Assembly (NCBI GenBank): GCA_014859465.1
Contig: JACUUF010000001.1
Location: 222,719-258,164, forward strand
Direction of reading: 5' to 3'
Length of the DNA: 35,446 bases
DNA from: Methyloprofundus sp.
GTDB lineage: Bacteria; Pseudomonadota; Gammaproteobacteria; Methylococcales; Methylomonadaceae
Below are positions 1 through 35,446 of this stretch, one piece after another. The notes beneath the pieces were generated by a model. That model was not told where the DNA came from. It did no database searches and saw only the letters and a list, made by a program, of their open reading frames with translations. Numbering within the stretch: the first letter of the stretch is position 1; the number at the start of each line of letters is the position of its first letter. The translations under genes and the position numbers were made by a program.

Positions 1-381
1 CCAAACACCCCTGTATGGAGTAGTGAACCTGTTGAATTTCAATTCGAGTGGAGAGGATACATCCTTGATGGAAAAACCGTGGGCCTTGCAAGGTATGATG
101 ATCGCGAGGAAGATACTCCAGATGATTTAATTAAGAAAGCCCTGCAGTGTATTGAAGAAATTCGAGCAAAAATTAACGAAAAGAAAGCCTTTAAGTCTAG
201 AGGGTATAGTATAGATATAGGTCTTATAAAAGATGACAAGAATCTTCACAAAATCAAGCTAATCGAAATAAATGATGGATGGGCTCTCGGTCTTTATAAG
301 ACAGATGACCTAAGAATGAATGATAAGACCTACGCTAAAATAATCTCAACAAGATGGTCTGAGCTATTAAGTGGCTCTTAA
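1..381 (+). CDS. ATP-grasp-like protein, 3' part (5' end outside window)
   Basis: The reading frame is open from base 1 and gives 126 residues before the TAA. The GTG at 79 is probably internal, because the residues before it fit the same domain. Seen: the early segment FEWRGYILDGKTVGLARYDD, then YSIDIGLI, then KLIEINDGWALGLY and a final RWSEL. This order (substrate-facing strand, 'Y..D.G', 'liEiND.W..GlY', 'RW..L') is the pattern of the C-terminal half of small ATP-grasp proteins of the DUF4343 type, where the E-x-N pair binds Mg-ATP. The substrate cannot be told. The gene converges on nrdA and shares a terminator hairpin with it. Family assignment is by pattern only and moderately sure. Confidence 0.6.
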   Translation, partial: PNTPVWSSEPVEFQFEWRGYILDGKTVGLARYDDREEDTPDDLIKKALQCIEEIRAKINEKKAFKSRGYSIDIGLIKDDKNLHKIKLIEINDGWALGLYKTDDLRMNDKTYAKIISTRWSELLSGS

Positions 382-422
382 TGCAGTCTTTTTATACAAA
401 AAATTAAATTATAGATAATAGA

Positions 423-443
423 AACCCCCTTTTAGAGGGGGTT
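423..443. terminator. Bidirectional terminator hairpin between the ATP-grasp gene and nrdA
   Basis: AACCCCC at 423-429 pairs with GGGGGTT at 437-443, with one more possible T-A pair inside. T-rich sequence follows on both strands, so it can end transcription of both convergent genes. Confidence 0.75.
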
Positions 444-479
444 CTTAGTTTTACTATACAATATTAATTATTGTGTTTC

Positions 480-2780
480 CTAAATTTTGCATCCGCCTTC
501 CCCGCAATCCAGATTTTCTTCCTCAATCTCCCCATCACTCGCACCATCACGAGTATTGTGATAATAAAGTGTTTTCAAGCCTAGCTTATAGGCGTAAAGA
601 AGATCTTGAAGCACTTGTTTTATAGGAAGTTTATCGTCCTCAAATTTGGCTGGGTCATAATTTGTATTAGCCGAGATAGCCTGATCAACAAACTTTTGCA
701 TAATACCAACGAGCTCCAAGTAACCCTTATTGTCTGGAATATCCCAAAGTAATTCATAGTTATTGCGAAGCTCTTTAACACCAGGTACAAGTTGTGCAAG
801 CAATCCATCTTTTGACGTTTTAACTGACTTTAGACCACGAGGAGGTTCGATTCCATTTGTTGAATTACTTATCTGAGAGGACGTTTCACAAGGCATTAAG
901 GCTGTTAAAGTCGAATTTCTCAACCCATGCTCTGCAATGTCTCTTCTTAAAGAATCCCAATCTAGCTTTAATTCAGGGCTAACGATTTCATCAAGGAATT
1001 CCTTATACGTGTCAATAGGAAGAAGACCTTGAGCATAAGACGTTTCGTTATACCATTCACAAGGGCCTTGCTCTTTAGCTAAGATGTTCGAAGCCTTGAG
1101 AAGGTAATACTGAATAGCCTCGAGAGTATCATGTGTCAACTGTTTGGCCGAACCATCTGAATACTTCACACCGTTTTTCGCAAGATAATAAGCGAAATTT
1201 GTAATACCGGCACCTAAAGAACGTCTAGCCTTAGCTGGAATTTCTGCAGCAAGGGTAGGGTAGTCCTGATAGTCAAGAAGTGCGTCCAGCGAGCGAACAA
1301 CAAGTTCAGAAAGCCCTTCAAGCTCGTCTAGTGATTCAATCACACCCAAATTGAACGCACTAAGCGTACATAGCGCAATTTCACCATCCTTATCATGTAA
1401 GTCGTTCAAAGGCTTAGTTGGAAGGGCGATCTCAAGACAAAGATTTGACTGGCGAACCGGTGCTTTTTTAGGGTTAAATGCACCATGAGTATTGCAGTGA
1501 TCAACATTTTGAATATAAATTCGGCCAGTCTGAGCTCTTTCTTGAGCGAGCGTCGTAAAGATATCAATGGCTTTAACAACCTTCTTTTTAATCGAGTCAT
1601 CCTGCTCATAAATCAAATATAGACGCTCAAATTCAACTTGATCAGCAAAGAATGCCTCATAAAGACCAGGTACGTCTGAAGGGCTAAATAAAGTGATATT
1701 CTCACCTTTCATCATTCGGGTATACATTAATTTATTGATCTGTACACCATAGTCCAAATGACGAACTCGATTCTCTTCAACGCCTCGATTATTTTTAAGA
1801 ACAAGCAAAGACTCCGCTTCGGCATGCCAAATAGGGTAGTAAACTGTCCCAGCACCCCCACGAACGCCACCTTGTGAGCAAGACTTGATCGCTGTTTGGA
1901 AATGCTTAATAAATGGAATAACACCCGTATGAAAAGCCTCACCACCTCGGATAGGACTTCCCAATGCGCGTAATTGACCAATATTGATCCCAATACCGGC
2001 ACGCTGAGAAATATACTTAACAGAAGCAGAAGCTGTCGCATTAATGGAGTCCAAAGAATCCCCGCATTCAATTAGTACGCAAGAGCTAAATTGTCTAGAA
2101 GGTGTTCTAACCCCTGACATGATTGGAGTAGGCAAAGAAAGCTTAAAAGTAGAAAGCGCATCATAAAAACGCTTGATTAACTCAAGTCTTTTTTCACCTG
2201 AATAACGCTTGCCAAATAAGCACATTGGGATCAATATATTTAAAAACTGAGGTGTTTCTTTTACAGCTGAATAACGACCAGTCGTTCTAGATGCCACGCG
2301 ATCCTGAACAAGATATTTCCCAATAAATTGCTGAGTACCAGAATAAGCAATATTCCAATCTCGATCATGATCTATGAAGCCGTCAATAATGTTGATTTCA
2401 TCATCAGTGTAATCTTCAAGTATTTCAGGATCGTAATAACCTCCCTTTGTTAACTTCTTAACATGATCCAATAGCGTTGGAGGGGTGATTGATCCATACA
2501 CCTGTTTTCTAACATGAAACATAGCTAGTCGTCCGGCATAATATTGATAGTCTGGACGACCAGGGCTAATCATATCAGCCGCAGACTTTATCTGGGCTTC
2601 ATGGATATCGGAAGTTGATATTCCATCAAAAAGCTGAACCCCGGATTTTAACTCAACCTCAGAGACCGAAACATCAAGATCTTTTGCACACCAAGCTAAG
2701 GCCTGGTGAAGCTTTTCTAAATTTATTGGTTCTAAGGTTCCATCACGCTTTTTAACCTTGAATTTCTGCACTTCAGTCAT
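480..2780 (-). CDS. nrdA: Ribonucleoside-diphosphate reductase, class Ia, large subunit
   Basis: Catalytic subunit that reduces ribonucleoside diphosphates to deoxy forms, normally with the radical-generating NrdB subunit. It has 766 residues, against 761 in E. coli, and aligns by eye with a constant offset of 9. An ATP-cone lies at about residues 6-95 (FKVKKRDGTLEPINLEKL). The active-site set is complete: C234, N446, C448, E450 and C471 match E. coli C225, N437, C439, E441 and C462. Y739-Y740 match the radical-transfer pair Y730-Y731. The tail ends C759-GEGG-C764-KI, the shuttle cysteine pair. The ATG at 2780 has AGGATAGAG upstream. No nrdB or glutaredoxin gene is adjacent; the next gene downstream runs the other way. 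It probably has its own promoter and adds dNTP capacity for plasmid replication (inference). Confidence 0.97.
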   Translation of the reverse strand: MTEVQKFKVKKRDGTLEPINLEKLHQALAWCAKDLDVSVSEVELKSGVQLFDGISTSDIHEAQIKSAADMISPGRPDYQYYAGRLAMFHVRKQVYGSITPPTLLDHVKKLTKGGYYDPEILEDYTDDEINIIDGFIDHDRDWNIAYSGTQQFIGKYLVQDRVASRTTGRYSAVKETPQFLNILIPMCLFGKRYSGEKRLELIKRFYDALSTFKLSLPTPIMSGVRTPSRQFSSCVLIECGDSLDSINATASASVKYISQRAGIGINIGQLRALGSPIRGGEAFHTGVIPFIKHFQTAIKSCSQGGVRGGAGTVYYPIWHAEAESLLVLKNNRGVEENRVRHLDYGVQINKLMYTRMMKGENITLFSPSDVPGLYEAFFADQVEFERLYLIYEQDDSIKKKVVKAIDIFTTLAQERAQTGRIYIQNVDHCNTHGAFNPKKAPVRQSNLCLEIALPTKPLNDLHDKDGEIALCTLSAFNLGVIESLDELEGLSELVVRSLDALLDYQDYPTLAAEIPAKARRSLGAGITNFAYYLAKNGVKYSDGSAKQLTHDTLEAIQYYLLKASNILAKEQGPCEWYNETSYAQGLLPIDTYKEFLDEIVSPELKLDWDSLRRDIAEHGLRNSTLTALMPCETSSQISNSTNGIEPPRGLKSVKTSKDGLLAQLVPGVKELRNNYELLWDIPDNKGYLELVGIMQKFVDQAISANTNYDPAKFEDDKLPIKQVLQDLLYAYKLGLKTLYYHNTRDGASDGEIEEENLDCGEGGCKI

Positions 2781-2826
2781 AACGATCTCTATCCTATATT
2801 AATTGCTTTTTTAAATATGGATATAC

Positions 2827-2854
2827 ATTATATAGTATTTTAGTGTGTCTGTAA
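2827..2854 (-). promoter_or_regulatory. Probable nrdA promoter
   Basis: On the minus strand TATAAT (2832-2827) is followed by GTATATCC. A weak -35, TTACAG (2854-2849), lies 16 bp upstream. The TATAATGTATAT string recurs at other promoters in this window. Confidence 0.5.
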
Positions 2855-2863
2855 TAAATTTTA

Positions 2864-2892
2864 CAAAAAAAAGACCCACATATAGTGAGTCT
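2864..2892 (-). terminator. Intrinsic terminator of the dotM-dotL operon
   Basis: Read on the minus strand, AGACTCAC (2892-2885) pairs with GTGGGTCT (2879-2872) across a 5-base loop, with one G-U pair, and runs straight into a row of T. It lies 37 bases past the dotL stop. Confidence 0.8.
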
Positions 2893-2928
2893 GAAAATGA
2901 ACTCAATCAAGAGTCCGGAGGATAGGTG

Positions 2929-5900
2929 TTAGCCGCTTAATAAACTATCAACAAGATCATCTGCCGCTTTAAATACTTTCTTCTTGTCAACTTCATCAAC
3001 TTTAACAGGGGAGGGTTCAGCGTAAGCGCCTACTTTCTCAACCGTCTTACCAATGAAGTTATCAACCACTTCTTCAGATTCCTCTTGATCTCTACCAGCT
3101 ACCTTACGCTCAGCATCAATCATGGTTTCTCGAACGCCGTCCTTTAAGTGAGGATAATCCTCAATTGCCTCAGCACCTTGTTCAGAGCCGTTAATAGCCT
3201 TAAATACCTCTTTACGTTTAAAATCTCGATACTCTTTAGAGTTTAGAATCTCTTTATCGATCTTAAAATCTCCAGCCTCTGGCGCTAAGTTTAAACGCCT
3301 TGCTAAAGACTTCTTCTTCCTCATGGCTTCTAAAGGATTTTCTTTTTCAATATCTAGAGGCTCTACACTGTTAAGTGCGGAATCCTTTTCACCAGATTCT
3401 TCCATATCATCCAGATTATCAATACTTCCAATCGCTAAGCTAAACATGTCTTTGATAGATAAAACCATGCAGGTTGCTAAATCATTTTTTGAAAACTTAG
3501 CACTTGATCCAGAGACCTCGTTAATAGCCTTAAATATCTCTACCTGCTTAGATTTCAGAGGGACGATCGGTTTAACACCCTGTTCTTCGATAATGCTATT
3601 AATATTGCTCGCAATTCTTTTTACATCACCATAGAGTTTAGACAGCTCAGTCTTGTCAGGCGGACTAATGCCTAACCGTTCATTAATCCTAATTTGATGA
3701 TGATCTTCTAAAGGTGGTGCCGCATAAAAAGAACGACCACGAACAATGTCTCCATTAAAGAAGGCGTGAAACTCACCCTCAATTTGCGACTGTAAATCAC
3801 GAATATTTAGTCGAGAAACAGAGGAGGTGCTTATGTTTTGATCTTCTTTATAAGAAAGACCCAGATTCTGATCCATGCTATATCGATCAAGCTTTGAAAT
3901 CGAACCTTCTGCCGCAATATTTTTAAACAATTGCCAAGTATCTTCCGAATCCTCCATTTTCATAGCTAGCTTAACTTTTGTGTTAGCTACAATCTGCTTC
4001 GCCCCTTTTTCATCGCCCCCTTTGATACCACCAAAATCCTGAGAGGCGACAACAGCTGAAATACCCAAGCCACGACCCTGCGTCAGAACCTCGGCATAGC
4101 CTGGTGTTGGAATGGCTGCATATTCATCTGTAATAGAGAAGAAGGGTGTAGGGGAGTCAACCGGCAAGGCACCAAGTACATCGGCAATTTCACCAACTAA
4201 CTTATCACCCAGACCAACAGCACAAGAGTTACGAACCGCTGAAAGGGTAATTTGACCAACAGACTTTAATTGCTCCGGTGCCATCTCAAGGGCTGGCAAG
4301 ATAACCACGAGTATTCGACGATTGCGAATAACATCAAACATGTCAATTTCACCAAAATCATTCAAGTAAATATGACCGTAAGTATCCGTCAAGTTGGCCA
4401 TTGCTAGTGAGAAGTATGAAATTGCATAACCAAATTGCTCTTGGAATGCCTTCTGTTTATCAACCTCTTGCTCAGGTCCCGCCCAGTTAGCCGATCTTAA
4501 GAACCCTTGGACAGCAGCACGAGTTGCTGGAGAAAGCCTGGGGTCCATACCTAGCTCAACATATTTGCTCGCATTCATGTGCTCTCGAACAGTGTTGATA
4601 GACAATTCAATCTCACCGGTATCTCGAAGCTCTACAAGCCCTCTCATTAAAGCGATAATACAAGACTGGGCTTTGTTAGCGAATACGGCGTTTGAACCTT
4701 CAGCAGGTGGGATAAGAGCCACTAAAAGCTGAGAAAGTGCATCAGACGAGCCTTGGGCAAAAGGGTTATTCGTATTCGCAACTTTTCTAGGGTGTCTTGG
4801 GTTCTTATTCTTCTGCTGCATCGAGTAAGACATTGCACCAAAATCATGATCTCGACCAAGGTAGCGACACATATTGTAAATCTGACCAACAAGTTTTGGG
4901 GCACCCTTTGGATCGATGTAGAAGAAGCCAGACCCCATAGCCAAGGCGTTATAGGCGATAGAAACCAGTGTTTCTGTATTGTGTGTCAGAACATAATCCC
5001 CGGCCATAAACAATGAACGAGGATTATCGACCTTAATACATTGAGTGTATTCTTTTCTTTCTAATCGCTTAACGGAAGCAATTTTAATCCCTTTGGATTT
5101 ATCTAAGAAATGCCCCGTTTTATCAAACTGTTTACTACTGAATAAAAGTTCTATATGTTGCATATCAAATAGTACAACGTGATGCCCAGGCGCATTTGAC
5201 TCATATTTGACATGGGCCAGGCCACCTAATGACCAGATTAACCTTTGAAAATCACAAGCCATGCCTTTGCTAAAGAAGTAGGCCTTCCCCTTCTTTTCTT
5301 CTCTAGATATTACACCAGAGCACGAGATTAAACCTCTTGCCAGAGAGATGCGATCAGAAACTGACCATGATTCAAAATTGGTTGAAATCCTTCTTTCTAA
5401 ATAGCCTCGACCATTATTGATCTTTTCAAAAAAGACCTTCTCGCCTGATTCGAGATCATTATCGTCAATAACACCCATTAAGCAATGACCGATGCTTTCA
5501 ATATTTAAACCCATGTCACGCTGAGAGCTGTAAGCTGGTAAGCCAAACGGAAGATGATATTCATCTGCACCGTGCGTAACATTTAATACATTAAACAGCT
5601 CATAGGTATCGACAATTGTTTTTCTATTGTTGTGCACAACCTCCCAAAGATGCGAGCCAGAAGACTTAATCTCTCGACCATCTTCAAGGGATAACAGGTA
5701 AATAACCTCTTTTTCTTGAGGATACACTCCAGTCACTAAAGTGGGATTCCCATCCGGACCAATTAATTGATCGCCTATCTGAATGTCAGCCATAAGCTTA
5801 TGACCAGAAGGGGTTCTTAATGGTGTATCCAAAGTTAAAGCTTTACCTGAGCCGGTTGTACCAAAAATTAAAATATGCGTTAGAACATCACCAGCCTTAA

Positions 5901-6285
5901 GCCAAAGCTCCTTCATCCCCTTTTCAATCATGGTATTGCCAAGATAGAAGATTCCCGCCGCTTTAAAGTATTTAACTCGACCTGGGATAGGGTCGGAATA
6001 ATCCAATCCCTTGATGGTGGCTGGCAGTCTAAAAGGAAGTTTATTCCATTTCTTTGGCCCTGTCCTATGGATATAAATCCCCCAAGCAAACAAAGTCAAG
6101 AGAGGAGAAAGGGTAGGGACGTAATACATTGAGGCCGCTAAAAGACCAATAGCTATAGTTAAAATTAAACGATCTTCTAAAGTATCCAGGATTTGCTGGT
6201 GAAAAGGCCTAACATCACGATAAGTCTTGGATTCATGCATGAGTTGATCATCGTCAACCCCTCTAAATATCCGTCTCTCAGCCAT
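2929..6285 (-). CDS. dotL: DotL/IcmO (TrbC)-type IV coupling ATPase, interrupted by an intein
   Basis: Inner-membrane coupling ATPase that recruits substrate, here presumably relaxase-bound DNA, to an I-type secretion system. The precursor has 1118 residues; removing the intein (149-436) leaves 830, close to DotL (about 780) and TrbC (about 760). Two membrane segments lie at about 40-72. The P-loop is split: FGTTGSGK ends at K148 and resumes with T437, so splicing restores GTTGSGKT. Walker B is FFSITDE (715-721), and ASQDFGG follows at 747-753. The tail after about 830 is long, charged and probably flexible; in Legionella DotL this part binds DotN and IcmSW. ATG 6285 has AGGAG upstream, inside the end of dotM, and only 3 bases separate the genes. 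Unspliced protein has no complete nucleotide site, so activity should need splicing. The family call is strong; the plasmid-transfer role comes from context. Confidence 0.93.
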   Translation of the reverse strand: MAERRIFRGVDDDQLMHESKTYRDVRPFHQQILDTLEDRLILTIAIGLLAASMYYVPTLSPLLTLFAWGIYIHRTGPKKWNKLPFRLPATIKGLDYSDPIPGRVKYFKAAGIFYLGNTMIEKGMKELWLKAGDVLTHILIFGTTGSGKALTLDTPLRTPSGHKLMADIQIGDQLIGPDGNPTLVTGVYPQEKEVIYLLSLEDGREIKSSGSHLWEVVHNNRKTIVDTYELFNVLNVTHGADEYHLPFGLPAYSSQRDMGLNIESIGHCLMGVIDDNDLESGEKVFFEKINNGRGYLERRISTNFESWSVSDRISLARGLISCSGVISREEKKGKAYFFSKGMACDFQRLIWSLGGLAHVKYESNAPGHHVVLFDMQHIELLFSSKQFDKTGHFLDKSKGIKIASVKRLERKEYTQCIKVDNPRSLFMAGDYVLTHNTETLVSIAYNALAMGSGFFYIDPKGAPKLVGQIYNMCRYLGRDHDFGAMSYSMQQKNKNPRHPRKVANTNNPFAQGSSDALSQLLVALIPPAEGSNAVFANKAQSCIIALMRGLVELRDTGEIELSINTVREHMNASKYVELGMDPRLSPATRAAVQGFLRSANWAGPEQEVDKQKAFQEQFGYAISYFSLAMANLTDTYGHIYLNDFGEIDMFDVIRNRRILVVILPALEMAPEQLKSVGQITLSAVRNSCAVGLGDKLVGEIADVLGALPVDSPTPFFSITDEYAAIPTPGYAEVLTQGRGLGISAVVASQDFGGIKGGDEKGAKQIVANTKVKLAMKMEDSEDTWQLFKNIAAEGSISKLDRYSMDQNLGLSYKEDQNISTSSVSRLNIRDLQSQIEGEFHAFFNGDIVRGRSFYAAPPLEDHHQIRINERLGISPPDKTELSKLYGDVKRIASNINSIIEEQGVKPIVPLKSKQVEIFKAINEVSGSSAKFSKNDLATCMVLSIKDMFSLAIGSIDNLDDMEESGEKDSALNSVEPLDIEKENPLEAMRKKKSLARRLNLAPEAGDFKIDKEILNSKEYRDFKRKEVFKAINGSEQGAEAIEDYPHLKDGVRETMIDAERKVAGRDQEESEEVVDNFIGKTVEKVGAYAEPSPVKVDEVDKKKVFKAADDLVDSLLSG
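4978..5841 (-). mobile_element. Intein in the DotL P-loop, class 3 signature, with degenerate LAGLIDADG domain
   Basis: An in-frame protein-splicing element of 288 residues (precursor A149 to N436). Block A starts with Ala instead of Cys or Ser (ALTLDTPLRTPSGHKLMADI). Block B is SSGSHLW, with H212 and W214. Block F is QCIKVDNPRSLFMAGDY, with C416. Block G is YVLTHN, with T434, H435 and N436, and the +1 residue is T437. Known of class 3 inteins: they lack a nucleophile at position 1 and instead use Trp in block B, Cys in block F and Thr in block G; all three are present at the expected places. The middle carries LMGVIDDND (269-277) and ARGLISCSG (316-324), two LAGLIDADG-like motifs whose metal-binding acids are replaced by N and S, so the endonuclease is probably dead. 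The splice sites leave an uninterrupted GTTGSGKT in the host protein. Confidence 0.93.
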
Positions 6286-6288
6286 CTA

Positions 6289-7635
6289 CTAAGCTCTCCT
6301 GTACTTATCAGTCGTTTTTTTCTTTTCTTCTTTTCGAAGCTCTTCTTCTTTTGCTTGAGCGGACTGATTTTTCACTTTGGGATGCTTATACCAGCCTGTA
6401 TCTGATAGGTACCAATCAATATGTTTTAGTGCATTTTCTGCCGTTAAAGAGGAGTCACTAATAGTTTGACCAAAGGTGTTCTCAGTCACATAATGAGACC
6501 AAGCACCTAGAGCCGAAACCCAAGCTGTATTTCCACCGGCTTGATTTAAACAGTCAAACAAAAGTGTTTCAGTTGGCCTTAGCCAGATGAACTTAGATGC
6601 TTCCAACACGCCTTTATCTCTAGCCGCACTAATTAACGCAATCATCCAAGGATAATAAAAACTACCATGCAGATTGTTTATTCGCTTTATATGAGACTGG
6701 TCTTTGTACTTCACGAAAAGATCGAGTGCGCCTTCGGAGTTAATTTTATAGTCCTCAGATAACTGCAAATCCTCCTTCCAGCTACCTTCAATAAAGGAGG
6801 CACTCATTTGGTTAAATAAGTTCAGCGCTTCATTCTTTGACTTTTTGCCACCCGCACTAAATGCCATTAAAGCAGCCACCATTCCCTGATGGTAGTCCGG
6901 CATAGCTAAAAACCCTTCTTCATCAATAGGAACATCCCATCCTCTTGAGTACTGAGCCTTTATCAAGTCAAGACCTTTATCCCAGTCAAGGTGAACGCCT
7001 TCATAATTGGGGTCATCCTGATTGACAATTAAATCACTATGTTCATTATATAAGCCTGTCTTCTTGTCAATAAGCATGTCATACGGAACAACATCCTTGT
7101 TCTCAAAGAGCAAGAGATCATGCTTGGCCGCCCATTGAATAGGTAGTCTTGGAGTCGCCCACCCACCCGTATCGTAAGGCTCGTCAAGAATGCTTTTCTT
7201 TCTATTGGCAATAGGTGCAAGCCAAGGAAACATCTTTGCGTTATGCTTAAGAAGGGTGTCCATATTGTAGTTATGAATTAGCTTTTCAGAGATACCTGTA
7301 TTTATCCAATGCTTATAGCCAAGCCAAAGTGTAATAAAGAAAAAAGGAACCGCATAAAAAAGTGAGAGCGAATGCAGATAAGCATAAGATTCTGAAACTG
7401 TTAGGTACTCAGGATATTCAATTGAACTTATTTCTGCAAAAGTTTGATCATAGAGATAGGGGATAAACTGAAAAGGCCACGCCAGGTAGTAGGCCATTGT
7501 AAACATAGTTATGGCGAAAAATTCCGAATTTGAGCTAATAAAATAAACAAGCCCAATCAAAAGAATGGCTGCTACTACAATATAGAGTACTATATCCATT
7601 CCATTTGAGTCTCCTCCCGGGTATTGCTGTGGCAT
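6289..7635 (-). CDS. dotM: DotM/IcmP (TrbA)-like coupling-complex membrane protein
   Basis: Partner of DotL in the coupling complex of Dot/Icm and IncI transfer systems. It has 448 residues, somewhat longer than Legionella DotM (about 376). Three hydrophobic segments are seen at about 13-33, 39-60 and 85-106, then a soluble domain. Family-like stretches are ALMAFSAGGKKSKNEALNLF, SGVLEASKFIWLRP-like (GVLEASKFIWLRPTETLLFD) and NQAGGNTAWVSALGAWSHY. These match the DotM pattern of a Leu-rich helix with a basic loop, then 'gvL.sa.FiWLkP', then 'N..G..ta....a...H'. Start ATG 7635 has GGAG 9 bases upstream. It lies directly before dotL, the same dotM-dotL neighbourhood as elsewhere. The C-terminal 30 residues are unusually Lys/Glu rich. 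Confidence 0.85.
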   Translation of the reverse strand: MPQQYPGGDSNGMDIVLYIVVAAILLIGLVYFISSNSEFFAITMFTMAYYLAWPFQFIPYLYDQTFAEISSIEYPEYLTVSESYAYLHSLSLFYAVPFFFITLWLGYKHWINTGISEKLIHNYNMDTLLKHNAKMFPWLAPIANRKKSILDEPYDTGGWATPRLPIQWAAKHDLLLFENKDVVPYDMLIDKKTGLYNEHSDLIVNQDDPNYEGVHLDWDKGLDLIKAQYSRGWDVPIDEEGFLAMPDYHQGMVAALMAFSAGGKKSKNEALNLFNQMSASFIEGSWKEDLQLSEDYKINSEGALDLFVKYKDQSHIKRINNLHGSFYYPWMIALISAARDKGVLEASKFIWLRPTETLLFDCLNQAGGNTAWVSALGAWSHYVTENTFGQTISDSSLTAENALKHIDWYLSDTGWYKHPKVKNQSAQAKEEELRKEEKKKTTDKYRRA

Positions 7636-7638
7636 AAC

Positions 7639-8454
7639 TTATATCTCCATGACTGATGACAGATACTGGTCATCGTATCGATTAAATTTACTCATGATTA
7701 AATAAATAAGAGGACTGTTTTCATGCTCGATAAGCACGTCCTTATCAGGTAAAACACTATTTAACTCTTTATTCCCTTTCACCACTTCAATTACGACTGA
7801 TCTTGCATGCCTGATAGCGCTTTCAAACAAAGGGGTTGAAACCCTTATATCAAGAGAAAAAATAACCAGCGACTCGTCTGAAATTAAGCTTGAACAACCA
7901 ATTGTTTTCTTTATAAAGTCTAGCCGCTTCTCTAATACCTTTTTTCCTAAAATAAAATAAAAGTCTTCTTCTGCAAGATCTTCTCCGATAAATAAATCAC
8001 GAGCCTTTGGCGGTATATCATTATTTAAAAAACCAACAAGAAGCTCGGAAATCTTTACATAAAGCCCCATAAGAGCTACTTTTACAGTTAAAGACTCATC
8101 AACAGGAAGAAGTTCAACAACAGACTTCACTCTAGGTACCTGTGATACAAAAGAGATAAGATGCTTGAAAAGTGAATCTAACTCTACATTAGGGACGTCC
8201 ATAGGAAGGATAGTGCTAACCTTAAAGGCAACATTATTGATCGATTCTTCGTAATCTTTGCTGGATCTTATCTCCCCATACTGGGAAAACTGATGACGCT
8301 TAATCAGTTCGACAATGTATTTCTGTCTTTCAAGTTGAGCATTAAGAAGTTTTGAGGTTCTAACTTTCGGGGAGTTAAAGCTTAACTTCTCAACGAGATT
8401 GTTAAGCTTTTTAAGTTGATCAAGATATTGTTCCATAAATAAAGAGTTTTTCAA
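7639..8454 (-). CDS. Unknown protein in the dotM-dotL operon
   Basis: I do not recognise this 271-residue protein. It has no signal peptide or clear membrane segment and looks mostly helical, with a coiled-coil-like N terminus (QYLDQLKKLNNLVEKLSF) and a Val/Leu-rich middle (around LISFVSQVPRVKSVVELLPV). The longest frame begins at TTG 8454; ATG 8436 (MEQYLDQ) is the other choice, and neither has a strong ribosome site (GAG lies before the TTG). The stop sits 3 bases before dotM, so it is almost surely co-transcribed with the coupling genes. A cytoplasmic part of the coupling complex is a reasonable guess, but nothing in the sequence shows it. Confidence 0.7.
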   Translation of the reverse strand: MKNSLFMEQYLDQLKKLNNLVEKLSFNSPKVRTSKLLNAQLERQKYIVELIKRHQFSQYGEIRSSKDYEESINNVAFKVSTILPMDVPNVELDSLFKHLISFVSQVPRVKSVVELLPVDESLTVKVALMGLYVKISELLVGFLNNDIPPKARDLFIGEDLAEEDFYFILGKKVLEKRLDFIKKTIGCSSLISDESLVIFSLDIRVSTPLFESAIRHARSVVIEVVKGNKELNSVLPDKDVLIEHENSPLIYLIMSKFNRYDDQYLSSVMEI

Positions 8455-8479
8455 AAAAGTCTCGGTTCATTAAGCTTAA

Positions 8480-9055
8480 TTATTGACTAACGACAGGGGA
8501 TTCATTTCTCATTCCATCTGTATTCAGGGAAACCTTTGATAGATAATTATTTGCCCTCTTTGCCAAAAACTCAGAGTCAATAAAAGCCGCTGAAACCGAG
8601 CCGTAAATAGAATGTTTTATCACCTTTAAACCTGACGCCATCTTAACGATATCAACTTCTAACTCACCTTTCTCATTTAGAGAAACCCAAGGCAGGCCTG
8701 GCTTGAAAAGATCTTCATACACAACTTCATCGGCCGAAGAAAGTATTAGGTACTTGGGAAATTCCTTTAGTGCATCATCGGCCATATCAGTTATACCGAA
8801 AAACTGATCATAAATCGTGCTTCTAAACATCGCCAAATTATAAACTAGATCAACGCAAGCCATTGAGAATAGATCTCTATCAACCTCTTCTTTGTCCAGT
8901 AAAAAACGGGTAACACCAGAATGATCAATCGAACTATTGATCATTTTTAAAATCATTTGCTTTTCTAACATAGTCTTATTCGCAAAAGCGCCCCTAAAGT
9001 AGTTGACACAATAAAAAGTTACGATTATTATAATGTATATTACATAGTAATGCAT
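8480..9055 (-). CDS. Unknown membrane-anchored protein, first gene of the dotM-dotL operon
   Basis: This 191-residue protein is not recognised. One N-terminal hydrophobic segment (HYYVIYIIIIVTFYCVNYF) suggests a membrane anchor with the rest in one compartment. A segment LFKPGLPWVSLNEKGELEVD could be a small beta domain. No Cys pair or catalytic motif stands out. The gene begins 23 bases from a divergent gene (9079, +). The proposed promoter of that gene lies inside the first codons of this one, so the true start could be further in, although dropping the start would remove the anchor. No good ribosome site precedes the ATG. It leads an operon with an unknown gene, dotM and dotL. Confidence 0.65.
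   Translation of the reverse strand: MHYYVIYIIIIVTFYCVNYFRGAFANKTMLEKQMILKMINSSIDHSGVTRFLLDKEEVDRDLFSMACVDLVYNLAMFRSTIYDQFFGITDMADDALKEFPKYLILSSADEVVYEDLFKPGLPWVSLNEKGELEVDIVKMASGLKVIKHSIYGSVSAAFIDSEFLAKRANNYLSKVSLNTDGMRNESPVVSQ
9003..9044 (+). promoter_or_regulatory. Promoter for the gene at 9079, with TGTATATTACA dyad
   Basis: TTGACA (9003-9008), 17 bp, then TATTAT (9026-9031), overlapping TATAAT (9029-9034). The dyad TGTA-TAT-TACA at 9034-9044 recurs exactly at 23484-23494. Confidence 0.6.
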
Positions 9056-9078
9056 TATTTTTTAAGGATTTTAAATTT

Positions 9079-9549
9079 ATGAGTCAAGAAGATCTTAATC
9101 TGGTTGACATGGCTGCGGTCATTGACGCATTTGCATGGGCGCAATGGGCTGAAGAGTCCAAAAACGCCACAAATTTATCTACAAAAGAAAACATGGTTCG
9201 AATCAGATTAGGTCGAGATATCTCAGAATTAGCCTTTGGTATCGGTGTAGACGATCTTGGCAACTCAATATTTGGATTCCTAGACATTGATAAACTGTTT
9301 TGGATGCAAAAAATCAACTGGAAGCAGGCCATTATAGGGGAGATGGAAGATGAAATTATCTTTGAATCACATATCTATAATACCGATGGTAAAAAATCAA
9401 AAATCGTAATTCAGATCCCAGTAAAAGAAGACGTCCTTTCAATCGTTTCAGAAGATGAGAAAATATCTCTCTACGCATTCTATATCGAACAAAAAGAATT
9501 AAAACTTGTCAATAAACCATTCAAGGACATCCCTTTAGTTAGAGCCTAG
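9079..9549 (+). CDS. Unknown soluble protein
   Basis: A 156-residue acidic protein of unrecognised family. There is no signal peptide or membrane segment. The N-terminal third looks helical (DMAAVIDAFAWAQWAEESKN); the rest alternates hydrophobic and polar residues as beta strands do. ATG 9079 has AAGGA 10 bases upstream and a good promoter. It diverges from the dotM-dotL operon. An accessory or regulatory role near the transfer genes is possible, but nothing shows one. Confidence 0.65.
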   Translation: MSQEDLNLVDMAAVIDAFAWAQWAEESKNATNLSTKENMVRIRLGRDISELAFGIGVDDLGNSIFGFLDIDKLFWMQKINWKQAIIGEMEDEIIFESHIYNTDGKKSKIVIQIPVKEDVLSIVSEDEKISLYAFYIEQKELKLVNKPFKDIPLVRA

Positions 9550-9550
9550 C

Positions 9551-9560
9551 ATGTTATAAT
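9551..9560 (+). promoter_or_regulatory. Possible promoter -10 before the gene at 9601
   Basis: ATGTTATAAT at 9551-9560 contains a perfect TATAAT. Twelve bases (ATGTTATAATAT) recur at 34796. No convincing -35 was found. Confidence 0.35.
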
Positions 9561-9600
9561 ATTGTCATAACCATAATAAAAACAATAAAGGATTTTATTT

Positions 9601-9867
9601 ATGACGGCTTATACATTGCTTACCCCTATAAAAGGTAGCGCCTATTCGGAAGAGCTTAATGCCCGTTCAGGTATTGAGTCCCTGGGTCTTCACGATAACC
9701 CCAAACACTCTTTCTCAAGCTTAGTGCAAGATCTAAAAGGTCGAGTAAGTCCAAACGACATTATCTCGGCATTAAGATCCAAAGACACTAGCTTCTTAGA
9801 GAGCATGAGTATTAAAAACAATACAGTTAATAACTCACCAATCTTTACGCAAGGGAGTTTGAAATGA
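9601..9867 (+). CDS. Unknown small protein
   Basis: An 88-residue polar protein of unknown family, rich in Ser and Asn, with no membrane segment. ATG 9601 follows AAAGGATTTTATTT, nearly the same leader as that of the gene at 9079 (AAGGATTTTAAATTT). Its stop overlaps the next start as ATGA (9864-9867), so the two are translationally coupled. Confidence 0.6.
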   Translation: MTAYTLLTPIKGSAYSEELNARSGIESLGLHDNPKHSFSSLVQDLKGRVSPNDIISALRSKDTSFLESMSIKNNTVNNSPIFTQGSLK

Positions 9868-10904
9868 AGAGCAAAGCAATTATTACAACCTTAAGTGGAA
9901 CTTATGGCGAACAACATGAAATAAGTACTGCAAACTTCGGTCCCGACTCAAGTCTATCTGTCTTACAGAAACAGACGGACTTAGATTCCAGGTCTGTTTC
10001 AGATATAAGTCTTTCTTTTTTGAAAAGATCGTTTAATCAAGCCATCTCATTGAGAAGTACTGGGCTAGCCTTTAGTTTAGCCATGACGATGGCTGTAACG
10101 GGTTGTGCCAGTACAAGCTCGCCTGGCTTATCATCAGCGCCTTATAATGGTCCATCAGTGGAAGCAACAGCTCAAGAAAAGGAGCAGGCTTTAAAGTTAA
10201 TGTCTTATCAGTTGGATTACGAAAAACTATTCCCGCTTGGTCTTTCCATTAGTGAATGGGCAGAATTAAGCCCTAAGCTTAAAAAAGCATCCATTGCCGA
10301 GCACGATCGGATTGTTTTACATTTCTCAAGTCAAAACCCTGGAAAATACAATGTATCAAGCGCTTTGACTGAAGCGGCCAATCCAAATGAACTTACTTTG
10401 GCACAAAGAGCGAGAATTGCTCAGTCCGGAAATTACGATGTAAATCCTGTAACTGGCCATGCAACAAGAAATGTGATGCAGGACGATGTGAACATGGAGG
10501 CTCCAGCACTCCAAATGGTGTTAACAGACCTTTATAACAACAAGAGAAAAGAAAATCTATCTGATGTCGCCTTTAGTATTCAGCCAGGCGAAACGAAAGA
10601 AGTTGAATTGTATAACGAAGAAACCGGAAGAAAAAGCTCAAAGCGAATCTTCGGCTATTACGATGAGATAGGTATGAGTGTTTATTTTTCCGAATACAAC
10701 AGTCATCCAGATCAAATGATCAGAAACTCAATGCGAGACGGAAATGCTTTGCACTTTACCGAGCGCGATGCAATGAGAGGTATTTCATTCACTAACGCAA
10801 AGGTAGGGGATGTTACATTCTCTGGAAGTGGCAACGTATTGAAGGAATACGGAATCGTTGACGAAATCGTTGACGAACTTGAATATAGACAACTCACGCC
10901 TTGA
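9864..10904 (+). CDS. Unknown protein with an internal lipobox after a 60-residue extension
   Basis: A 346-residue protein of unrecognised family. Residues 1-60 are polar. Then comes a basic stretch, a hydrophobic run and a lipobox (RSTGLAFSLAMTMAVTGC, C81), which would be a perfect lipoprotein signal if it were at the N terminus. The remaining 265 residues are hydrophilic, with an ending rich in beta strands. ATG 9864 overlaps the upstream stop and is the natural start. A TTG near 10020 would give a 29-residue signal peptide but has no ribosome site. So either the lipoprotein starts there, or the protein has a long n-region or a mid-protein membrane anchor. It converges on the rep operon. 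Confidence 0.6.
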   Translation: MKSKAIITTLSGTYGEQHEISTANFGPDSSLSVLQKQTDLDSRSVSDISLSFLKRSFNQAISLRSTGLAFSLAMTMAVTGCASTSSPGLSSAPYNGPSVEATAQEKEQALKLMSYQLDYEKLFPLGLSISEWAELSPKLKKASIAEHDRIVLHFSSQNPGKYNVSSALTEAANPNELTLAQRARIAQSGNYDVNPVTGHATRNVMQDDVNMEAPALQMVLTDLYNNKRKENLSDVAFSIQPGETKEVELYNEETGRKSSKRIFGYYDEIGMSVYFSEYNSHPDQMIRNSMRDGNALHFTERDAMRGISFTNAKVGDVTFSGSGNVLKEYGIVDEIVDELEYRQLTP

Positions 10905-10928
10905 ATCATTAAGCTTAAGTCAACCAGT

Positions 10929-11279
10929 CTAAACTGGCCCATGCTCTTTAAGCGTTCGCTCAATCTCTTTGAATGCATTTAGAGATTCTTGCGTGATAGC
11001 TCTAATAAATCTTGATATTATATAAGCGTCCAGAATAATAAAACTAAGAACAAGCAGAGAAAGCCCTGCGCCTACATAGGGCTCACCTATGGCTCTTGAT
11101 AAAGGAAAAATTAGTAAAAAAACAATAAATAAACCCAGTATAGAGCTGTATAAAGAAAACCCCATCTTGTCTAGTAAAGGAATTAAAGCTTTCTGACCAA
11201 ACTGACCTTCAGCATGCATTGTCATTGTGTCTTTAAGGACGCTGATATCTTCATCTTGATCTATTTGAACCATTGGCAT
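10929..11279 (-). CDS. Small two-helix membrane protein coupled to rep
   Basis: A 116-residue protein with two hydrophobic segments (SLYSSILGLFIVFLLIFPL and GAGLSLLVLSFIILDAYII) between a polar, acidic N terminus and an amphipathic C-terminal helix. The family is not recognised. Its ATG overlaps the rep stop in the string TAATG (11279), so translation is probably coupled to the initiator. A role in copy control, membrane attachment or entry exclusion is conceivable but not shown. Confidence 0.65.
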   Translation of the reverse strand: MPMVQIDQDEDISVLKDTMTMHAEGQFGQKALIPLLDKMGFSLYSSILGLFIVFLLIFPLSRAIGEPYVGAGLSLLVLSFIILDAYIISRFIRAITQESLNAFKEIERTLKEHGPV

Positions 11280-12193
11280 TAGAATAAATCTCCATTTACG
11301 CGGCGATTAACCAGTCTATAATTTAATAAGTATCCCATTCTTGCATGCTTATTAACTGAATATTCCTCAATAACTCCAAGATCAGTTAGTTTCTTACAGG
11401 ATTTTTTAATCTTTACCCTGAAATCAATATCCCGGCCAAAATTGCTGTTATACATGTGTTCAAGGACGTTAAAGGTTAAAAAATTATCTACTCCTTTTCT
11501 CTGGGTGGAAAGAATAGAATATAGCTTCGAAGCAAATTGATCTTTTACAAGTCGCTTTTCAATAGCTGAGTCCAAGAAAATAACATTCGTATCGAAAACA
11601 ACTTTTGCGCTTGATGGAATAGAGTAACTAAAACTATCTTCCGACCAGTCAAAGGATAGTAAATGAAAAACCCCCCAACTTTTTTCAGTGAAAAAGCTGA
11701 TATGACTTAAGGCTATATTCCGCAAAGATTTCTTTAGCCGATCATAACTTCGTCGCTGTGGAACAATGCCCAAAGCTTTAACAAGTTGCAAGTTTGATAT
11801 TGTAATCTTACTGTCAAAATTCATATCTTTTGCCATCTTAAGCAAGATTGAATATACATGACGATCAAATTCATCTAACTTTATGCCACTAAAGAAAAAT
11901 GCCTGCTTCTTAATATGTGAATATCCAAATCGATTCATTACCCTTGTCATATCGCCAATGGAAGGTGAAAAAATATCCGTAAACGCAAAAGTTGACGGTA
12001 GAGGGTTGTGCGAATCGGCTACTTCATCAATAAACGGAATTTTTACGACCTGGTCAACCTCATCTTGACCTATTCTGTAAAGCCCCATAAGGGCTTTTGA
12101 TATCTGATTATAGTCGCTGTCACTATACTCTCGACCGACTTCAAGACCTTTTACAAGGTCTTTATAGGCATCTACATCAAGGCTCATACTCAT
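11279..12193 (-). CDS. Iteron-binding plasmid replication initiator (TrfA/RepA-like)
   Basis: Binds the iterons of the neighbouring origin and starts plasmid replication. It has 304 residues. Seen: FAFTDIFSP at about 69-77, FFFSGIKLDEFDRHVYSIL, then VKALGIVPQRRSYDRLKKSL and RNIALSHISFF. This is the arrangement of the first winged helix in TrfA-like initiators ('l...D..vf..l..la', 'lGw....sYdrLk.sL.rl...'). The C-terminal part (FLTFNVLEHMY ... LGVIEEYSVNKHARMGYLLN) resembles a second winged helix. Six copies of one iteron lie just upstream, including an inverted pair beside the promoter, which fits self-repression. The start could be either of two close ATGs (12193 or 12187). Confidence 0.82.
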   Translation of the reverse strand: MSMSLDVDAYKDLVKGLEVGREYSDSDYNQISKALMGLYRIGQDEVDQVVKIPFIDEVADSHNPLPSTFAFTDIFSPSIGDMTRVMNRFGYSHIKKQAFFFSGIKLDEFDRHVYSILLKMAKDMNFDSKITISNLQLVKALGIVPQRRSYDRLKKSLRNIALSHISFFTEKSWGVFHLLSFDWSEDSFSYSIPSSAKVVFDTNVIFLDSAIEKRLVKDQFASKLYSILSTQRKGVDNFLTFNVLEHMYNSNFGRDIDFRVKIKKSCKKLTDLGVIEEYSVNKHARMGYLLNYRLVNRRVNGDLF

Positions 12194-12215
12194 TCTCAGT
12201 TATAATTTAGAATAC

Positions 12216-12244
12216 ATTATAGCATAACAAGAAACATGTGCAAA
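12216..12244 (-). promoter_or_regulatory. rep promoter
   Basis: On the minus strand TGCTATAAT is an extended -10 (TATAAT 12221-12216). TTTGCA (12244-12239) lies 17 bp upstream. The inverted iteron pair starts 35 bp further upstream, placed to control it. Confidence 0.65.
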
Positions 12245-12278
12245 AAAATGTTGCTATCATTTAGTTGTCTGCAAATCT

Positions 12279-12320
12279 ACTCACAATCGGTCACATTTAA
12301 AGGTGTGACCGATTGTGAGT
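12279..12320. repeat. Inverted pair of iterons at the rep promoter (operator)
   Basis: ACTCACAATCGGTCACA at 12279-12295 is repeated as its exact reverse complement at 12304-12320, with an 8-base gap. It is the same 17-mer as the direct iterons and lies upstream of the rep promoter. Inverted iterons at this place are typical operators for self-repression by initiator dimers. Confidence 0.88.
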
Positions 12321-12578
12321 GAATCTTAATTGATTAAAAAGTAGACAAGCTAGTAAAAGAACGTAAGTGTATATGCAGTTTTGCAAGCTAAAAACCAAGA
12401 AAACATAAATAAAAATAATCATAAACACGCATTTATTGCAGTTAATTACTAACAATATTTACCGAATAACAAAGAAAAGCCGACAAAATTACGCATATAA
12501 GCTTAATTAATAAGATAAAAAATTCAGTAGTAAATAGTATTGAGTACGATTATTTGAATTTTTCAACTTTATAAATCT

Positions 12579-12661
12579 ACTCACAATCGGTCACACCTTT
12601 ACTCACAATCGGTCACACCTTTACTCACAATCGGTCACAAAAGCACTCACAATCGGTCACA
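12579..12661 (+). repeat. Four direct iterons, 22-bp period
   Basis: The 17-mer ACTCACAATCGGTCACA occurs without mismatch at 12579, 12601, 12623 and 12645, exactly 22 bp apart, which puts all sites on one face of the helix. The first also shares the flank AAATCT with the copy at 12279. Confidence 0.95.
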
Positions 12662-12697
12662 CTTTTTTTAAAACTGAGTATGCTATAAGCTATATGA

Positions 12698-12734
12698 TAT
12701 AAGGCTTTGAATGGGTTCAAAAAACCGCCTTATA
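12698..12734. repeat. Nested dyad next to the iterons
   Basis: TATAAGGC (12698-12705) pairs with GCCTTATA (12727-12734). Inside the loop TTTGAA (12706-12711) pairs with TTCAAA (12716-12721). It could form a single-strand hairpin or cruciform at the origin, or bind a protein. Function is unknown. Confidence 0.55.
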
Positions 12735-12994
12735 CTAATTAGATACTCATACTAAAGATACTAAGGTAATACCCATCTATAGAGTTTTCCTTAAAAAAAT
12801 GAAAATTAGGATTTCCAGAAAAAATCAAGTTAGGTAACTTTTATTAATGATTAGAAAACTTAATAGTAGAGAATAGAGGAACAATCTATATTAAAAGTAT
12901 GACTACTATGAGATATGTTATGAAGTACCTTAATAGTTCGCTTGCGCTCACCTGCGCGCTTCGCTTGCCTTCTACCATTTAGAAGCAATAAAAA

Positions 12995-13018
12995 GCAAAA
13001 GCAAAAGCAAAAGCAAAA
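12995..13018 (+). repeat. GCAAAA tandem repeat
   Basis: Four head-to-tail copies of GCAAAA start at 12995, 13001, 13007 and 13013, then the tract becomes poly-A rich. They lie in non-coding DNA at the far end of the origin region. Confidence 0.7.
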
Positions 13019-13126
13019 AACAAAAATCATAAATTCAATCTTTGCTTTATGTCTGTACTGAGATCTAAGGCGATTAAGTCAAAGAAGGGGAAAAGAGAAG
13101 GTGGGGGAGGTAAATATTGATAGCTG

Positions 13127-13144
13127 GAGCGGGGTATCCCGCTC
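13127..13144. terminator. Hairpin after the replisome-organiser gene
   Basis: GAGCGGG (13127-13133) pairs with CCCGCTC (13138-13144) over a GTAT loop, 12 bases past the stop of the minus-strand gene. There is no T-run, so it may be a weak or factor-aided terminator, or a protein site. Confidence 0.5.
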
Positions 13145-13155
13145 TAGAAAGGAAA

Positions 13156-14142
13156 TTACGCTCTTTTTTTGATCTCATAATTTCCGGAGACGACTTTTTC
13201 CAGATTCTCCTTTCTCGCAACCCATAGGATATTGAACCACTCCTCTTGCGTTAATGTGGTTTTTTGCGAGATGTAGTTAAATAATCTCCCCCACCAATCC
13301 AGTCCAGTCTCTGAATCAGAGTAAAAGGGTTCCCCTGTTCTTCGAGCTTTTTTATTCATCCAGAACTGCCATGACTGCTTAATCTCCCGTTCGAACATAC
13401 CTCCCATCACGGCCGGAACACCTCTAGACGGAAACTTCTTCTTAAACAGTTCAATAATTTGCTCAATTGGAGCCGCATAATCAGTGACCAAGTCATACTC
13501 ACTCGAAGGATCTAGCTCAGACTTCACTACAAGCGTCTCAAAGTGTTTTTTTAGCTTGGCGGTACTCAAGATATTCATCCTCCAAAAATCATCGCTATTT
13601 GCCCATATGAAGACGTTTTTAATAAACCCATGAGAGAATCCAGTGCTCTCTCTAAGGATTCTTATTTCTTTAGCCCATGCATTTAAGTTCGGCTTATTGA
13701 TTCTGGACTTTACAGTACTGACCCTCTCCCAAACAAATTCAGCAACAACCAGATCCTGCTGAGCCAGAAGCTTTTCTTCCGTGCTCATGGCTTTTTGATT
13801 GGATACGACAGGTATCGCTCCAGATTCGTCTGGATAGATATATTTAGGGTTTGCTATCTTTCCTTGGTTTCTATCCCAGTTCACTACTTTGTAGTATTCA
13901 ATTTCATCAACCATATACTTTTGAAGAAGACCGTTGCTCACCATGCATTCGAACATTTCATCTGCATTTCGAATATTTGAATGACCAATGTCACTCGCCA
14001 TCAAACTGACTTTATTATTGATTACTACACCTCTGTCATCCGCAATGCTATGAAGCATGATATAAAACAAAGCCGTCGAATCATCTAAGCTCTTTACATC
14101 GGACCACATGGCACTACTAAGTTTTCTAACTTTCATTTTCAT
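13156..14142 (-). CDS. Replisome organiser-like replication protein
   Basis: A 328-residue protein resembling phage and plasmid replication proteins that bind the origin and load the helicase. The N-terminal half reads as a winged helix typical of that group: LSSAMWSDVKSLDDSTALFY, LHSIADDRGVV, then the frequent ending VVNWDRNQGKIANPKYIYP. The C-terminal half is helical with several Trp residues (DWWGRLFNYISQ, EEWFNILWVARKE), as in helicase-loader tails, but no ATPase motif is present. A clean promoter lies upstream and the gene diverges from recJ-dnaB, so one region controls all the replication functions. By context it may bring the plasmid DnaB to the origin (inference). Confidence 0.65.
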   Translation of the reverse strand: MKMKVRKLSSAMWSDVKSLDDSTALFYIMLHSIADDRGVVINNKVSLMASDIGHSNIRNADEMFECMVSNGLLQKYMVDEIEYYKVVNWDRNQGKIANPKYIYPDESGAIPVVSNQKAMSTEEKLLAQQDLVVAEFVWERVSTVKSRINKPNLNAWAKEIRILRESTGFSHGFIKNVFIWANSDDFWRMNILSTAKLKKHFETLVVKSELDPSSEYDLVTDYAAPIEQIIELFKKKFPSRGVPAVMGGMFEREIKQSWQFWMNKKARRTGEPFYSDSETGLDWWGRLFNYISQKTTLTQEEWFNILWVARKENLEKVVSGNYEIKKRA

Positions 14143-14194
14143 GGATCAAACCTTTTATAAGTAGTTTTACAAAAAAATAACTTGTCTTATGCAA

Positions 14195-14223
14195 ATACTA
14201 CATATATTAAAAAATTTAGTCAA
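14195..14223 (-). promoter_or_regulatory. Promoter of the replisome-organiser gene
   Basis: On the minus strand TTGACT (14223-14218), 17 bp, TAGTAT (14200-14195), 52 bases before the ATG. Confidence 0.65.
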
Positions 14224-14340
14224 CATGTTTTGATGTACAATAAAGTATACAAATAATTTGAGAGTAAACGAAAATTTATGTTGCTATTTATCTTTCATAA
14301 TATACAATGGAGACAAACATAAGATCAGAGGTTTATCACT

Positions 14341-16062
14341 ATGAAATGGTTAAAAAGACAAACAAATGAAAGGGTGCTTCAGAAAGCGAGTGAGACGCTT
14401 GATGGCGTCTTACCTTATGTGGTAGCTAAGAGACTTAAAGATGTAGATAACATTGATGCTTTCTTGGCTGCTGACAGTTTTGACTTTGCTGACCCTTTTA
14501 AGATGAAGGATTTTTCAAAAGGGGTTGATAGACTTTTTGAAGCACTTGAGAGAAACGAGCATATTACAATTTCATGTGATTATGATGCGGACGGCTTAGG
14601 TGCGGCTTCTATCTTAAAAAAGGGATTAAACTTAATTGGCTTTAGGCTAACAAACCTAGAAATTATTGTCTCTGAGAGATATAACGGTGGTTATGGCTTT
14701 AATAAGGCTGTCTGTGACAAGATTATTGAAAATCCAAACTCATCACTTGTTATTACGGTAGATCAAGGATCTTCTGACCATGTTCAAATTGAAAGATTGA
14801 TTTCAAGTCGAAGCGATGTTGATATCATCGTTACGGATCATCATCACGTACCAGAGATTACCCCAGACAAGGCGTTAGCTTTTATTAATCCAAATAGAGA
14901 GGACGACAGATACCCTCATAAAGATATTTGCGGTGCAATTGTAGCCTTGCTGCTTATCTCGGCTGTTATCGATAAGATTGACCCTACAATTGATCGCTCA
15001 AAGTTATTTGATATTGGAGCAATTTCAACGATTGGTGACATGATGCCATTAGACTCCTTGGTTAATCGATTTATTGTGAAGAGCTCTTTAGCTCGCATGA
15101 AGCATAACCCATCTCCATTTTGGCGAGTCATTATGGAAAATTACCCTATTAATGAGGAGACGGTTGGGTTTTATTTAGGGCCACGAATTAATGCCTTCTC
15201 AAGAATGGGGGTTGATCCATCAATCGTTATTGAGTTTTTAACAACGGATGTAAGAGTTAAGGCTCAAAAAATTTGGGACAAGATGACCGAAGTTAACGAT
15301 CAGCGAAAAGAGTTGAACAAATCCCTTAAAAAGGATGCTGAGCTATCACTTTCTACAGGCGGCTATGATCAAAAAAACTCAATCAGCGTGTTTTTAGAAG
15401 ATGGCGCAAGCGGTTTAACAGGGATTGTGGCTTCAAATTTAAAGGAGTCAACTGGGAAACCCAGTATTTGCTTTTGTCCCAAACATGGTGACCCTGATAT
15501 GATTACAGGCAGTGGTCGATCGGTATCGGGTATTGATATTCGTAAATGCGTTATGGAAGCAATTGAAGGGCTTGAAGATGCTAATGGAGGTGGTCACCCT
15601 GCGGCTTGCGGTTTGACCATTAAGCGAGCTGATTTTAATTTATTTAGTGAGCTATTTGAGAAATCAGTAAATGAAAAAATGGCGGCTAATAACATTGGCA
15701 AGCTTGAGCCTGTTATTGAATTTGATGCCGTTTTTAACCAATTCGTAAGCCTTGAATTTGTTCACTCTATTAATAAGCTAGCCCCCTTTGGTATGGGATT
15801 TGAAAAACCTATCTTTGCTTACAAGGGGTATATAGATCAAGTGGGTTTTATGGGTGAGGATTCAAAACACGCTCGATTTGTACTGGACAAAGGGGATCAA
15901 AGATTGAATTGCGTTCTTTTTAACCATCAAGAGATGCTTGATTTCGATCTTAAGGCTCTACATAACGGTCAGGAAATATATGTTATCGGTGATTTGAATA
16001 TTAATAAATTCAGAGGTGAAGAGAATTTGCAAATCATGGTTAAGGCTCTAAAAGCTATTTAA
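14341..16062 (+). CDS. recJ: Single-stranded-DNA 5'-3' exonuclease RecJ
   Basis: DHH-family nuclease that degrades single-stranded DNA 5' to 3' in recombination and repair. It has 573 residues, the full bacterial length (E. coli 577). Motif I is SCDYDADGLGAA (D80, D82, D84), followed by ITVDQGSS (D141) and TDHHHV (D166, H167, H168), the metal-binding set. The DHHA1 part ends with GGGHPAACGL, and a C-terminal OB-like domain (LAPFGMGFEKP onward) follows. ATG 14341 has AGAGG 9 bases upstream. The stop codon overlaps the ribosome site of dnaB, so they form an operon. A whole RecJ on a plasmid is unusual; it may process replication or transfer intermediates (inference). Confidence 0.93.
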   Translation: MKWLKRQTNERVLQKASETLDGVLPYVVAKRLKDVDNIDAFLAADSFDFADPFKMKDFSKGVDRLFEALERNEHITISCDYDADGLGAASILKKGLNLIGFRLTNLEIIVSERYNGGYGFNKAVCDKIIENPNSSLVITVDQGSSDHVQIERLISSRSDVDIIVTDHHHVPEITPDKALAFINPNREDDRYPHKDICGAIVALLLISAVIDKIDPTIDRSKLFDIGAISTIGDMMPLDSLVNRFIVKSSLARMKHNPSPFWRVIMENYPINEETVGFYLGPRINAFSRMGVDPSIVIEFLTTDVRVKAQKIWDKMTEVNDQRKELNKSLKKDAELSLSTGGYDQKNSISVFLEDGASGLTGIVASNLKESTGKPSICFCPKHGDPDMITGSGRSVSGIDIRKCVMEAIEGLEDANGGGHPAACGLTIKRADFNLFSELFEKSVNEKMAANNIGKLEPVIEFDAVFNQFVSLEFVHSINKLAPFGMGFEKPIFAYKGYIDQVGFMGEDSKHARFVLDKGDQRLNCVLFNHQEMLDFDLKALHNGQEIYVIGDLNINKFRGEENLQIMVKALKAI

Positions 16063-16074
16063 GGAATATTGGAA

Positions 16075-17502
16075 ATGATGAACGATTTTGCAGAAAAGAA
16101 AGACGTATCAACCTCAATTGATAGTGAAATGGCGATTATTGATGCCTTGATCAACAAGAGCCAGGCTGATGAGGTTTATATTGAAATAAATGAATCGCTT
16201 TATGATACGGACTTCACCTATCAAGTGACTAAGAATGCCTTTAATTTAATAAAGGAAATTATTTCAGAGGGATCGACAGCTGACCCCTCTTTGATTATCA
16301 CCTTGGCCAATAAGCGCCATGCAAAAGGGGTTGATTTAAAGTTCCTTAAAAGTCTTGCTCATAAGCAATACGATATTGGCCTTGTTAAATCTCATATTTC
16401 TGTTTTACAGGACTGCTCTACGAATCGCCGGTTAATCAGTGTATCAAAAGAAATCCATGCCTTATCTGAACAAAATTTAACTATTGATGAAAAGGTTGGA
16501 AAGGCTTTGCAGTTATCTGAAAATATAGAGGGTATTAGCTCCCAGATTCAAGAAGCTTCAGCGGTCGAAATGCTGAGAGAGCTCGGAGAATATATGGATT
16601 GGCAATTAAATTCTGATTCAGAATTGACAGGCATTACAACTGGCTTTACTGATTTAGATCAAGAGACAGGCGGGTTCAACAAGGGCGACCTTGTCATATT
16701 AGCGGCGAGACCAGCTATGGGTAAGACTGCTTTAGCTTTAAACCTTGTATCAACAACAGCAAAAACAGGAGGTTCGGCTCTAATTTATTCAATGGAGATG
16801 CCAAAAATTCAGAATATTCAGCGCATCATTTCATCAGAGTCCGGTGTAGATTATTCGAAAATAAAAAATACAAAGCTTATTGATGTGCACAATGGGGATT
16901 GGACTAAGGTCAATATGGCTTTTGCTCAAATAAAAGATTGGAGGTTTGGATGCTATGATGAGCCAGGACTTAACATTAATCAATTAATCTCTCATTCTAG
17001 ATCCTATAAAAGAAGACATGGCCTAGATTTAATTGTAATTGATTATCTTCAGCTTATGAGTGGTTCAAAACCGGGTGAAAATAGAGTAAATGAGATATCT
17101 GAAATCTCAAGAGAGCTTAAAAAGCTCGCAAGAAGCTTAGATGTGCCGATTATCGCATTATCTCAATTAAACCGGAGTCTTGAGCAAAGATCAGATAAGC
17201 GCCCCATGATGTCAGACCTTAGAGAGTCTGGCTCTATTGAGCAGGATGCGGATATGATTCTTTTTATTTATAGAGATGAGGTGTATAATCCAGATAGCGA
17301 ACATAAAGGCGTTGCAGAAATTATTATTGGTAAACAGCGTTCTGGCCCAACAGGCACTGTACGATTAAATTGTGATTTATCCAGAATGAGTTTTAAAGAC
17401 TTTAATCAAAGCGATGCTGATCTTGGGAATACCTTTTACGGAAAAGGTGTTCGAATAGGCTCTAGCAATGCTTACAATGATGATGAGCCTGGTTTTTATT
17501 AA
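16075..17502 (+). CDS. dnaB: Replicative DNA helicase DnaB
   Basis: Hexameric 5'-3' helicase of the replication fork. It has 475 residues from ATG 16075; a TTG at 16069 in frame is only 3 bases from the AAGGA site and is less likely. The N-terminal domain (to about 150) is the helical DnaB-N collar. The RecA-like domain holds ITTGFTDLDQETGGFNKGDL, Walker A ARPAMGKTAL (about 211-220), Walker B LDLIVIDYLQLM, SQLNRSLEQR (the arginine-finger region) and DLRESGSIEQDADMILFIYR. It contains no intein, although DnaB is a common intein host. It sits between recJ and icmT, each joined by a stop codon fused to the ribosome site (TTAAGGA). It probably serves plasmid replication independently of the host loader. 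Confidence 0.95.
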   Translation: MMNDFAEKKDVSTSIDSEMAIIDALINKSQADEVYIEINESLYDTDFTYQVTKNAFNLIKEIISEGSTADPSLIITLANKRHAKGVDLKFLKSLAHKQYDIGLVKSHISVLQDCSTNRRLISVSKEIHALSEQNLTIDEKVGKALQLSENIEGISSQIQEASAVEMLRELGEYMDWQLNSDSELTGITTGFTDLDQETGGFNKGDLVILAARPAMGKTALALNLVSTTAKTGGSALIYSMEMPKIQNIQRIISSESGVDYSKIKNTKLIDVHNGDWTKVNMAFAQIKDWRFGCYDEPGLNINQLISHSRSYKRRHGLDLIVIDYLQLMSGSKPGENRVNEISEISRELKKLARSLDVPIIALSQLNRSLEQRSDKRPMMSDLRESGSIEQDADMILFIYRDEVYNPDSEHKGVAEIIIGKQRSGPTGTVRLNCDLSRMSFKDFNQSDADLGNTFYGKGVRIGSSNAYNDDEPGFY

Positions 17503-17517
17503 GGAATTATATAATAT

Positions 17518-17820
17518 ATGATCGAAGAAGAAGATATATCTTGGGCCAATACCGCAATGGTGACTAAAATACCCTTTACTGATATGGATATTTGGGTATT
17601 GGTTCCACTTATACCAGCACTTGTTCTTTGGTCCAAAACGACGCTTATAGTGGGCGTACTTGGATCCGCGTTCTTTATGATTACGTCTTATTTTGGGTTT
17701 ACGATTCCAGTTGCCCTGAGGCATTTAAGAAGGATTATTGCCGGCCCATTAAAGTCTAGACCAAATAAAAGCTTACCAAGGTATAGAATGTCCAAAAGAG
17801 AGAAGGGTGGCCTGATTTAA
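17518..17820 (+). CDS. icmT: IcmT/TraK-like secretion-system membrane protein
   Basis: A 100-residue membrane protein. Seen: WANTAMVTKIPFTDMDIWVL, a hydrophobic stretch LVPLIPALVLW, a second TLIVGVLGSAFFMITSYFGF, then TIPVALRHLRRIIAGPLKSR. This matches the IcmT pattern ('W..TA..pk.f..D.r...pll.fl.h...wt', two membrane helices, 'Gf.vpv..r.lR..laGp'), known as TraK in IncI plasmids, a small inner-membrane part of the I-type secretion system. The ATG follows dnaB by 15 bases, with AAGGA made by the dnaB stop region. Its stop overlaps the stop of the convergent recombinase gene by 4 bases. It is separated from dotB/C/D by the partition locus, so the transfer genes are scattered. Confidence 0.75.
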   Translation: MIEEEDISWANTAMVTKIPFTDMDIWVLVPLIPALVLWSKTTLIVGVLGSAFFMITSYFGFTIPVALRHLRRIIAGPLKSRPNKSLPRYRMSKREKGGLI

Positions 17821-18767
17821 GTAAATCTTAACTTCTTTTCCTCCCTTCTGTTAATGATCTTTTCTGTCTTGCTTGAATTTTTAAGCCTTTCAATATCTTC
17901 TTCGGAGGGAAGGGCTAATTCAGAATTAATTCTTCCATTTCTTCTTTTTGAATAATGTAATTGAGCGGTTTCAATGCTAGCATGACCAGCGCTTGCTGAT
18001 ACACCATAAACATCTTCTAGACTTTTTTTCATGTCAGCTAAATATTGATGCCTGAAAGTGTAAAGAGTGATTGTTCCACCTCTGCGGTAAGGAAAGAGTT
18101 TTTTACCAGCTTGGTAAAGCTTATTTTTTACTTTAACGTAAGCTCTTTCAAATCTTTCTACTTCTGACCATCCTAGGTCTGAAACCAGTATATTGATGTG
18201 ATTCAACACCTCACTGGGTATGCTTGAGAGATCAAGAAGACGATACTCTCCATTTGCACGTCCATTTGTTGATTTCGCATTCTTTACGTGTAACTTTTTT
18301 TCGACCATGTCTATATCACAGGTTCGCCACTCAACTGGTCTTAATCCGCAGTATCTAGTGGATAGGATGAATCTCATGGTTAGGATTGAAGTGGATGTGT
18401 TTTCCTTTTTAAGAAACTCTATAAGCTCACTTAATTCACTATTAGTAACTGTTTTAGATTTTTTTGCAGATGTTCGACTTGTCTTTTTGGATACTCGGCA
18501 TCCAGGGTTACCCTCACCAACTCGACTTAAAACGGATACAAGCTTCTCAGTTTGTTTTTCCTTGATAATGGCTTGATTTATAGCTGATCTGTAGATTCTC
18601 CAGCTGGATTTTTTCAGCGTCTTTCTAAGAATATCCAACCACTCAGCAAATTCATCCATTTCAGAGTAAGGATCAAAATTCGTTTCACTTATAAATCGCT
18701 CTCTTAGCAGTTCAAATTTTTTTAAATACTGATCTTCAGTGCTTTTTGTTCTTGATGGGGTTGCCAT
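17817..18767 (-). CDS. Tyrosine recombinase
   Basis: A 316-residue site-specific recombinase. The N-terminal SAM-like core-binding domain spans about 10-90. The catalytic residues are R143 (GLRPVEW), a likely K164, R239 within YTFRHQ, H262 (AGHAS) and the nucleophile Y272 (LHYSKR). The first His of the usual HxxR box is Tyr here (Y236), a known but less common variant. ATG 18767 has GGAGAG upstream. It could resolve plasmid multimers, since it sits beside the partition locus, invert DNA as Rci does for R64 pilV, or be left from an integrated element. Its distance from pilV and nearness to parM favour multimer resolution (inference). Confidence 0.88.
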   Translation of the reverse strand: MATPSRTKSTEDQYLKKFELLRERFISETNFDPYSEMDEFAEWLDILRKTLKKSSWRIYRSAINQAIIKEKQTEKLVSVLSRVGEGNPGCRVSKKTSRTSAKKSKTVTNSELSELIEFLKKENTSTSILTMRFILSTRYCGLRPVEWRTCDIDMVEKKLHVKNAKSTNGRANGEYRLLDLSSIPSEVLNHINILVSDLGWSEVERFERAYVKVKNKLYQAGKKLFPYRRGGTITLYTFRHQYLADMKKSLEDVYGVSASAGHASIETAQLHYSKRRNGRINSELALPSEEDIERLKNSSKTEKIINRREEKKLRFT

Positions 18768-18794
18768 TTTTACTCTCCAATAGGTATGTCAGAA

Positions 18795-18823
18795 AGTATA
18801 CTACGACATGAAAATAATTGTAA
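18795..18823 (-). promoter_or_regulatory. Possible recombinase promoter
   Basis: Minus strand TTACAA (18823-18818), 17 bp, TATACT (18800-18795). The -10 lies in a perfect palindrome AGTATACT (18795-18802), a possible operator. Confidence 0.45.
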
Positions 18824-19125
18824 ATCATTCAAGAGCTTAAATATCTTGACCGCAAGACAATGACTGACATGTAATTTGTGTGTTTTTGTATGATTTATAC
18901 ATTACATGGTCATATATTTTAATGACAACATCATAATTTAATGATCCATTCATGAGAATCAATTATATCTTCATGAATTTCAATGATCGTAAGCTTGAAA
19001 ATAATAAAACGAAATTAAAATATATGATTTTTGCTTGATTTCAATTTATTTTAATGATGGATTGTCATTCTTTTGCATGACGATGTAATGACTTTTATGG
19101 CTTTTTATATGTTTTTTGCAATATT

Positions 19126-19154
19126 TTGTTGCAAATATCATTTTAATGTATAAA
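19126..19154 (+). promoter_or_regulatory. parM promoter
   Basis: TTGTTG (19126-19131), 17 bp, TATAAA (19149-19154). It overlaps the last AATG element, as expected if ParR represses it. Confidence 0.5.
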
Positions 19155-19213
19155 ATAGAGTACAACTCTTAAGTGAGTATTTTTGGTTTTAAATTTAAAT
19201 TTGGGGAATTTAC

Positions 19214-20173
19214 ATGTCTAATTTATCTGTTTTAAAAATCGGGATCGATGTTGGTAGTGGTTTAACAAAAGCAACATCATCGAACGGTAAGCAATTCGCT
19301 GTTGAGTCGATGGTTGGGATTTATCCTGACACGGATGCATTTGGCTTAGATGGTGCTTCGCGTGTTGATTTCAATGGCCGATCTTTTTTAGTTGGTGATA
19401 GCGCTAGAAATTATCTAAAGGCAAGTGATCGTTATGATACGTTGACTCCGGACTGGTCTGGTTGTGATGGCTGGATGGCTTTAATGTATTACGCCATTGC
19501 ATATTCAATGGATTTTCAGCCTTTTAAGGGGAAAGTCTCTCTGGCAACAGGTGTTCCTCAAAATCTCTATGGCAGTCTTTCAAAATCTCTTTCTGAAAAA
19601 ATGAATGGAAAGCACAGTTTTGTTGTAAATGGGACCCCTTATCAAATTGACCTGGAAGCCACTATCATTCCACAGGCATTTAGTGCTGCTGCATCTTACC
19701 AGGGTAAGATTGAACAAGATGATGCTTTAGGTATTATTGATATTGGAACTTATACAACAGGCTTCTCTTCTGTTGTTGACTATCAACTGGTTGATCATGA
19801 ATCCGGCGGAACGGAGATCGGCATGCATACTCTTTATTCTGATATTCAAGAGTATTTAAAAACTCAGGGTATTACTGTCAGTGATCCAAGACGTATTCGT
19901 GGTATTGTTGAAAAAGGGTTTGTTCAAAACAAGCAAGTTCCTTTAAATATTGAAAACGTCTTAACTGAGCGAAAGCGAGCTATTGCAAAAGAGTTAAGTG
20001 ATCATATTTCTTTCTACTGGGGGTCAGCTAGTGACCGTTATATCCTGGTAGCGGGTGGTGGAGCCGTTCATTTTCACGAAGCTTTGCGAGAAATCTATCC
20101 TCATGCGGCTTTAATTGAAAATCCATTCTATGCGGTATCGGTAGGTTTATTTAACCTATTGGAATCTTACTAG
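19214..20173 (+). CDS. parM: Actin-like plasmid segregation protein ParM/StbA
   Basis: ATP-driven filament that pushes plasmid copies apart. It has 319 residues, normal for ParM (about 320). Actin-fold nucleotide motifs are present: phosphate-1 GIDVGSGLTK (10-19), phosphate-2 GIIDIGTYTT (173-182) and the adenosine motif LVAGGGA (278-284). ATG 19214 has GGGGAA upstream. It is followed 21 bases later by a gene in the ParR position and preceded by repeats, the normal parC-parM-parR layout. It belongs to the actin-like family; which subtype (ParM, Alp) is open. Confidence 0.88.
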   Translation: MSNLSVLKIGIDVGSGLTKATSSNGKQFAVESMVGIYPDTDAFGLDGASRVDFNGRSFLVGDSARNYLKASDRYDTLTPDWSGCDGWMALMYYAIAYSMDFQPFKGKVSLATGVPQNLYGSLSKSLSEKMNGKHSFVVNGTPYQIDLEATIIPQAFSAAASYQGKIEQDDALGIIDIGTYTTGFSSVVDYQLVDHESGGTEIGMHTLYSDIQEYLKTQGITVSDPRRIRGIVEKGFVQNKQVPLNIENVLTERKRAIAKELSDHISFYWGSASDRYILVAGGGAVHFHEALREIYPHAALIENPFYAVSVGLFNLLESY

Positions 20174-20194
20174 AAGTAAAGGAGAAAGGTTATT

Positions 20195-20722
20195 ATGGGT
20201 ACAACATCTAAAGTAGCTATTCAGTTCAGCCTTTCCCCTGAAAAGAAGATTGAGGATGCCGCCATTTTTGCACGACTGGAGTCAATCGCAAGCAAGGTTG
20301 GTGGCAAGCCAAGCTCAAGAGGTATTGTTGTTCCTTTAATGAAAGCGGCTTTCTTGGCTTTTACAGATAAAGAATTGATTGCTTTTATTACAAGTGGCTA
20401 CTTACCAGGAGATCTTCATGGGAAAAAGGATTACGATTTATCTTTTACTTCATTAAAGCCAGAGCCTTCGATCCATAGCGAAACCTCTGGCGATCAACCT
20501 TTTCAGGATACAGGCTCTAGCGGGAAAGTTTTTAATTCAGCTGAACCTCGAAGCCTCAGAGAGTCTCAAGAGCCAGGTCTACAGCCTCAGGTGGCACCAG
20601 ATGTGTCTCCAAGCGCTGAATCTGGCTCAGCTACCCCTGAGCCCTATCAGCATGCTGAGTCTAGACCGGTTCCCTCAAGCCCTTTGGCGGCCGCGCTAGC
20701 AAGTCGAAATAAATTTACTTAA
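20195..20722 (+). CDS. parR: Probable ParR/StbB-type centromere-binding adaptor
   Basis: A 175-residue protein. Residues 1-75 could form a ribbon-helix-helix-like DNA-binding part: VAIQFSLSP (strand), then helices around DAAIFARLESIASKV and GIVVPLMKAAFLAF. Residues about 95-165 are low-complexity, rich in Pro, Ser, Glu and Gln, and probably disordered; in ParR the C-terminal tail contacts the ParM filament. AAGGAG lies 8 bases before the ATG. Identification rests mainly on its place after parM, so an unrelated small DNA-binding protein is possible. Confidence 0.6.
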   Translation: MGTTSKVAIQFSLSPEKKIEDAAIFARLESIASKVGGKPSSRGIVVPLMKAAFLAFTDKELIAFITSGYLPGDLHGKKDYDLSFTSLKPEPSIHSETSGDQPFQDTGSSGKVFNSAEPRSLRESQEPGLQPQVAPDVSPSAESGSATPEPYQHAESRPVPSSPLAAALASRNKFT

Positions 20723-20729
20723 AATTTGG

Positions 20730-20749
20730 CCCCTATTTAGAGGGGTTTT
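20730..20749 (+). terminator. Weak hairpin after parR
   Basis: CCCCT (20730-20734) and AGGGG (20741-20745), followed by TTTT. The short stem suggests partial termination before the next small gene. Confidence 0.45.
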
Positions 20750-20761
20750 GGAGCTTTAAAA

Positions 20762-20941
20762 ATGGATAAGATTCATATTAGCATCACGGCTACCCAGGAG
20801 AAGGGGAAATTTAAGTTAGATATTGAGCAAGAAGAAGGCGAACTTAACCGGTCTGAAATCGCTGGATTGTTAGCAATAGCTAGCCTTAAAACGGACAAGG
20901 ATTCGGCTGTTAACGAGTTCGTAAAATGGATAGGAAAGTAA
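20762..20941 (+). CDS. Small protein, unknown
   Basis: A 59-residue frame starting MDKIHISITATQEKGK and ending VNEFVKWIGK. TTGGAG lies 11 bases before the ATG and a strong terminator follows the stop, which supports a real gene. It is charged, probably a beta-strand pair then a helix. Family and function are not recognised; it could belong to the partition operon. Confidence 0.6.
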   Translation: MDKIHISITATQEKGKFKLDIEQEEGELNRSEIAGLLAIASLKTDKDSAVNEFVKWIGK

Positions 20942-20956
20942 TTGATTGAAACCTTT

Positions 20957-20991
20957 AAAATCAACAGATATATAGTCTGTTGATTTTTTTT
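20957..20991 (+). terminator. Strong intrinsic terminator closing the par operon
   Basis: The 12-base arm AAAATCAACAGA (20957-20968) pairs perfectly with 20976-20987 over a 7-base loop and runs into T residues. A-rich sequence on the other side may let it work both ways. Confidence 0.92.
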
Positions 20992-21010
20992 GTTTTAGGG
21001 GTGGAATTAT

Positions 21011-21039
21011 TTGTAATGTCTTGATATACATGATAGTAT
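21011..21039 (+). promoter_or_regulatory. Promoter of dotD-dotC-dotB
   Basis: TTGTAA (21011-21016), 17 bp, TAGTAT (21034-21039) preceded by TGA (extended -10). It lies 42 bases before the dotD start. Confidence 0.6.
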
Positions 21040-21080
21040 TTTAAAAAATTTATTACTTTATTTGTTGGGGTTTCAATTTT

Positions 21081-21581
21081 GTGAATAAAAAGCACTTTTA
21101 TCCGGTTATGGTTATTTCTGTTCTAGTGTTATCTGGCTGCACAACAAGTCCAGAAAAAAGCAATCATCCTGACCCTATCTTTTTAAGTATTGAGCAATCT
21201 GCTCAAGAAATATCAAGCCACATTAAAGAGACTTCGAGAATGAAGCAAACTAAAATGATGAATGAAGGTGCTATAAAGCCTTTGCCATCAAAGCCGTCTC
21301 TTCCTATTGATGATCCTATAAATTCTGAAGTTAGTCTAACTTGGTCTGGGCCAGTTGAGCCTTTATTGGATGATTTATCAGACCGGGCGGCCTTGAAATT
21401 TGAGAAGAGAGGAAGAATGCCTGCTTATGATCTAGTTGTTCATGTCCAAGCAAGAGGTAAGTCAATATTTGATGTCATTGAGGACATTGGAGTTCAGCTA
21501 GGGACTCAAGCAGGTTTAAGACTTTCTCTAATAAACAGGGAGCTTGACATCATTTATAAAGATGAGCAAGGGTCTTACTAA
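21081..21581 (+). CDS. dotD: DotD/TraH-like outer-membrane lipoprotein
   Basis: Lipoprotein of the outer-membrane core of I-type secretion systems, where DotD and DotC help place DotH. It has 166 residues (Legionella DotD about 163). The signal peptide ends in LVLSGC, so C20 would be lipidated. The C-terminal domain VSLTWSGPVEPLLDDLSDRA ... VVHVQARGKSIFDVIEDIG ... LDIIYKDE has the strand-helix order of the secretin N0-like fold known in DotD. The start is GTG 21081, needed for the basic n-region. The stop overlaps the dotC start as TAATG. Confidence 0.85.
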   Translation: MNKKHFYPVMVISVLVLSGCTTSPEKSNHPDPIFLSIEQSAQEISSHIKETSRMKQTKMMNEGAIKPLPSKPSLPIDDPINSEVSLTWSGPVEPLLDDLSDRAALKFEKRGRMPAYDLVVHVQARGKSIFDVIEDIGVQLGTQAGLRLSLINRELDIIYKDEQGSY

Positions 21582-22369
21582 TGGCTGTCAGAATTTTCTT
21601 TATCCTTGCTTTTGGCGTTTTTTCAATCTCTTCTTTCTCTAGTGTTGATGTAGGGTCACCAGGCGGTTTTGAGATGAATAATAGCGAGAAGGCGATTCAG
21701 GAAAGGAAAGATAATGATTTAAGGGTTGGTGAATTGGCTAAAGCTTCTTACTCTTATCATTTTCAGGTAAGCGCTATCGAAGAATATGAGAATATTTCAA
21801 ATAAGCTGCGATCAATAAAAGGTAAATTGGATCAGATTTACAGTTTTTCATCTTACTTGCTTAACAATGGTCGAGTCTTACCTCCTGTTATTACTGAATC
21901 TGACGGCTCTTTTGAGATTCTTTCAAATTCAATGAGTCGAATCACATCAAAGCAATATAAAATTGAAAAGCAAGCTAGAATTGTAGCTACCCCGCCTACA
22001 TGGCGAGATTATCTTTATCAAGATTTCGACAAGCCTATAGAGATTCACAGTGCGCTTATGCCGAAAAATGAGATGGAGTGGCGAATTTTTAATATTGAAA
22101 AAGAAAGGGCAATCGAGAGCGGGAAGAAGCATGCTTTTTTACTTTTTGATCACTCAAAAGCTGTTTTAGATAGAGATATGAAAGGAATTGTTAAATTCCA
22201 TGCCTTGAGTGAAATGGGAATGGTAGATGTTCCTATTTTATCTGAAGGGAGAGTGGGTATTAAAGTTGGTGATACGATGCTTGATATTGATCAGCGTGTA
22301 TTTGAGTTACATAATCGTGGCGGATTTAAGGGGAAGGAAGAGTGGAAGCCGATTATCTCTACGAATTAG
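21581..22369 (+). CDS. dotC: DotC/TraI-like secretion core protein
   Basis: Second subunit of the outer-membrane core. It has 262 residues, shorter than Legionella DotC (about 303). Family-like features: LPPVI (100-104), ARIVATPPTWRDYL (132-145), then MEWRIFNIEKERAIESGKKHAFLLF and LDRDMKGIVKFHALSEMGMV, matching the 'P.tWr.YL', 'W...v..G...a..if' and 'l.rd..Gm..y..L' order. The signal peptide (MAVRIFFILAFGVFSISSFS) has no lipobox Cys, whereas Legionella DotC is a lipoprotein, so this one is probably a free periplasmic protein or reaches the membrane through DotD. It overlaps dotD by one base and dotB by 28. Confidence 0.83.
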   Translation: MAVRIFFILAFGVFSISSFSSVDVGSPGGFEMNNSEKAIQERKDNDLRVGELAKASYSYHFQVSAIEEYENISNKLRSIKGKLDQIYSFSSYLLNNGRVLPPVITESDGSFEILSNSMSRITSKQYKIEKQARIVATPPTWRDYLYQDFDKPIEIHSALMPKNEMEWRIFNIEKERAIESGKKHAFLLFDHSKAVLDRDMKGIVKFHALSEMGMVDVPILSEGRVGIKVGDTMLDIDQRVFELHNRGGFKGKEEWKPIISTN

Positions 22370-23466
22370 AGCCTTTAATGTGGGATGAGGAGTCTTTTAA
22401 CAGGCTTTTAATGTGGGCTGTTGAAAATGATGCTTCTGATATTCGATTAGAATCTGGTGATTTTATTTGGATCAGAGTTAATGGGTGTTGGAAAAAAGTG
22501 ACCCAGAGAACGGTCGAAATTAATGAAGCTAAGGCGTTAATTGAGGTCATATCTGGCGATGCATCCTCATCCTCTAGAGTAATGGGAGGTAAGGAGTTTA
22601 ATTTTGCTCACGAAGTTCGCTTTGAAAGAATGAAGAAGAAGCGATTTCGTGGAAATGCAACAGGTGCAAAAAGACTTTCTGGCAATGGTCTTTCGATTAT
22701 ATTCAGAGTTATTCCAGAGATCCCTCCTCGGCTTGAAACTCTTGGCCTTGAGCGGCCTCTTCTTGAAGGTCTATTCCCTGAAAAGGGCTTGGTCTTAATT
22801 ACAGGTGTTATGGGTTCAGGTAAAACAACTCTTTTAGCTGCGGGACTGCGTGATATTATTGAAAAAGGGGGTAGATATGTTCAGACTTATGAAGACCCTA
22901 TTGAGTTCGATTTAACCTCGATTCCAGGTGCTTCAGGACCTGTTTCGCAAACATCTGTCCCGGATCACTTAGCCAGCTTCCTAGAAGCACCAAAGAATGC
23001 GGCAAGACGCGCAGTGGATGTAGCTCTAATTGGTGAGTCTAAAGAACGTGAAACCATTCATAAAATGATCGAAATGTCTGAGTTGGGCCTGGTGGCTTAC
23101 AGTACTGTCCATACTCGATCTGTGCATGAAACCCCATCTAGAATTATTAATATATTCGATACAAATGATCGTCCTGCCGTAGCTACTACACTGATAGAGG
23201 TTATTAGATTGATTGTTCAGCAAAGACTGGTTGAGCGTTGTGACAAACCAGGTCGAATTGCGCTTAGAGAGTACTTAGTCATAACTGAAGAAATTAGAGC
23301 TCAGCTAAGGGAATTGAATTTTAAGGATTTTGCGCCTGCTCTAAAGGAACTAACCAGAAGGCATGGACAGAATCTTCTCCAGGATGCAATTAAAAAGTTT
23401 AACGAGGGGATTATTGAGGAAAAAGTTGTCTTATCTTTAAAAAAAGAATTTGGCGATCTTCATTGA
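22342..23466 (+). CDS. dotB: DotB/TraJ-like secretion ATPase
   Basis: Cytoplasmic hexameric ATPase of the VirB11/PilT group that energises I-type systems. It has 374 residues (Legionella DotB 377). Walker A is GVMGSGKT (155-162), the Asp box YEDPIEF, Walker B VDVALIGESKE and the His box TVHTRSVHET. The start is GTG 22342, with GGAAG just before it, overlapping the end of dotC; ATG 22378 would cut the N terminus. The next gene begins 47 bases later behind its own promoter, so dotB closes this operon, though read-through into the pil genes is possible. Confidence 0.93.
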   Translation: MEADYLYELEPLMWDEESFNRLLMWAVENDASDIRLESGDFIWIRVNGCWKKVTQRTVEINEAKALIEVISGDASSSSRVMGGKEFNFAHEVRFERMKKKRFRGNATGAKRLSGNGLSIIFRVIPEIPPRLETLGLERPLLEGLFPEKGLVLITGVMGSGKTTLLAAGLRDIIEKGGRYVQTYEDPIEFDLTSIPGASGPVSQTSVPDHLASFLEAPKNAARRAVDVALIGESKERETIHKMIEMSELGLVAYSTVHTRSVHETPSRIINIFDTNDRPAVATTLIEVIRLIVQQRLVERCDKPGRIALREYLVITEEIRAQLRELNFKDFAPALKELTRRHGQNLLQDAIKKFNEGIIEEKVVLSLKKEFGDLH

Positions 23467-23494
23467 TAATCATTACTTTATATTGTATATTACA
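23463..23494 (+). promoter_or_regulatory. Probable promoter of the pil operon
   Basis: TTGATA (23463-23468, overlapping the dotB end), 17 bp, TATATT (23486-23491). This -10 lies within TGTATATTACA (23484-23494), identical to the dyad at 9034-9044. No hairpin separates dotB from it. Confidence 0.5.
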
Positions 23495-23513
23495 CAAAAA
23501 ATGAGAGTTATTT

Positions 23514-24668
23514 ATGAGACTTAAGTTCTTACCCATTTCTATTGCATTAATTTTATCAGCACCGGTCGCAAATTCCTATTTTGTTTTTGATCAACCTGAC
23601 CCAACAAAAGAAGCCAAAAATATTGCTTCTTCTGCAACAGTGGCCGGTATTTCTCAGGTTGGCGCTGGTTATGTTCATATTACTGAATCGAAGGGGCGAT
23701 CGATTCCTTTGCCGAAGGCCATGAGTATGATTATGCCTAGTGGCTGGCAGTTTATTTCTCAGTCTAATGTATCGCCCGTCATGGTCACTTGGGAGGGGGG
23801 TCAGCCTTGGTTAAATATTGCAGATTCTTTTGCTAAGTCAGCCGGGTCTCGCTTTATTGTGGACTGGAATTCAAGAGTTGTTTATGCTCAAGCTATAAGT
23901 GGATTTATCGGTGACACATTGAATCCGGCGACAATGGATTCCGCTGTTATTAGAAGAGATGTGGGTTCACCTCCATCTCACTCCGTTTTATCTGAAAATC
24001 AAAGGTCTATTGATCAGGCTGGCTCAATAATTCCAGAAACGGTTGTTAAGTCTTTTTCCTCTAATGTCAGTTCTCCTTTAAGAGAATCTGAAGCTCAATT
24101 GACTGAAAAAGTTACTCTAGAGGATGTCGTATCTTTTCAGGGTGTAAATCTAGTAACGACTGGCTCTATTGTTTATAAGCCAGCCAGTTTTAATGAAATC
24201 ATTTATGGTGGCGAAGCAGATACTTCTATTCGAGAGTTGCTTGAACATTTAATACCGGCAGGATGGACACACAGGGGTGGCGGCGCATCACTTGACAAGA
24301 GAGTCAGCTGGAAGGGTGGTCGAAAATCGAAAGATATTCTTAAGGAAGCATTGGAGATGCATTCGATTGGAATGGTGATGATTGAACAGGTAAAGCATGT
24401 TGAGCTTATGGAGTATCATCTTCGAGAGGGTGAGCTTTTATCTAAAGAGTTAAAGCGCTGGGGTGAAATGAATGGATGGCGTGTAAAATGGTCAATTAGA
24501 AAAGATTTTCCTATTGCGGCTACCGTATGGTTTAAAGGTGATTTTAAAGAGGCTGTACGAGGTGTTTTCGCCGCCTATCAAAGTCGAGGTGCCTTGATTG
24601 ATATTGAGCCTGACTTCTCTTTAGACGATGGGGTTTCAACGCCTGTTCTTGAAGTTTCCGGAGGTTAA
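23514..24668 (+). CDS. pilL: PilL-like pilus protein with TcpQ domain
   Basis: A 384-residue periplasmic protein with a signal peptide (MRLKFLPISIALILSAPVANS). Two related segments, about 67-125 (MIMPSGWQFI ... VMVTWEGGQPW) and about 240-298 (HLIPAGWTHR ... KRVSWKGGRKS), have the 'iPsGW ... v.W.GG' pattern of the N-terminal PilL domain. The end (YHLREGELLSKELKRWGEMN ... WRVKWSIRKDFPI ... FKGDFKEAVRGVF) is the TcpQ C-terminal domain, which helps the secretin fold in TCP-type pili. It opens the pilus operon, as in R64, and runs into the next gene with GGAGG inside its last codons. Confidence 0.8.
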   Translation: MRLKFLPISIALILSAPVANSYFVFDQPDPTKEAKNIASSATVAGISQVGAGYVHITESKGRSIPLPKAMSMIMPSGWQFISQSNVSPVMVTWEGGQPWLNIADSFAKSAGSRFIVDWNSRVVYAQAISGFIGDTLNPATMDSAVIRRDVGSPPSHSVLSENQRSIDQAGSIIPETVVKSFSSNVSSPLRESEAQLTEKVTLEDVVSFQGVNLVTTGSIVYKPASFNEIIYGGEADTSIRELLEHLIPAGWTHRGGGASLDKRVSWKGGRKSKDILKEALEMHSIGMVMIEQVKHVELMEYHLREGELLSKELKRWGEMNGWRVKWSIRKDFPIAATVWFKGDFKEAVRGVFAAYQSRGALIDIEPDFSLDDGVSTPVLEVSGG

Positions 24669-24672
24669 TATT

Positions 24673-26115
24673 ATGAAATTTAGATTTTTAATTTACGGAT
24701 TGGTTTCCGCTTCAATTTTTTTGTTAGCAGGATGTAACTTAGATGGTAATGACTCTGATAAGCCTAGCTCTCAAATGAACCTTGATGCAGGATCGGATAT
24801 CTCATTATCGAATATACAGAAAGGGTTTAGTATCACAGCGACCTATAATGGCGTCTATGGAGTAAGTCAAATTAACTGGGCTCAGACTGTAGGTGAGTCT
24901 GTCATCCTGGATAGTGGGGAGCCTTTTTGTGTGTTTGATTCTGCTCCAAAGTCGGCATCATGCTCAGTCACTTATTTAACACCGGACCCGCTTGATGTTG
25001 AATCGCGTTATCGTAGTTTAGAATTTGAGTTTCAAGCAACAGCAATCTTAACTAATGGCGCAATTAAGCGTGACAGGGTAAAAGTGGTCCAGCAGGGGCC
25101 TGATTCACAGATGCCTGTAGCTAACGCGGGTACAGATCGTGTTGTTAGTGGAGGGGATTTGATAATCTTAAGTGGTTCGGCTTCTCGGTCGTTTATTGAG
25201 TTTGAAGGTGAAGTCACGCCTTTGACCTATACGTGGGAGTTAATAACAAATCCTGACAATATTCCATTTGTGAACACTTTTGTTGGTGAAGAGTTTTCTC
25301 CAGGTGAGGCGCCGTATTTAAATTTAGATTCAACTATTACCTACCGTTTAACAGTGAGGGATGCTTTAGGGCAAGAATCAACTAATGAAGTTTCTATTAC
25401 TATTCTTGCATCACTTGATATCACGCCTGAGCAGCCCGTTCTTTTTGTAAATTCGGGTATTTATGATCAGGTTGTTTTTGATGATTCATTGCTACCATTA
25501 ACTTTTGACTTTAATGGGTTAGTTGATTGGATATATGATCCAGATGAAATTGGTGGTGTCATTTATTCCTTATGGGTGAGTGAGCAATTTTTACCGGCTT
25601 CAGAGCCACTTATTTCGAACGCGGGTTCAGCTGAAGATGCGTATGCTTCTATAAATGAGGTAGGTGATTACATTTTCAGGCTTTATGCTTCTGATGCACC
25701 TATTGATCCTTTAGCTTTGCCTTCTGATTACTCAGAAGTTCTTGTTCGTGTTGTTGCATCCGATCCGATGGCGCCTTATTACGTTATCGCTTCGACAAAT
25801 GGCTCTGGTGAGTACCAAAAGCTCGATGCAGGCGGAAGTATTTTAGCCATTCTTACAGCCTCAGACTCTTATTGGTCAGATGGCTCAACTGAAAGACCAA
25901 TGATTTATTACTGGATTAATGAATCGGCCCCAGTTGGCTATACGTTTGCCGATGGCGAGTCTAGTCCAACCTTGAACCTAGGATTGTCCACTTCTGGCGT
26001 TTATGAATTCAGGGTATTTGTTGCTGAATTAGGAGTGGATCTTTCTGACCCCGCTGCCAGGGCAGCTGAAAGCAGTGCTAACGCCGTTATTATTGTTTCA
26101 GAGCCAGAGCTTTAA
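24673..26115 (+). CDS. Lipoprotein with PKD/Ig-like domains between pilL and pilN
   Basis: A 480-residue protein. The longest frame begins 45 bases earlier inside pilL, but ATG 24673 has GGAGG 7 bases upstream and gives a clean lipoprotein signal (LLAGC, C21). Residues about 145-255 (VANAGTDRVVSGGDLIILSG ... TYTWELI ... YRLTVRDALGQES) follow the pattern of a PKD/K319-like Ig fold. The regions before and after (ITATYNGVYG...; LDAGGSILAILTASDSYWSD ... YEFRVFVAEL) look like two or three more, weaker Ig-like repeats. In R64 this place holds the short PilM. An adhesive or structural outer-membrane part of the pilus machine is likely, but the exact role is unknown. Confidence 0.75.
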   Translation: MKFRFLIYGLVSASIFLLAGCNLDGNDSDKPSSQMNLDAGSDISLSNIQKGFSITATYNGVYGVSQINWAQTVGESVILDSGEPFCVFDSAPKSASCSVTYLTPDPLDVESRYRSLEFEFQATAILTNGAIKRDRVKVVQQGPDSQMPVANAGTDRVVSGGDLIILSGSASRSFIEFEGEVTPLTYTWELITNPDNIPFVNTFVGEEFSPGEAPYLNLDSTITYRLTVRDALGQESTNEVSITILASLDITPEQPVLFVNSGIYDQVVFDDSLLPLTFDFNGLVDWIYDPDEIGGVIYSLWVSEQFLPASEPLISNAGSAEDAYASINEVGDYIFRLYASDAPIDPLALPSDYSEVLVRVVASDPMAPYYVIASTNGSGEYQKLDAGGSILAILTASDSYWSDGSTERPMIYYWINESAPVGYTFADGESSPTLNLGLSTSGVYEFRVFVAELGVDLSDPAARAAESSANAVIIVSEPEL

Positions 26116-26169
26116 TTGCGACTTAGGTTGAATAAATTCTGATGTTAATTTAAGAAAAAGGTTTTAATT

Positions 26170-27771
26170 ATGTTGGTCAAAAAAACAATGCTTTCTGCCA
26201 TGATTATTGTGATGCTGGCAGGTTGCTCCACAGCGCAAGAGGTCAATCATAATAAGCAGGTTTTTGAGGAGGATTCAAAAAAAGTTGATTCTTTTTTTGA
26301 TAGCTCTGTTGAGAATGTTAATTCAGTTGAAAGCGTTGTTCACCCCTGGGTTTCAACTAATCATATAGAGTTGTTGGATAAACTTGACGAACGGATTGCG
26401 AATAAATTCGTTGTATTTAATGAGTTTGAGCCCACTTCTTTGAGGGATGTGTCGATCCGTCTACAGGATGTCATAGGAAAAAGGGTGTTTATTGAGTCTG
26501 ATGTATTTAAAGCTGAAAAATCTTCAGCAGGAGATACTGGGGCAAGTGCCATTGATGTAGTAGGAACGGTGACCTCCGAAATGGTTTCTGTTTCAGGCAC
26601 GGAAGACGTGGCGGCCGATATTAAAATATCTTTAAATCATAAAGGTTCAATTGCAGGCTTACTAGATCGCGTTGCTCGTTTGATTGACTCTGAATGGCGT
26701 TATGAGGCATCGCGTGATCGTATTGTTTTTTATAAATTTGAAACTCGTCGTTTTATTATCGCTACCACACCGGGTTCAGCCACAAATACCTCTTCATTTT
26801 CGGCAAACATAGGGGGAAACACTGAGTTTACCCAAAACTATTCAGTATGGGAGTCTCTTAGAGAGTCGGTTGAAAATCTTTTAACAGATGAAGGAGTCTT
26901 TACCTTAAGCGAGTCGACTGGAATGTTAACTGTTCGTGATAGACCAGATGTCCTTGAAAGGATTGAACAGCATGTTCGTGACGGTAATGACATTTTATCT
27001 CAAAACATCTTGTTTCATGTTCAGGTATTTTCTGTTGTTAGAGATGTTTCAGATAATAGAGGTGTGAATTGGAATGCTGTTTTTAGTGGGTTTGACTTTG
27101 CCGCCTCAGGTGTCTCACCTAGAGGCTTAACAGATGGAATGGGTTCTGTTATTTTTGACGTCCCATCAACTGCAACAGGTCCTTTGCAGAACTTTATTGG
27201 AAGCCAGGCTTTTATTGATGGGCTATCTCGATTTGGCGAGGCTTCTAATAAAACTCGATTCTCCATGCAGACTCAGAACAACCAGCCAGCCCCCATTAAG
27301 ATTGTTCGTAATGTGGGGTACTTAAAATCCCAGCAAGTCAGTACCGGAACGGGAGTTGATGGTCAACCGCTTGTGACACTTGAGCCAGGTGAGGTTGAGG
27401 TAGGGGTTACTTTACAGGTATTGCCATCCATTCAAGGAAATAAGAAAGACATGGTGGTTCAAATATCTGGAAAAATCAATGACCTTGTTCGTATAACGAA
27501 CTTAGATAGCGGAACCGGTTCTATTATTCAAGTTCCAGAAGTGGCTTCACGAGATTTAATGAATAAGGTTTGGTTAAGATCGGGCTCTACTTTAGTATTG
27601 GCAGGTATGGAATTTACAGAAAATAGAAATGAGACTGCCGGTATTTTTAGCCCAAGAACTTGGTTTTTAGGCGGTTCAAATAAATCTGTAAATAAAAAAG
27701 AGAGTCTAATTATTATTATTACGCCAAGAATTGTTGATCACAATCTTGACTCTAATGTTTTATCCAATTAG
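26170..27771 (+). CDS. pilN: PilN-type secretin lipoprotein
   Basis: Outer-membrane ring through which the type IVb pilus passes. It has 533 residues (R64 PilN about 560). The lipoprotein signal is MIIVMLAGC (C19). N-terminal ring domains span about 65-290 (RIEQHVRDGNDILSQNILFH at the N1-like end). The secretin domain shows VEVGVTLQVLPSI, then VPEVASRDLMNKVWLRSGST and LVLAGMEFTENRNETAG, and closes with LIIIITPRIVD, the usual secretin end. AAAAAGG precedes the ATG. It is next to pilO and pilP, whose products connect such rings to the inner membrane. Confidence 0.93.
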   Translation: MLVKKTMLSAMIIVMLAGCSTAQEVNHNKQVFEEDSKKVDSFFDSSVENVNSVESVVHPWVSTNHIELLDKLDERIANKFVVFNEFEPTSLRDVSIRLQDVIGKRVFIESDVFKAEKSSAGDTGASAIDVVGTVTSEMVSVSGTEDVAADIKISLNHKGSIAGLLDRVARLIDSEWRYEASRDRIVFYKFETRRFIIATTPGSATNTSSFSANIGGNTEFTQNYSVWESLRESVENLLTDEGVFTLSESTGMLTVRDRPDVLERIEQHVRDGNDILSQNILFHVQVFSVVRDVSDNRGVNWNAVFSGFDFAASGVSPRGLTDGMGSVIFDVPSTATGPLQNFIGSQAFIDGLSRFGEASNKTRFSMQTQNNQPAPIKIVRNVGYLKSQQVSTGTGVDGQPLVTLEPGEVEVGVTLQVLPSIQGNKKDMVVQISGKINDLVRITNLDSGTGSIIQVPEVASRDLMNKVWLRSGSTLVLAGMEFTENRNETAGIFSPRTWFLGGSNKSVNKKESLIIIITPRIVDHNLDSNVLSN

Positions 27772-27782
27772 GTTTTTTTAAA

Positions 27783-29174
27783 ATGAAGATTGTAAGAATT
27801 GGTGACCAAAATTTTATCTTGGGAGTTCAATGGAGGCAATTAATGTCTTCATCTTCGAAAGATAAGATTTCAGAAAAGAAATGCTTAGTGGAAGAGATTG
27901 GGGATGTCAGGCATGGTTTTTCCATTGAGAGTAACGGTCATTCTTCTATTGGGATTATTCCTGCAGATATAAAAGACTCAAAGGCGATCAAATATAGAAG
28001 TCTTGCTCAAACATTTTTTAATAGTTTTGATAATTTTGTTGCTGTTTATTACTTTGATTATAATGATTTTGATTTTACATTAGATAATTTTAAATCGCCT
28101 TATGAGTTCTCAAAATTAGTTGATGGTGAATATTGGATTTGTGCCATAAAAGATGGCGTAGTTTATCTGGATGAAACTGGTGATTTTAACCATATAAGAT
28201 CTATTTTTGAGTCATTTTCTGATATCTCATGGTCTCAAGCTGTGGGTGATCATGCTAAAAATCTTGAAGATTATTTCGATGGCTCAACGAATTTTGTTAG
28301 CCCCTCACTGCCTGAGCTGGCTGAGCAAGGGTCACCTAAAGCTAGGCGTTTGGTCGGCGTAGATAGTTTTCTTTTAATGATAGGGCTTGGACTTATCCTT
28401 ATTATCGTTTTAGTTTTAGGTGGCTTTTTTGGGTATAAGTCATTATCTTCAAGCGACGTGGTTGCTCAGATTGCAAATATAGAAACGCCGGAGGCAAGGC
28501 ATTCGCGCCTAAAGTCAGTTATAGACTCAAAAGTTAATGGACTGGCCATTCTTGATAAAAGGAATTTTTCGGCTGATGCTCACTTGCGACACTGGCTGTC
28601 TATTTTCAATCACTCAATGGGCGGTTGGCGCTTTAGTGAAATTGACTGCAAGGCTAATGGGTCTTGTACTGCAAGGTGGAACGCTGTCATTCCCTCTGAT
28701 GGGTCCTATCTTTCGGATCTGATTGGTATTGAGGCATCTAAAACTAGGATTTCTAGAGACGGAAAGATTGTTGATACTTTGCTTGATCCGGTTGAATCGA
28801 TTAAGTCTTCAGTGGATTTTAAGCCTATTTCAGATAAGCATGAGATTCTTAAGGGTGCTGATATTTTATTTAACGTAAATCGAAGGCTGGTCAGGGATAT
28901 GGTTTTATTGTCGAATGCATTCCCTGATTTAAAGTGGAGTGTTTTGTCAGATGAAATGATAGAAATGCCATCTTTTTCCTCAGAGCCTGAGTTTGGTTAT
29001 TCAAAATCTTACAGGCTTTTGGCCCACTCGTTTGAGGGTGAGGGGTATCTGGCTTACAAGGATATGGTTTCAACATTAAAGGCTTATGATTTTAGCATTG
29101 ATGAATTAAAGGTTAAGATTGAAGGCGGAGTTAAGTTTAATTGGTATTTAAGGACGAATTATGTTGCAAAATAA
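27783..29174 (+). CDS. pilO: PilO-type pilus accessory protein
   Basis: A 463-residue bitopic inner-membrane protein (R64 PilO about 430). The N-terminal cytoplasmic part (1-190) contains YWICAIKDGVVYLDETGDF, a pattern seen in this family. One membrane helix lies at about 195-217 (FLLMIGLGLILIIVLVLGGF), then a periplasmic domain with one Cys pair (DCKANGSC). It is probably part of the platform linking the ATPase to the secretin. The end overlaps pilP by 14 bases. Identification rests on topology, size and position as well as sequence. Confidence 0.8.
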   Translation: MKIVRIGDQNFILGVQWRQLMSSSSKDKISEKKCLVEEIGDVRHGFSIESNGHSSIGIIPADIKDSKAIKYRSLAQTFFNSFDNFVAVYYFDYNDFDFTLDNFKSPYEFSKLVDGEYWICAIKDGVVYLDETGDFNHIRSIFESFSDISWSQAVGDHAKNLEDYFDGSTNFVSPSLPELAEQGSPKARRLVGVDSFLLMIGLGLILIIVLVLGGFFGYKSLSSSDVVAQIANIETPEARHSRLKSVIDSKVNGLAILDKRNFSADAHLRHWLSIFNHSMGGWRFSEIDCKANGSCTARWNAVIPSDGSYLSDLIGIEASKTRISRDGKIVDTLLDPVESIKSSVDFKPISDKHEILKGADILFNVNRRLVRDMVLLSNAFPDLKWSVLSDEMIEMPSFSSEPEFGYSKSYRLLAHSFEGEGYLAYKDMVSTLKAYDFSIDELKVKIEGGVKFNWYLRTNYVAK

Positions 29175-29787
29175 AAAAATAATTTTTTTAAGCTCTTTGA
29201 TTATGGCTTTAGTTTCTGGAAGTGTTTTGTCTAGCGATAATTCAGTCCTTAAATCAATTGATGAGTTTGAGAGTGAGAGAATTGCAAATACTCAAAATTT
29301 AATATTACTAGAGCAGCGTCTTAAGATATTGCAGCTTTCTAGTCAGCTTGATGATTTTAAAAAAGAAGAGGACGACTCTATTTTTCATCACAAACCTTAT
29401 GATGTCCAGACTCATGAATCCATTATTAACCAACCTGCTATAGCAAAAGAGAATATACCTGAGCAATTCAGACAGGATGTGGAGCGATCTGAAAGAATTG
29501 AAAGAGAAGCTGAATTTAAGCGCCAACAGACAAAACTAGAAGAGAAAAATAGGATCGAAGATCTGAAGAGTCAAAAAAGGAGAGAGCTTGATGGCTTTAA
29601 GCTTAGAGGTGTTTACAAGTCAGAAGGCGTTAGTATCGCTAGAATAGGCCAAGGCTCTAGGACGCTAGAGATTAAGATCGGCGAATCCCTTCCTGGTGGC
29701 TGGGTTGTTAAGAAAATTTCGGAAAGCTATTTAGAAGTAAGTAATAGAATGCTTCCAGGTGAAAGTCTAACGGTTTCCGGGGGTTAA
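29161..29787 (+). CDS. pilP: PilP-type pilus protein
   Basis: A 208-residue periplasmic protein (R64 PilP about 150) with a signal peptide (IIFLSSLIMALVSGSVLSS). The middle is a long charged coiled coil (about 98-142, rich in R, E and K), which explains the extra length. The C-terminal domain GVYKSEGVSIARIGQGSRTL ... GESLPGGWVVKKI matches the PilP 'v..i.G..g..tA.l...g....v..Gd.l.ggW.v..I' pattern. It ends with LTVSGG, the same last residues as pilL (LEVSGG), both overlapping the next gene's ribosome site. Confidence 0.82.
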   Translation: MLQNKKIIFLSSLIMALVSGSVLSSDNSVLKSIDEFESERIANTQNLILLEQRLKILQLSSQLDDFKKEEDDSIFHHKPYDVQTHESIINQPAIAKENIPEQFRQDVERSERIEREAEFKRQQTKLEEKNRIEDLKSQKRRELDGFKLRGVYKSEGVSIARIGQGSRTLEIKIGESLPGGWVVKKISESYLEVSNRMLPGESLTVSGG

Positions 29788-29789
29788 AT

Positions 29790-31610
29790 ATGTCAGGTTT
29801 TAAGTCGATAAGAGTTCAAGATTTTAACGATCTTCCATTTTTTGAGGTTGTTTTATCCGACGAAAGTGAAGGAAGGTCTTTTATCCCTCTTTTTGGTGAA
29901 GCAAAAGAACATTGCGCTTTAATTGCAAGAGTTATGGGGGGTGGTGATCTTTCTTGGTCAGGTGTTGTTTCTGGTGAGCAGCTTATTGAAGTAAATATTG
30001 TTTTCACTGATTTATTCAGTAACTCTAATTTTGGTTTTACCTCATCTTTGGTTAAGCGTCTTGAGTCATTTAAAGGTGTTAATATTGGCTCTCAAGTAAT
30101 TGTTCCTGATTCTGTTTTAAAGCAAATTCAACTTTCTAAGAAAGGAGGGTCTCAGGACTATAAAAAATTAAAAAAAGAAGAGGTAATCTCTCAAAAGGCT
30201 GATGCTCAAAAGTTCTTTGATATGGTTTGCCAGGAAGGGATCAGGCAGGGTGCTTCCGACATTCATTTTAGCACGGTTGATGGAAAGGCTTATGTGCGTT
30301 TTCGTGTAGGTGGAAAAATTAAATTATTCACCAATTCAACCCCAGAGAATATTTTACAAGTCTTGTCTTCGGCTTATAACTCGTTAGCTGACAAAGCCTC
30401 TAGGTCGGGTAACTTTTCTGAGAACGCTTACCAAAACTGTTTGATTGAGCGGGAATATGAAGGCTTGGGTCACTTTCGATTTCGTTACGCCTCAGCTCCA
30501 ACCGAAGCGGGTATTTACTGTGTTTTGCGTATCTTGATTGTGAGTGCGGGAGATAACCAAAAGACGAAAAAATTGATTGAACTGGGGGGTACAAATTCTC
30601 ATGCTTCTATTGTTCGCAAGATGGTTTCAAACCCAACTGGCCTTTACCTTGTGGCAGGCACGACAGGGTCGGGTAAATCAACGACACTAAAGAATTTAAT
30701 TCAGTCGGAAATTGAAGCAAACCCAACAAAGAACTTTTGTACGATTGAAGAGCCTATTGAGTATAGAATTGTTGGCGCCAATCAGATTCCAGTTAAAAGA
30801 AGTGCAAATGACACGGTCGAGAAAAATGGTTTTACTGAGGCCATTAAAGCCGTTATGCGACTGGATCCGGATTCTATATTGATCGGTGAGATTCGAGACA
30901 AGGATACAGCTAAGCTGGCTGGTTCAGCAACAGAATCGGGTCACTTTGTGTTTTCAACGGTGCATGCTCAATCTGCAATGGATATTTTCTCGCGCCTATC
31001 GGGGGATACGATGCAGATGTCTCTGGATCAGATATGCTCCCCTGGCTTTATTGCTGGATTAACTTATCAGAAATTAATTCCTGTTTTATGCGAGCATTGT
31101 AAGGAGCCATTCAAGCCTAAATTTGAAGAGTATAGGCATTCTGATGACGTTGAAAAGAAGCTTTTTATTGATCGGTTTTTAAATGTTTTTAAGGAAGAAG
31201 AGGTTGATTATCTTTTTACGACTAATAAATCAGGCTGTAGTCACTGTAATGGTGGTGAAAAAGGTCAAGAAATCGCAATGGAAGCTATCATTCCAGATTA
31301 TGAAATGCTATCATTGGTTAAAAAGAAAGATTTTATTGCCGCTTACAAGCATTGGAGGACAATGCGTGTAACAGATCCAGAAAATTTTACAGGAAAAACG
31401 GTACTTGATCATGTACTTTATAAAGTACGAAAAGGCTATGTTGATCCGATTGAGGTTGAAGATCGGTTTGGGGATTTAGATAAAGAATTCTTACTTGAAG
31501 ATGGTGTTTTAGATGGCTCTGAGCTTGGCTATGCGGACGATAGTGGTGTGATAAAACACTCTAATAGAGAAAAGTTTGACTTTAACTTCAAAGAAAATGG
31601 GGCTTCTTAA
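29790..31610 (+). CDS. pilQ: PilQ-type pilus assembly ATPase
   Basis: Hexameric ATPase that powers assembly of the thin pilus. It has 606 residues, longer than R64 PilQ (511). Residues 1-130 form an extra N-terminal domain. The catalytic part begins at about 140 with QGASDIHF (153-160). Walker A is GTTGSGKST (290-298), the Asp box IEEPIEYR, Walker B LDPDSILIGEIRD and the His box STVHAQSAMD. A tetracysteine zinc site is formed by CEHC and GCSHC. It starts 2 bases after the pilP stop and ends 3 bases before pilR. The extra C-terminal 60 residues are acidic. Confidence 0.92.
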   Translation: MSGFKSIRVQDFNDLPFFEVVLSDESEGRSFIPLFGEAKEHCALIARVMGGGDLSWSGVVSGEQLIEVNIVFTDLFSNSNFGFTSSLVKRLESFKGVNIGSQVIVPDSVLKQIQLSKKGGSQDYKKLKKEEVISQKADAQKFFDMVCQEGIRQGASDIHFSTVDGKAYVRFRVGGKIKLFTNSTPENILQVLSSAYNSLADKASRSGNFSENAYQNCLIEREYEGLGHFRFRYASAPTEAGIYCVLRILIVSAGDNQKTKKLIELGGTNSHASIVRKMVSNPTGLYLVAGTTGSGKSTTLKNLIQSEIEANPTKNFCTIEEPIEYRIVGANQIPVKRSANDTVEKNGFTEAIKAVMRLDPDSILIGEIRDKDTAKLAGSATESGHFVFSTVHAQSAMDIFSRLSGDTMQMSLDQICSPGFIAGLTYQKLIPVLCEHCKEPFKPKFEEYRHSDDVEKKLFIDRFLNVFKEEEVDYLFTTNKSGCSHCNGGEKGQEIAMEAIIPDYEMLSLVKKKDFIAAYKHWRTMRVTDPENFTGKTVLDHVLYKVRKGYVDPIEVEDRFGDLDKEFLLEDGVLDGSELGYADDSGVIKHSNREKFDFNFKENGAS

Positions 31611-31613
31611 TTT

Positions 31614-32666
31614 ATGGCGCTAACTTTAGAGCAGAAATTAGCAAAGCTTTCGTTTAATGTTGATAAGCGCCTCGTTTTTTATGAAAAGCTTTTATCCTTT
31701 GTTAAGGATGGGATTTCACCTTATGATGCTATTCGCACCATGAACAGGCGATTTGTGAAAGAGAAAGCTTCGGATCGACATATCACGCAGTCGATTTTAA
31801 AAGATCAAGGGGCAGGTAATTCACTTGCAGACGCTTTGTCAAAGTGGGTGCCGGATAACGATGTTTCTATTATTCGATCAGGTGAAGTAACGGACGATCT
31901 CCCTGGTTCGTTGATAGAGGTTATTCGCTTAACAGGGGATATGAGAACTTTAAAGAAAGGAGTTGGAAAGGCTGTTAAGCCTGCTATTGTTCAATTTATT
32001 GTTCTTTTTGGGATTATTTATGCTTTATCTGCCTACATGATTCCTGAGATTAAAACATTTGGAGATCCTGAAAACTATCCAGGGTTTACGCTTTATTATT
32101 TTGGGTTTGCAGACTTTATTGCTGAATATTTTGTTTTTATTGCAGGTTTTTTTGTTGGGATTTTCTTATGGATTAAATGGGCTATACCAAATTTAACAGG
32201 GGTGGCCAGACCTTATCTTGACCGTGTTCCACCTTTCTCAATCGCAAGAAGAATTTCTTCAGGTTATTTTCTTTTAACGGTAGCTGCGATGATGTCAAAA
32301 GGAGTTTCATTAATTGATGCGCTTTCAAATATACAAAAAAGTTCAAACCCTTATCAAAAAAAACATATTCTTCAAATGAAAAAGCGGATAGGGGAGGGTT
32401 TTAATGAGGGAGATTCGCTTAATACAGGCTATCTTCCACCAGACATGGCTGGCGACATTATTGATTATGGCGGCCTAACATCCTTTTCAGAAGGTATTGC
32501 ATCTATTGCTAACCGGTCTGTAAAAGATATCCTCGAATTCCTAGAGAAGGTGTCGGGGAGTGTAAAAATAGTCATGCTTGCATTGTTATCAACGGTTGCT
32601 GTTTTAACGATTGTTTCAATCATGATGATTGTTCTTGAGATGACTGAGAATATGCAGTTGGTTTAA
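31614..32666 (+). CDS. pilR: PilR-type inner-membrane pilus platform protein
   Basis: GspF/PilC-family platform for pilin assembly. It has 350 residues. A first cytoplasmic helical domain contains RSGEVTDDLPGSLIEV (the family 'aGE..G.L...l'). Membrane helices lie at about 125-143 and 170-190, a second cytoplasmic repeat follows (MSKGVSLIDALSNIQKSSNP ... IGEGFNEGDSL), and a last helix lies at about 322-346. It directly follows the ATPase gene with a 3-base gap, the standard order. Confidence 0.9.
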   Translation: MALTLEQKLAKLSFNVDKRLVFYEKLLSFVKDGISPYDAIRTMNRRFVKEKASDRHITQSILKDQGAGNSLADALSKWVPDNDVSIIRSGEVTDDLPGSLIEVIRLTGDMRTLKKGVGKAVKPAIVQFIVLFGIIYALSAYMIPEIKTFGDPENYPGFTLYYFGFADFIAEYFVFIAGFFVGIFLWIKWAIPNLTGVARPYLDRVPPFSIARRISSGYFLLTVAAMMSKGVSLIDALSNIQKSSNPYQKKHILQMKKRIGEGFNEGDSLNTGYLPPDMAGDIIDYGGLTSFSEGIASIANRSVKDILEFLEKVSGSVKIVMLALLSTVAVLTIVSIMMIVLEMTENMQLV

Positions 32667-32693
32667 TAAAAAATTAAAAAGGTAGTTAAAATC

Positions 32694-33239
32694 ATGTTTA
32701 ATATTAAAAGTAAGTTATTAAAAGCAAAGCAGAAAGGACTAACAGCGATTGAGATTAGTATCTTCGTTGTGGTTTTTATTATATTGGCAGGGATGGCTTT
32801 TGGTGTATATCAGGTATTTGATTCATCAAATCGCATTTCGAGCTCTGCAAAAAATCTTCAATCTCTTGGGGGTGGTCTGCAAAACGCTTTTTCAAGCCAA
32901 GGGGATTACACAGGTGTTAATGCTCAAGTGGCAATCAATTTAGGGATTCCTGATCGTTCAATGATTAGTGGAACTACTTTAAGGAATGCATGGCAGGGTT
33001 CTGTAACAATCGCTTCAGCAGGTGGGTCTTCAGCTGATATTACATTTGCAAACGTTGCTCGTAATGAGTGTGCAAAGTTTGTCAATACTTCTGAAAGCCT
33101 TTTCCACAGAATTACCGTTGGCGGGACTGCGGTTAAAGACTTTCAAGCCGGCTCACCTCTTGGTACTGTGGCACTAGCCAACGCTTGTTCTTCAGGCGCA
33201 GGCGCGGTAACAACTATTGTATTTACACTTGGTCTTTAA
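32694..33239 (+). CDS. pilS: PilS major prepilin (type IVb)
   Basis: Major subunit of the thin pilus. It has 181 residues: a 15-residue basic leader ending KQKG, then the mature start LTAIEISIFVVVFIILAGMA. Glu is at mature position 5 and the hydrophobic spine follows, the prepilin peptidase signature. Two Cys (in NECAKF and NACSSG) can form the C-terminal disulfide loop. No prepilin peptidase (pilU) or lytic transglycosylase (pilT) gene is in the window, although both lie between pilS and pilV in R64. A terminator follows 28 bases after the stop. Confidence 0.9.
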   Translation: MFNIKSKLLKAKQKGLTAIEISIFVVVFIILAGMAFGVYQVFDSSNRISSSAKNLQSLGGGLQNAFSSQGDYTGVNAQVAINLGIPDRSMISGTTLRNAWQGSVTIASAGGSSADITFANVARNECAKFVNTSESLFHRITVGGTAVKDFQAGSPLGTVALANACSSGAGAVTTIVFTLGL

Positions 33240-33266
33240 GCGGCTTAATAGCTTACAGGCACAGAG

Positions 33267-33289
33267 CCCGGAGTTTTTCCGGGTTTTTT
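33267..33289 (+). terminator. Intrinsic terminator between pilS and pilV
   Basis: CCCGGA (33267-33272), a 5-base loop, TCCGGG (33278-33283), then six T. Perfect stem and T-run. It lies inside the pil gene cluster, where it should lower transcription of pilV relative to pilS. Confidence 0.88.
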
Positions 33290-33304
33290 AAGGCTGAAAT
33301 AGTT

Positions 33305-34771
33305 ATGATGCTAAAAAATCGTTTTTTATTAAAACATGGAAAAAGACATTTATCCGTAAAATCTCAACTAGGCGCTTATCTTAGCGTTGAGATTATTATT
33401 TATTCAATGGTGGTTGCCTTAATGGTGGCCGCCGCAGGTGTCTCTATGCGTGATTTTTATCATGACTATCTGATAAAGTCTTCTGCAAACCAAATTACCG
33501 CTTATCAAGCAGCGCTTAGAAATTATGTAAGCGTTCAATCTGGACTGGGTCTACCTAAAGACGCTAGTGGATCCGATATTACTGAGTTAGTAGGTACAGA
33601 CTGGCTCAAGTCATCAGTTTGCAATGGCTCTGAATCTGATTTAGTTGAGCCTCATTCGGATGGTTATTTAAGTTGCGCATTTCCTAAATCTACAAAGCTT
33701 CGACAGGAATTTGTGACGCGATTCAGTTACGATTCGGCAACTAAAGTGTTTGACGCACAAGTTATTTTGTCAAAGATTGAACCGTCTAATCCTAGGGATG
33801 GTTTTATGTTTGCAGCTAGGTTAGAGCAAAATATTCATAAAATGATGGGTGCGACAGCGTCCCCTATGGCTTCTACTTTTTTGGACATTGTTTCAAATGA
33901 GGGTTTAGCTTTAGCATCGGCCGCGCCGAGTGCGACAGAGTTTGGTGTTTTGAAATTAAAGGTCTCAAATTCACCCAATACAGACTCCTGGCTAAGGACA
34001 GATGGTTCAAACAAGATGCAGGCGACGCTTGACATGAATGAGAATGAAATCATTGATGTGACGGCTGTGAGAGGGTTTGATGGTCTTTTGGAAATTGAAG
34101 CGGATACGAGTCTGCAAGGCAATCTTCAAATTAGTGAAGATCTTGAGGTAAATGGCCAGGCCGGTGTAACAGGGCTTCTAACCGCAAGAAATGATTTTGA
34201 CTTAACTGGTGATGGTCTTCTTAGGGGAAATGTTCGTGTCCAGGGTGGGACAGGTCTTTATGTCGACAACAACTTTAGATCTCAGAATGCCGTTATCGCA
34301 CAGGATTTAAACGTTCAGAATGATGCTTTTGTTGAGGCAGATCTTACTGTAGGAGGTAGGACAAGGCTTCAGAGTAATTTAAAGGTGGGCTCCTATATTG
34401 AAGCGGCAGGCCTTGTTCAGGCTCAAGATTTTGTACCCACCAGCATTTCTTTGGCTGGAAATATTCCAGTACAGTCATCAGCTGCGATTTATTATGCAAC
34501 GATTGTTAATACTGAGTTTAGTGCGGCTGTTGTACAGAAACCCAACTGTACGGGCGCGGGTTTAACGCCCCTTATTTTTGGGACTTTGATTAATACAAGA
34601 AGTTCAAGAAGTGGCTCTTATCATGGCTCATGGATTAGCACCGTGGACAATGGTACTTCCTGGAGTTTAAGAGCGAGAGAATATGTGGATACAAATTATG
34701 ATGGGGTACCTGAGGAATATAACTCGTCAGGTGGGTCAGCTGATATTCAGGTAATTACAAAGTGTGGTTAG
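33305..34771 (+). CDS. pilV: PilV-like minor pilin / pilus tip protein
   Basis: A 488-residue minor pilin from ATG 33305 (the open frame runs back into pilS out of phase; a second ATG follows at 33308). The leader ends KSQLG (G23), then AYLSVEIIIYSMVVALMVAA. Glu is at position 6 of the mature form, not 5. A pilin-like domain is followed at about 210 by LASAAPSATEFGVLKLKVSN, then a beta-helical-looking repeat stretch (LEIEADTSLQGNLQISEDLE, LTARNDFDLTGDGLLRGNVR, AVIAQDLNVQNDAFVEADLT) typical of tip and tail-fibre shafts, and a C-terminal domain with two Cys (PNCTG, ITKCG). R64 PilV picks recipients through its C terminus. No shufflon repeats are visible in or after the gene within the window. 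Confidence 0.82.
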   Translation: MMLKNRFLLKHGKRHLSVKSQLGAYLSVEIIIYSMVVALMVAAAGVSMRDFYHDYLIKSSANQITAYQAALRNYVSVQSGLGLPKDASGSDITELVGTDWLKSSVCNGSESDLVEPHSDGYLSCAFPKSTKLRQEFVTRFSYDSATKVFDAQVILSKIEPSNPRDGFMFAARLEQNIHKMMGATASPMASTFLDIVSNEGLALASAAPSATEFGVLKLKVSNSPNTDSWLRTDGSNKMQATLDMNENEIIDVTAVRGFDGLLEIEADTSLQGNLQISEDLEVNGQAGVTGLLTARNDFDLTGDGLLRGNVRVQGGTGLYVDNNFRSQNAVIAQDLNVQNDAFVEADLTVGGRTRLQSNLKVGSYIEAAGLVQAQDFVPTSISLAGNIPVQSSAAIYYATIVNTEFSAAVVQKPNCTGAGLTPLIFGTLINTRSSRSGSYHGSWISTVDNGTSWSLRAREYVDTNYDGVPEEYNSSGGSADIQVITKCG

Positions 34772-34799
34772 GCTTGGTTATTATGGTCTTAGTTAATGT

Positions 34800-34805
34800 T
34801 ATAAT
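34800..34805 (+). promoter_or_regulatory. Possible promoter of the terminal secreted-protein gene
   Basis: TATAAT within ATGTTATAATATACATGA (34796 onward). TTGGTT lies 20 bp upstream (34774-34779), a long spacing, so the -35 is doubtful. Confidence 0.4.
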
Positions 34806-34841
34806 ATACATGAAAGCAACCATGATTTAAAGGAGTTAATC

Positions 34842-35446
34842 ATGAAAATTAAGGGAGACTTACTGTTTGGACTGGTTTTATCAATGTCTGCATTTACGGC
34901 GTCTGCGACTATATTGGGCAATATAGCTATTACGCCGAATAGCCCCGCGACAACAAAGGAAAATGTTGACCGATTGACACTAGAATCTATTGAGTCTTAT
35001 GTTGATTTAAATAAAAGCATGACACTTTTTAATGGAGCTGACTCCATCGGCTCAGGCGAGAGTAGCCTTGGTGGTATTGTTGGCCTGGATGTTGTATCAA
35101 TTGAAGATAGTATTCAAGCAGCTAAAGATGCAGCTGATGATGCCGCGGCGGATGCTAGCGTGGCTCAAGTGACAGCAAATTCTGCTGATACTAAGGCCAC
35201 TAGTGCAAATAATTTAACATCAAGTTTAACCACTTCAAAAGTTGTTGGCGGCTCTTGTTCACCTAATGGATCTTTATCTAAAACCTCTACTGGCGAGCTA
35301 CTGGTTTGCCAAGGCGGTAGCTGGCAGAGCTCACCTGACGAATATGCGAGGAAGCTGGCCCTTAATCCTTTGTTGATCTACCCAAACTTTACACTTGCTT
35401 GCAATACTGCTGGAACAGCTTATCAAGGCCGAGGTAGGTTGGAGAT
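34842..35446 (+). CDS. Secreted coiled-coil protein, possible second pilus-tip protein (3' end outside window)
   Basis: The frame is open to the window end (201 residues). AGGAG lies 7 bases before the ATG. A signal peptide (LLFGLVLSMSAFTASA) is followed by a Ser/Asn-rich stretch, an Ala/Asp-rich helix (about 88-130, AAKDAADDAAADASVAQVTA) likely to form a coiled coil, then GGSCSPNGSLSKTSTGELLV-CQ with C139 and C156. That 'C..nG....t..G.ll.Cq.g.W' pattern is one I associate with the C-terminal tip domains of PilV proteins. It is therefore perhaps a detached tip or adhesin module exported without pilin processing; this is inference. Confidence 0.65.
   Translation, partial: MKIKGDLLFGLVLSMSAFTASATILGNIAITPNSPATTKENVDRLTLESIESYVDLNKSMTLFNGADSIGSGESSLGGIVGLDVVSIEDSIQAAKDAADDAAADASVAQVTANSADTKATSANNLTSSLTTSKVVGGSCSPNGSLSKTSTGELLVCQGGSWQSSPDEYARKLALNPLLIYPNFTLACNTAGTAYQGRGRLE

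What the first reader, a model, noticed from the sequence alone, without database searches (positions are those of the whole stretch)
4978..5841. Class 3-type intein inserted at the catalytic P-loop of a DotL/TrbC coupling ATPase
The splice point lies between the P-loop Lys (K148) and Thr (T437). The intein +1 residue is therefore also the Mg-binding Thr of Walker A, so unspliced DotL cannot bind ATP normally. The intein starts with Ala and carries Trp (W214, two after the block B His), Cys (C416, block F) and Thr (T434, block G), the triad that defines class 3 inteins, which use a branched pathway starting at the block F Cys. Class 3 inteins are best known from DnaB and phage proteins; I do not know of one described in a conjugative coupling protein. 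Conditional splicing could gate plasmid transfer by redox state (block F Cys) or temperature.
Basis: partly seen in the sequence, partly recalled or inferred. Interest (0 to 1): 0.93.

Follow-up and report, generated by a model that had tools for sequence, protein, structure and literature searches.

The report
Class 3 intein in conjugation ATPase
A self-splicing protein insert (a class 3 intein) sits in the ATP-binding loop of a plasmid DNA-transfer motor here, but such inserts are already known in this protein family and at this loop, so this is a new example and not a new kind of thing.

Summary
A 1,118-aa DotL/TrbC-type coupling ATPase (2929-6285, minus strand) has a 288-aa intein (4978-5841) between Walker A Lys148 and Thr437. 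It starts with Ala and carries the class 3 Trp-Cys-Thr triad, block B His and terminal His-Asn. The best PDB sequence matches are class 3 DnaB inteins, and an AlphaFold model has the intein fold. Intein-free relatives read GTTGSGK[ST].

The novelty claim fails. The Burkholderia vietnamiensis IcmO intein (IcmO = DotL, recalled nomenclature) is a published class 3 intein that splices in E. coli, at another site. I found class 3 inteins at this very P-loop site in the M. extorquens AM1 TrbC-type protein, IncC-plasmid and Shewanella TraD, and Pseudomonas and Xanthomonas DotL. Lys|Thr of the P-loop is called a classic intein site in print.

What differs here is the endonuclease: its second LAGLIDADG motif has lost both Asp (SCSG for D[TAS]DG), so the intein probably no longer homes but should still splice. 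Redox or temperature gating has no direct support: the Cys48 partner of the known redox switch is Ile here. Verdict: new member of a known kind.

The parts
2929..6285 (-). DotL/TrbC-type type IV coupling ATPase precursor ORF, 1118 aa, stop codon included
   Evidence: NCBIfam TrbC_conju 2.1e-81 (below its curated cut-off) and Pfam TraG-D_C above its gathering score
5842..6285 (-). N-extein, aa 1-148, ending ...GTTGSGK (Walker A up to the Lys)
4978..5841 (-). class 3 intein, aa 149-436, 288 aa (ALTLDT...VLTHN)
5644..5652 (-). block B His212-Leu-Trp214 (B:10 to B:12)
5038..5040 (-). block F Cys416 (F:4), predicted initiating nucleophile
4978..4986 (-). block G Thr434-His435-Asn436 (G:5 to G:7)
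4975..4977 (-). Thr437, +1 residue and Walker A Thr
5107..5559 (-). shrunken LAGLIDADG endonuclease remnant (approximate limits, judged from the alignment with the M. extorquens and IncC inteins)
5299..5343 (-). second LAGLIDADG motif (block E) reading GLISCSG where 29 of 29 other endonuclease-bearing rows read GLxD[TAS]DG
2929..4977 (-). C-extein, aa 437-1118, TETLV..., with the TraM-recognition (TraG-D_C) region; stop codon included
6289..7635 (-). DotM/IcmP-like protein gene next to DotL
   Evidence: DotM_C 4.7e-24; DotM_IcmP_IVB 8.5e-29, below its curated cut-off

Best explanation
It is a class 3 intein whose homing endonuclease has decayed, inserted between Lys and Thr of the Walker A loop of a DotL/TrbC-type coupling ATPase on a large plasmid-like element. 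Shown by sequence: anatomy, class signature, empty-site relatives, same-site relatives. Inferred: after translation Cys416 attacks the Lys148-Ala149 bond (branched thioester); the N-extein moves to Thr437; Asn436 cyclises; the exteins join as GTTGSGK-TETL, giving an active 830-aa ATPase. Splicing is probably spontaneous and obligatory for transfer. With the endonuclease dead the intein no longer homes and persists because only an exact deletion would leave a working P-loop.
For: phmmer to class 3 Msm DnaB intein 2.1e-15. H64, W66, C268, T286, H287, N288 identical in all 5 aligned coupling-protein inteins and in all 35 rows of a wider set (partly circular, because one search pattern contained HLW and row ends were set by HN). 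All six splicing residues are kept against the Mex and IncC inteins although only 29% and 32% of the other aligned positions are identical. Model pLDDT 85.6, pTM 0.86; Foldseek 6bs8_A TMt 0.89. Empty sites: L016, DotL of another genus of the same family, GTTGSGKTEF; L008 GTTGSGKSET; IncC TraD with the intein at GTTGSGK|..|TRMFD and without it GTTGSGKTRMFD. Endonuclease decay: GLISCSG against GLxD[TAS]DG in 29 of 29 other endonuclease-bearing rows, and no LAGLIDADG Pfam hit in the window intein while two same-site relatives have one. Published splicing of class 3 inteins, P-loop DnaB ones and IcmO among them (PMC5222942 abstract and passages).
Against: No splicing assay exists. The intein is very diverged (tree end branch 3.28 changes per column) and could have lost activity in a way that motif residues do not show. 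No close relative carrying the same intein was found (1 of 18 genus genomes has this DotL, the window's own), so selection on it could not be measured.
Confidence: 0.87

Rival explanations
1. The intein is a regulatory gate: splicing is held back under oxidation or another stress, so coupling ATPase, and therefore plasmid transfer, is switched on only under permissive conditions.
For: The P-loop site means the precursor should not bind ATP normally (inference). The class 3 DnaBi1 intein at a P-loop is inhibited by peroxide through a C48-C118 disulfide (PMC6195587, passages). Loss of endonuclease motifs with retention of splicing residues fits keeping it for a purpose, but also fits simple decay.
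Against: The DnaBi1 partner Cys48 aligns with Ile47 here, and that column is Ile or Val in the four other coupling-protein inteins. The other intein cysteines (120, 174, 196) lie within the approximate limits of the endonuclease remnant. No data on conditional splicing.
Confidence: 0.12
2. Decayed, non-splicing intein: the coupling protein, and with it conjugation of this element, is dead.
For: Very long branch; endonuclease motif lost.
Against: The 1,118-aa frame is open; all splicing residues and the +1 Thr are kept; DotM-, DotD-, DotB- and pilus-like genes in the window and DotA- and DotG-like genes elsewhere on the contig are open frames.
Confidence: 0.08
3. Not an intein but a stably folded accessory domain of this DotL subfamily.
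For: None found.
Against: Exact fit to intein ends, intein-fold model, inteins of the same kind at GK|[ST] of other P-loop proteins, homologues without it.
Confidence: 0.01

Closest known systems
Burkholderia vietnamiensis G4 IcmO class 3 mini-intein (Tori and Perler 2016, PMC5222942; abstract, outline and passages seen)
   Same: Class 3 intein in a plasmid-borne IcmO (the DotL name in another nomenclature, recalled); splicing and the need for the block F Cys shown in E. coli.
   Different: 142 aa, +1 Cys, inserted at ARSLGF|CITFA. By comparison with AAQARSLGFCLVFAGQ in the L003 protein that is far downstream of the P-loop. The paper does not call IcmO a coupling protein; it says its function is not established.
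M. extorquens AM1 megaplasmid TrbC-type coupling-protein intein (L003, NC_012811.1)
   Same: Same P-loop site (GK|A...THN|T), Ala1, Trp-Cys-Thr triad, TrbC-type host.
   Different: 365 aa with a LAGLIDADG domain (PF14528 2.6e-08). No feature is annotated there in the held record. I recall an InBase entry for it; not verified.
IncC plasmid TraD intein (L004, L005; DNA-identical over 1,107 bases between L005 and Shewanella profunda L044)
   Same: Same P-loop site, class 3; 47.6% identical to the M. extorquens intein.
   Different: TraD (SXT/IncC type) host and full endonuclease; the intein-free junction is far commoner (953 of 961 records).
Pseudomonas and Xanthomonas DotL P-loop mini-inteins (L006, L007, L050-L054)
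   Same: Same protein type, same site, same triad (hosts profile-checked for L006, L007 and L052).
   Different: 145-150 aa with no endonuclease and with Pro as first intein residue.
M. smegmatis DnaBi1 (PDB 6bs8; PMC6195587, passages)
   Same: Best PDB sequence match; class 3; P-loop site before the Mg-binding Ser.
   Different: DnaB helicase host, mini-intein, has the redox partner Cys48 that is Ile here.

Membership tests
class 3 intein | no Cys/Ser/Thr at intein position 1 | tested here: met
   Ala149
class 3 intein | Trp at B:12, Cys at F:4, Thr at G:5 | tested here: met
   W214, C416, T434 aligned with relatives and with the DnaB-1 inteins; definition from PMC5050341 and PMC7664689 passages
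class 3 intein | block B His, penultimate His, terminal Asn, +1 Ser/Thr | tested here: met
   H212, H435, N436, T437; +1 rule from PMC5222942 passages
class 3 intein | Hedgehog/intein fold | tested here: met
   AlphaFold model pLDDT 85.6; Foldseek 6bs8_A TMt 0.89
class 3 intein | splicing through a block F Cys branched intermediate | not testable with these tools
   needs an expression assay
homing-competent LAGLIDADG intein | two LAGLIDADG motifs with their catalytic acids | tested here: not met
   block E is GLISCSG, both Asp lost; whether the block C acid survives depends on the alignment; no LAGLIDADG Pfam hit
DnaBi1-type redox switch | Cys at the position of DnaBi1 Cys48 | tested here: not met
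   Ile47 in the phmmer alignment; Cys48 role from PMC6195587 passages
DotL/TrbC coupling protein | NCBIfam NF041447 above its curated cut-off | tested here: inconclusive
   E 2.1e-81 but 274 bits against a cut-off of 800; the M. extorquens, Xanthomonas and Pseudomonas proteins tested also fall below it
DotL/TrbC coupling protein | TraG-D_C region above gathering score and a DotM gene next door | tested here: met
   PF12696 27.4 against 22 bits; DotM_C 86 against 27 bits

The most novel reading that the evidence does not exclude
The Walker A loop of type IV coupling proteins is a repeatedly used class 3 intein site across DotL/TrbC and TraD lineages. In some lineages (this one, the Pseudomonas/Xanthomonas mini-inteins) the endonuclease is decayed or gone and the splicing domain kept, because splicing acts as a post-translational gate on DNA transfer.
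Probability: 0.12. Interest if true: 0.7.

Novelty: new member of a known kind. Interest (0 to 1): 0.33.

Why it matters
If it splices, it adds a diverged class 3 intein at a coupling-protein P-loop whose endonuclease has decayed, between the full-size M. extorquens/IncC forms and the Pseudomonas/Xanthomonas mini-inteins. The set makes it easy to ask whether conjugation is ever gated by protein splicing, since otherwise similar IncC plasmids differ in having or lacking the intein. Taken alone it is one more member of a known kind.

Tried and rejected
Close relatives of the whole protein in viral contigs: none confirmed, 0 of 3 pattern matches. Same-genus copies for a selection test: 1 of 18 genomes, the window's own. 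Same-family search with the intein: 3 of 237 genomes, being the window itself, a terminase-like protein (L013) and a weak hit in a frame with two stops (L014). Same-family search with the C-extein: 43 of 237 genomes pass E 0.001, but only the window and L016 are strong; every other listed hit scores 31 bits or less and was not followed. Order-wide search with the coupling-protein intein alignment: 39 of 311 genomes pass E 0.001. I looked at the frames of L013 and of eight further loci (only the first 330 residues printed, except L087). By eye: L013 and L087 are class 3; L090 and L101 look like DnaB inteins starting with Cys; L106, L107 and L108 contain ribonucleotide-reductase-like sequence; L089 begins with Cys in an unnamed protein; L112 ends in DnaB-like sequence. 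The rest were not examined.

Single origin of the 10 coupling-protein inteins: neither shown nor rejected (AU p 0.231). In that tree L041, L049 and L070 lacked their first two residues (start call, mended by coordinates only). Chance resemblance, domain insertion and class 1 or class 2 intein were rejected (first residue Ala, triad, fold). An early note of mine said both endonuclease acids were lost; one search supports this clearly only for the second motif.

Literature: ten searches of open-licence PMC papers. intein+IcmO 1 paper; intein+class 3+TrbC 0; intein+class 3 intein 19; intein+P-loop+conjugative+ATPase 3; intein+TraD+plasmid+IncC 0; intein+conjugation+coupling protein+type IV secretion 3; at least 2 of intein/Methylobacterium extorquens/TrbC 25, 15 listed; at least 5 of 6 survey terms 6; intein+TraG+conjugative 7; intein+DotL 0. 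Apart from the IcmO paper, no listed title or abstract start speaks of an intein in a coupling protein; except for four papers read in passages (PMC5222942, PMC6195587, PMC5050341, PMC7664689) I saw only listings. Tori and Perler 2011 is not held, so a P-loop coupling-protein intein may well be listed there.

Full report
OBSERVATION. The minus-strand ORF 2929-6285 (1,118 aa, no internal stop) is a coupling ATPase of DotL/TrbC type: NCBIfam TrbC_conju 2.1e-81 (274 bits, below the curated cut-off of 800), Pfam TraG-D_C above its gathering score, and a DotM-like gene directly upstream. Between GTTGSGK (ending at Lys148) and Thr437 lies a 288-aa insert, 4978-5841. The stated residues are correct: Ala149, His212, Trp214, Cys416, Thr434, His435, Asn436, Thr437. 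Masses are 124.3 kDa precursor, 32.4 kDa insert and about 91.9 kDa spliced.

IT IS A CLASS 3 INTEIN BY SEQUENCE AND FOLD. The best PDB sequence matches are Mycobacterium DnaB-1 inteins, first 6bs8 at 2.1e-15, aligned from the first residue. In an alignment with four other coupling-protein inteins, 25 columns are invariant and include H64, W66, C268, T286, H287 and N288 (intein numbering). Against the M. extorquens and IncC inteins only 29% and 32% of the other aligned positions are identical, yet 6 of 6 splicing residues are kept; if they changed like the rest the chance would be about 0.0005-0.001, a crude figure. In a wider set, 37 of the 47 loci were taken; 10 were dropped, five without a detected end and five near-copies. 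All 37 have H-x-W, the block F Cys and a terminal HN. One search pattern contained HLW and the end was found by HN, so this is not an independent test. The AlphaFold model (intein plus five extein residues on each side, 35-row alignment, pLDDT 85.6, pTM 0.86) matches PI-SceI-type inteins with endonuclease best (1dfa, E 1.5e-12) and, for the splicing domain, the class 3 DnaB inteins (6bs8_A TMt 0.89).

THE EMPTY SITE. A DotL from another genus of the same family, 50% identical over the first 460 residues of the C-extein (L016, on a 245,923-base contig), reads GTTGSGKTEF without an insert; Nitratidesulfovibrio DotL reads GTTGSGKSET. In IncC TraD, plasmids with the intein read GTTGSGK|...|TRMFD and one without it (L128) reads GTTGSGKTRMFD. 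This fixes the insertion point exactly.

THE ENDONUCLEASE HAS DECAYED. The M. extorquens and IncC relatives carry a LAGLIDADG domain above Pfam's gathering score; the window intein has no such hit up to E 0.01. The window intein is 77 and 81 residues shorter than these two (288 against 365 and 369). In the second motif all 29 of 29 other rows with an endonuclease read GLxD[TAS]DG, while the window reads GLISCSG, so both Asp are lost (the five further rows are mini-inteins). The first motif is altered too, but whether its acid survives depends on how one indel is placed. That both motif acids are needed for cleavage is recalled knowledge of LAGLIDADG enzymes.

NOT THE FIRST OF ITS KIND. PMC5222942 (abstract, outline and passages seen) reports splicing in E. 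coli of the class 3 Bvi IcmO intein from a B. vietnamiensis plasmid. IcmO is the DotL name in another nomenclature (recalled); the paper says only that its function is not established. Its flanks (ARSLGF|CITFA) put it elsewhere in the protein. At the P-loop site itself I read residue by residue: the M. extorquens AM1 megaplasmid TrbC-type protein, IncC TraD in two plasmids and the DotL of a Xanthomonas and a Pseudomonas savastanoi plasmid, and the junctions in Shewanella profunda TraD, a MAG coupling protein and five Pseudomonas DotL (hosts checked by profile for L044, L046 and L052 only). In plasmids, 36 of 72,556 records match the window intein at E 0.01. I assign 15 of these 36 to coupling proteins: 8 by annotation (H45, H67, H69-H72, H75, H76), 2 by reading (H41, H46) and 5 by inference from like matches in like plasmids (H42-H44, H54, H68). 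In the genome-contig scan, 62 stretches matched a pattern, 15 loci were confirmed, and 7 of the 15 are coupling proteins. The IncC case is rare: at least six records carry the intein or a piece of it, while of 961 records matching 200 bases across the junction 953 match over at least 80% of it, that is, have the uninterrupted site. The intein DNA of the IncC plasmid in L005 and of Shewanella profunda (L044) is identical over 1,107 bases, so that full-size form has moved recently. PMC5050341 (passages) calls insertion between the invariant Lys and the nucleophilic Thr a classic P-loop insertion, common in bacteria and archaea.

ORIGIN. On a tree of 41 inteins (312 of 482 columns), the 10 coupling-protein rows need 2 changes of label against 9.1 in shuffles (0 of 500 as low), though near-copies among them favour clustering. 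The window row has an extreme branch (3.28), and one common origin is neither shown nor rejected (AU p 0.231). In the window's own family one other class 3 intein was seen, at the P-loop of what looks like a phage terminase large subunit (L013, name recalled, not profile-tested), and in its order one in a PhoH-like protein (L087, name recalled); most other hits were not examined. GC content of intein (39.5%), exteins (41.9 and 42.4%) and window (38.9%) is similar, so there is no compositional sign of recent arrival.

MECHANISM. From published class 3 chemistry: Cys416 attacks the Lys148-Ala149 bond, the N-extein passes to Thr437, Asn436 cyclises and the exteins join, rebuilding the Walker A loop. 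Every step in this protein is inferred. Whether splicing is regulated is open. DnaBi1 is inhibited by peroxide through a Cys48-Cys118 disulfide (PMC6195587, passages); the Cys48 position is Ile47 here, and the other intein cysteines lie within the endonuclease remnant. A direct oxidation of Cys416 remains possible; H2O2 inhibited N-cleavage of the class 3 MchDnaB1 intein (PMC7664689 passages).

CONTEXT. The window is the last 35,446 bases of a 258,164-base contig with RepA- and ParB-like partition genes, DotA/TraY, and DotG-, DotD- and DotB-like genes (these three and RepA below NCBIfam's curated cut-offs), a type IVB pilus-like gene cluster, FtsZ, a gyrase A-like gene and Cas9/Cas1: a large conjugative-plasmid-like element. 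This DotL is present in 1 of 18 genomes of the genus. No relaxase was identified among the proteins scanned, and only 36 distinct proteins of the window and contig were scanned against a family library. No terminal overlap was found, so circularity is not shown.

VERDICT. Real, correctly read, ordinary in kind: a new, endonuclease-decayed member of the class 3 inteins found in type IV coupling proteins.

Noticed in passing
L119:6939-11102 (G000 C320 66939-71102): The same plasmid-like contig carries a 1,079-aa Cas9 (cas_Csn1 2.7e-238) followed by Cas1: type II CRISPR genes on a large conjugative-plasmid-like element.
   Followed up: partly
L006, L007, L050-L054: Pseudomonas and Xanthomonas DotL mini-inteins start with Pro (GSGK|PQP...), so the first bond broken would be Lys-Pro, which looks an unusual substrate.
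   Followed up: no
L004, L005, L044: IncC TraD carries a P-loop class 3 intein in at least six plasmid records, against 953 of 961 records with the uninterrupted junction; its DNA is identical over 1,107 bases to one in Shewanella profunda.
   Followed up: partly
L009 (NZ_AP028311.1): An E. coli IncC plasmid has an IS3-family element annotated between the two pieces that match this TraD intein.
   Followed up: no
L013 (G041, same family as the window): A terminase-like P-loop ATPase (name recalled) holds a class 3 intein, 45% identical to the window's over its first 74 residues.
   Followed up: partly
window 480-2780 and L106-L108: Same-family loci L106-L108 (L107 and L108 same genus) contain ribonucleotide-reductase-like sequence and match the intein alignment, a possible intein; the reductase next to this DotL matches the barrel-domain profile from end to end in one stretch.
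   Followed up: no
G000 C320 40998-42227 and 193694-198184: The element also encodes its own FtsZ, a gyrase A-like protein and an adjacent 664-aa ORF that resembles GyrB/ParE by eye.
   Followed up: no
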